42,547 nt of DNA from Pseudomonadota bacterium (GTDB taxonomy: Bacteria > Pseudomonadota > Alphaproteobacteria > Puniceispirillales > Marisalimonadaceae), in assembly GCA_027625145.1 (NCBI GenBank), contig JAQBXK010000015.1, positions 1-42,547 on the forward strand, in the 5' to 3' direction. Numbering within the stretch: position 1 is the first letter of the stretch; every line of letters starts with the position of its first letter. The translations under genes were made by a program, and so were the position numbers. Under the pieces are notes generated by a model. That model saw nothing but the letters and a program-made list of their open reading frames with translations, had not been told where the DNA came from and searched no databases. Below, one piece after another: positions 1 to 42,547 of this stretch.

Positions 1-1032
1 ATCTGTTAATACAACATTGGTGGCTGTTGCAGTTGTAGTAGCTTCATCTTTGTCTAAAGCAGTTGCTTTCAATGTAGTATCATTAACGCTAGTATCATAA
101 GCTGTAAGTAAAATATCTTCCCCTGTAGAATGAGTTAATATTATGTCTGTATTAGCAGTACTTAGCATTTCAGCAGAAATACCAGTGGTACCAGCAACTG
201 CATTGATAGCATCTTTAAGAAGTCTGAGATCAGAAGTATCTGTAATAGCAGCGCTTATACTTGCTGTATCAGTTCCATTTCCAAGAGTAAACGCTACCGT
301 TGTTGCTGCAGACAATGTACCTAATTTAAGTTTTGTTACTGCGGTTGCAGTAACGCCAGTATCAGCAGTTTTCGCATTTATATTAGAAGCTGCTGTTGCA
401 GCTGAGGAATTTGCAGCATTGGTAATTGTTGCTGATCCTATATAACCACTTACGGTTAAGGTGTGTGAAGCAATAGTATCTGCAGCACCATCTACAATAC
501 CAGACACTCCATTTGCCTGATAATTTCCAATTGCGGAAGATCTAGCATTATCAATTGAATAAGTGACTTTTTCATCCTCATTTGCGCCTATTTGGAATTG
601 TTTTGATGAAAAAGTTCCATCTAAAATTTTAGCACCGTTCCATGTTGTTTGGTTGGCAATTCTATCTATTTCAGCAATTAGTTGAGTGGCTTCTGCATTT
701 AAGAAAGTTCTGTCAAGCGCTCGGTTTGTATCGTTTGAAGATTGAACAGCTAACTCCCTAATTCTTTGAAGGATATTCAAAGTCTCGACGTGAGCACCCT
801 CTGATGTATCAATCAATTTTTGTGAATCTGTCGCATTCCTAATAGCTTGTGTTACACCCCTTACTTGAGCTTCCATTTTGCTTGCGATAGCCATTCCTGC
901 TGCATCGTCTTTAGCACTATTAATTCTTAGTCCTGAAGACAATCTCTCAATTGAGGTATCTAATTCTCTTCCAAACTTTGCCATATTAGCTGCAGAAACA
1001 ACCGCACCCATATTTGTATTTACACTACTCAT
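1..1032 (-). CDS. fliC: Flagellin, N-terminal part (gene runs off the left edge)
   Basis: Filament subunit exported by the flagellar type III system. The frame is open from an ATG at 1032 down to base 1, giving 344 residues with no stop, so the C-terminal D0/D1 region lies outside the window. The N-terminal D0/D1 domain is clear: ERLSSGLRINSAKDDAAGM near residues 29-47 and LQRIRELAVQSSNDTNRALD near 87-106. From about residue 195 a Thr/Ala-rich flagellin-IN-like segment starts (TLTVSGYIGSATITNAANSS), followed by a variable D2/D3-type region. AAGGAG lies 8 bases before the ATG. Upstream are a sigma-28-type promoter and a 5'-UTR hairpin. The LQRIRELAVQ stretch is of the gamma/beta-proteobacterial type. 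The product call is firm; the total length is unknown. Confidence 0.96.
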   Translation of the reverse strand, partial: MSSVNTNMGAVVSAANMAKFGRELDTSIERLSSGLRINSAKDDAAGMAIASKMEAQVRGVTQAIRNATDSQKLIDTSEGAHVETLNILQRIRELAVQSSNDTNRALDRTFLNAEATQLIAEIDRIANQTTWNGAKILDGTFSSKQFQIGANEDEKVTYSIDNARSSAIGNYQANGVSGIVDGAADTIASHTLTVSGYIGSATITNAANSSAATAASNINAKTADTGVTATAVTKLKLGTLSAATTVAFTLGNGTDTASISAAITDTSDLRLLKDAINAVAGTTGISAEMLSTANTDIILTHSTGEDILLTAYDTSVNDTTLKATALDKDEATTTATATNVVLTD

Positions 1033-1052
1033 TAAAATCTCCTTAAGTAATT

Positions 1053-1068
1053 GGTGCTTAAGTGCACC
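1053..1068 (-). promoter_or_regulatory. 5'-UTR stem-loop of the flagellin mRNA
   Basis: GGTGC-N6-GCACC forms a GC-rich stem in an otherwise AT-rich leader. Judged from the sigma-28-like element at 1080-1105, transcription would start near 1072, so this hairpin would sit almost at the 5' end of the mRNA. The AAGGAG ribosome site stays single-stranded about 10 bases downstream. Such end hairpins protect abundant mRNAs from RNase E; that role is inferred here. Confidence 0.55.
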
Positions 1069-1079
1069 TTCTGATAATG

Positions 1080-1105
1080 TTTACGACGGTGTAAAATTTT
1101 GTTTA
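1080..1105 (-). promoter_or_regulatory. Sigma-28 (FliA) type promoter for flagellin
   Basis: On the minus strand, TAAA is followed after 14 bases by GTCGTAAA. The enterobacterial consensus is TAAA-N15-GCCGATAA. Similar elements precede fliS, fliD and flgM here, and FliA is encoded in the window. The spacer is one base shorter than the classical one but the same as at fliS. Confidence 0.65.
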
Positions 1106-1423
1106 GAAAAAAAATTAATTTTTTCATATTTATAGCTTAAAATTACTATAAAGACATTTCATGAATAAAATATATTGACAGTAGTTTATCACTAATAACA
1201 TGAAATTGAGAGGCTTGTTGATAAGCCTTTATAAATGCTTCTTATATTGATCTGAGGCAAATGATATTTAAGAGATATAATAAAGCCCTAAATTTTGACT
1301 TATTTTTAAAATTTAGTAAGGATTTGACCTTAAAAAGAAAATCAATAATTTTTAATACAAATTGAAATATATTAATCTAAAGTAATTTTTTTATATAAAT
1401 TGTTTTAGGTAAATTTAAATATG
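1106..1423. other. AT-rich intergenic region between flagellin and fliD
   Basis: I see no convincing gene here. Two inverted repeats are present: a 6-bp stem AGGCTT/AAGCCT at 1211-1228 and a 9-bp stem CTAAATTTT/AAAATTTAG at 1288-1316. The second lies about 110 bases after the fliD stop and could end the fliD transcript, but it is AT-only apart from its closing pair and has no clean T-run after it. Confidence 0.4.
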
Positions 1424-3379
1424 TTAATTATCACTATTCCAAGAATCCATCATGTTTTTTAAGTAATCCCCGGTAGATTTTAAACTTGTAACAACTGATT
1501 CCATTGAAGAAAATTGTTTTTTATACCTTACTGTAAGCGATTCAACTTTTTCATCTACACTGATTAAGTCCATTTTCAAGTCAAGTAAATCATTTGAAGC
1601 AGTAGTCTCTGATTTATTTAAAGTTCCTTTTGAGGAAAGGCTATTATCAATATAATCAGTGAGTTGATCTATCAAACTTTTACCAAAGTAGATGTAAGCG
1701 CTTGATACAGTTTGTGCCTCTGTAATTTTTATACCTGCTGTATTTGCAGCAGTTCCACTAGAGACATAATAAGTATTTCCTGACGCATCTGTTGTTGAGG
1801 TCATTGCTAACCCGTCCAATTTTACTGAACTACCATCATTAATATAAGAATATTGTCCTGGTGTTGGGTTAGATGTGGCCATAGAACCTTCAACTTTTAA
1901 ATAAGACGATCCAGAACTAAACATTGTATTAAAAATTGCATCAAATACCGTTGAGTCTAAATCAAATTGAGAATTAAATGTTTTTTCATTAATAGTTAAT
2001 GTACCATCCATTTCTGTTCTAACGCCTAATTCTGATAAGTATAAATCTTTACTTCCATAACCGACAATTGCTCCAGTTGTTATAGAGCTGATTTTATTTA
2101 CTAAACTTTTAACAGCAACATTTTTTGATAGCGGCCCAGCTTCAACTGTATCTGAGCCTTGTCTTGTTAATTCATTTAAAGTAACTCTAGTATCGTTTAA
2201 AACATCTACAAACTCTTTAAGTGATGTCAAAGCACTTGTTTTATCTAATTGAGATGAAACTCTAAAAGAACTTGCTGTTACTGAAGTAATTTTGAATTCA
2301 TGACCGTCAAATAAATCTGTAATTGTATTTGAAGATCTACTTACCGTAACTCCATCTACAACTAAATATGCATCCGTTGCTGCAGTTTTTTGATGGCTTG
2401 AATTATCTGAAGTAGTATCAAAAGTAGATAGGCCTGTATCACTTGCATCTTCAGATACTGAAATTTTTATAGCATTGTTCACACCAGTTTCAGTCCTTAC
2501 GACTAGCGAATAAGTTCCATCACCCTTATTTAAAATACTTGCAGCAACACCCGTTATGCTGTTCAAATTAGAAGCTATACTAGTTAGGTTACCAGAACCC
2601 GAGCCTATTGTTAAGGTTGAGCTTGTACTTGCAGTGTTAGGACCAAAATCAGAAGCCACATGACCAATTTTGACATTGCCTGTCCCAACAGTAGAGCCAG
2701 GAGTAATGCTTGTAACAGACTTGAATACTTTAGTTGTTGTAACTGCAGCTCCATCACCACCCCCATTAATGGTTTCTGTTAGGGCATTTCCAGCCATATC
2801 TGTTCCCACAATTGTAAATGAAGCAGATGACTGATCACCACCTGTTGCAGTTAAGATTCTTACCACACCGCCAAGATTAGAGTGAGCAGTAGGCGTTCCT
2901 AAAGAAGTAGACGCTGTGACTGAAGTGGTGTCATTAAATAAGGAATCATCATCAGTAGCCGTACCATTAGTAATCCAATTACCAAAATCAACAGTTATTG
3001 AGCCACTACCAATATTTTCAGAAGTTGAGGTAAAACCTGAAAACTCTAATGTTTGAGGCGTTGCTAAAGTAGAAACTGTAACGTCAGAGCTAAAAGTTTG
3101 AGCTAGGGCTGGATTAGAAACTGAAATAGTATTTAGAGTACTTGCGCTCGACGTGGATAATTTTGTTTTATTGGCTAATGCTGAGGTGTTTGTTTTTAGG
3201 AGGTTTAATTCGCTGGCGACAGTACCTAGTGATGAAATTTCTAATGTCTTAAATTCAACATTTTCATTTATTTTATCTTTTTCCGGCGTAGTTTCTGCTT
3301 CAACAAGACTATCAACAATTTGAGTAATGTTTAATCCACTACCACCTTGATTTATTGCACTTAAATAGTCAACTGCCAT
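1424..3379 (-). CDS. fliD: Flagellar filament cap protein FliD (hook-associated protein 2), enlarged
   Basis: FliD caps the growing filament and folds incoming flagellin. The N-terminus has the family pattern (GSGLNITQIVDSLVEAETTP, about residues 13-32, then a segment ending near residue 80 with an amphipathic coiled coil). The C-terminus has the FliD_C pattern ending in KKQFSSMESVVTSLKSTGDY. At 651 residues it is well above the usual 450-500. The extra length includes a module at about residues 155-243 (TIVGTDMAGNALTETINGG, KVFKSVTSITPG, VKIG) that is the same repeat seen seven times in FlgK. It is transcribed alone, away from clcA, from overlapping sigma-28 and sigma-54 elements. No strong Shine-Dalgarno is visible. 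Confidence 0.95.
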   Translation of the reverse strand: MAVDYLSAINQGGSGLNITQIVDSLVEAETTPEKDKINENVEFKTLEISSLGTVASELNLLKTNTSALANKTKLSTSSASTLNTISVSNPALAQTFSSDVTVSTLATPQTLEFSGFTSTSENIGSGSITVDFGNWITNGTATDDDSLFNDTTSVTASTSLGTPTAHSNLGGVVRILTATGGDQSSASFTIVGTDMAGNALTETINGGGDGAAVTTTKVFKSVTSITPGSTVGTGNVKIGHVASDFGPNTASTSSTLTIGSGSGNLTSIASNLNSITGVAASILNKGDGTYSLVVRTETGVNNAIKISVSEDASDTGLSTFDTTSDNSSHQKTAATDAYLVVDGVTVSRSSNTITDLFDGHEFKITSVTASSFRVSSQLDKTSALTSLKEFVDVLNDTRVTLNELTRQGSDTVEAGPLSKNVAVKSLVNKISSITTGAIVGYGSKDLYLSELGVRTEMDGTLTINEKTFNSQFDLDSTVFDAIFNTMFSSGSSYLKVEGSMATSNPTPGQYSYINDGSSVKLDGLAMTSTTDASGNTYYVSSGTAANTAGIKITEAQTVSSAYIYFGKSLIDQLTDYIDNSLSSKGTLNKSETTASNDLLDLKMDLISVDEKVESLTVRYKKQFSSMESVVTSLKSTGDYLKNMMDSWNSDN

Positions 3380-3415
3380 AACTTAAACCAATTATCTAAT
3401 AAAACATTAATATTA

Positions 3416-3442
3416 TTAACGTCTGTATTAATGCAAACTTTA
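3416..3442 (-). promoter_or_regulatory. Sigma-28 promoter for fliD
   Basis: The minus strand reads TAAAGTTT, 11 bases, GACGTTAA. The -35 is a perfect match to the classical FliA element, the -10 is close to GCCGATAA, and the spacing is exact. It lies 37 bases before the fliD ATG. Confidence 0.8.
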
Positions 3443-3446
3443 TGCC
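3432..3446 (-). promoter_or_regulatory. Sigma-54 type -24/-12 element overlapping the fliD promoter
   Basis: The minus strand reads GGCATAAAGTTTGCA, which has the invariant GG and GC 10 bases apart. It shares the GGCAT...TTGC core of five other sites in this window. It overlaps the sigma-28 -35 box, so both holoenzymes could not bind at once. Confidence 0.6.
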
Positions 3447-3475
3447 CAATTTTTTAGTTTTTTTTTATTCATATC

Positions 3476-5212
3476 ATGATACAATCAGATATGATAAAAA
3501 AGAACACTCAGTTTTCATCCTTGTTGGTTACTAATTTTGCGCTTGTAATTGTTGCAATTATTACAGGGTTAATAGTATCCTGTGTAGCTCAGTTTTTTAT
3601 GTTTTCAGGAAAAAAGGTTTTTGAGTTAACTCATAATGTGTCAGATTATAACTTTTTAAATTTTACTATATTTGAGCAGCAATTTAATTTTATACCAATG
3701 ATAATTGCCATTATAGCATCATTGTTAATTGGATTATTAATAAAAATAAAGAATATTGATCGTTGGCATGGCCCTGCTGATACTATTTACGCAGCTCACC
3801 AAATCAGTGGACAATTGGATGTTCAAAAAGGTTTTCTATCCACTTTAGCTTCTCTAATTTCTATCGGCGGGGGTGCCTCAGTTGGCATTTATGGTCCACT
3901 AGTTCATTTTGGTGGAACTTTTGCTGCTTTTATGCGCAGATTAAGTTTTATGCCTAAAATACCGCATGACATTATAATAGGTAGTGGTGTTGCTGCGGCA
4001 ATTTCTGCTGCATTTGGAGCGCCCTTAGCTGGAATTCTTTTTGCCCACGAGGTTATTATAAGACATTTTTCTAAAAAAGGGGTGGCGGCAATTGCTTTAT
4101 CTTCTGTTTCTGCAAATTTTTTAGCTATTGAACTTGACGTAGTGACCTACCCCCTTAGATTTAATGAAAATGATTTTGATTTATTAAGCTCATTACCTGG
4201 CTTAACTGTTATTGGTATTATCTCGTCTGTTGTAGCTATTTTTTTTATGAAATCTCTCCTGTTTTCTGGAAAATTATCTTCCATGATAAATATTCCTTTA
4301 CATTATAAACCACTAATTCCAGGAATATTATGCGGTTTATTTGGGATTTTCTTACCCATTGTTATTGGTCTTGGTTCAGATGGTATTATGAGTTTTATTA
4401 CAATTGAGCATACCTTTTTATTTTTACTAATTGCATTAATTATTAAAGTGTTATTAACCTCTTCTTGTATAGGTTTTGGATTATTTGGTGGCATATTCTC
4501 ACCAGCATTATTTATTGGAGCTGCTACAGGTGCTTTAGTATTTAATATTCCTTTTTTAGGAGAGAATATCTCTTTACTTTCAATTTTTGCAGTAACAGGT
4601 ATGGCTGCAGTTTCTAGTTCTGTTATTGGAGCTCCTATTACAGCTATAATTCTAGTACTAGAGTTAACTGGATCTTATAATTATGCTATTGTTTCAATGC
4701 TTCCAATAGGTATATGTAATCTAATAACATATATATCCTTTGGAACGAGTTTCTTTGATGTCCAACTACAAAACAGAAATATATTAATCAACAAAGGAAG
4801 AGAGCATATACTTCTAAGCCAAAGTAAAATACTAGACTATATAGACAAGAAATATACTTCATTAAATAGGACTATGACAACTGACAATGTTATTAAAACT
4901 CTTAAAAAAAATAAAACAACCGAAGGGTATTTTATTGATCAAGATAATAATTATCTTGGTAAGATAAATATTATTAATCTTATTAATAAAGGCTCAACAG
5001 AAGCTTTTTTACTTAAAGAAAAAAAACATATTATTTTAAAACCAAATGATAGCGTTTTAGAAACAATTGAAAAATTATCTGAATTCGTTGGTGAAAGCAT
5101 TCCAATAGTTGATAATAAAAATAACAAATTATTAGGTATTATTTCTGAAAATGATGTTCTTAAAGCCTATATAAATTTATCAGATCAAATTAAAAATATT
5201 GAAAAAAAATAA
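3476..5212 (+). CDS. CLC-family anion channel/transporter with C-terminal CBS domains
   Basis: Inner-membrane protein of 578 residues with about ten hydrophobic helices, moving chloride or a related anion. Family signatures are GGGASVGIYGPLVHFG (about 132-147) and GFGLFGGIFSPALFIGAATG (near 335-355). Two CBS-like domains follow from about residue 465 to the end (GKINIINLI; SIPIVDNKNNKLLGIISENDVL). At the GREGP position, which carries the gating glutamate of CLC antiporters, this protein has GIYGP, with Tyr139 in place of Glu. No ribosome site is obvious; ATG 3476 and the in-frame ATG 3491 are both possible. It is unrelated to the flagellar genes around it. Confidence 0.88.
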   Translation: MIQSDMIKKNTQFSSLLVTNFALVIVAIITGLIVSCVAQFFMFSGKKVFELTHNVSDYNFLNFTIFEQQFNFIPMIIAIIASLLIGLLIKIKNIDRWHGPADTIYAAHQISGQLDVQKGFLSTLASLISIGGGASVGIYGPLVHFGGTFAAFMRRLSFMPKIPHDIIIGSGVAAAISAAFGAPLAGILFAHEVIIRHFSKKGVAAIALSSVSANFLAIELDVVTYPLRFNENDFDLLSSLPGLTVIGIISSVVAIFFMKSLLFSGKLSSMINIPLHYKPLIPGILCGLFGIFLPIVIGLGSDGIMSFITIEHTFLFLLIALIIKVLLTSSCIGFGLFGGIFSPALFIGAATGALVFNIPFLGENISLLSIFAVTGMAAVSSSVIGAPITAIILVLELTGSYNYAIVSMLPIGICNLITYISFGTSFFDVQLQNRNILINKGREHILLSQSKILDYIDKKYTSLNRTMTTDNVIKTLKKNKTTEGYFIDQDNNYLGKINIINLINKGSTEAFLLKEKKHIILKPNDSVLETIEKLSEFVGESIPIVDNKNNKLLGIISENDVLKAYINLSDQIKNIEKK

Positions 5213-5230
5213 AGTTTATTAAAATTAACC

Positions 5231-5256
5231 TAAAAATTTTTTTTTGAAGTCGTTTG
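5231..5256 (+). promoter_or_regulatory. Sigma-28 type promoter for fliS
   Basis: TAAA, 14 bases, GTCGTTTG. Spacing and GTCGT core match the flagellin promoter. The element lies 30 bases before the fliS ATG. Confidence 0.5.
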
Positions 5257-5286
5257 TATTAATGAGTTCAAAATAAGGAGTGTTTA

Positions 5287-5679
5287 ATGAATTATCATGC
5301 GATGATGAAAGAATATAAAGCTGTAGATGTTCATTCAAAACTAGAAGAGGCTAAACCTCATGAATTTATAAAAATAATATTAAATGAGCTTCTTAGTAAT
5401 ATGAAAACTTTATCATTCTCTATTAAAAAAGGGCCTAATGTATCAGACATAAAGTCTAAGGCGTTTAGCCAAAGTTTATCGTCAATAATAGTGCTACAGT
5501 CTAGTCTTGATTTTGAAAGAGGACAACCAATTGCAGGCAATCTAAATGATTTATATTCTTATTGTAGGCGTGAAATTATTAAGGGTTTTAAAGAGCTTAA
5601 ATCAGACGGGATTGACTCAGCAATATTAGTGATTACTGACATTTTTGAAGCATGGGTAGAAATTGGGAAAAAAAATTAA
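5287..5679 (+). CDS. fliS: Flagellin export chaperone FliS
   Basis: A 130-residue helical protein that binds the flagellin C-terminus in the cytoplasm before export. Family features are the N-terminal MNYHAMMKEYKAVDV, the AKPHEFIKIILNELL helix, SSLDFERGQPIAGNLNDLY (about 81-99) and YCRREIIKGF. The start has AAGGAG 7 bases upstream. It is followed after 35 bases by an unknown gene on the same strand. In most genomes fliS lies directly after fliD; here the anion transporter separates them and the strands differ. Confidence 0.93.
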   Translation: MNYHAMMKEYKAVDVHSKLEEAKPHEFIKIILNELLSNMKTLSFSIKKGPNVSDIKSKAFSQSLSSIIVLQSSLDFERGQPIAGNLNDLYSYCRREIIKGFKELKSDGIDSAILVITDIFEAWVEIGKKN

Positions 5680-5714
5680 AATACACCAACTAGTCAGTTG
5701 AAATACATATTTCC

Positions 5715-6245
5715 ATGAACTATATTAACAATAATATTTTTAATGGAACAATTGATATGTCGAAATTTTGTCCTGAATGGGTTTTTTCTTTATGTTGTGC
5801 TCAAACAGCTAAAGACTTTTTGAGTACTAATAATACTATAAACGTTATATCCAAAAAGTTTTCTACTGAAATTTCAACACGATATAATGAAGTAAAATTT
5901 GAAGAAATTTCTGATGCTAGTGAAAAAATCCTTCAATTTCTCTCTGAGATAAATGCACAGGAAGAAGCTGTTAATTTTTTAAATGACTATATCTTTAATC
6001 GTATAAGTTTTAACGCTAATGGAAGTGAAAGAAAGATTAAAAATATGTTTTCATCTGCGTTTGATCCGGAAAAGGTAAAAGAATATAATTCTCAAAAAAC
6101 CTTAAAAATGTTCAGAGCTTACATATACAGTATTAGAAATAATTTAATGGGAAAAGCAACACCTGGTTGGGTTATAGATGAAGTAGAAGATATTGATTGG
6201 TTAGGAGAATTATTCAATCAAGATGTTAATATAAAAGATTTATAG
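5715..6245 (+). CDS. Unknown protein downstream of fliS
   Basis: A 176-residue protein that I do not recognise. It has no signal peptide or membrane segment and is predicted soluble, mostly helical and acidic at the C-terminus (DEVEDIDWLGELF). Features include CPEWVFSLCC near residues 19-27 and NLMGKATPGWVIDEVED near 150-165. It lies 35 bases after fliS and probably shares its transcript, then ends 2 bases before the convergent flgL stop. Its place suggests a late flagellar or filament-related cytoplasmic role, which is inference only. Confidence 0.75.
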   Translation: MNYINNNIFNGTIDMSKFCPEWVFSLCCAQTAKDFLSTNNTINVISKKFSTEISTRYNEVKFEEISDASEKILQFLSEINAQEEAVNFLNDYIFNRISFNANGSERKIKNMFSSAFDPEKVKEYNSQKTLKMFRAYIYSIRNNLMGKATPGWVIDEVEDIDWLGELFNQDVNIKDL

Positions 6246-6247
6246 AG

Positions 6248-7528
6248 CTATCTTAAAAACTCAAATAAATTTAAACTTGATATTTTTACAAAAGCTTGCT
6301 GACTTGCTTGCAAGCTAGTGATCTTAGATTGCATCTCTGTTACCAAGACAGCTAAATCTGCATCTACTAAATTACCAATATCTTTTTGAATAGCAATGTC
6401 TCTTTCAGCTAATGTTTCTCTTTGTCTATCAAGCAAGTTTAATCTTGCACCTACTTTTCCTCTAAAATTTGCAATGTGTACTTGTGTTTCTGCAATATTA
6501 TTTAGTTGAGACGACGTTAACTGTTTTGAGTTATATAAAGTTTGAGATTTTCCTAAAATATTTCCACCTGAATCTGTAACGTTTAATACTATATAAGAAG
6601 TAGGATCTTTTTGAGCATTTTCCATTCCCTCAATCTCTAAGTTTTCAATTTTAATCAACCCTTCTTGATTACTAGTAAGTTTTATTTTTCCTTCTGTTGT
6701 AGATAAGGAAGCGGTTATACCTATATTAGCAGCATTAATTTTTGTAATGATATCAGTTGGGTCATCACCTACTAACTCTGAGGTTATAGAAGCTGTTCCA
6801 TCATTTCCTGTAATATCAAATTTCCATTCACCAAAATTATTATTTTTTATCTCAATTTCAGCACTTGTGGGCGCTTCTAGAGCATGAACGGATTGTGCAG
6901 CAGTTCTAATTGAATGTGACATATTTTCTAACATAGTAAACATAGATATAGCTTTATTTGAACCTATTTTGATGCTTTCAAATAACGAACCACCATCTAA
7001 ATTTGTTTCTACAACCATACTTTCAGAAATACCTAATGAGGTAATTCCTCGATCTCCTTTATAATTAATTGCACCTGAAATATCTTTTACAAAAGGTTGG
7101 ACTTTACTTTTATATCCACTAAATAAAAAAGCACCTGTAGCATCTTGTTGATTGGCTAGACCAAGAGCTTGTTCTTTCATTTGATCTAACTCAATAGCAA
7201 TTGCTTCACGATCTGACGCTCCAAGAACATCACTTGATGCCTGTATCATTAATTCATTTGCTCTAATGATAATATTAGTAAGGTTTTGTAGGTTAGCATC
7301 AATAGTCTTTAAGCGTGAGTCTGAATTATTTACATTTTTAACATATTGATCTAACTGCTCTTTAACAACTTTAAAACCAGAAAGTTCAACTGAACCAACT
7401 GGGTCATCAGAGGCTACTAAAATATTTTTTCCACTAGAAATTTTACCCTGAATTGTTTGAAGGTCAGAGTTTATATCAGAGAATTGTTGTACCTGTCGTT
7501 GGTTAAATAATTTACTACTAATTTGCAT
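6248..7528 (-). CDS. flgL: Hook-filament junction protein FlgL (HAP3)
   Basis: FlgL joins FlgK to the filament. The protein has 426 residues with flagellin-like N-terminal helices (SDLQTIQGKISSGKNILVASDDPVGSVEL, quoted in part as GKISSGKNILVASDDP, about 30-45) and a C-terminal coiled coil ending in SSLNLFEFLR. The central part is beta-rich and moderately longer than the roughly 320 residues of enteric FlgL. It follows flgK by 19 bases with AGG before the ATG, and is the last gene of the flgB-L block. Confidence 0.95.
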   Translation of the reverse strand: MQISSKLFNQRQVQQFSDINSDLQTIQGKISSGKNILVASDDPVGSVELSGFKVVKEQLDQYVKNVNNSDSRLKTIDANLQNLTNIIIRANELMIQASSDVLGASDREAIAIELDQMKEQALGLANQQDATGAFLFSGYKSKVQPFVKDISGAINYKGDRGITSLGISESMVVETNLDGGSLFESIKIGSNKAISMFTMLENMSHSIRTAAQSVHALEAPTSAEIEIKNNNFGEWKFDITGNDGTASITSELVGDDPTDIITKINAANIGITASLSTTEGKIKLTSNQEGLIKIENLEIEGMENAQKDPTSYIVLNVTDSGGNILGKSQTLYNSKQLTSSQLNNIAETQVHIANFRGKVGARLNLLDRQRETLAERDIAIQKDIGNLVDADLAVLVTEMQSKITSLQASQQAFVKISSLNLFEFLR

Positions 7529-7547
7529 TTATTCTTACCTATATGAT

Positions 7548-10500
7548 TTAAACCACTTTAATTAGTGTTTGAAACAATTCCTTAGCAGTTTGCAATATTC
7601 GTGCCGAAGCCTGATAAGCCTGTTGAAATTCTAATAAGTTTGCAGCTTCTTCGTCTAAATTTACACCTGCTAATTCACTTTGACTTCCTTCTGCGGCTTC
7701 CATATAACTTTGAGCCGCTGTAAGTGAAAGTTTATTTGCCTGAACATTAGAACCAACTTTTGCTAATGTAGTACTGAAAATTTCTTGAAAATTTCCTTTG
7801 TTTACTTGGTTTGGGTCTTCCATTTGTAAATTGATCATATTCAGAATATTTCTAGCATCACCAGTTCCAGACTTGTTTTCTGACAATGAGAAAACATTCT
7901 CAACTAAAGGTTGTTCAGAAAATTGAAATTTACTCTCGTTAAACTCAAAAACTCTATTTTGGTCTAGAATTCTAGTAGCGATAGAATGTCCACTCGATTT
8001 TTCAAAAATTTCTACTTTGTTTGTATTAACTTTATCTACCTTTATATCATACTCAAGATCTAATAAATCAGACATGTTTTCTTGAATGTCATAGTCTGCA
8101 CTTATTTTTTTTGCTCCTCCTCCACTTACAATTATAATTAAATCTTCATTAGGTAAATTATTAATTGAAATTGTTTCGGACACACTGTTTTGAATGGAGT
8201 TAGCGGGGATATCTAATTTAAGAGCATCTCCTCTTAGATTTGATATATTTATACCTTCATTATCAACTGTTAAGTTAAGCCTTTGCGTTTTAAAGCCATA
8301 CTCTATTTCAACATTTGGGCTGTCATCTAGTTGGAATGTTGAACCTCCAACTGTATTATTAATTGATAAATTTCCTACACGCTGCGTCCCAATACTCACT
8401 GGAGAAGAAGAGGTGCTTCCTGGTGTGAATCTTAGAAGTTTTGAAAAAACTTTGTTTCCTTTTACGGTAACCCCTGCTGCTTCCGCTGTAAGAACTTCGA
8501 TTTGAGCTTTTCCAAATTGATCTAAACCTTCTATTGTGTATTTGTCTCCTACATCTGAGCCAGAAGGAGTAACTGTAATAACAGAAGGTTCAAAAACTTG
8601 AGCGTTAGCTGATGTTCCAACATAAATAGAACTAGCTGTAGCATTTTGCGCAGAAATAGATAATATTTCGTTAAATACTACTGCCCCCCCACCAGTTGCA
8701 GCGTTTTGTCCAGAAATTGTCTCGGTAACATATAATCCGGTATCATCATATCCAGTTACTGTAAACGTATTAGATGTTTCATCACCTGCACAAAATATAT
8801 TTATAGTTGCATTAAGTGCTTTTGAAGATTTCAGCACACCATCTAAAACTAAATTTCCCGCTGTAGTCGATTTACTTGTGAATAAACCATCATCATCAGT
8901 AGTTGATAAAACTCCTAACATTGGTTTTACGTCAACTCCTCCAGTAAATGACACATTAGTATTAATTGAATTATTACTTGTTGTACCTGAGGTTTCATTC
9001 CACTCTAAAGTTAAACCAGATGGCGCTGAACCACTTAGTTCAGAACCAATTGAATTATAAAATTGTGGATCGCCATTACCGTCAAATTTTATTGAGTACC
9101 CTGTTCTGTTTGTTCCATCATCTACAAATATTCTGATCGCTTCATCTTCATTAGTCGGTTTTAATACAAAGTTTCCTTTTAAAGTTGTTGTAGCTGACGA
9201 AATACCAAATGCAGACGCATTTTTAATATTTTCACTATTTTGGACAAGTTTAAATTGCGCTCCTTCTACAGTACCATCAACAGTTGCCATGAATTGAAAA
9301 CCGGGAGCAGTTCCGGCCTGAATATTTCCTTGAGTTGATACCGATGGTGTAACAGATGTAATCGTCTTAAATAATTGTTGGGTATAAACAGTCTTTCCTG
9401 AGTTAGGGCCGAATATGGTTTCTGTTTGAGACAAACCATTTACATCTGTTCCAACAATTTTAAAGGTATTATTTGTCTCATTTGCAGTTGAGGTGATAGA
9501 TGCCCTAGTTCCATCAACATTAACTATTGCGGGCACAGTTCCAACATTTATATTATTAGTGTTATTATCATTTGATATTTGAGTCACGGTCTTAAATATC
9601 TTACTTCCTGTAACAGAATTATTATTAACTCCCGTAATAGTCTCGGTTTGGGCGTTACCGTCTATATCTGTGCCTGTAATTGTAAAAGTTGCTGAACTAT
9701 TATTACTAGAACTTGAAATGCTTATAAAAGAATTTAAACCGGTAGTTGCTTCTGAAGCCAATGCTCCATTTATGGTAAAATTGCTATTAATTGCTTTTGA
9801 TTCATTCACAACTAACCCATCGGGGTCCAACTGGATCGCATTAACTCCATTAAAAACTAATGCAGTCGACGCGGTACCTGATTGTAATGATGAAATTGAT
9901 TCCTGATCTAAATCAGATGTACCATTAAACCTTGCAATTACCCTGTTATCTTCAGGTCCGTTAATTATTACTTCCCCATTTCTCATAGTTACTTTAAAAA
10001 CTTGACCTTCAAAAGATAATTCTACTTGTGTACCTTCGGTAGGAATTGTATTAATCACATCACCTTTGATCTGGGAGACAGGAGTTCCAACTCTCAAATC
10101 AGCAGCCAAAGCTTTTGATATTTCATAATTTGTATCAATCTCTAAGGCGTTAGCATCAATTGATGTCTCCCAATTTCCAGCAGCAGCTTCAGTTCCTATC
10201 TTTACCATAGTAGATATTGAACCAGTGACACTAATAGATGACACTGTTTGAAAAATATTAGTAGTTTTTGCTGTTCCTGAATTTGAGCCCGTAATAGTTT
10301 CAGTAATAGACGCTCCATTTAAATCTGTTCCTGAAATAACAAATGAATTTGAAGTTGTGTCTGTACTGGTATTTATGAGAACTTTTGCACCTAAATATGT
10401 TGAAGTTGATAAAGGTCCGTTTAAAGTTAATAAACCTGCTGCAGTTAATGAAGTCTCTTTTTTAAGACTTTCATAATCATTTACATTACTTCTTCCAATA

Positions 10501-13500
10501 GTTCCTATTTTAATATTACCACTGGCAGTTGCAGAAGTGGTTATTGAAGCTATAGTTGTAAATTTTGTAGACCCAAATGCAGTATTTGAAGAAGCAACTC
10601 CAGTTATAACTTCTGTAATTGCAGCACCATCTTCATCTGTTCCTGTCACAGTAAAAGTATTACCAGTCTCAGAAGCTGAACAATAAATTGAAACAACTGC
10701 TGACAAATTACCTGAATTGATTAATGCACCGTCAAGCGTTAGTGCTGCAGCAGCACCTGGATTATTACTTGTATACAAACTATTATCGTCAGTTACACCT
10801 AGCCAATACTGTTTTTGGTTAATATCTAGTCCATACTGAGACAGTCCTACTATTGCTTTTTTACCATTTGGATCAGCTAAGTTATCATCTAATTGATTAA
10901 ATATAATTGGTTTTATTTTTGCTGTTTCACCAGATGAGTTTAAATTTACATCGATATAACTATTCTCAAGTGCATCTAGTGATCCAGATATTATTTGTCC
11001 AGAATCAATCTGATTATTAAAAGATTGGCTAGATGAGAACCTAATATTTCCTTTAATATAGGCAGATATTTTATCTGATGAACTTACATCGATTGATAAA
11101 GCATCTGAAAGTTTATTAAAATCTTCTCCTAAAGAAAAAATATCAAAATCAGACGGAGCGACTATTTCAGTCATTTCAATATCATATCCATCTTCAGATT
11201 CTATGATTACTTGATCAAAACCCAGAGTATTAATAGCTTTTAAACCTGTTTGAGATGAGTATTGATTTATTGCTTTAGCTAAAGCTGAAATGTCGGTTGA
11301 GTCAATTGTTGCTGAAATAGATATTGGATCTGTATTTTTACCTTCTAATTTAAAGCTAATATCACCACTTGTACCGTAAGCAAAAGGCCCTAAAAGTACT
11401 CTTGTTTTAGCCTCCACGGAAACTCCTGTTCCTCGAAGATCTTCTGTGAGTTTTTTAGTAAGATATTGCGCTGAGGCATTTATAGATATTGCTGTAGTAT
11501 TTGAAGTATTATTATTGTTAGTTGTTTTAAGATTATAACCACTCGCCTTTGTTCCTATATTAATAGTCCCTGCAGCGTTTCCACTACTTACAATACTAGA
11601 GACTGATTTAAAAATTTTAGAACCAACTACCTGAGAGGCATTAGCACCTGTCATGGCTTCAGTTTGATATAGTCCATCTTGATCGTAACCTGAAATGGTA
11701 AAGTTAATACCACTATCATTACCAGAACTTGTAATTGTTATATTTCCATCTATGTCATTAGAATTTGCATGCAAACCATCTAACGTTAAAGTACCTGACA
11801 AGGCGGTGGCATTTTTGTTAGTGAAAAGTCCATCTGCATCTGTAGCTTGTTTTTTATAACTTAAATTAGATCCAAAATTTTGAATATAGTCACCGCTTGC
11901 AGTTCTTCTAGTTAGATTAACGCCTCTATAATTATTATTAAGATAATCATTTTTATATTCAGCATCTTTAAAAAATCCATTCTCTTCTTTAATCAACGAT
12001 GCTATCTGGAAAGAAGTTAGCGCTTTTCCCGATATATGTCTTCCATCTCTTGAAATTATTTGAATATCACTTGCAGCTGCATCAGAACTATTAACTGAAA
12101 ATATAGATGGAGAGAATGTGTTTCCAGAAGATAATATAGAGCCTGAAACAATGTCAGAAGTTGAAGTTGCAATAGTTATAGTTCCATTTTTTCCTGAAGC
12201 GTACATGCCATAATTTCTAAAATTATGCCTACTTTTCCCATCAAGCATCAGACCAGAATTCAACAAATCGGCTAACTCTTTTACAGATTTAATTCCGTCG
12301 CCTGGATCAGTAATATCTTTGGTTAAATTTATAATATTACCATTAGCTAAAGTAAGGTTTAATGATGAAAAATTGTTAAGTTGTGAATCTGATATAAAAA
12401 AAGTAGCTGAAGATTGATTACCAAGAGAGTTTAAATTTATTGATTTAATAGAACTAGGAATTGTTGAAATTACGCCATCTTTTAAAAAAGAAGTAGCTAA
12501 AAGCGGATTTGCAGACTTACTAAAAACTTCCTCTACTTTTGGCGGTAGAAAGTTGTTTTCAATTATAGCTGTTTTTCCAAGAAGTTTTAAATCTACAGAG
12601 CCTATATTTTCAGAACTAGCAGAAATTAAATTTTTAGAGGCTGCTGCAAGATCTTCTGCAGAAGACAATTGAAAAGTAAAAGCTCCGGCTCTTGTTATAT
12701 TTGGAGAGATAACTATTTTATCCCCATCCTGGGGGTTGCCAATGACCTGAATTTCAAAACCATCAAATTTTAAGGTCTTTCCATATTGAACTGAGAGACC
12801 TTTTGATGAACTAATTTCCCAACTTGAACCTGTTTGATTAAAATTTACGTTAATATTTTCTTGAGCTATAACATTAGGGTTTCCAATTATAACTTCAAAG
12901 TCTAACTTTGATTTATTATTTAAACCTGCTTGTGGCCACATTGAATTAGTTGAAAACATTGGTTTTCCATTGTTACCATTTAAATCAATCCCAGAGGTCT
13001 GGATTTGATTTAACTCTTTACTAAATTTTTCTGCTAACTGACTTATTTCATTTTGAACAGTTTCTACTAAATTATAATATTCAGAAAGTCCTGAGATTAT
13101 TCCACCAGATAAGCCAGGCGCTGAATATGAAAAACTATCTCTGTTTATTTTTAAAATAATATTTTTTTCATCTGCACTTGCAGTAATAGTTGCAAACGAT
13201 GTCCCATCAACAAGCACAGCACCTTTTCCAGAGTCCCCTAACCTTAAATTAGCCGCTCCCGTATTGTCAAATTCAGCTGTGAAGTTTATTGATTTTGATA
13301 GTTCTTTTAGTGCTAAATCTCTAGCATCTAATATATCGTTTGAAGCGTCTGATTTTCCACTCGTTCTTATTAATTTATTTATTTTAGTTATTTGTTCAAG
13401 AGATAAATTTACTTTATCAAGTTGAATGTCAACTTCTTTTAAAACAGCATTTTTAAAATTTTTTAAAGACCTATCATAAGTATTAAATGAATTTGCAAGA

Positions 13501-13928
13501 GCTTTCCCATTTTCTATTGCTACTGTTCTTGCCGATAATTCGTCAGGCCTACTAGCTACATCTTGAAGTGAACTAAAAAATCTTCCAATAAAAGTTCCTA
13601 AATCACTATCTTCAGGTAACAACATATTTTCTAAGCTATTTAAATTTTTAACAAAACTATCTAACTTATTGTAATCAGATGTGGTAGTTCTTGTGTTATC
13701 AGCAAGAAATGCATCAAAAGACCTTCTTATATTATCAACTCTTACACCAAGACCAGACTGATCGGCAACATTTGTTATACCTCCCGAACCACCAGATATT
13801 TCTGATACTACTGCAGCACGTTTATTATACCCTTCAGTATTAATGTTAGCTATGTTCTGTCCAGTAACAGACAAAGCTTGTCTGTAAGCTTGAACACCTG
13901 ATTTACCAATTTCAAATAAGGATGCCAT
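7548..13928 (-). CDS. flgK: Giant hook-filament junction protein FlgK (HAP1), 2126 residues
   Basis: FlgK forms the first junction layer between hook and filament. The N-terminus is typical (MASLFEIGKSGVQAYRQALS, then NIANINTEGYNKR near 27-39), followed by the FlgK helical region up to about 330. The C-terminus is also typical (LSLTAAQSYMEAAEGSQSEL; GVNLDEEAANLLEFQQAYQA; LQTAKELFQTLIKVV). Enteric FlgK has about 547 residues. The insert holds at least seven 75-90-residue beta-rich repeats at about 713-795, 1063-1144, 1166-1249, 1381-1467, 1469-1541, 1690-1774 and 1778-1849. Their shared pattern is LxLxG, then FxIxGxDxxGxxxTExIxG, then vFkxVxSI and IxIGT. The whole frame is open, so this is not an assembly fusion. 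AAGGAT precedes the ATG and flgJ ends directly upstream. Confidence 0.95.
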   Translation of the reverse strand: MASLFEIGKSGVQAYRQALSVTGQNIANINTEGYNKRAAVVSEISGGSGGITNVADQSGLGVRVDNIRRSFDAFLADNTRTTTSDYNKLDSFVKNLNSLENMLLPEDSDLGTFIGRFFSSLQDVASRPDELSARTVAIENGKALANSFNTYDRSLKNFKNAVLKEVDIQLDKVNLSLEQITKINKLIRTSGKSDASNDILDARDLALKELSKSINFTAEFDNTGAANLRLGDSGKGAVLVDGTSFATITASADEKNIILKINRDSFSYSAPGLSGGIISGLSEYYNLVETVQNEISQLAEKFSKELNQIQTSGIDLNGNNGKPMFSTNSMWPQAGLNNKSKLDFEVIIGNPNVIAQENINVNFNQTGSSWEISSSKGLSVQYGKTLKFDGFEIQVIGNPQDGDKIVISPNITRAGAFTFQLSSAEDLAAASKNLISASSENIGSVDLKLLGKTAIIENNFLPPKVEEVFSKSANPLLATSFLKDGVISTIPSSIKSINLNSLGNQSSATFFISDSQLNNFSSLNLTLANGNIINLTKDITDPGDGIKSVKELADLLNSGLMLDGKSRHNFRNYGMYASGKNGTITIATSTSDIVSGSILSSGNTFSPSIFSVNSSDAAASDIQIISRDGRHISGKALTSFQIASLIKEENGFFKDAEYKNDYLNNNYRGVNLTRRTASGDYIQNFGSNLSYKKQATDADGLFTNKNATALSGTLTLDGLHANSNDIDGNITITSSGNDSGINFTISGYDQDGLYQTEAMTGANASQVVGSKIFKSVSSIVSSGNAAGTINIGTKASGYNLKTTNNNNTSNTTAISINASAQYLTKKLTEDLRGTGVSVEAKTRVLLGPFAYGTSGDISFKLEGKNTDPISISATIDSTDISALAKAINQYSSQTGLKAINTLGFDQVIIESEDGYDIEMTEIVAPSDFDIFSLGEDFNKLSDALSIDVSSSDKISAYIKGNIRFSSSQSFNNQIDSGQIISGSLDALENSYIDVNLNSSGETAKIKPIIFNQLDDNLADPNGKKAIVGLSQYGLDINQKQYWLGVTDDNSLYTSNNPGAAAALTLDGALINSGNLSAVVSIYCSASETGNTFTVTGTDEDGAAITEVITGVASSNTAFGSTKFTTIASITTSATASGNIKIGTIGRSNVNDYESLKKETSLTAAGLLTLNGPLSTSTYLGAKVLINTSTDTTSNSFVISGTDLNGASITETITGSNSGTAKTTNIFQTVSSISVTGSISTMVKIGTEAAAGNWETSIDANALEIDTNYEISKALAADLRVGTPVSQIKGDVINTIPTEGTQVELSFEGQVFKVTMRNGEVIINGPEDNRVIARFNGTSDLDQESISSLQSGTASTALVFNGVNAIQLDPDGLVVNESKAINSNFTINGALASEATTGLNSFISISSSSNNSSATFTITGTDIDGNAQTETITGVNNNSVTGSKIFKTVTQISNDNNTNNINVGTVPAIVNVDGTRASITSTANETNNTFKIVGTDVNGLSQTETIFGPNSGKTVYTQQLFKTITSVTPSVSTQGNIQAGTAPGFQFMATVDGTVEGAQFKLVQNSENIKNASAFGISSATTTLKGNFVLKPTNEDEAIRIFVDDGTNRTGYSIKFDGNGDPQFYNSIGSELSGSAPSGLTLEWNETSGTTSNNSINTNVSFTGGVDVKPMLGVLSTTDDDGLFTSKSTTAGNLVLDGVLKSSKALNATINIFCAGDETSNTFTVTGYDDTGLYVTETISGQNAATGGGAVVFNEILSISAQNATASSIYVGTSANAQVFEPSVITVTPSGSDVGDKYTIEGLDQFGKAQIEVLTAEAAGVTVKGNKVFSKLLRFTPGSTSSSPVSIGTQRVGNLSINNTVGGSTFQLDDSPNVEIEYGFKTQRLNLTVDNEGINISNLRGDALKLDIPANSIQNSVSETISINNLPNEDLIIIVSGGGAKKISADYDIQENMSDLLDLEYDIKVDKVNTNKVEIFEKSSGHSIATRILDQNRVFEFNESKFQFSEQPLVENVFSLSENKSGTGDARNILNMINLQMEDPNQVNKGNFQEIFSTTLAKVGSNVQANKLSLTAAQSYMEAAEGSQSELAGVNLDEEAANLLEFQQAYQASARILQTAKELFQTLIKVV
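8382..8860 (-). repeat. FlgK repeats 6 and 7 (tandem)
   Basis: Copies at about residues 1690-1774 and 1778-1849. Motifs are FTVTGYDDTGLYVTETISG (with INIFCAGDETSN before it) and YTIEGLDQFGKAQIEVLT with KVFSKLLRFTPG and VSIGTQR. Copy 7 is the most diverged. Confidence 0.7.
9305..9785 (-). repeat. FlgK repeats 4 and 5 (tandem)
   Basis: Copies at about residues 1381-1467 and 1469-1541. Motifs are FTITGTDIDGNAQTETITG with KIFKTVTQIS, and FKIVGTDVNGLSQTETIFG with LFKTITSVTP. The second copy lacks the leading LxLxG strand. Confidence 0.75.
10180..10740 (-). repeat. FlgK repeats 2 and 3 (tandem)
   Basis: Two copies spanning about residues 1063-1144 and 1166-1249. Copy 2 has FTVTGTDEDGAAITEVITG and IKIGTIG. 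Copy 3 has FVISGTDLNGASITETITG and VKIGTEA. Copy 2 carries a cysteine (VSIYCSASETGNTFTV) at the same place as copy 6. Confidence 0.75.
11545..11790 (-). repeat. FlgK phage-tail-like repeat 1
   Basis: Residues about 713-795 of FlgK. Key motifs are LTLDGLHAN, FTISGYDQDGLYQTEAMTG, KIFKSVSSI and INIGTKASG. Boundaries are estimated by eye. Copies 2-7 lie further along the same gene and one copy lies in FliD. Confidence 0.75.
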
Positions 13929-14261
13929 TTATTTGATATCCTTTAATTGCAAATGTGGTTGGAATTGCTTTATTAAGGCATCTGCTATTCCAAAATTATT
14001 TTTCTTAGATAAAACTTGAGAGTACTCCATATCAAGCATATTATTAAAAGTGTCCTGAGCTTCAGAACTAAACATACCTTCAGCAAGCTTACTTTTTCTT
14101 GCCTGTTTAAGCATTTGATGAACAAAAATAGCTTCAAACTGCTCTGCTACATCTTTCAACTCTCCTGATTTTTTATTGGATAAATCAGTTGATAATGATT
14201 TGTTTGTTGCGTTATCAATCAAAACATTCATTTGATTAGAATTTATTATTGAATTTCCCAT
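13929..14261 (-). CDS. flgJ: FlgJ-type rod-binding protein, rod domain only
   Basis: Scaffold for rod assembly in the periplasm. It has about 110 residues with the rod-binding motif (LKDVAEQFEAIFVHQMLKQA, about 34-53) and SEAQDTFNNMLDMEYSQVL. The C-terminal muramidase domain of enteric FlgJ is absent, as in many proteobacteria, so another enzyme must open the cell wall. The ATG at 14261 is preferred over an in-frame TTG one codon upstream because AGG is well spaced from it. It lies between flgI and flgK in the block. Confidence 0.9.
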   Translation of the reverse strand: MGNSIINSNQMNVLIDNATNKSLSTDLSNKKSGELKDVAEQFEAIFVHQMLKQARKSKLAEGMFSSEAQDTFNNMLDMEYSQVLSKKNNFGIADALIKQFQPHLQLKDIK

Positions 14262-14272
14262 CAATTATCTAC

Positions 14273-15397
14273 CTAAATAATAATCATTTGAGCTCTTAAA
14301 GCGCCAGCAGCCCTTAGAGCTTCTAAAATAGCAACTAAATCAGCACTTGTTGTTCCTATTGCGTTTATCGCATCAACTATATCTGATAGGGAAGTTCCTG
14401 TATCAAATACAAATGCAGATGCTTTGTCAGCTCCAGCTTCAATTTTTGAATCAGCGTTAGTAGTTGCATCAGTAGTCGTTGTAATATTTCCTTCGTCATC
14501 GTATAAAGTCTGACCTGGTGTTGTGTTTGTGTCTTCATTAACTTTTACAGTCAGACTTCCATGACTTACTGCTGCTGGAGTAACTCTTACATCTCCACCT
14601 ATTACTATTGTTCCCGTCCTTGCATTAATAACTACTTTTGCTACAGGCGCAGCTGGATCAACTTCTAAATTTTCTAAAAGGCTCATAAAACTTACTTTTT
14701 GAGCAGAATCACTTGGAGCCCTTACAGATATTGAAGTTTTATCAAGAGATTTAGCTACATCAGGGCCAAATACTTTATTAATTTCTTCTGTAATTCTATT
14801 AGCTGTTGTAAAATCACTATTATGAAGGTTCATTACGAAATTTTTTGAAGTTATAAATGATGTTTGAACCATTCTTTCAATTGTTGCTCCGTTTGGTATG
14901 GTTCCAACTGTAGGTATATTGACAGACATAGAAGATCCATCAGCTCCTTCTACACCAAAGCCACCTACAGCTAAATTTCCTTGAGCAATAGCATAAGTTT
15001 GACCATCTGCACCTTTTAAAGGTGCCATTAAAAGTGTTCCACCCCTTAAACTTTTAGCCTTCCCCATTGAAGACACAGTAATACCTATTTGTTGACCTAC
15101 TTTTGCAAAGGGATCTAAATTTGCTGTAATCATAACTGCAGCAGAGTTTTTTGCACTTAAATCTCCTGTGCCAACAGTCATTCCAAACTGAGACATTGTA
15201 GATTGCATGCTCTGAAGAGTGAGTGCTAATGTTGCATCTCCAGTGCCATCAAGTCCTACAACAATTCCATAACCCATCAACTGGTTTGACCTTATACCGG
15301 CAAAACTAACCATATCTTTTAATCTATCAGCCATTAATTGATTAATAAAAGATAGAAACATTAAAGTGATTAAAAAACTTAATTTTAAAATTTTCAT
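14273..15397 (-). CDS. flgI: Flagellar P-ring protein FlgI
   Basis: Periplasmic ring subunit around the rod, 374 residues with a cleavable signal peptide (about 1-23, ending LMA). Family motifs are [20 protein letters not shown] (about 25-44), GLDGTGD, and the C-terminal [27 protein letters not shown]. The length is standard. The gene lies between flgH and flgJ, and AGGA precedes the ATG. Confidence 0.97.
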
Positions 15398-15409
15398 ATA
15401 TTTGTTATC

Positions 15410-16072
15410 CTAAAATGGTGAAAGCATTCTAAAAAGTGCGCTACCCCAACCAGGCTTAGAAGCACTATCCAAAACACCCGCTCCTACATATTCAATTTGC
15501 GCTTCTGCAATTTTCGCAGATGAAACTGTATTGGTCGCAGATATATCTTGTGGCCTGATTATTCCGCTTAATCTTATATATTCAGTACCTTCAGTTATTC
15601 TTAATTTTTTCTGACCTTTAATTTCTAAGTTTCCATTTGGAAAAACTCTTACAACAGTAGCAGATATTGTGCCTGATAAACTATTCGACTGATTAGTTGA
15701 CATAGACCCTTTAAAAGAGTTGGTTTTAGATGCACTGCCACCCAATCCAGCAAAATTTCGCAATATACCTGTTGGACCCACTTCAGCTCCTATAGCATCT
15801 GTTTTTCCAGAAGCATTTGAAACTGCTTTATTTGAAGTAAAAGTTTCATTCAAAGTAATAGACAAAATATCACCAACTTTATGCGCCTTTCTATCTGAAG
15901 AAAAAAGACCGGCGGAGCTTCCACTATAAATTGAACCATTAGATGCTGGAATTATATTCAACTCTTGGAAAGATGGTGTTAATGGTGTAAATTGAGCATT
16001 ATTTGTTTCTTCAACATATGTAGAACATCCATTTAATAAAAATATTAAAAAAATAAAATATAGATTTTTCAT
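15410..16072 (-). CDS. flgH: Flagellar L-ring lipoprotein FlgH
   Basis: Outer-membrane ring subunit of 220 residues. A short signal peptide ends in the lipobox LLNGC (Cys16). Family motifs are SDRKAHKVGDILSITLNETF (about 59-78), GNLEIKGQKKLRITEGTEYI (about 148-167), and IRPQDISATNTVSSAKIAEA followed by GVLDSASKPGWGSALFRMLSPF in part. It sits 12 bases upstream of flgI in the block. Confidence 0.97.
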   Translation of the reverse strand: MKNLYFIFLIFLLNGCSTYVEETNNAQFTPLTPSFQELNIIPASNGSIYSGSSAGLFSSDRKAHKVGDILSITLNETFTSNKAVSNASGKTDAIGAEVGPTGILRNFAGLGGSASKTNSFKGSMSTNQSNSLSGTISATVVRVFPNGNLEIKGQKKLRITEGTEYIRLSGIIRPQDISATNTVSSAKIAEAQIEYVGAGVLDSASKPGWGSALFRMLSPF

Positions 16073-16090
16073 AATTATTATCTCTATGAT

Positions 16091-16876
16091 TTACAGGTTT
16101 TGACTAATAAATCTTAACATATCGTCAACGCCAGATATTGCCTTTGAATTAACTTCATAAGCTCTTTGTGTTTCAATCATATCAACAAGTTCTTGGACAA
16201 CATTTACGTTTGAACTTTCTAAAGCACCTTGAACAAGACTACCAAAACCATTTTCATATGGATTAGCAACTACAGGAACGCCACTTGCTGGAGTTTCAAC
16301 AAGCATTGACTGACCAATAGGCTGCAATCCTCTTGAATTAGGAAAATCTGCTAATTGAAACTGTCCAACTTCTTCAGCTTCAACTGCTCCTGGATTTTGT
16401 ACAGATACAATTCCATCAGCTGATATATTTATATTTGTAACACCTTCAGGTATAGCTATTTCTGGCTGAATAACATAACCAGAAGCTGTGGTTAATGAAC
16501 CTTCTGCGTTTCTTCCAAAAGCACCATTTCTTGTATAACCTATCCGGCCATCTGGCATTAACACCTGAAAAAAACCTGATCCATCAACAGATACATCTAA
16601 TGAATTTTCTGATGAAACTATATTTCCTTGTGAAAATAATTTGTCAGCGTTGATAATTCTAACTCCCGTTCCAACTGAAAATGCAGAATTAGTTTTTGTT
16701 TCACCAGACGTTTGCGCACCTGAAGCTTTAATGACTTGGTATAAAAGAGTTTCAAAATTTGCTCTATCTCTTTTAAATCCAGTTGTATTTACGTTGGCTA
16801 AATTATTAGCTATAACTTGCATTCTACTGTTTTGTGCATTGAGACCGGTTTTTGCAACGTGCATTGCATTAGACAT
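16091..16876 (-). CDS. flgG: Distal rod protein FlgG
   Basis: Main component of the distal rod, 261 residues, the standard length. The N-terminus has NSRMQVIANNLANVNTTGFK (about 16-35). The centre has LDVSVDGSGFFQVLMPDGRI and the C-terminus has ESSNVNVVQELVDMIETQRA (about 216-235). AAGGAG lies before the ATG, and a sigma-54-type promoter (16909-16923) precedes it, so transcription may restart here inside the flg block. Confidence 0.97.
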   Translation of the reverse strand: MSNAMHVAKTGLNAQNSRMQVIANNLANVNTTGFKRDRANFETLLYQVIKASGAQTSGETKTNSAFSVGTGVRIINADKLFSQGNIVSSENSLDVSVDGSGFFQVLMPDGRIGYTRNGAFGRNAEGSLTTASGYVIQPEIAIPEGVTNINISADGIVSVQNPGAVEAEEVGQFQLADFPNSRGLQPIGQSMLVETPASGVPVVANPYENGFGSLVQGALESSNVNVVQELVDMIETQRAYEVNSKAISGVDDMLRFISQNL

Positions 16877-16908
16877 ATTAAGCTCCTTCTTATTTTACAT
16901 AAGAATAC

Positions 16909-16923
16909 TGCAAGTGATATGCC
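16909..16923 (-). promoter_or_regulatory. Sigma-54 type promoter for flgG and downstream genes
   Basis: The minus strand reads GGCATATCACTTGCA, matching GG-N10-GC and the GGCA/TTGCA core. It lies 33 bases before the flgG ATG, in the 68-base gap after flgF. Confidence 0.75.
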
Positions 16924-16944
16924 AAAATTTGGAATAAATTTAAA

Positions 16945-17697
16945 TTACTGAGGCATTCTCATTAACGAAGCTGTAGCTTCATCTATTTCTTTTGCAGTAG
17001 TGACAAACTTCACATTAATTTCATAAGCCCTTGATTGGTCTATACCTGAAACTAATTCATCTACTGACTTAACATTAGATCCTTCTATAAACCCACTTAA
17101 TAAAACAGTTGTATTATCAGGTGCTGGAACAGTTCCATCTATCGGCCTAACAAAACCATCTATTGTTTTAGCTAAAGGAACTTCTGAACCAAAGGTTGTA
17201 GCTAATTGGCCAACTACTACTTTCTGGCCTAAAGGAGCATTAAGTGGCTCTATTTTAATAATACCATCTCCAGAAACGGTAATTGTTCGATGAGCAGGGA
17301 CATTTATAACTTCAAGATTTACATTTAAAGCTTGTGTTCCTGTTCCATCCTTTAATGTACCATCAGCCGATACCGTAAAATCTCCTCGCCTGGACATTGC
17401 TAGAACTCCACCTGCTGGTTTGACGATAAAATAACCTCCTCCATCAATAGCTAAATCAAGAGGAGCTCCTGTTTGTTGCATTGGGCCAGGAGTGCTATCA
17501 TACCCCCCCGCCTGTTGAAGAGCCATAACTCTTGGATCTATACCCTTATCTCTATCTAGGTAAACTGAAGAGAAATTAATTGAAACATCTTTTTGATAAC
17601 CAACAACACTTATGTTTGCTAAATTCTGAGCTGTAACAGATTGATTGTCTCTTAATATATTCATGCTATTAAGAGCTGTGTAAATACTACGATCCAT
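16945..17697 (-). CDS. flgF: Proximal rod protein FlgF
   Basis: A rod subunit of 250 residues. The N-terminus is MDRSIYTALNSMNILRDNQS, followed by VTAQNLANISVVGYQKD. The centre has LDLAIDGGGYFIVKP and the C-terminus has GSNVKSVDELVSGIDQSRAY. It is adjacent to flgE and flgG in the canonical order, and AAGGA precedes the ATG. Confidence 0.94.
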   Translation of the reverse strand: MDRSIYTALNSMNILRDNQSVTAQNLANISVVGYQKDVSINFSSVYLDRDKGIDPRVMALQQAGGYDSTPGPMQQTGAPLDLAIDGGGYFIVKPAGGVLAMSRRGDFTVSADGTLKDGTGTQALNVNLEVINVPAHRTITVSGDGIIKIEPLNAPLGQKVVVGQLATTFGSEVPLAKTIDGFVRPIDGTVPAPDNTTVLLSGFIEGSNVKSVDELVSGIDQSRAYEINVKFVTTAKEIDEATASLMRMPQ

Positions 17698-17722
17698 TTT
17701 TTTTCCTTTAGCTAAATAAGTA

Positions 17723-20700
17723 TTATGTTCTTATTTGAATAATTGCTTGCGTAAGGGTTGTATTAGTTTCAATAGTTTTTGCATTTGCCTGGAAGTTTCT
17801 TTGTGCGGTAATCAAATTAACCAGCTCTTCAGTAATATCAACATTTGATCGCTCTAATGAACCTGATAAAATGGTTCCATAACCATCAGCTCCAGCCTCT
17901 CCAACATCAGCAACACCTGAAACCGAAGTTTCAACATAAGTTGCGTTACCAATTTGTTTTAATCCATTTTGGTTGTTAAAGTTAACCATAACTAAACGAC
18001 CAAGCGCTAAGTTTAATCCATTGGTATAGTTAGCGCTAACTAAGCCGTTTGCGGCAACATTTAGTCCATCTAACTTTCCTACAGTTTGACCGTCTTGTGT
18101 CACTGATTTCACATTAAAATCAGATGCAAATTGGGTCGATCCAGCAAAATTTAAATCAAGATCAATAGACAATGCTGCTGCACCTGTGGCATCATCCGCA
18201 GCAAAATCACCTTTGTAACCAACTTTCTGAATTGGACTTACAATGTTACCTTGGGTATCAAAAGTTAACTCCCCAGGCCTTAAAAAAACTTTAGCAAATG
18301 TTCCGTCAGTAGTTGGCGTCCAAGAACTCTCTGGAGCTAAGGTTGTTGTTGTTCCATCATCGTTAACATACAATGATTGTCCAGTTGATGATGAAGCCGT
18401 GGCGTTTGCCATATCCACAAAAGATGGTGTAGTGCCTGTAACTAATTCTAAATTATTAAGTCCCATTCTTGAACTTCCTGACACAAATATTTTACTTTTT
18501 AAACCAGTCGTACCAGTAGTAAACGTAAAAGAATTTGAGGTTGTATTATATGATACGGTAACACCATTAACAGTATTTCCTTTATTATCTTCCATTTGAT
18601 TAATTCTTGACTGTAAAGCCGTGGCTAAAGATGTACCATTATATACCCCTTCAGGCACTGTAATAGCTGCTGTAATATCATTTACATTGACAACAAAAAT
18701 TGTTTCTTCTGCAGAAGTAGATAAGAAGAAATCTTCAGATAAATCTTCATTAGAGGTTTTTCCTGTTAAAGTAGCGGCTGTTGATTGCAAGCCCTTTCCA
18801 GCTGTGTCCGCCGTAACGGTAGATATCGCTGCAGTAGCATTTATACCCAATAAAGCACTTGTTCCACCGATGCCTGCTGCAGATGCCGTTGCAACTCCGT
18901 CTACAATCGCTAAACGACCAATTTCAATGTTCGATGAAGCTTGTCCTCCATCTCCTACGCCTACCGCAGAGTTAGCAGGTATGCTTTCACCTGTAGATCC
19001 ACTAGCAATGCTAAACTTTCGAGTCAGGTTATTATAAGAGACCTCAACTCCGTATGCCCTTTGCGTATCTGCAGCGATTTGATCTCCACTAAATAAAATA
19101 GGTTCAGCTTTTAAAACTGCTCCGCCACCAATGTTTGATGAGGTTTTATTACTTAAAGTATTTAATCCAATTGCATTTGCTTTTGTACCTTCACCTGGTC
19201 CAAAAGCTGAAAAAGAAAACATTTTACTTTGAGTAGAAGTACCAATAATTGATGGCACACCCTCTAAAGTAAAATTTTGACTTGAAATATCATAAGCAAT
19301 TTTTAATGCTGGATCTTTTTCATCAACCCAATCATCAGTAGACGTAAGTTCTTGTATAACAATAGCATCAGCAGCATGAGCAGCTGCTGTTGTCCCTCCT
19401 GCAGCTCTAGTAAGGCCTGTAAAACTAGTTGCTGTTATACCTGTATATGACATCACTTCATTATTTAGTCTTATATAACCAGAACTTTCAAAACCATCAG
19501 TATTGTCTACTATCAATGTTGTTGCAGTAGCTGTTAAAGCAGTAGCAACATCTGTATTTTTAGTTGATAAACCTAAATTATTGATAGTATCTTGCAAAGA
19601 TATAACTGATGTGGCAATTATAGAGTTGCTTTCACTATTATCAGCCGCTCTTGTAATCCCAGTTAATGTAGTAGCCGTCATACCTGTATAAGTGATTATT
19701 TCACTACCAATCTTAACTTTTCCAGGAGCAGTCGCAGTTGCAGCAGTAAAACCAGACGTTGAGCCAACTGTTAATGTATAAGAATCTGCTGGAAGAAAAG
19801 AAATCGAAGTATTATCAGCAATAGCTGCCGTAGTTGCAGCACTAATGGTAATTGTAGTTCCAGCGATAGCTGTAACTGTTGTGCCAGCAGGAACACCTGC
19901 TACTTCAACTATATCACCAACTGAAATACCTGTATTTGCATCAACTATAATTTGTGTTTGTCCAATTGCTTCTGCACCATTTAATAAAACTTGCGCTCCC
20001 AATCCATCACCATCTACAAAGTTAATTTCCCCTCCAACTACAGTAGCAGTCGCATTAGCACTTAATGTTACAGATGTCCCAGTGATCGCTGCAACTGTAG
20101 TATTTGCAGCAATTCCTGTTCCATAAACTAGGTCTCCAACGGCAATATTTGTTGCATCAGCTACTACTAGACCAGTTGTTCCAGTTGTTACTGAACCAGT
20201 TGTATGACTACTTGATAAGAAAGAAACTTTAGTTCCTTCAACAGCTGCGGAAGCTGCTGTTAAATTTTCTGTAGTAGCCGCGCTTAATGTAACAGTAGAA
20301 GTGGCGTTATTTATAGCTGTAACGCTAGTACCTGCAGGAATTCCTGCACCCACCACAACATCACCAACTCTAATTCCGTTAGTTCCTCCATCTACAACTA
20401 GAGCTGTTGTTCCAGCTGTAGAGGCTCCTGTTTTTTCATAAATTACATTTGTTCCTTCTATTGGAGCATTCGTTGCTCTTGTAGAAGGTACTGTGGTAAG
20501 AGTAGTATTTCTTAAAATATCAGTAAAACCAGATATAATCCCATCAGTAAAATCTAATAATTGTAAACTTGTATCATCCGAGTGTATTGCTGCAGTTGTT
20601 GTGTTAGCTCCTCGAGTTATACCAGTAAAAGTCGTAGCCGATCCAATGCCAGTATAAGTAATTTGCTCAGTACCCAACATTAATGTGCCAGAAGAAGGAA

Positions 20701-22852
20701 ATCCAGCCGTAGTATCAACAGTTAAACTTGCACCTGTTGCAGGATTAGTAGCTGAAATAGCTCCATTTATTAGAGTATCTGGCTGTTGCATATTTTTATT
20801 TAAATATGAATGTTTATTTAATTCTTTTATGACTATTTTTTTGCTTCCCAAATAATTATTTTGTCCTGAAAAAATATCTGTTCCACCTTCAAAGTAGGCT
20901 TCAATATCTTTTGAAGCTGTATGAAGAACTTTAACTTTAGTATCAGTGATATTTATCGCTGTGGTAGAATCTGATTTAAGGTTCAAATATTCATTTCCAT
21001 TAGCATCAGTTCCTGCACTGGAAACTGAAAAGTTAGCACCATTATATTTCAAATCGTTAACAGTTGATGTTGATGTATCAAATTCACCAGCTAAATACAC
21101 TTCAGTAGGAAATGATGTTGCACTTATAGTATTGCTAGCATCGTTAATATAGACTTTCAAAGTTCCTGCGGCATCCTGTACCATTGTACTTCCAGAAACA
21201 GCTGTAACATCTAATGCCTTATCAAATACTTTTAATAATGGTGAAGAATTAGCATAACTATGAAGAAGAAATTTTTCTTCTATTGTAGCATTGTTTTCAT
21301 CAGTGAGAGTAGTCGTAGGTTTTTTATAATTAAAACTTAATACTTCTGTTTCTTTAATTGCTCCAGTTAAAGCTTTTCCAGTAACTCTATTAAACAATGA
21401 TGAACTGACACCATAGGTTGCAGAATTATTTGTTGCACCATCTGCAGATACAGCAGCTCTATTTAAAGCATCATTAATTCTTAATTGTGAATGAGCAAGA
21501 AACTCTTCTCTTGAAAAATTAGGTGAAGCTACATTTTCGATTCCGCTTGTAGCTGAAAATAAATCCTCTGTTACAAAACTATCCTTCATTAAATTAACTT
21601 TAATAGCAGTCAAAGTTTGTATTTCATCATTATTATCTAATTGATTAAACTGAATAGAAAAACTTCCATCAGTTACTGGGTCAATAGACAACTTAGCATC
21701 ATCACTAAGTCCCGCATTGATTGCCCTTTGAACTTCTGCAGCTAGTGATGTTGCCGTATAACTTCCTGGCCTTATATCAATACTTTTAAAACCTGCACTT
21801 CCAGTTGTATCGTCGACTCTAACTGTTAAAAAATCTTTTCCCCAATAGGTGGATTTATTTAAAGTTGGGTTTGCTTCATAAGTTGTATTATACTGAAGTG
21901 GATCAGTTACTACAGTTATTGATGGTGCAGTATCAGTAAATGCAGCGTCTTCTAAAACTGTAGAAGTAACTGTTGCAGACTGTGATACCGTTTTGTTAGA
22001 TAAATCATCTAAATAAAATAAGGGTTGAGTCTGTGCAACTGAAATAATTTGTGGCTTTTGATCCATAGGTATCATTTGACCAAACCTATCAACAACCAAA
22101 GTTTGACCAGTTGGAGAAATAGCTTCTGTTAAAGATGGTGTAACTTCCCTTCCATCTACAATAAATTTCGTTTGATAATTATGAGTTGTGGCATCACCAC
22201 CGGCAGCTTGTGTTTTAATAAAATAAGCCGTTGCAATAACAGGATTTCCAAGGCTATCAAAAATTGTTACAGATGTTGAAGAATTAAATGTCGCAGGGTT
22301 TGATGCGTCAAAATCATCTGCTGATTCAAAAACAGTTGATGATGAGGGTATATTTACTGCAAGTGCTAGATTATCTGTAGCCTTTGCTTCACCAGCTTCT
22401 AGTTCTAATTTTAAAGGAGAAGCGTCTGTAATTTCTCCTCCTTGAACAGATCCATCATCAGACACAGGCAAAGCCAAAACGTACTGACCAGCTGAATCTA
22501 CAACATATCTATCGTTATCGACTGAAAAAGAACCGTTTCTGGTATAAACAGTTTGGTTTGTTGTCAATGATGGTTTTAGCGCAAAAAATCCCTGTCCAGA
22601 TATAGCCATATCTAGAGCGTTAAGAGATGAGGTAACGTTACCTTGAGTGAACTGCTGCTTTATACCTTTTAAAATTGTTCCAGAACCAATTGAAGATGAA
22701 CTATTTTGTAATGGAGAGGTTGCAAAAATATCTCCAAATTCAGCTTTACTCCTTTTATAACCAGTTGTTGCTACGTTAGCGATATTATTTGATGTGGCAG
22801 AAATATCAGCCTGAGATCCGTTAAGTCCTGTAAGTGCGGTATAAAATGACAT
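17723..22852 (-). CDS. flgE: Giant flagellar hook protein FlgE, 1709 residues
   Basis: Subunit of the universal-joint hook. The N-terminus is canonical (MSFYTALTGLNGSQADISAT; NNIANVATTGYKRSKAEFGD about 23-42; LDMAISGQGFFAL), as is the C-terminus (ERSNVDITEELVNLITAQRN; NTTLTQAIIQIRT). Enteric FlgE has about 402 residues. The excess is beta-rich. Two domains with RPGSYTATSLAAEVQRAIN (about 365-383) and VPEGVYNGTSLATALQSRIN (about 1400-1420) resemble each other. Between them lies an array of two other repeat types at about 708-1170. The sequence is rich in Ala, Thr and Gly, looks visibly less AT-rich than its neighbours, and is open throughout. AGGAG precedes the ATG; flgD ends 33 bases upstream. 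Confidence 0.95.
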   Translation of the reverse strand: MSFYTALTGLNGSQADISATSNNIANVATTGYKRSKAEFGDIFATSPLQNSSSSIGSGTILKGIKQQFTQGNVTSSLNALDMAISGQGFFALKPSLTTNQTVYTRNGSFSVDNDRYVVDSAGQYVLALPVSDDGSVQGGEITDASPLKLELEAGEAKATDNLALAVNIPSSSTVFESADDFDASNPATFNSSTSVTIFDSLGNPVIATAYFIKTQAAGGDATTHNYQTKFIVDGREVTPSLTEAISPTGQTLVVDRFGQMIPMDQKPQIISVAQTQPLFYLDDLSNKTVSQSATVTSTVLEDAAFTDTAPSITVVTDPLQYNTTYEANPTLNKSTYWGKDFLTVRVDDTTGSAGFKSIDIRPGSYTATSLAAEVQRAINAGLSDDAKLSIDPVTDGSFSIQFNQLDNNDEIQTLTAIKVNLMKDSFVTEDLFSATSGIENVASPNFSREEFLAHSQLRINDALNRAAVSADGATNNSATYGVSSSLFNRVTGKALTGAIKETEVLSFNYKKPTTTLTDENNATIEEKFLLHSYANSSPLLKVFDKALDVTAVSGSTMVQDAAGTLKVYINDASNTISATSFPTEVYLAGEFDTSTSTVNDLKYNGANFSVSSAGTDANGNEYLNLKSDSTTAINITDTKVKVLHTASKDIEAYFEGGTDIFSGQNNYLGSKKIVIKELNKHSYLNKNMQQPDTLINGAISATNPATGASLTVDTTAGFPSSGTLMLGTEQITYTGIGSATTFTGITRGANTTTAAIHSDDTSLQLLDFTDGIISGFTDILRNTTLTTVPSTRATNAPIEGTNVIYEKTGASTAGTTALVVDGGTNGIRVGDVVVGAGIPAGTSVTAINNATSTVTLSAATTENLTAASAAVEGTKVSFLSSSHTTGSVTTGTTGLVVADATNIAVGDLVYGTGIAANTTVAAITGTSVTLSANATATVVGGEINFVDGDGLGAQVLLNGAEAIGQTQIIVDANTGISVGDIVEVAGVPAGTTVTAIAGTTITISAATTAAIADNTSISFLPADSYTLTVGSTSGFTAATATAPGKVKIGSEIITYTGMTATTLTGITRAADNSESNSIIATSVISLQDTINNLGLSTKNTDVATALTATATTLIVDNTDGFESSGYIRLNNEVMSYTGITATSFTGLTRAAGGTTAAAHAADAIVIQELTSTDDWVDEKDPALKIAYDISSQNFTLEGVPSIIGTSTQSKMFSFSAFGPGEGTKANAIGLNTLSNKTSSNIGGGAVLKAEPILFSGDQIAADTQRAYGVEVSYNNLTRKFSIASGSTGESIPANSAVGVGDGGQASSNIEIGRLAIVDGVATASAAGIGGTSALLGINATAAISTVTADTAGKGLQSTAATLTGKTSNEDLSEDFFLSTSAEETIFVVNVNDITAAITVPEGVYNGTSLATALQSRINQMEDNKGNTVNGVTVSYNTTSNSFTFTTGTTGLKSKIFVSGSSRMGLNNLELVTGTTPSFVDMANATASSSTGQSLYVNDDGTTTTLAPESSWTPTTDGTFAKVFLRPGELTFDTQGNIVSPIQKVGYKGDFAADDATGAAALSIDLDLNFAGSTQFASDFNVKSVTQDGQTVGKLDGLNVAANGLVSANYTNGLNLALGRLVMVNFNNQNGLKQIGNATYVETSVSGVADVGEAGADGYGTILSGSLERSNVDITEELVNLITAQRNFQANAKTIETNTTLTQAIIQIRT
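19343..19785 (-). repeat. FlgE 'GF-YTG-TR' repeats, copies 2 and 3
   Basis: Residues about 1022-1085 (LTVGSTSGFTAATATAPGKV; EIITYTGMTATTLTGITRAA) and 1104-1170 (LIVDNTDGFESSGYIRLNNE; VMSYTGITATSFTGLTRAAG). These flank the VGD array on its C-terminal side, while copy 1 flanks it on the N-terminal side. Confidence 0.75.
19790..20415 (-). repeat. FlgE 'VGD-G-GIPAGT' repeats, three tandem copies
   Basis: Residues about 812-1020 hold three copies of roughly 60-65 residues. Their motifs are GIRVGDVVVGAGIPAGTSVT, IAVGDLVYGTGIAANTTVAA and GISVGDIVEVAGVPAGTTVT, each followed by VTLSA or ITISA and a final strand ending in F (VSFL, INFV, ISFL). Confidence 0.8.
20555..20730 (-). repeat. FlgE 'GF-YTG-TR' repeat, copy 1
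   Basis: Residues about 708-765: LTVDTTAGFPSSGTLMLGTE, QITYTGI and FTGITRGANTTTAAIHSDD. The pattern (L-VD-T-GF, E-ITYTG, TFTGITR) is common in phage tail and virion proteins. Two more copies follow the second array (see 19343-19785). Confidence 0.75.
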
Positions 22853-22885
22853 CTCTAATTTCTCCTAGTTTTAATATTTTTTTAT

Positions 22886-23578
22886 TTAATTTTTAAATCT
22901 AACTACTTGTGAAGGATCGATTGAACCATAATCGTCAACCTCATACATCACTCCATCATCAGTCTTCGAGGTTCCAGAAATATTTGCAAAGACTTGAGTT
23001 ACAAGCTCTCCGTTATCACCACTGTTTCCTGTAAAAGCTCTTATCGTTATTGGCTTATTAGAATTTTTAATATCTTCTGGTAATTCTTTCCATTCAAAGC
23101 CTACAAGACCAGCCTTTTGGAGGCCTAGAGTATTTTGATGAAGCACTTCACCTTCGCTACTTTCAAAAATTATATTCAAGTTTGTTGCCATTTCAGGAAG
23201 ATCAATTACTCCGCTAACTATTCCTTCTTTATTTGGTCTTGCGTATTTACCAGGAACTAAAACAGAATGACCCATCATCTGAGTAGCGGATGCTATTCTC
23301 ATATCTGATATTTGCTCACCAACTGATTTCATAGTTTCGTCCATTGATGTAATACCTGTAACTGTAGAAAATTGAGCCATTTGCGCAATAAAATCTGCAT
23401 TATCAACAGGAGCAAAAGGATCTTGATTTTGAAGCTGTGTTGTCATCAATTTTAAAAAATCAGATTGGCCTAATTGATCTTTAATTTCTTTAGGAGCGTT
23501 TTTCTCTTTTGCTGAGTTAATGCCCAACTTATCTAAAATATTTGTTAAAGATTGATTTGATGAATTTATTTCAGACAT
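22886..23578 (-). CDS. flgD: Hook cap / scaffolding protein FlgD
   Basis: Needed to polymerise FlgE and shed afterwards. The protein has 230 residues with the family motif QSDFLKLMTTQLQNQDPFAP (about 38-57), followed by NADFIAQMAQFSTVTGI. A FlgD FnIII/tudor-like region follows from about residue 105. It lies 9 bases after flgC and before flgE, and AGGA precedes the ATG. Confidence 0.96.
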   Translation of the reverse strand: MSEINSSNQSLTNILDKLGINSAKEKNAPKEIKDQLGQSDFLKLMTTQLQNQDPFAPVDNADFIAQMAQFSTVTGITSMDETMKSVGEQISDMRIASATQMMGHSVLVPGKYARPNKEGIVSGVIDLPEMATNLNIIFESSEGEVLHQNTLGLQKAGLVGFEWKELPEDIKNSNKPITIRAFTGNSGDNGELVTQVFANISGTSKTDDGVMYEVDDYGSIDPSQVVRFKN

Positions 23579-23587
23579 TTTATATTC

Positions 23588-24001
23588 CTACTTTCCTATT
23601 TGTAAAGTTCGCATTGTTAAAGCTCTTAAAGTAGTTACCACTTCAACATTATTTTGGTATTGACGAGAAGCTTCCATCATGTCGACCATTTCTTCATCTA
23701 CGTTTACGGCAGCTTTATAGATATAACCTGCTTTATCCGCGGCTGGATGAGCTGGCATATATGATTTAATTGGCTCTCGCCCAATTTCTTTAACTTCAAC
23801 AGCGTCAACTGTAGCTACTCCATTTTTATTAACTAAATCGCTATATTGCGTTTCAAAAATTGCTTTTAATGGCTTATAAGTAGTTTTGGGATCACCTGTA
23901 GTAGATCCAGCATTTGCAAGATTTGAGGCAACAGTATTCAATCTAACTAATTGAGCAGCCATTGCTCTTCCAGCAATATCATAAACAGATTTAATTTCCA
24001 T
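23588..24001 (-). CDS. flgC: Proximal rod protein FlgC
   Basis: A rod subunit of 137 residues, the standard size. The N-terminus has RLNTVASNLANAGSTTGDPK (about 21-40). The centre has PAHPAADKAGYIY and the C-terminus has VDEEMVDMMEASRQYQNNVE. The ATG overlaps the flgB stop by one base (TAATG), so the two are translationally coupled. Confidence 0.97.
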   Translation of the reverse strand: MEIKSVYDIAGRAMAAQLVRLNTVASNLANAGSTTGDPKTTYKPLKAIFETQYSDLVNKNGVATVDAVEVKEIGREPIKSYMPAHPAADKAGYIYKAAVNVDEEMVDMMEASRQYQNNVEVVTTLRALTMRTLQIGK

Positions 24002-24387
24002 TACTCACCTCTAATTGCAGACATGATTTTATTAATTTTTCCATTAAGAAAATTAACAGTCGTTGAGTACCTCATTGTATTTTCAGCAAATTGCATTTGC
24101 TCTACAGCTGACTCAACTGTATTTCCATCTAGTGATGCAACTAAAGGTTCTCTATAAGAAGGATCATTTATTGATTTGTTTGAATTGTTTACTATGTGAT
24201 TATTATGAGTAGTTCTTACTGGACCGTTTCTAGAAATTTTATTAATTTCATCTTCAAAACTAATATCTCTTGCCTTATAGTTGGGGGTTGCGGCGTTAGC
24301 AATATTTGAAGCTAAAATACTATTTCTCTTGCCTCTTAATTGTAAAGCCGATCCATAAAAAGATAATTGGTCTTTAATCGAATTCAT
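24001..24387 (-). CDS. flgB: Proximal rod protein FlgB
   Basis: A rod subunit of 128 residues and the first gene of the flgB-L block. Family motifs are LRGKRNSILASNIANAATPN (about 17-36) with YKARDISFEDE, then MQFAENTMRYSTTVNFLNGK near the C-terminus. A sigma-54-type promoter lies 40 bases upstream. Confidence 0.97.
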   Translation of the reverse strand: MNSIKDQLSFYGSALQLRGKRNSILASNIANAATPNYKARDISFEDEINKISRNGPVRTTHNNHIVNNSNKSINDPSYREPLVASLDGNTVESAVEQMQFAENTMRYSTTVNFLNGKINKIMSAIRGE

Positions 24388-24426
24388 ACTTAAAACTCAT
24401 TTAATTCATTTAATTTGAATAATAAG

Positions 24427-24441
24427 TGCAAATATAATGCC
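24427..24441 (-). promoter_or_regulatory. Sigma-54 type promoter for the flgB-L block
   Basis: The minus strand reads GGCATTATATTTGCA, a full match to GGCA-N6-TTGCA with GG and GC correctly spaced. It lies 40 bases before the flgB ATG. Confidence 0.8.
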
Positions 24442-24549
24442 AAATTATTTTTATATTTATAAGACAATAATCAATAAATAAATTTCATAATAAAATCTTA
24501 ATATTTTTTTTATATTGTCGTATTAGTTTAAAATATATAAAGTAAAAAA

Positions 24550-24990
24550 ATGGATATGCTTTCATCTAAAATAATTCAAAAGAGAGATCAATTATTAAAT
24601 AAATTTGATCATTTAGCTCTTGAAGAACTTTCAATAAAAATAAAAGAATTACTTATTTCTGAAACAGATGAATTAAGTAAAATTGCTTTTTTAGCTGCTA
24701 GAGTAACTATTGTTAATAAAAGATTACAATCAATTTTAAATAATCAAATAATTAATGATAATAAAGCTGATAATAATTTTACTAAGCCCGATAACATAAT
24801 AGAATCTATTATAGATAACACTAAAATTAAAAATCCTGATACCCCATTAGAATGGGTTAGAGTTCAAATAAAAGAAACTACTGAAGTAAATGGTGTAAGG
24901 TTTCCCTCAGGAATTCAGATTGATGTCACAGTTGAAGATTCGAAAAAAATTATTGAAAGTGGAAAAGCTATATTAATAGATGTTGATTAA
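24550..24990 (+). CDS. Unknown protein between flgB and the flgA/M/N cluster
   Basis: A 146-residue protein that I do not recognise. It has a helical N-terminal half (LEELSIKIKELLISETDELS about 23-42; FLAARVTIVNKRLQSIL), a Lys/Asn/Asp-rich linker, and a compact C-terminal beta segment (EWVRVQIKETTEVNGVRFPS; GIQIDVTVEDSKKIIESGKA). It has no signal peptide and is predicted cytoplasmic. It is divergent from flgB and convergent with the DUF2802-like gene. A possible sigma-28-like -10 (GTCGTATT at 24517) lies upstream with only a weak TTAA at -35. Confidence 0.75.
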   Translation: MDMLSSKIIQKRDQLLNKFDHLALEELSIKIKELLISETDELSKIAFLAARVTIVNKRLQSILNNQIINDNKADNNFTKPDNIIESIIDNTKIKNPDTPLEWVRVQIKETTEVNGVRFPSGIQIDVTVEDSKKIIESGKAILIDVD

Positions 24991-25002
24991 AATAATTCAC
25001 TA

Positions 25003-25419
25003 TTATTTCCTGTAGTAAGTATATATTGCTTCAATTTCATCATCTCTAAGCCCAGTTTTATTTTTTATACTGTCTCTATCTTCTCCTGATCTTGCCATTT
25101 CAATTGCTAGCCCTAGAGTATCTTCTGAACCTTTAATATTACTCATACGATTAATTTCTCTTTCTAGAGAAGAAATTCTTTCTATCTGAATTGAAATTTC
25201 ATTTTTTTGTTGATCTAATATATTGCCTATACCTATCAAATAGTCTTTAAATTCTTTATTCGAATTATTTAACGCATCGACATAATTTAAAATAATTTTT
25301 TTATTATTTGAAATTTCATTATTTTGTATAAAAAATAATGAAAAAATACCTATTAAAATAAAAATAATAGAAAAAAAAGTTATAATTTCAAAATAAGATA
25401 TAATTAATTCTATGAACAT
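25003..25419 (-). CDS. Membrane-anchored DUF2802-like protein
   Basis: A 138-residue protein with one N-terminal membrane helix (about 8-30), a charged coiled-coil region (about 40-95) and a C-terminal segment LGLAIEMARSGEDRDSIKNK followed by TGLRDDEIEAIYTYYRK. That C-terminus resembles DUF2802, found near flagellar and chemotaxis genes in gamma-proteobacteria. The function of the family is unclear to me. It follows flgN by 50 bases; no clear ribosome site. Confidence 0.65.
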   Translation of the reverse strand: MFIELIISYFEIITFFSIIFILIGIFSLFFIQNNEISNNKKIILNYVDALNNSNKEFKDYLIGIGNILDQQKNEISIQIERISSLEREINRMSNIKGSEDTLGLAIEMARSGEDRDSIKNKTGLRDDEIEAIYTYYRK

Positions 25420-25469
25420 AGTGATATATTGAACATTTTTTGTAAAATTACCATCAATTTTTGAAAAAA

Positions 25470-25745
25470 CTATTTAATGTTTTCTGAAAAAGAATTCACC
25501 AAATTAGCTTTTGGTAATATTTTAGATTCCAAAGTATCAATTTTAGAAATAATATTTAAAATCAAATCTTTATGTTCATTTGATAAATTAGACTTAATAG
25601 TTTCCTTATCAATATTAGCATATTGATTTAGATCAAGATCTAATAGCTCGTTAACATCTTTAATATTGTTAAAATTAAATTTTTTTGAATTCAATTCTAC
25701 AAAAGAATTTAAAATACCATAAGTTTTTTGCAATTTTTCAATCAT
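25470..25745 (-). CDS. flgN: Probable FlgN-type chaperone for FlgK/FlgL
   Basis: A 91-residue, all-helical cytoplasmic protein directly after flgM. FlgN binds FlgK and FlgL before export and usually follows flgM. Sequence support is limited to size, helical heptads (LILNIISKIDTLESKILPKA) and position. It is shorter than enteric FlgN (about 140), although its client FlgK is about four times normal size. The call is mainly contextual. Confidence 0.55.
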   Translation of the reverse strand: MIEKLQKTYGILNSFVELNSKKFNFNNIKDVNELLDLDLNQYANIDKETIKSNLSNEHKDLILNIISKIDTLESKILPKANLVNSFSENIK

Positions 25746-25763
25746 AATTTTAACTCAAATATC

Positions 25764-26060
25764 TTAAGACTTCATTTCTATATAGGCCTGCATAAGGGCA
25801 TCTGAAATTTTATCTAAATCAACTGGGTAATTCCCAGAAGATATAGCAGCTTTAATTTCATTTACCTTAGAGTTATCTATTGGAGCAGAAGAAGCTAATT
25901 CAGAAACTAAGTTTTTAGTCTCGTTTATTTTTATAACTTTTGAGCTTACTTCGCTTTTAATAACAATAGGTGTCGATGATGAGTGACTTGTATAACCTTT
26001 TGAACTCTGTAATCTATTTTTATTAAGATTATTTAGTATATTATTTGTTATATTATCCAT
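25764..26060 (-). CDS. flgM: Anti-sigma-28 factor FlgM
   Basis: FlgM holds FliA inactive until it is secreted through the finished hook. It has 98 residues with a disordered, Ser/Thr-rich N-terminal half and the FlgM C-terminal helices (VNEIKAAISSGNYPVDLDKI near 66-85, then SDALMQAYIEMKS). GGAG lies 8 bases before the ATG. It has its own sigma-28-type promoter (26082-26108) overlapping the flgA stop. Confidence 0.9.
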   Translation of the reverse strand: MDNITNNILNNLNKNRLQSSKGYTSHSSSTPIVIKSEVSSKVIKINETKNLVSELASSAPIDNSKVNEIKAAISSGNYPVDLDKISDALMQAYIEMKS

Positions 26061-26081
26061 ATCTTTTACTCCACGTTTATA

Positions 26082-26108
26082 TTAACGACGCTAATCATTA
26101 TTATTTTA
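26082..26108 (-). promoter_or_regulatory. Sigma-28 promoter for flgM-flgN
   Basis: The minus strand reads TAAA, 15 bases, GTCGTTAA, with classical spacing. It overlaps the flgA stop codon. FliA-driven flgM expression is the known feedback arrangement in enterics. Confidence 0.75.
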
Positions 26109-26855
26109 GCGAAAAACTTTAATTATTTTATTTTTTTTTATATAACCTTTAATAATCTTTCCACTTCTTAAGTTTTTCACTCTTATCAGGTCGTCTAAAT
26201 TACCGGATTCCTGTGCTTCTCCAGACACTATAACTGATGCATTTCCTATATTAGAAATAATTGACAAAACATCTCCATTTCCAACTTCAAACTCTTCATA
26301 CAAATGTCTTGGGTGCAATAATTGATCCATTTTTAAATTTTTCTTTAATTTCCTGCCAATTAATTCTTCCTTACTATTAAAAAATGATGACTGGATTACA
26401 TTATTAGACGACACAATTTTAAGATCTTTTAGTTCTAAAGTAGAGTTTTTTTCTAGAGCTTTATTTAATTTTATTAGTTGAACAGTTTTTTTAATTTTGT
26501 CTTTAGAATTATTTTTCTTTGGCTTAATAATTTTTTTTATACTTGCAGTGTTATTATTAGTAAATTTTGGCTTATCTTCCAAATCAACTCTTATTACAAG
26601 GTTAAATCCATCTAAATCTGGGCAATGAACTCTTATAGTATTGTATCTTTCAAAAACTTTTTTAATATTAAGATTATTTTTACAATTCTTATACTGAACT
26701 GTTTTAGAAAAAATAGGTCGACCTTCTATTCCCTTATCAGATAACCATTTGGTTAAATGATTTGAAATTTCATTACCACTAATTGCCGTTGCATTATAAG
26801 AACTTAAACATCCTATTATAATAAATAATATTTTTTTTAAGTATGAATTAGACAA
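26106..26855 (-). CDS. flgA: P-ring assembly chaperone FlgA
   Basis: Periplasmic chaperone for FlgI, 249 residues with an N-terminal signal peptide (about 1-24, ending ATA). The C-terminal SAF-type domain holds KLNKALEKNSTLELKDLKIV, LIGRKLKKNLKMDQLLHPRH, GNGDVLSIISNIGNASVIVS and NLRSGKIIKGYIKKNKIIKV. The start is a TTG at 26855; GGTGG at the end of the LysM gene just upstream serves as ribosome site, so the two genes are coupled. Confidence 0.9.
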   Translation of the reverse strand: MSNSYLKKILFIIIGCLSSYNATAISGNEISNHLTKWLSDKGIEGRPIFSKTVQYKNCKNNLNIKKVFERYNTIRVHCPDLDGFNLVIRVDLEDKPKFTNNNTASIKKIIKPKKNNSKDKIKKTVQLIKLNKALEKNSTLELKDLKIVSSNNVIQSSFFNSKEELIGRKLKKNLKMDQLLHPRHLYEEFEVGNGDVLSIISNIGNASVIVSGEAQESGNLDDLIRVKNLRSGKIIKGYIKKNKIIKVFR

Positions 26856-26858
26856 TTT

Positions 26859-27308
26859 TTATCCACCAAAAAAATAAATTTGTGAAGAAATTTCTTTTTG
26901 TGCGCCTTCATTATCATTAGTTTTATTTTGTTTTTTAATAATTAAATTTTTAATTTCATTAACACTAGGAAGATATATTTTTTTTTCCGAAAATAAGAAA
27001 TTAGGGTTTCCTCTTACAAAAGCATGTTTATTAAATTGTACAATTGCAAGACTAAGTATATTTTTATTAAACGATTTTGATCCATAATATTTTAGCATTA
27101 TGTCACTTAATGTTTCATTCTTTAATACAGTATGATTGGCATTATAATTACCATCTTGTAAAAATATATTATCTGAAAGATCATAGCTTGATTGATTGCT
27201 GCCTCTATATTCAAGAACTACAAAAGGTTCAGCCTTAACCATAGAAGAAAATACAGTTATAAAACTTAAATTAAATATATATAAAAAACATAATATAGTC
27301 TTTTTCAT
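26859..27308 (-). CDS. Secreted FimV-like LysM-domain protein
   Basis: A 149-residue exported protein with a signal peptide (about 1-26, ending VKA). A LysM-like domain follows (NHTVLKNETLSDIMLKYYGS about 58-77; LAIVQFNKHAFVRGNPNFLF; KKIYLPS). The spacing and the NPNFLF...KIYLPS ending resemble the FimV N-terminal LysM domain. It sits between the flgT-like gene and flgA, so a role in anchoring the outer rings or polar flagellum to peptidoglycan is plausible but inferred. Confidence 0.7.
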   Translation of the reverse strand: MKKTILCFLYIFNLSFITVFSSMVKAEPFVVLEYRGSNQSSYDLSDNIFLQDGNYNANHTVLKNETLSDIMLKYYGSKSFNKNILSLAIVQFNKHAFVRGNPNFLFSEKKIYLPSVNEIKNLIIKKQNKTNDNEGAQKEISSQIYFFGG

Positions 27309-27314
27309 TATATT

Positions 27315-28481
27315 CTACTCCACAAATTCTACTATCAAGTTATCTAAACTATCTAGTTTAACGTTATCATTTAATGGTAATAATTTACTATTATTCTCGC
27401 CTATACTCTCTGCATGCAATACTACAGAACTATTACTAAGCATTGAGTTTTTAATTTTTAGTCCTCTTACTAAACCAATCTGCTTTTCTTTAAGTCCTTG
27501 TTTGCTTCCTAAATCAACAGTTAATTCTCCGTTTAACAGTGATAACTTTCCTTCTAGAGGCCTGCAATATAGATCTTCAAAAAAACTATTTGTTACTGTT
27601 TTAAGATGTTCTTTTAACATTATATCAACTGAATTTATATTTAAGGTAGATACATTTTTCAAAAATTGAAATTTACTATCAACATTATATTTGATTGGAA
27701 AATTAAATGTTTTTATTGGCATTAACTTAAAATCAGATCCTTTGTAAATTTTAAAAGAAATTTTAACTATAAAATTAGAAAAGATATTATTTTTAGAATA
27801 ATCTTTTGTTAAGATTAAACTAGGAACTAAGCTGTAATCGCCACCTTGTATGTAAGGTATACCGTTTGTTAATGCAGTATAGTCAAATGCAGAGTTTTTA
27901 TTTGATTTTATAACTTCATCAATTGAGCTATTCCTAAAATCTAATGCAGAAACATTGGATGTGTTGGAAATAATTTCATAAAAATCATTAAACCATGAAG
28001 ACATTTTTCTAGCTAAACTTGATGGCACATCTGAACCAACACTCAATTGTCCTTGAAATAATGAAATATTGATTGGTCTTACCTTACAATTTTTTGAGGA
28101 TAAATCACCACCTACAATTGCAGAAATTCGAATAGACAAATATTCTTTACTCTTTGTTTCTTTAAGTATTTTAAAGTCAATAACTTTATATGCAGCAGTA
28201 ATAATAGCTTGATCATTTATAACTGTATTTGCACCAATCGCAGAGAAACCATTTACATTTGCTCCACCTTTAAGCGCAGCTATATATAAGGCGTCTTCTA
28301 GCGCTCTTTTTCTAGAAATTTCTATATTGCCATCAATTAATATAGCTCTACCAGTAGCTTCTACTTTTCTAAATTTACTATCATTTTCTTCAGCTAATAG
28401 ATTGAGACTAAATATGGAAATCAATATAAATACAATTATACTTTGAATAGTTAACTTTAATGATTTAATTGTTTGAAACAT
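27315..28481 (-). CDS. flgT: FlgT-like flagellar assembly protein (T/H-ring component)
   Basis: A 388-residue exported protein with a signal peptide (about 10-30). The N-terminal domain has the FlgT pattern: VEATGRAILIDGNIEISRKR (about 39-58), then ALEDALYIAALKGGANVNGF and LSIRISAIVGG. In Vibrio, FlgT builds the H and T rings around the LP ring and supports outward growth of the sheathed polar flagellum. It lies 10 bases after the flgP-like gene with AAGG before the ATG. Confidence 0.8.
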   Translation of the reverse strand: MFQTIKSLKLTIQSIIVFILISIFSLNLLAEENDSKFRKVEATGRAILIDGNIEISRKRALEDALYIAALKGGANVNGFSAIGANTVINDQAIITAAYKVIDFKILKETKSKEYLSIRISAIVGGDLSSKNCKVRPINISLFQGQLSVGSDVPSSLARKMSSWFNDFYEIISNTSNVSALDFRNSSIDEVIKSNKNSAFDYTALTNGIPYIQGGDYSLVPSLILTKDYSKNNIFSNFIVKISFKIYKGSDFKLMPIKTFNFPIKYNVDSKFQFLKNVSTLNINSVDIMLKEHLKTVTNSFFEDLYCRPLEGKLSLLNGELTVDLGSKQGLKEKQIGLVRGLKIKNSMLSNSSVVLHAESIGENNSKLLPLNDNVKLDSLDNLIVEFVE

Positions 28482-28491
28482 AATTTAACCT

Positions 28492-29013
28492 TTAGGTTCT
28501 TCTTGCATTTCTTAGCATCATAACCATCATATCTCTATCAATCTCTAACACTGTCTCATATGTATCTTCACCTGTAGGATTAATACGGACAGTTTTAGCT
28601 CCTCTAATTAAACCTTTAACTACAGCTCGAAAAGTATCATTTTGAACCATTAAATCTATAACAGTAGTATTAGAATCAAGTTGAATTCCATGAATTTGCT
28701 CTGCCAACTCTCTCATTGCAGCCATTCTTGCTGATCTAATAGCCATAAGTCTTTTTTGAGCATTTGTTCTTCCTGGTTGACTAGACACAACGGCATAACC
28801 AACAGCTGATAAAGTAGGAATTTTTTCAACAGAACTATCAAAAACTTCTTTTAATGCTAAGATACCATCACTTTCACTACTCTTATTTTGCAAAGGGCTT
28901 TTGCTAGAATTTAAAAAGCTTGAATTTTCAAAATTTTGTAAACACCCAGAACTTAAAAATAATGAACATAAAGTAAAAGTAACAAAAATTTTTTTAGTTT
29001 TTTTGCACGTCAT
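28492..29013 (-). CDS. flgP: FlgP-like LPP20-family lipoprotein
   Basis: A 173-residue lipoprotein with lipobox LSSGC (Cys24) and an LPP20-type domain: TLSAVGYAVVSSQPGRTNAQ (about 68-87), then MAIRSARMAAMRELAEQIHG and a C-terminal YETVLEIDRDMMVMMLRNAR. FlgP forms outer-membrane-associated disks in Vibrio and Campylobacter. AGGAG precedes the ATG and a sigma-54-type promoter lies at 29059-29073. It is the first gene of the flgP-flgT-LysM-flgA unit. Confidence 0.82.
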   Translation of the reverse strand: MTCKKTKKIFVTFTLCSLFLSSGCLQNFENSSFLNSSKSPLQNKSSESDGILALKEVFDSSVEKIPTLSAVGYAVVSSQPGRTNAQKRLMAIRSARMAAMRELAEQIHGIQLDSNTTVIDLMVQNDTFRAVVKGLIRGAKTVRINPTGEDTYETVLEIDRDMMVMMLRNARRT

Positions 29014-29058
29014 AAATGTCTCCTGACATATCTATTAAAATAAATTATGAAACAATTA

Positions 29059-29073
29059 TGCAGATTACATGCC
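29059..29073 (-). promoter_or_regulatory. Sigma-54 type promoter for the flgP-flgT operon
   Basis: The minus strand reads GGCATGTAATCTGCA. It has the GG/GC core at the right spacing, with C in place of the first T of TTGCA. It lies 46 bases before the flgP-like ATG and faces away from the flhA promoter. Confidence 0.65.
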
Positions 29074-29153
29074 AAATATTTAAACATAAAAACAATCTTA
29101 TTAAAGATGGGCACCTTAATTATTTAACAATTGAAAAATAAATATTTAAATTT

Positions 29154-29168
29154 GGCATTATTTTTGCT
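29154..29168 (+). promoter_or_regulatory. Sigma-54 type promoter for flhA-flhF-flhG-fliA
   Basis: GGCATTATTTTTGCT on the plus strand, with GG and GC correctly spaced. It lies about 100 bases before the flhA ATG, so the leader is long and AT-rich. Confidence 0.7.
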
Positions 29169-29270
29169 TCTTTTAAAAGATTATATATTAAAGAATTGCT
29201 AAATAACTAAGTTATTGATTTTATTGTGTTTTATAAATTTGATTAAAAAATATATTTATTAGGAGATGTC

Positions 29271-31388
29271 ATGAATTTGACAAATACAATGAGCCCACAA
29301 CTTTTTCTTTATGAAAAAATTAAACCTTTTGGCTTACCAATTGCTATTTTGATGCTCATGGTAATGATGGTTATCCCCTTACCTTCAATATTGCTGGATA
29401 TATTTTTTACTACTAATATTTTATTATCTCTTCTTATATTAATGGTTGCGTTGCATACTTTTAGACCTTTAGACTTTTCAAGTTTTCCTACAGTATTATT
29501 GTTTGCGACGATTTTAAGGTTGGGTTTAAATGTTGCTTCAACAAGAATTGTTTTAAGTGCAGGTCACACAGGACCAGACGCTGCTGGAAAAGTTATAGAG
29601 GCTTTTGGAGAGTTTGTTATAGCTGGCAATTATGTTGTAGGTATATTTGTATTTGCAATATTAATTATCATAAATCTTGTGGTCATAACAAAAGGTGCCG
29701 GAAGAGTATCTGAGGTATCCGCAAGGTTTACCCTCGATGCTATGCCAGGAAAACAAATGGCGATAGACGCTGACCTTAATGCTGGTTTACTTACTAGTGA
29801 AGAGGCTAAGCAAAGAAGAGATGACGTGGCTAAAGAAGCAGATTTCTATGGATCTATGGATGGAGCATCAAAGTTTGTTAAAGGAGATGCCGTAGCAGGA
29901 ATTTTAATCTTATTGATAAATATTATTGGTGGATTAATAATTGGAATTGCACAGCATGATCTGCCAGCCTCAGTTGCTGCAGAAAACTATATTATACTGT
30001 CTGTTGGAGATGGATTAGTTGCTCAAATACCATCTTTGTTACTAGCTATAGCAACTGCTATAATTGTAACTAGAGTATCCACTAGTCAAGATCTGTCTCA
30101 ACAAATAGGCTCTCAAATTGGAATGAAACAAGCTTGGCTTCCTAGTGCCGGTGTTCTTTTTCTTTTAGGATTAATACCTGGAATGCCTAATGTTTTATTC
30201 TTAATTGCATCTGGACTAACATTTTTTGTCTGGTGGAAAATAAAACAAAAAGAAGATGAAACTAATGACGGAAGTGATACCATAAATGAAAATGGTAAGA
30301 CAATTGTTAAAGAAGAAAAAGGTGATGATAATTCTATTAATTTATCTGAAATAGCCGATAACTCTGCCATATCTATGCAATTAGGTTATGGTCTAATACA
30401 AATGGTAGACGACGAAAATGATGGGCCTCTAATAGCGAGAATTACTGGTGTAAGAAAACAAATTTCAAAAGAATTAGGCTTTATTATTCCACCAATTAGA
30501 ATTAGAGACGATTTGTCATTAGATGCTAATCACTATAGAATAAGGATAGGTCAGGAAATAGTTGCAGAAGACAAGGTTTTTCCTCAATTAATACTAGCCA
30601 TACCTGGAGAATCTGCTCAAACAAAAATTGAAGGAATAGATGTAAAAGATCCTAGTTTTGGTATGGAAGCGACATGGATTGAACGTCATCAGCAGGCAAG
30701 AGCTGAGAATTTAGGATATATGGTTGTAGAACCTGAATCAGTTATAGCAACACATTTAAATCAAATTTTATCAAGTCAAGCCAATGAATTGCTCGGACAA
30801 GATGACGTTCAAGCTTTACTAGATAATCTATCAAAAACTTCCCCTCAATTAGTTTCTTCAACAGTCCCTAAACTAATACCACTCAATATACTTACATCTG
30901 TCCTAAAATTATTATTAGCAGAAAGAATGCCGATTAGTGATTTGAGAAGAATTTTAGAAGTGTTAGCGAGTCAAAATCATAAAAATAACTCTCCATTAGA
31001 TATTGCAGAATCTGTTAGACCAGCTATATCAGGACTTTTAATTCAACAAATAGCCCCTTTAAATAGTCCATTACCAGTAATAACTTTCTCTGCAGAATTA
31101 GAACAAATGATTGTTAATATTGCCAAGCAAACTGGAGCAAATGGGTTAATTCTTGAAGCAAGCTTAATTCAAAAAATTGTTACTGCAGTTAATAGTGTTA
31201 TGGAAAAAATGCAAAATGAAAACAGAAAAGCTGTGATGATTACAGCTCCTGTTATTAGAAGAGATTTATCACATATGTTAAGACAACATATACCTAACTT
31301 AGATGTTCTATCATTTACTGAGTTACCTGATAATAAAAAAATAGAAGTTGTAGCTAACATTGGATCAGAAGAACAAAATAATAATTAA
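29271..31388 (+). CDS. flhA: Flagellar export gate protein FlhA
   Basis: Inner-membrane component of the flagellar type III export gate, 705 residues, the standard size. There are about eight membrane helices in the first 320 residues. The conserved cytoplasmic FHIPEP loop is present (GAGRVSEVSARFTLDAMPGK about 142-161; QMAIDADLNAGLLTSEEAK). A C-terminal cytoplasmic domain follows (LGYGLIQMVDDENDGPLIAR; AERMPISDLRRILEVLA near 548-564). AGGAG precedes the ATG. It leads the flhA-flhF-flhG-fliA unit. Confidence 0.98.
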   Translation: MNLTNTMSPQLFLYEKIKPFGLPIAILMLMVMMVIPLPSILLDIFFTTNILLSLLILMVALHTFRPLDFSSFPTVLLFATILRLGLNVASTRIVLSAGHTGPDAAGKVIEAFGEFVIAGNYVVGIFVFAILIIINLVVITKGAGRVSEVSARFTLDAMPGKQMAIDADLNAGLLTSEEAKQRRDDVAKEADFYGSMDGASKFVKGDAVAGILILLINIIGGLIIGIAQHDLPASVAAENYIILSVGDGLVAQIPSLLLAIATAIIVTRVSTSQDLSQQIGSQIGMKQAWLPSAGVLFLLGLIPGMPNVLFLIASGLTFFVWWKIKQKEDETNDGSDTINENGKTIVKEEKGDDNSINLSEIADNSAISMQLGYGLIQMVDDENDGPLIARITGVRKQISKELGFIIPPIRIRDDLSLDANHYRIRIGQEIVAEDKVFPQLILAIPGESAQTKIEGIDVKDPSFGMEATWIERHQQARAENLGYMVVEPESVIATHLNQILSSQANELLGQDDVQALLDNLSKTSPQLVSSTVPKLIPLNILTSVLKLLLAERMPISDLRRILEVLASQNHKNNSPLDIAESVRPAISGLLIQQIAPLNSPLPVITFSAELEQMIVNIAKQTGANGLILEASLIQKIVTAVNSVMEKMQNENRKAVMITAPVIRRDLSHMLRQHIPNLDVLSFTELPDNKKIEVVANIGSEEQNNN

Positions 31389-31420
31389 ACAATACTCAAT
31401 TTCAAATATTGGAGAATAGA

Positions 31421-32599
31421 ATGACACAACATAAAGTAATTGCAGAAGACAGCCTTTCAGCAATGGATGAAATTTCAAGAGTTCTTGGAAAAGACGCTGT
31501 TATCTTAGACACTAAAAAAATTAATGGAAAAATTGAGATTATAGGCTCTAATAATATAGAAGATATTGCTTCATCTAATGCTAAAAGAAAATCATTAAAT
31601 AAAAAGTCAAATTTTACTCATTTATTTTCAAATCATTCTTTAGAGCAAAGTATAACTAATAAAAAATTAAATTCTGTTTCAGAAACTATTTCAAATATAA
31701 AGCCAATAAATTCTAATGTTTCTGAAGTTCAAACTAATAATTATGTTGACATAAACACTTTCAATAATTTTACAAACAAAATTGAGAACCTATTAAAAAA
31801 CATGATTATTTCAGACATGGATGATTTTAATTCAGGAGATCATAGCTCTATGACCATCAATCTATTAAAAAAAGGATATTCAAAAAATATAATTTCAGAA
31901 TTTAAAAACATAATTGATAAAGAGGTAGATCTAGATCCTGAATTAGTTTTTTATCATTGTTTAGCCAAAAAACTAGTTTTACCATCTGAACAAAATATTT
32001 TAAATGCAAATATAATATTTATTAATGGATCAAGCGGTTCAGGAAAAACAACCTTATCTTCAAAAATTGCATCACATATTCTTGACAATAAATTTGTTGG
32101 AAATGAAAGACATAAATTATCAATAATAGATTTTTCACCAAAATCATCCAACCATTCTGAATTAATGAATTTTGGAAGATTACTCAATTTAAATGTAAGT
32201 TCAATTTCAACGCTCGATGAAATTAAAAAATTTATTGAAGCAAATAAAAATGATAGAAAGTTAATCATAGATGTATCCCAAGAAAACAAACATATTGAAG
32301 GTTATACAGAATACTTAAAAGAACTTTGTGCCAATGAAAAGTTTTTGAATATCTTAGCTCTTCAATCAGGAAACAATAAACTTTCTATGAAATCACAGAT
32401 TGAATTTTATAAAGAATCAGACCCTATAATTGGATTAACAAAGTTAGATGAATCTTATGTTGGCCCGGAAGAATTATCAATCTTGGGAGAGTTGAATTGT
32501 AAAATTGGAATTTTATCTGGATCAAGATCAATAATAGGTTCATTAGCTTTTGCTAAAAAAGAAGTTTTGGCACAATATATGAAAGACATGAGTATATAA
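31421..32599 (+). CDS. flhF: FlhF-type SRP-family GTPase with degenerate G motifs
   Basis: FlhF sets flagellar position at the cell pole. It is 392 residues from the ATG at 31421, which has GGAG 6 bases upstream; an in-frame TTG at 31409 is a worse start. The N-terminus (MSAMD-type: AEDSLSAMDEISRVLGKDAV) matches FlhF. The P-loop INGSSGSGKTTLSSKIASHI (about 203-222) and the G4 motif LTKLDES are present. The second and third GTPase motifs are not: IIDFSPKSS and IIDVSQENK stand where TDTYRIGA and DTAGR are expected. It lies between flhA and flhG in canonical order. Confidence 0.88.
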   Translation: MTQHKVIAEDSLSAMDEISRVLGKDAVILDTKKINGKIEIIGSNNIEDIASSNAKRKSLNKKSNFTHLFSNHSLEQSITNKKLNSVSETISNIKPINSNVSEVQTNNYVDINTFNNFTNKIENLLKNMIISDMDDFNSGDHSSMTINLLKKGYSKNIISEFKNIIDKEVDLDPELVFYHCLAKKLVLPSEQNILNANIIFINGSSGSGKTTLSSKIASHILDNKFVGNERHKLSIIDFSPKSSNHSELMNFGRLLNLNVSSISTLDEIKKFIEANKNDRKLIIDVSQENKHIEGYTEYLKELCANEKFLNILALQSGNNKLSMKSQIEFYKESDPIIGLTKLDESYVGPEELSILGELNCKIGILSGSRSIIGSLAFAKKEVLAQYMKDMSI

Positions 32600-32618
32600 T
32601 AGGATTTATGAGATTATA

Positions 32619-33395
32619 ATGACAACATCAATAGCAATAGCATCTGGAAAAGGTGGAGTAGGAAAGACAACAATAGCAGTAAATCTGTCTATCAGTCTAG
32701 CTTTACAGAATAAAACAACACTTTTATTAGACGCTGATTTAGGCATGGCTAATGCTCATATTCTACTCGGTATTAATCCAGAACTTTCCTTGGATGACTT
32801 TATTTCAGGAAAATCAAAATTAGATGACGTGATAACAACAACAAAAGATGGTTTGAAATTTATTTCAGGTGGAAACGCTATAAGTAATTTACTAAGCTTA
32901 AGTGATTTAGAAAGACATAAAATAATAAAAAGTTTTGAAGCTATAACTGCTGAACCTGATTTTTTAATAATTGATGTTGGTGCAGGAGCCGAAGCATCCT
33001 CAATGTCATTTATGGCCTCAGCTAATAAAGTAGTAATTGTTTTAACAGGAGAGCCAACAAGCTTCATAGATGCTTATAGTCTAATTAAAGCTGCTTATTT
33101 AGATTATAAAATGGATAACTTTGGAGTCATTATAAATATGGCTGCATCAAATTTACAAGCAAAACTTAACTTTGAAAAATTTCAATCCATAACTCAAAAA
33201 TTCTTAGATGTGAAACTTAAGTTTTTAGGGCATGTTCCATCTTCTTTAAAAATTAAAAACTCCATAATTTCAAGAACCCCCTTAATGTCCAATAAAGTTG
33301 TAAATGAAGAAACTAAAGCCTTTAATCGTCTCTCAACAAATATATTAACATTAAATAATAATGAAACTAAAGGGATAAAGTTTTTTAATAACTAA
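32619..33395 (+). CDS. flhG: FlhG (MinD-like ATPase, flagellar number control)
   Basis: ParA/MinD-family ATPase that acts with FlhF to limit flagellar number. It has 258 residues with a deviant Walker A IASGKGGVGKTTIAVNLSIS (about 6-25), LLLDADLGMANAHILLGINP (about 35-54) and Walker B FLIIDVGAGAE. The LGMANAHILLG signature is typical of FlhG. Unlike FlhF next door, all its nucleotide motifs look intact. It has no clear N-terminal FlrA-binding DQAxxLR motif. Confidence 0.93.
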   Translation: MTTSIAIASGKGGVGKTTIAVNLSISLALQNKTTLLLDADLGMANAHILLGINPELSLDDFISGKSKLDDVITTTKDGLKFISGGNAISNLLSLSDLERHKIIKSFEAITAEPDFLIIDVGAGAEASSMSFMASANKVVIVLTGEPTSFIDAYSLIKAAYLDYKMDNFGVIINMAASNLQAKLNFEKFQSITQKFLDVKLKFLGHVPSSLKIKNSIISRTPLMSNKVVNEETKAFNRLSTNILTLNNNETKGIKFFNN

Positions 33396-33422
33396 TATTT
33401 AAGTCATTTAAAGGTTTAAAAA

Positions 33423-34127
33423 ATGAATAATTACTCAAAAATTATAAAACCTGATATTCAAGATCTTGTTAAAGATAATATTAATTTAGTTAAAAAAATA
33501 GCTTGGCATCTCCATGGCAGAGTCCATTCTGTTATAGAAATAGAAGATTTAATTCAAATAGGTATGTTAGGACTTATTTCTGCAGCGCAAAATTATACCC
33601 CACAGAAAGACGCTGCTTTTTCATCATATGCAAATATCAGAATTAAAGGCGAAATTTTAGATTATTTAAGAAAAAATTCTAACCTTTGTAGAAGCACAAT
33701 TAAAATGAAGAAAGTTTCAGAAAAAGCGGCTTCTGTTCTTAGAAAAAAATTTTGCCGAGAACCAAATAATTCTGAAATAGCCAAAGAAATCGGAATGACA
33801 ACTGAAAAGTTTTATGAATGGACAAGGGCTTTTGAAGCTAATGTTATAAGAAGTTTAGATGATTCTTATGATGAGTACTCTGAATGGTTTGTAGCTAAAG
33901 ACATGAACCCTGAAGAAAACATAAATCATGTGGAATTAAAAAATCTACTTAAAGCATCTTTAAGTAAACTAGAAGGTAATGAAGCTCTTATTATTCAACT
34001 GTACTTTGTTGAAGAATTAAATATATATGAAATTGCTGAAGTTATGAGTGTCTCAACAGGAAGAGTATCACAAATTAAAACATCGGCGATAAAACGTATA
34101 AGAGAAAGTTTAAAAACAGAATTTTAA
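33423..34127 (+). CDS. fliA: Flagellar sigma factor FliA (sigma-28)
   Basis: RNA polymerase sigma factor for late flagellar genes, 234 residues. Region 2 has IEDLIQIGMLGLISAAQNYT (about 40-59) and AAFSSYANIRIKGEILDYLR. Region 3 has REPNNSEIAKEIGMTTEKFY. Region 4 has the helix-turn-helix ELNIYEIAEVMSVSTGRVSQ followed by IKTSAIKRIRESL. It follows flhG by 27 bases, and matching promoter elements occur at five places in this window. Confidence 0.96.
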   Translation: MNNYSKIIKPDIQDLVKDNINLVKKIAWHLHGRVHSVIEIEDLIQIGMLGLISAAQNYTPQKDAAFSSYANIRIKGEILDYLRKNSNLCRSTIKMKKVSEKAASVLRKKFCREPNNSEIAKEIGMTTEKFYEWTRAFEANVIRSLDDSYDEYSEWFVAKDMNPEENINHVELKNLLKASLSKLEGNEALIIQLYFVEELNIYEIAEVMSVSTGRVSQIKTSAIKRIRESLKTEF

Positions 34128-34133
34128 AAAATA

Positions 34134-34514
34134 ATGCAAAAACTAGAAATGTTAATTAAAACTGTGGATGCACATTATGATAGTAACCATGAGATACATT
34201 GTTACTATTTATCATGTAGTTTATTAAATGTAGCCAGAGGCAGATGTGACTTAATGATAGTAGATGAGAATAGTAATATTAATGATAAAATTACTATCCA
34301 ATATAAAAGAGCTATTATGTCAGGCTCTATTAAAGTAAAATCTAGTTTCTTTAAAAGCCTTCCATTTCAGTTTTCTCTTAAAAATGATAGGCCACCAAGA
34401 ATAGAATTAATTATTGATCAGAAGTTAAATATTAATAAAAACGGAATACTATTTCTTGAACAAGAAATCACAACAAAAATAAATGAATATAAGTTTTATA
34501 TACCCCTTTTATAG
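34134..34514 (+). CDS. Unknown protein downstream of fliA
   Basis: A 126-residue protein that I do not recognise. It starts 6 bases after the fliA stop, so it is probably the last gene of the flhA unit. It looks soluble and beta-rich, with no signal or membrane segment; features are HCYYLSCSLLNVARGRCDLM (about 21-40) and KNDRPPRIELIIDQKLNINK (about 83-102). Chemotaxis or motor genes often follow fliA, but no CheY, CheZ or Mot motif is visible. Confidence 0.75.
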   Translation: MQKLEMLIKTVDAHYDSNHEIHCYYLSCSLLNVARGRCDLMIVDENSNINDKITIQYKRAIMSGSIKVKSSFFKSLPFQFSLKNDRPPRIELIIDQKLNINKNGILFLEQEITTKINEYKFYIPLL

Positions 34515-34610
34515 ACAAATAAACTATATCTAAAATACTTACAAAATCAGTTCTCATGTATGTATTTCTTTCATTTAATTTAATTTAAAATTATTTTGGA
34601 AATTTTTTTA

Positions 34611-35429
34611 TTATCCATCTATCAATCTTTTAGTAATATCAACTTCTGTCTGAAGAAGCCTTGATACGCCAGTAAAAGCTTGCTGTGTTTTTAGCATATT
34701 TACCATTTCAGTAGTAATGTCCACGTTAGATCTTTCTAGAAAACCGGCCTCAATTTTACCAAATGAGCCACCCATTGGAGTTCCAAAAGCTGGTGCGCCT
34801 GCTTTAGCATTAAACTTATAACGATTATTTCCAACTGGACTTAATGCAGGCTCATTTGTAAAACTTGATAAAGCAATATTTCCAATAACAACTTCTGTAT
34901 CTAATCCATAAGTAGCAGTTATTTTACCTCTAGGATTAACATTTACATTAGAAAGGATAGATACTGTGGTATCTAAATTTACTCTTGTAGTAGGAATAAC
35001 TAGATTTTTGATAACACCTTCAGCAACAACCCCTTGAGCATCAGCCAGAAAACCCATTACGGCCATTCCATCATTAGTTATCACTTCTCCTTCAGCATTA
35101 ATATTAAAAGAACCATCTCGAGTGAAATATGGATCCTCAATGTTATCACCCTGCACTACTGTAAAGAAACCTTGACCTGTAACAGCAAGATCTAATGCGC
35201 CTCCAGTGGCTTGAAATGCTCCTTGGCTCATTTGTTGACGTGGTGCAGAAGTAGTTACTCCCATTCCAGAAAAACTATCTGGATCAGTGGAATTATGAAT
35301 AGAATAAATATGTTCAAAATTTGCTGTGCTTTTTTTAAACCCTGTACTATTTGCGTTTGCAATATTATTAGATACGATTCCCATTTCTTGAGAATTAGCA
35401 TTTAATGCGCTTTTTAAAATTGATAACAT
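34611..35429 (-). CDS. Second, short FlgE/FlgF-family hook-basal-body protein
   Basis: A 272-residue axial protein. The N-terminus is MLSILKSALNANSQEMGIVS with NNIANANSTGFKKSTANFEH (about 21-40). The centre has GGALDLAVTGQGFFTVVQGD (about 77-96) and FTRDGSFNINAEGEV. The C-terminus has ERSNVDITTEMVNMLKTQQA and ends in VDITKRLIDG. These motifs are closest to FlgE/FlgF; it is separate from the flgE, flgF and flgG of the main block. AGGAG precedes the ATG and a sigma-54-type promoter lies upstream. It could be an FlgF-like rod part or a hook cap/adapter. Confidence 0.88.
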   Translation of the reverse strand: MLSILKSALNANSQEMGIVSNNIANANSTGFKKSTANFEHIYSIHNSTDPDSFSGMGVTTSAPRQQMSQGAFQATGGALDLAVTGQGFFTVVQGDNIEDPYFTRDGSFNINAEGEVITNDGMAVMGFLADAQGVVAEGVIKNLVIPTTRVNLDTTVSILSNVNVNPRGKITATYGLDTEVVIGNIALSSFTNEPALSPVGNNRYKFNAKAGAPAFGTPMGGSFGKIEAGFLERSNVDITTEMVNMLKTQQAFTGVSRLLQTEVDITKRLIDG

Positions 35430-35455
35430 AAATATACTCCTATATAAATAATAGG

Positions 35456-35470
35456 AGCAATTATTATGCC
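35456..35470 (-). promoter_or_regulatory. Sigma-54 type promoter for the short hook-like gene
   Basis: The minus strand reads GGCATAATAATTGCT, with GG and GC correctly spaced and the same GGCAT core as the other sites. It lies 27 bases before the ATG. Confidence 0.7.
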
Positions 35471-35497
35471 ATTGATTTTTTTTTTTTTATTATAATA

Positions 35498-35524
35498 TAA
35501 ACAAACTTGATTAAATGACGTATA
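35498..35524 (+). promoter_or_regulatory. Sigma-28-like (or sigma-70) promoter for the NHLP-like gene
   Basis: TAAA, 15 bases, GACGTATA matches the window's sigma-28 pattern with classical spacing. The same stretch can also be read as a sigma-70 promoter (TAAACA, 17 bases, TATAAT), so the sigma factor cannot be decided from sequence alone. It lies 50 bases before the ATG at 35575. Confidence 0.5.
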
Positions 35525-35574
35525 ATTATTAATATTGATTAAATATATTAACCCTTTGGAGATAATTTTTTAAA

Positions 35575-35973
35575 ATGAAATCATTATCACAAAGCACTGA
35601 GTTAGTAAAAATTGATCAAAAAACTGCAAGTTTACCGATTAAATTTAATGAAAATGATATAAATAATGCTTTGAAGCTTGTTGAAAAAGATCTTTATTTA
35701 AAAGATAGAGAAGATGTAAAAAAGTTTCTACCTGACATATTAGGAAGAGTTTTAGCTAGAATTTGGATAGATTCAGACTTTAAAGAAAATTTTAAAAAAA
35801 ATCCTGCTTCTACATTATCTGAAAATGGTGTTTACTTACCTGATGACATGATATTGGAATTTCAAAAACCCAATTCAGATAGACCTAAAATTATAGTATA
35901 TGAAAAAAAAGCTAATTCTAAATTTAAGATTAGAGTTGTTCAGTTACAATTAGTAATGATTGCAGGAAGATAA
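35575..35973 (+). CDS. NHLP / nitrile-hydratase-alpha leader-like protein
   Basis: A 132-residue protein whose middle (about 57-108) resembles the nitrile-hydratase-alpha leader-peptide family used as RiPP leaders: LARIWIDSDFKENFKKNPAS, then TLSENGVYLPDDMILEFQKP and KIIVYEKK. The family pattern is A-W-D-F-L-P-A-L-E-G-P. After it comes a short basic tail, NSKFKIRVVQLQLVMIAGR, with no Cys, Ser or Thr core and no GG cleavage site, so it is not an obvious precursor. No nitrile hydratase metal motif is present. It is followed after 3 bases by a Sel1-like exported protein. The family call is by motif reading only. Confidence 0.65.
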   Translation: MKSLSQSTELVKIDQKTASLPIKFNENDINNALKLVEKDLYLKDREDVKKFLPDILGRVLARIWIDSDFKENFKKNPASTLSENGVYLPDDMILEFQKPNSDRPKIIVYEKKANSKFKIRVVQLQLVMIAGR

Positions 35974-35976
35974 AAG

Positions 35977-36600
35977 TTGTTAAACTTTTTGCCTATAAAA
36001 AAAAATAAAATTATTTATATATTTACATTTTTAATTTTCATTTTTCCACAATATTCTTCCGCAAATAATGAAGACATGTTGATCCAAAAAGTACATCAAC
36101 TTTTACAAGAAAAAAAATTCACTGAAAGTATAGATACACTTAATGAATTATCTCAAAATAATAACATAGAAGCTCAACTGCTTTACTCTAAAATACTATT
36201 TGCAGGAAATATAGTTCCTCAAGATTTTAATCAGTCCTATTTTTGGGCTAATTTGGCGCTTCTTGGTGGACTAAAAAAATCTTCCCCATTAATAGAAATG
36301 TTAAATAATTATTTAACAGAAAAACAAATTGAAGAAATAAAAGAAAACATTAAAATATTTTTAGAAAAAAGAGCCTTTAATAATGATAAAAGAGCTATAA
36401 TACAAATTGCTAAATTCTATGAAACTTACATGGATCCCCCTGATATTTTTAATTCTTATTCCTGGTATAGCGTAGCAGTTGCCAAAGGAATAAAGAGTGC
36501 TGCAAAAAAAAGAGATGAACTTTTAGACCAAATAGATCAAAAAAAATTACTTGAGGCTCAAGAATTATCAAATAAAATTTTTAAAAAAATTCAAAATTAA
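35977..36600 (+). CDS. Exported Sel1/TPR-repeat-like protein
   Basis: A 207-residue protein with a signal peptide (about 8-30, ending SSA). Sel1-like helical repeats follow (NIEAQLLYSKILFAGNIVPQ about 63-82 with DFNQSYFWANLALLGG; RAIIQIAKFYETYMDPPDIF with NSYSWYSVAVAKGIKSA). The start is TTG at 35977; AGGA at the end of the preceding gene gives the ribosome site, so translation is coupled. Sel1 proteins are usually adaptors; this one would act in the periplasm. Confidence 0.75.
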   Translation: MLNFLPIKKNKIIYIFTFLIFIFPQYSSANNEDMLIQKVHQLLQEKKFTESIDTLNELSQNNNIEAQLLYSKILFAGNIVPQDFNQSYFWANLALLGGLKKSSPLIEMLNNYLTEKQIEEIKENIKIFLEKRAFNNDKRAIIQIAKFYETYMDPPDIFNSYSWYSVAVAKGIKSAAKKRDELLDQIDQKKLLEAQELSNKIFKKIQN

Positions 36601-36611
36601 TGGAGGTTAAT

Positions 36612-36797
36612 ATGAAGTATAAAGTTCATTGGTTAATTGATGGAGTAATTGAAATAGAAGCAGATAATATTGAGTTTGCTGAAAAAACTATTAAAGATAA
36701 AATAGAACAATTTATCAAAGATAATTCAGACTTTTATGAAGAAATGGGTGCAAAAGCAGTTCAAGGACAAGCGTATTTGCCAGGTAAAGATGAATAA
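36612..36797 (+). CDS. Small conserved-looking acidic protein
   Basis: 61 residues from the ATG at 36612, which has a strong GGAGG 5 bases upstream. An ATG at 36600 overlapping the previous stop would give four more residues but has no ribosome site of its own. The protein is probably a small alpha/beta fold: MKYKVHWLIDGVIEIEADNI, a helix with alternating charges, then EEMGAKAVQGQAYLPGKDE. I do not recognise the family. It has no signal peptide. Confidence 0.75.
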   Translation: MKYKVHWLIDGVIEIEADNIEFAEKTIKDKIEQFIKDNSDFYEEMGAKAVQGQAYLPGKDE

Positions 36798-36821
36798 ATA
36801 ATTTACAGAGGATAAATAACA

Positions 36822-37109
36822 GTGACTTGTCAAAATAAAAATTGTTTAATTGTAATTTTATTTTTTATATTAATTCCTTTTCATAGCTTTGCTAGTGGAA
36901 AAATTTATGGAAAATCTAAAACTTTATCTAAAAATTACATAAAATATGAAAAATGTAGCTTAAGAAAAACTGAGGAAAACGTAAAAGATGGTGATAAAGA
37001 TGGTTATAAATGTATATATAAAAGACAACTTATAGGTAAAGATGTAACCATATTTCAGCCTTCAAGTGCCTGTTTAAAGTCATTTAAATGTAAAAGAGAA
37101 AATCAATAA
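36822..37109 (+). CDS. Small exported cysteine-containing protein
   Basis: A 95-residue protein with a signal peptide (about 1-24, FFILIPFHSFAS). The mature part is basic and has four cysteines (KYEKCS, YKCIYK, SACLKSFKCK), suggesting two disulfides in the periplasm. The start is GTG at 36822 with AGAGGA about 10 bases upstream. Same strand and close spacing to the three genes before it. Family not recognised. Confidence 0.65.
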   Translation: MTCQNKNCLIVILFFILIPFHSFASGKIYGKSKTLSKNYIKYEKCSLRKTEENVKDGDKDGYKCIYKRQLIGKDVTIFQPSSACLKSFKCKRENQ

Positions 37110-37251
37110 ACTTTAAAATAAGCTCTAATTTAAAACTATATGTTTGTCAGACAGTAATAAAAAACACTATATGTTGTATTAAATTCAAAAAATATTCAAT
37201 ATTATCAATTATTTATAGTATCTACTTAAAAAATACTTTAAAATCTAAATC
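37110..37251 (+). other. Intergenic leader before the coiled-coil/ParA pair
   Basis: 142 AT-rich bases. TAAA at 37131 is followed after 15 bases by GACAGTAA at 37150, a weak sigma-28 resemblance that lacks the CG core. No terminator hairpin was seen. Confidence 0.3.
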
Positions 37252-37611
37252 ATGGATAATTATGAAATTAAAATTCTTAAAAGAAATGGTAATTGGGAAA
37301 AGAGTAATCAAAAAGTGCAACCCATCAATTCAAAAAAGAAAATTGAAAAACAAAAAATAAATACAGAAATTGAAAATACTTCAAATGAAAATTTGGATTT
37401 TCTAAAATCAATACATCAAGTAAATTTAATTATTGATAAATTAGAAATTTTAGAAAATGATAAAAACAATCTCATAACTGATTTATTACAGTATGAAAAA
37501 ATCTTTATATCAAAAAAAAATATTGCAGAACAAAAACAATCTCAAATTTCAAAAGAAATAGAAATGTTTGACAAAACAATTAACGTAATTAAAAATTTAA
37601 AAGAATTTTAA
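37252..37611 (+). CDS. Unknown coiled-coil protein, partner of the ParA-like gene
   Basis: A 119-residue, Lys/Asn/Glu-rich soluble protein. The N-terminal 50 residues look disordered and basic. From about residue 50 a long helix follows (LDFLKSIHQVNLIIDKLEIL; FDKTINVIKNLKEF). No DNA-binding motif is visible. It ends 14 bases before the ParA-like gene, and cotranscription suggests a partner or regulator of that ATPase. Confidence 0.7.
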   Translation: MDNYEIKILKRNGNWEKSNQKVQPINSKKKIEKQKINTEIENTSNENLDFLKSIHQVNLIIDKLEILENDKNNLITDLLQYEKIFISKKNIAEQKQSQISKEIEMFDKTINVIKNLKEF

Positions 37612-37625
37612 TTTAGGAAATTTAA

Positions 37626-38393
37626 ATGCCAACTGTATCAAATAAAAATGAAGCTAAATCTATTTTCGTTGCTAATGTTAAAGGAGGCGTTGGAAAAAGC
37701 ACCTTAACCATAATGTTAGCTAGAGCTCTTGCTTTAGTAATGCCCTCTCAAAAAATTACAGTCATAGACACTGATTTACAAAGAACAACAACGGAATTTT
37801 TAACTCTTAGTAATCCAGAAATCAATATTGAATTTCTTCCTATAACACCAGCTTTTGAAAATACCAATATATCGCTTGTTCAACAGTTTATTAGACAAAA
37901 TGAATTTAGACCAGGTCACGTTGTAATAATAGATACTCCAGCGGGTTCTTCTCAAAGACTCTGGAATTTAGTAGGAGAAAGTTACGCTGTATTAGTTCCA
38001 ACTACATTAAGTAATGCTGACCTTGCACCTACAGAAAACTTTATAAGAAGCATTGATAAAGTTAAACTAAGATATAATAAAAATCTACCTCACTTAATAG
38101 TATGCCCTAACAAAGTACCATTTGGTCAAAAAGATTTCTCAATGATGTCAAATCGCCTTAACAACCATGATGTAGTAATTGGACCTACTATCAGAGATTT
38201 AGCAAGCGTTAGACATTTCTATAATGGCCAATACAATAAATGGGATAACGAATCTAATCAAAATGCTCAAGATGATTTTAAACAGTTTGGAGATTTTGTA
38301 ACCAAATATATTATAAATGGTGAACTTGATAAAATATATAACAAAGAAAAATTAACTAAAAATATCATCCCATTTGAAAAGGCAAGTAAGTAA
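37626..38393 (+). CDS. Orphan ParA/MinD-family ATPase
   Basis: A 255-residue P-loop ATPase. Deviant Walker A VANVKGGVGKSTLTIMLARA (about 15-34), IDTDLQRTTTEF (Walker A') and HVVIIDTPAGSSQRLWNL (Walker B) are all present. No ParB gene or parS-like repeat is seen nearby, so it is not a normal plasmid or chromosome partition locus. Orphan ParAs position chemoreceptor arrays, flagella or other cargo; its place next to the flagellar region makes such a role possible, without proof. FlhG is a separate gene here. Confidence 0.85.
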   Translation: MPTVSNKNEAKSIFVANVKGGVGKSTLTIMLARALALVMPSQKITVIDTDLQRTTTEFLTLSNPEINIEFLPITPAFENTNISLVQQFIRQNEFRPGHVVIIDTPAGSSQRLWNLVGESYAVLVPTTLSNADLAPTENFIRSIDKVKLRYNKNLPHLIVCPNKVPFGQKDFSMMSNRLNNHDVVIGPTIRDLASVRHFYNGQYNKWDNESNQNAQDDFKQFGDFVTKYIINGELDKIYNKEKLTKNIIPFEKASK

Positions 38394-38397
38394 ATAA

Positions 38398-38577
38398 TTA
38401 GGCTATTAATCTTTCACCTAATTGCTTAACCCATTTTTCCGTAGGAATATATGGGAATAAGTTTTCTTTATTTTTTGTAGGATCATTTTTTTTTACAATA
38501 ATATTATTTACATACATATTATCATTATGACTTTTTTCATCATTTACGCTTGAAATCATATTTAGTAAGTTATCCAT
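38398..38577 (-). CDS. Possible small protein, convergent with the ParA-like gene
   Basis: An open frame of 59 codons from an ATG at 38577. It ends in ENLFPYIPTEKWVKQLGERL followed by IA, which looks protein-like. The frame stays open about 35 codons further upstream (FYDIIKQSFINDVNNYMDNL spans the ATG) but has no normal start there. No ribosome site is seen at the ATG. It may be a real small gene, or the 3' remnant of a longer gene. It fills most of the gap between 38393 and 38665. Confidence 0.4.
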   Translation of the reverse strand: MDNLLNMISSVNDEKSHNDNMYVNNIIVKKNDPTKNKENLFPYIPTEKWVKQLGERLIA

Positions 38578-38664
38578 ATAATTATTTACGTCATTAATAA
38601 AACTTTGTTTAATTATGTCGTAAAAATTTATATTAAAATCTTTTAAAAATAAGGATAATATATA

Positions 38665-38865
38665 ATGAAAGATGAAAATGAATTACTAAAACAGTTAGAG
38701 AAAACTCTTTGCGATTTTTCTAATTATGAAAAACCTATAATAACCAATAACGGAGACATATTAATAAAGAATACAACAAATATAATATTAGAAAAAAAGG
38801 ATTCTATCTTAACAAATGTTTTTAAACAAATGATAGCAAACGATATAAAAAAAAACAGGGTTTAA
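38665..38865 (+). CDS. Small hypothetical protein
   Basis: A 66-residue helical, charged protein (ENELLKQLEKTLCDFSNYEK near the start). AAGGA lies 9 bases before the ATG. Its last codons and stop form one arm of the hairpin at 38852-38880. No family recognised. Confidence 0.6.
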   Translation: MKDENELLKQLEKTLCDFSNYEKPIITNNGDILIKNTTNIILEKKDSILTNVFKQMIANDIKKNRV

Positions 38866-38880
38866 AATAAACCCTGTTTT
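38852..38880. terminator. Bidirectional intrinsic terminator
   Basis: A perfect 13-bp stem (AAAACAGGGTTTA / TAAACCCTGTTTT) with a 3-base loop. Minus-strand transcripts meet a run of nine T directly after the CCCTG arm. Plus-strand transcripts meet TTTTGTATTTTTT. It serves the 26-codon gene at 38905-38985 and the convergent plus-strand gene. Confidence 0.85.
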
Positions 38881-38904
38881 GTATTTTTTGAAAATATTAG
38901 ACCT

Positions 38905-38985
38905 TTAGTGAGAACAATTTGCCAAAGGCTGCTCTGACAAAATTAATATCCCATGGTAAAAACTTTCTTTAAAAATACTAGACAT
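38905..38985 (-). CDS. 26-residue peptide gene with a near-ideal Shine-Dalgarno
   Basis: The minus strand reads AAAAGGAGGTGATCTG then ATG; AAGGAGGTGATC is complementary to the whole anti-Shine-Dalgarno end of 16S rRNA. The peptide starts MSSIFKESFYHGILILSEQP and ends LANCSH, then TAA. A strong intrinsic terminator follows 25 bases later. Ribosome site, short frame and terminator together make a complete miniature gene. It has a hydrophobic middle and one Cys, and I do not recognise it. It is divergent from the cNMP-binding gene. Confidence 0.65.
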   Translation of the reverse strand: MSSIFKESFYHGILILSEQPLANCSH

Positions 38986-39119
38986 CAGATCACCTCCTTT
39001 TCATTTGTTAATGTTGTTATTATTTTACCATTTAAAAAATAATAAAAAAGATAAATTTTAAAAAAAACTTATTTATTTTAAAGAAATGCCTTATTATAGT
39101 AATAGAAAGAATATCATTT

Positions 39120-39509
39120 ATGAAAAAAAATAATTTAGAAACAAAAACTTATAAAGCTGGAGAAACTATCTATTCTCATAATGATAAAGCTGAATTCATT
39201 TTTTTAATACATAGTGGAAAAGTTCGAATTGAGTCTAAACATGGCCTAGAATTAGGTGTCCTAGAAACTGGAGAAATATTTGGTGAAGTTGGGCATATAA
39301 TAGAATCACCAAGAACTGTTTCAGCAATAGCTGTAACAAATTCATTAATTAAAATAATTGATGAAAAAACTGTTAAACAAAAAATGAATACTGCAGACCC
39401 CGTTTTAGCCGCAATAATAAGAGGCCTGTCCTTAAGAATAGGTGATGCTAATGCTCTTGCCGAGAAGCATTGGCTAGAATTAAGCTTATATAAATCACTA
39501 GCCAAATAA
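39120..39509 (+). CDS. Stand-alone cyclic-nucleotide-binding domain protein
   Basis: 129 residues forming one cNMP-binding beta-roll: YKAGETIYSHNDKAEFIFLI (about 11-30), SGKVRIES, and the phosphate-binding cassette GEIFGEVGHIIESPRTVSAI (about 51-70) with the family Glu and Arg. There is no helix-turn-helix, so it is not a CRP/FNR regulator. It probably senses cAMP or cGMP, or is a structural relative. It is followed after 31 bases by a FliL-like gene. Confidence 0.82.
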   Translation: MKKNNLETKTYKAGETIYSHNDKAEFIFLIHSGKVRIESKHGLELGVLETGEIFGEVGHIIESPRTVSAIAVTNSLIKIIDEKTVKQKMNTADPVLAAIIRGLSLRIGDANALAEKHWLELSLYKSLAK

Positions 39510-39540
39510 AACTTGTTATTATTTTTGGATTAAAGAAGAA

Positions 39541-40122
39541 ATGTTTATGGCTGCAAAAAACAAAAAGTTAATTATTTATTTAATAGCGGCTTTCACATCT
39601 ATTCTAACATTTATTTTTTTTATAATTGCAAATGAAGTAATGGAAGAAAAAAAAGAAATTAAAAACGAAAAAAATATTTATGAAATAGCAAAAGAAGAAG
39701 CTATAAAAATTGGACGATTAGAACCTGAAATAAAAGAAAAAATCCAAGAAATCGGGCCTGATGGAAAACTTATAATTCCTTCAATAACATATAGTGACAT
39801 AGGTGGAATGGGTGATAATTCTAATAGAAGTTTTCGGACAAATATCTCAAATTCAAATTCTTTCATAAGCTTTGACTTAGCTTTTTCATCTTATAAAGGA
39901 GAACAATTGACAGATTATCTAACAGATTATGATTCAGATTTTAGAAACATTGTATATTCTGAAATTGCTAAAAGAAAACCTTCTGATTTCAACGGAAGTA
40001 AAGGTAAGAAATCATTGCTGGATGATATCAAAGAACAATTCAACTCTTATCTTTTAAAAAAAGACTTAGATCCAATTATTTTTGGAGTTCATTATAAAGT
40101 TTTTGCTATTACAGAAAGATGA
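39541..40122 (+). CDS. FliL-like membrane protein
   Basis: A 193-residue protein with one N-terminal membrane helix (about 10-28), a charged periplasmic linker and a C-terminal FliL-like domain (FISFDLAFSSYKGEQLTDYL about 107-126; FRNIVYSEIAKRKPSDFNG; LLDDIKEQFNSYLLKKDLDP). FliL stabilises the stator around the motor. It is longer than enteric FliL (about 154) and lacks the usual C-terminal phrase, so it may be a paralogue. ATG 39547 is an equally good start. It follows a cNMP-binding gene. Confidence 0.65.
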   Translation: MFMAAKNKKLIIYLIAAFTSILTFIFFIIANEVMEEKKEIKNEKNIYEIAKEEAIKIGRLEPEIKEKIQEIGPDGKLIIPSITYSDIGGMGDNSNRSFRTNISNSNSFISFDLAFSSYKGEQLTDYLTDYDSDFRNIVYSEIAKRKPSDFNGSKGKKSLLDDIKEQFNSYLLKKDLDPIIFGVHYKVFAITER

Positions 40123-40125
40123 TTA

Positions 40126-41352
40126 TTAAATAAACTGATTGTAATCTATAGAATTGTTTTTATTTATTTTGTTAGTAACTTCTGGCAATGGGTATTTTAA
40201 TCCTGTGGCGCAATTAAAAAGCACAACTTTATCATCAAGTGAAATCAAACCATCTAATAATGACTTTTCATAAGCAACCATAGTTGCTGCACCTTCAGGA
40301 CATAAAAAGCATCCATCCGTAGAAGCCACTCTATCTCTAGCCTCCATTATATCTTCATCTGACACAGAGATAGCAAATCCATTACTTTCACGAACAGCTC
40401 TAATAATAAGAAAGTCACCAACAGCAACAGGAACTCTTATTCCAGCAGCTTTTGTATAAGCGTTTTCCCAAACTGGTGCGTGTTCATCACCCAATTTCCA
40501 AGCCTTAACAATCGGTGCGCAGCCATCAGCTTGAACTGCAATCATTCTTGGAAGTTTTCCTTTAATCCAGCCTAGCTCCTTTAATTCAGCAAAAGCCTTC
40601 CACATTCCAATCAACCCTGTTCCACCTCCAGTTGGATAAAAAATAACGTCTGGTAACTCCCAATTGAATTGTTCTGCCAACTCAAGCCCCATTGTTTTCT
40701 TTCCTTCAATTCTGTATGGTTCCTTTAATGTAGATATATCAAACCAACCTACCTTTTCTTTTCCTTCTCCTACTATCTTTCCACAGTCATTAATTAATCC
40801 ATTTACAAGAAATGTTTCGCCACCAAGGGATTGAATTTCTCTAACATTAATATCAGGAGTGTCATCTGGACAAAAAACTGTTGAACGAATTCCTGCCTTA
40901 GTTGCGTAAGCTGCCATAGCAGCCCCTGCATTTCCATTGGTAGGAATGGCAAGGTGATTTAATTTAAATTGTTTGGCCATTGATACAGCTAAACACAAAC
41001 CTCTAGCTTTAAAGGACCCTGTAGGCAAACGTCCTTCATCTTTTATTAAAACTTCTCCTTTATTATTTTTGTTATATTTTGTTGAATTTTCTAACTTTAT
41101 TAAAGGAGTAATTATCTCACCAAGTGTTACTCTATTTTCAGGATCGGCAACAGGTAATAGAGGAGCATATCTCCACAAACCATTCACTTTTGAATTAGAT
41201 ATATCATTTCTAGAAACTTCTTTTTTTAACTTTTCTAGATTATATCTAACTAGTAAAGGTCTTCCAGCATCTGACAAACCATGTATTTTATTTGCTTCGT
41301 ATTTTTTGCCTGTTATTGAACATTCTAAATGGCTTACATAACTTTGTGTCAT
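40126..41352 (-). CDS. Threonine-synthase-family PLP-dependent enzyme
   Basis: A 408-residue fold-type II PLP enzyme. Motifs are the N-terminal HLECSITGKKYEANKIHGLS (about 8-27) and PLLVRYNLEKLKKEV. The PLP lysine lies in RLPTGSFKARGLCLAVSMAK (about 108-127). The phosphate loop is PTGGGTGLIGMWKAF (about 240-254). Threonine synthase (O-phosphohomoserine to threonine) usually has SFKDRG; here it is SFKARG, and the zinc-ribbon-like N-terminus keeps only one Cys. A different substrate is therefore possible. AGGA precedes the ATG; it lies 35 bases after the dehydrogenase gene and is probably cotranscribed. Confidence 0.82.
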   Translation of the reverse strand: MTQSYVSHLECSITGKKYEANKIHGLSDAGRPLLVRYNLEKLKKEVSRNDISNSKVNGLWRYAPLLPVADPENRVTLGEIITPLIKLENSTKYNKNNKGEVLIKDEGRLPTGSFKARGLCLAVSMAKQFKLNHLAIPTNGNAGAAMAAYATKAGIRSTVFCPDDTPDINVREIQSLGGETFLVNGLINDCGKIVGEGKEKVGWFDISTLKEPYRIEGKKTMGLELAEQFNWELPDVIFYPTGGGTGLIGMWKAFAELKELGWIKGKLPRMIAVQADGCAPIVKAWKLGDEHAPVWENAYTKAAGIRVPVAVGDFLIIRAVRESNGFAISVSDEDIMEARDRVASTDGCFLCPEGAATMVAYEKSLLDGLISLDDKVVLFNCATGLKYPLPEVTNKINKNNSIDYNQFI

Positions 41353-41387
41353 AAATTATTCCTATCAGTTTAAAATTATATCAATAT

Positions 41388-42458
41388 TTAATAATTCTTA
41401 CCTAAAATAATATTTATCATAGCATCCGTTATTTCTCTTGAAGTAGAAGATCCTCCAAGATCTTTAGGTAATATTTTTTTTTCTGATGTTAACTTTTCTA
41501 TTGCAGACATTAATCTTTTAGAAGCACTTATCTCTCCTAAACTTTCCAACATCATCACTGAAGACCAATAAGAACCAATAGGGTTAGCAATTCCTTTACC
41601 CATTATATCAAATGCTGATCCGTGAATTGGCTCAAACATAGATGGATGCCTTTTATCAGGATCTAAATTACCAGTAGGAGCAATGCCCATTGAACCAGAT
41701 AAAGATGCCGCTAAGTCAGTTAATATATCAGCATGCAAATTTGATGCTACCACAGTATCTATGCTTTTAGGATCTAAAACCATACGAGTAGTCATTGCGT
41801 CAACTAACATTTTGTCTGTGGTTACATCTCTATAATCTTGAGATACTTCTTCAAAAATTTCATCCCACATTACCATGCCGTGTCTTTGAGCATTAGATTT
41901 AGTTACCAATGTCAGTAATTTCCTTGGCCTAGATCTAGCTATTTCAAATGCAAATTTTTGAATTCTTTCGACACCTTTTCTTGTAAAAAGTGCTATATCC
42001 ATTGAAGTGTCATGACTATAGCCTTTATGACTTCTTCCACCAATTCCTGAATATTCACCTTCAGAATTTTCTCTTATAAAGCTCCAATCTATATCTTTTT
42101 CGCTAATATCTCTTAAAGGAGAAGTTATACCAGGAAGTAATTTTACAGGCCTTAAATTAGCATACTGATCTAGACCTTGACATATTTTCAGCCTTAATCC
42201 CCACAATGTAATATGATCAGGAATATTAGGGTCTCCTGCCGATCCAAAATAAATAGTGTCATACTCTTTTAACTGTTCAACACCTGACTCAGGCATCATT
42301 TCACCATTTTTTCTGAAATAATCACCTCCCCAGTCAAACGTTGTAAAATCCATATTAAGATTTGGCTCTGTTTTTGAAAGTGCTTTTAACACTTCAACAC
42401 CACTATTAATTACCTCTGGACCTATACCATCACCAGGAATCACGGCTATTTTATACAC
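41388..42458 (-). CDS. Tartrate / D-malate dehydrogenase family enzyme
   Basis: A 356-residue beta-decarboxylating dehydrogenase of the isopropylmalate/isocitrate fold. The N-terminus is MYKIAVIPGDGIGPEVINSG. The substrate region HITLWGLRLKICQGLDQYAN (about 82-101) with LRPVKLLPG is typical of the tartrate dehydrogenase/DmlA branch rather than LeuB. Metal and cofactor motifs are DAMTTRMVLDPKSIDTVVAS, NLHADILTDLAASLSGSMGI (about 240-259) and EPIHGSAFDIMGKGIANPIG. Start is GTG at 42458 with GAGG 7 bases upstream. It probably oxidises and decarboxylates D-malate or tartrate with NAD. Confidence 0.88.
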   Translation of the reverse strand: MYKIAVIPGDGIGPEVINSGVEVLKALSKTEPNLNMDFTTFDWGGDYFRKNGEMMPESGVEQLKEYDTIYFGSAGDPNIPDHITLWGLRLKICQGLDQYANLRPVKLLPGITSPLRDISEKDIDWSFIRENSEGEYSGIGGRSHKGYSHDTSMDIALFTRKGVERIQKFAFEIARSRPRKLLTLVTKSNAQRHGMVMWDEIFEEVSQDYRDVTTDKMLVDAMTTRMVLDPKSIDTVVASNLHADILTDLAASLSGSMGIAPTGNLDPDKRHPSMFEPIHGSAFDIMGKGIANPIGSYWSSVMMLESLGEISASKRLMSAIEKLTSEKKILPKDLGGSSTSREITDAMINIILGKNY

Positions 42459-42547
42459 TGCATTACCTCATATATATTAGTTTAAAGTCAAACTACTTTT
42501 ACTTAATCATTCTGGCAATTAAATATTTAATTATAAAATATAAATAT
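42459..42547 (-). promoter_or_regulatory. Upstream region of the dehydrogenase operon, cut by the window edge
   Basis: 89 AT-rich bases containing the GAGG ribosome site and several TATAAT-like stretches. I cannot select one promoter. Confidence 0.3.

Follow-up and report, generated by a model that had tools for sequence, protein, structure and literature searches.

FlgK joins the flagellar hook to the filament, and a 42,547-nucleotide stretch of a Pseudomonadota draft genome (GenBank GCA_027625145.1, contig JAQBXK010000015.1; the whole stretch is called the window here) encodes a FlgK candidate of 2126 residues. This locus raises the question of whether so large a protein is a true FlgK, where its additional sequence came from, and what that sequence may do on a flagellum. 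The gene (7548..13928, minus strand) is a single open frame with no interruption, and its product scores 250.6 bits against TIGR02492 (flgK_ends), for which the curated equivalog cut-off is 170.75, and matches PF22638 at 2e-47. The FlgK_D1 domain lies at residues 96-325 and the C-terminal rod/hook motif Flg_bbr_C at residues 2085-2124. The gene is also in the place expected for flgK, with a rod-binding protein (13929-14264) and FlgI (14273-15397) on the flgI/flgJ-like side and FlgL (6248..7528, minus strand) on the other. Salmonella FlgK (HAP1; PDB 9GO6, 2D4Y; 553 residues) has D0, D1, and D2 in common with the window protein and can be aligned (9go6) with its residues 1-434 and 2022-2125, so that the D0-D1 ends flank an outer domain: the N-terminal part of D0-D1 spans residues 1-330 (12939..13928), the D2-equivalent residues 331-434 (12627..12938, aligned up to Salmonella residue 441, with pLDDT 75-87 over residues 340-409), and the C-terminal D1-D0 residues 2022-2126 (7551..7865, aligned with Salmonella residues 448-552). 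What Salmonella FlgK lacks is the ~1,590 residues (435-2021; 7866..12626) between the equivalents of its residues 441 and 448, which therefore enter at one point, the end of D2. The window protein is thus a true FlgK, expanded at one site only, directly behind D2. A preliminary description of this DNA was right that FlgK ends enclose a large insert in one unbroken frame, but its figure of about 1700 extra residues comes down to ~1,590 relative to Salmonella FlgK.

The insert includes a repeated domain, of which an HMM finds seven copies: copy 1 at residues 697-796 (11544..11840; E 2e-37 in the genome search), copy 2 at 1047-1146 (10497..10790; E 2.4e-35), copy 3 at 1151-1249 (10185..10478; E 2.8e-35), copy 4 at 1368-1467 (9531..9827; E 3.5e-33), copy 5, core only and directly abutting copy 4, at 1473-1542 (9303..9512; E 3.4e-25), copy 6 at 1678-1775 (8607..8897; E 2.9e-36), and the degenerate copy 7 at 1782-1849 (8382..8585). 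In a profile search of the genome, six copies reach 89-128 bits, and copy 7 is the weakest (E 2.7e-10). The earlier count of at least seven copies therefore stands, with their length corrected from 75-90 to ~70-100 residues, made up of a core of ~70 residues and an optional N-terminal extension of ~30. The strongest conservation falls on glycines and phenylalanines (G51, G65, F47, F77, G22, and G96). Beyond these seven copies and one in FliD, the HMM finds no match in other frames of the window or in the draft genome.

AlphaFold2 predicts a single repeat (copy 1, 88-row alignment) as an all-beta domain, a beta-sandwich, with pLDDT 92.4 and pTM 0.84. The significant fold matches of this model, six BFVD entries with E from 1e-6 to 3e-4 and TM 0.71-0.89, come without exception from phages, and the named ones are uncharacterised proteins. 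Fold searches of the PDB with the same model returned nothing significant (no Foldseek match at E 0.001), and the best PDB structural similarity has a Z of 6.0, where values below 8 may reflect merely a common beta-sandwich arrangement; viral jelly rolls, complement, and carbohydrate-binding modules (Z 5-6) reach middling scores, as does the jelly-roll protein of phage BPP-1 (3j4u, Z 5.1), and unrelated rows score equally high. The best PDB profile match, a repeat protein of the 'flagellin hook IN motif family' (6xi1; E 0.011, single stretches E >4), was not accepted as homologous. A model of FlgK residues 340-1539 (1200 residues) shows beta domains, mostly of good confidence, both in the D2-like part and across the repeat regions, which bears out the domain repeats of the preliminary description; its pTM of 0.33 means that the domain arrangement is not reliable, and residues ~410-680 have low confidence.

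The array is a conserved trait of the family. Relatives, recorded as SAR116 cluster single-cell genomes or MAGs, have FlgKs of 2126-2475 residues with 7-10 profile matches at corresponding positions, and their mean identity to the window FlgK is 61% over D0-D1, 45% over D2, and 44-59% over the insert segments. Among close relatives, dN/dS ranges from 0.03 to 0.11 at the ends of the protein and from 0.10 to 0.15 in those parts of the insert outside the repeats; the repeats themselves, at 0.09-0.36, tend to be the least constrained part of the protein and evolve faster than its core. These low values, below 0.4 across the insert, indicate purifying selection. The source genome is a draft of 83 contigs, so assembly or binning might have fused phage with flagellar sequence, and the preliminary description had itself raised an artefactual frame as a concern, but the intact frame and the same full-length architecture in genomes of many projects, both single-amplified and MAGs, under purifying selection, refute this reading and leave it with practically no probability. 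In a tree of the repeats (a short alignment of ~99 columns, midpoint-rooted and with modest support), FlgK copies cluster by position across genera, so the array predates the genera. In the window and in one relative (L155), copy 4 clusters with copies from FliD and a giant surface protein, unlike the same-position copy in several relatives, and looks like a domain swap.

Size and repeat have different histories. Among the matches listed for 398 genomes of the phylum, FlgK frames have 454-985 residues, the window FlgK excepted, and other families of the same order have FlgKs of 1,200-2,030 residues without the window repeat. FlgK size is therefore an order-level trait and the repeat array a family-level addition; the large size is itself older than, or independent of, the repeat. 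In other families, SAR116-related and marine alphaproteobacterial, FlgKs of 1,400-2,030 residues without the repeat are likewise widespread (L181-L230). The module occurs in 48 of the 101 relatives sampled, concentrated in one family; outside it, we find the module in one genome (G083) from another family of the order, in 2 of 385 other alphaproteobacteria, and in one other genome of the 398 in the phylum sample, in a frame of 9496 residues. This last open frame, from another alphaproteobacterium and probably encoding a giant surface protein, holds two repeat copies (G752:C2:97839-99515). A single FlgK-type repeat, placed near FliD and FlgK copy 4 in the tree, lies in a surface-type protein of 4228 residues with an RTX-like C-terminus (L233:4602-17285).

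Elsewhere, the module is known mainly from marine and freshwater phages, in a gene of the head cluster. Viral contigs contain at least 560 stretches that encode it, with identity of up to 58% among the matches listed, mostly in proteins of ~205-250 residues that have a single copy near the N-terminus and a separate C-terminal domain; some viral contigs encode a second protein, of ~380 residues, with another copy. We examined the best 80 of the at least 560 viral loci, picked by similarity to the FlgK repeat. The module gene has a major capsid gene (phrog_371) upstream in 68 of the 80, an SU10-type (SU10/Pam1-type) head-tail adaptor gene (PF24175) downstream in 64, and one or both as neighbours in 79, which confirms the phage context. 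Searches of these contigs with the ends of FlgK, FlgE, and FliD gave no match, so the contigs are not mislabelled flagellar fragments. The preliminary description had likened the repeat to phage tail and fibre proteins; its kinship with a phage virion-type module holds, but the homologues lie in the head module, between the capsid and adaptor genes, so that the label of tail and fibre is wrong for this repeat. No PHROG tail family matches FlgK or the repeat-carrying phage proteins at E 0.01, and PHROGs and Pfam hold no named family for the FlgK repeat; one phage protein has an FG-GAP match (E 6e-4) that falls short of the Pfam cut-off and was discounted for its weakness.

A cultured example is Pelagibacter phage HTVC023P gp42 (HMM E 8e-16), which, like the ~205-250-residue head-module proteins, shares the module with FlgK and differs in having a single copy, its own C-terminal domain, and a place in a capsid cluster. 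It was found only with a phage homologue as query; the FlgK repeat itself and another phage homologue gave no match among phage isolates. Phage DSL-LC04 was rejected as a module carrier, its match running through the C-terminal phage domain only. Its counterpart gene, which adjoins a gene annotated as cement protein, consists of the C-terminal half without the module, and in phages, too, the module therefore looks like an optional add-on. A phage protein with and without the repeat domain can be compared in L150:5046-5348 and L138:4944-5561.

Some other axial proteins encoded in the window carry modules as well. The filament cap FliD (651 residues; 1424..3379, minus strand; PF02465 and PF07195 above cut-off) carries one FlgK-type repeat at residues 144-244 (2654..2953, minus strand; E 3.4e-29 in the genome search). 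For the window and some relatives, the FliD module stands at residues ~144-281, and other relatives have it at ~530-740; copies at these two places fall into different tree groups, so the module probably entered FliD more than once. The flagellin gene (1..1032, minus strand) ends at the contig edge, and the 344 residues present have no repeat in that part; flagellins of relatives have 900-1045 residues, several with the repeat, so the missing part of the window flagellin might carry it too. Those with the module include proteins of 945 residues in L173, 1017 and 862 in L234, and 907 and 757 in L235. FlgL, at 426 residues (TIGR02550, 216 bits), is of normal size and carries no repeat.

The hook protein FlgE is also a giant, at 1709 residues (17723..22852, minus strand; PF07559 above cut-off; NF004240 364 bits, under the model cut-off of 472), and it has modules of its own on the same strand. 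Module A5, a repeat distinct from that of FlgK, occurs in three copies (20558..20737, 19592..19786, and 19349..19528), the first matching PHROG baseplate wedge families at ~1e-6; these families, PHROG 2885 and 708 (phage baseplate wedge subunits, E ~1e-6), resemble A5 and not the FlgK repeat. A5 is encoded in at least 425 viral stretches, with identity of up to 67% among the matches listed. Module A6, also in three copies (19793..20428), weakly matches the phage virion protein phrog_5838 (E 0.0012). In relatives with FlgKs of ~2375-2475 residues (L162:9998-17407, L171, L173, L174, and L178), three copies of the FlgE-type phage module lie inside FlgK just before repeat 1 and make up part of the added length; they are missing from the FlgK of other relatives and are probably a lineage-specific insertion. 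FlgK and FlgE lengths are positively correlated among loci (Spearman 0.72, n=33, relatedness ignored).

Outer-domain variation in flagellins is well known. The closest parallel is the giant flagellins of marine gammaproteobacteria, whose outer domains are enlarged with internal repeats and which form thick filaments (Thomson et al., 2018, PMC6248924). Like the window FlgK, these are axial proteins with an expanded outer domain and internal repeats, but the protein is flagellin, duplication and vertical transmission are described with no phage module, and neither FlgK nor FliD is mentioned. Burkholderia FlgK (4UT1, 673 residues) and the 608-residue FlgK of 9GSX also exceed Salmonella FlgK and vary outside D0-D1; their additions are of tens to ~120 residues, compared to 1,590 in the window, and the descriptions consulted report none of them as phage-like.

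We consider it somewhat better than even (a probability of about 0.55) that surface modules shared with phages have accreted on exposed parts of the flagellar axis and form on FlgK a large collar that is mainly structural or decorative. By homology to Salmonella, the D0/D1/D2 core would assemble normally, with 11 subunits between hook and filament. The Salmonella junction (9GO6) is a ring of 11 FlgK subunits, ~190 A wide, with D2 exposed at the surface (PMC12221982), and an exposed collar, which the preliminary description had proposed alongside an adhesive ring, is a reasonable expectation because the insert leaves FlgK beside D2. Each subunit would project a ~1,590-residue chain outward from the end of D2, in beta-rich domains that include the seven beta-sandwich modules, and eleven of them would bring ~77 modules to each flagellum. 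The resulting collar at the hook-filament junction would be continuous with the oversized hook, and the same module would also decorate the FliD cap and, among relatives, the filament, so that an oversized flagellar surface seems to have been built from virus parts. The modules may serve mainly as interchangeable units that add thickness and decoration to the flagellar exterior, possibly with ligand binding as well; a structural or decorative role is favoured because the array is conserved in position and constrained and its most conserved residues are glycines and phenylalanines.

The main rival is an adhesive role, in which ligand-binding modules, for example glycan-binding ones, fix the flagellum to particles, algae, or cells, and phages bind the same kind of surface. 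Display of the module on virions (by gene context), on flagella, and once on the 4228-residue surface protein would suit adhesion, as would the faster evolution of the repeats relative to the FlgK core. The similarity to carbohydrate-binding modules points the same way, but at Z below 8 it may mean merely a shared beta-sandwich arrangement, and the conserved glycines and phenylalanines look structural, unlike a binding site; on balance an adhesive collar is possible, with a sizeable minority of our belief. That the inserts have no function, and that selfish or drifting domain duplications were tolerated in an exposed loop, is very improbable. The record of modules gained, lost, and swapped, with FlgKs of ~2470 residues holding three copies of the other phage module in some relatives and with copy 4 differing in type between relatives, is what such neutral accretion would produce, but dN/dS is well below 1 throughout, most copies hold their position across genera, insert identity is comparable with that of the core, and the synthesis and secretion cost would be high for oligotrophs with small genomes.

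As to the direction of transfer, phages could have acquired the module from flagellar proteins, for instance for mimicry of flagella or attachment to them, and in the midpoint-rooted tree the viral rows do cluster together, with weak support (SH-aLRT 68), among bacterial copies. However, viral sequences were sampled by their resemblance to the FlgK repeat, which makes a single viral clade partly a sampling effect, and the at least 560 viral stretches stand against a bacterial distribution mostly within one family (48/101, with 2/385 and 1/398 elsewhere). The ~99-column tree does not fix the direction; because the module has a broad distribution among phages and a restricted one among bacteria, we prefer recruitment by the flagellum from phages, and the opposite direction seems unlikely. 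Beyond the structural or decorative collar on FlgK, a broader proposal is that this abundant marine lineage rebuilt the exterior of its entire flagellar axis, from hook and junction to filament and cap, using two or more families of phage virion modules, and that these bind or protect surfaces there just as they do on the virion; we put this forward tentatively and think it more doubtful than not.

As the preliminary description had supposed, no giant FlgK of this kind is described in the open-access literature searched, which holds no junction protein of fourfold size that recurs throughout a family and consists of modules in common with phage virions. These genomes show the process in snapshots: some copies are conserved, others look swapped, and certain lineages seem to have gained insertions of a second phage module. 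Such snapshots make it testable how phage surface modules get into cellular machines, and make testable, too, a large flagellar collar, mechanical or adhesive, in oligotrophic marine bacteria.
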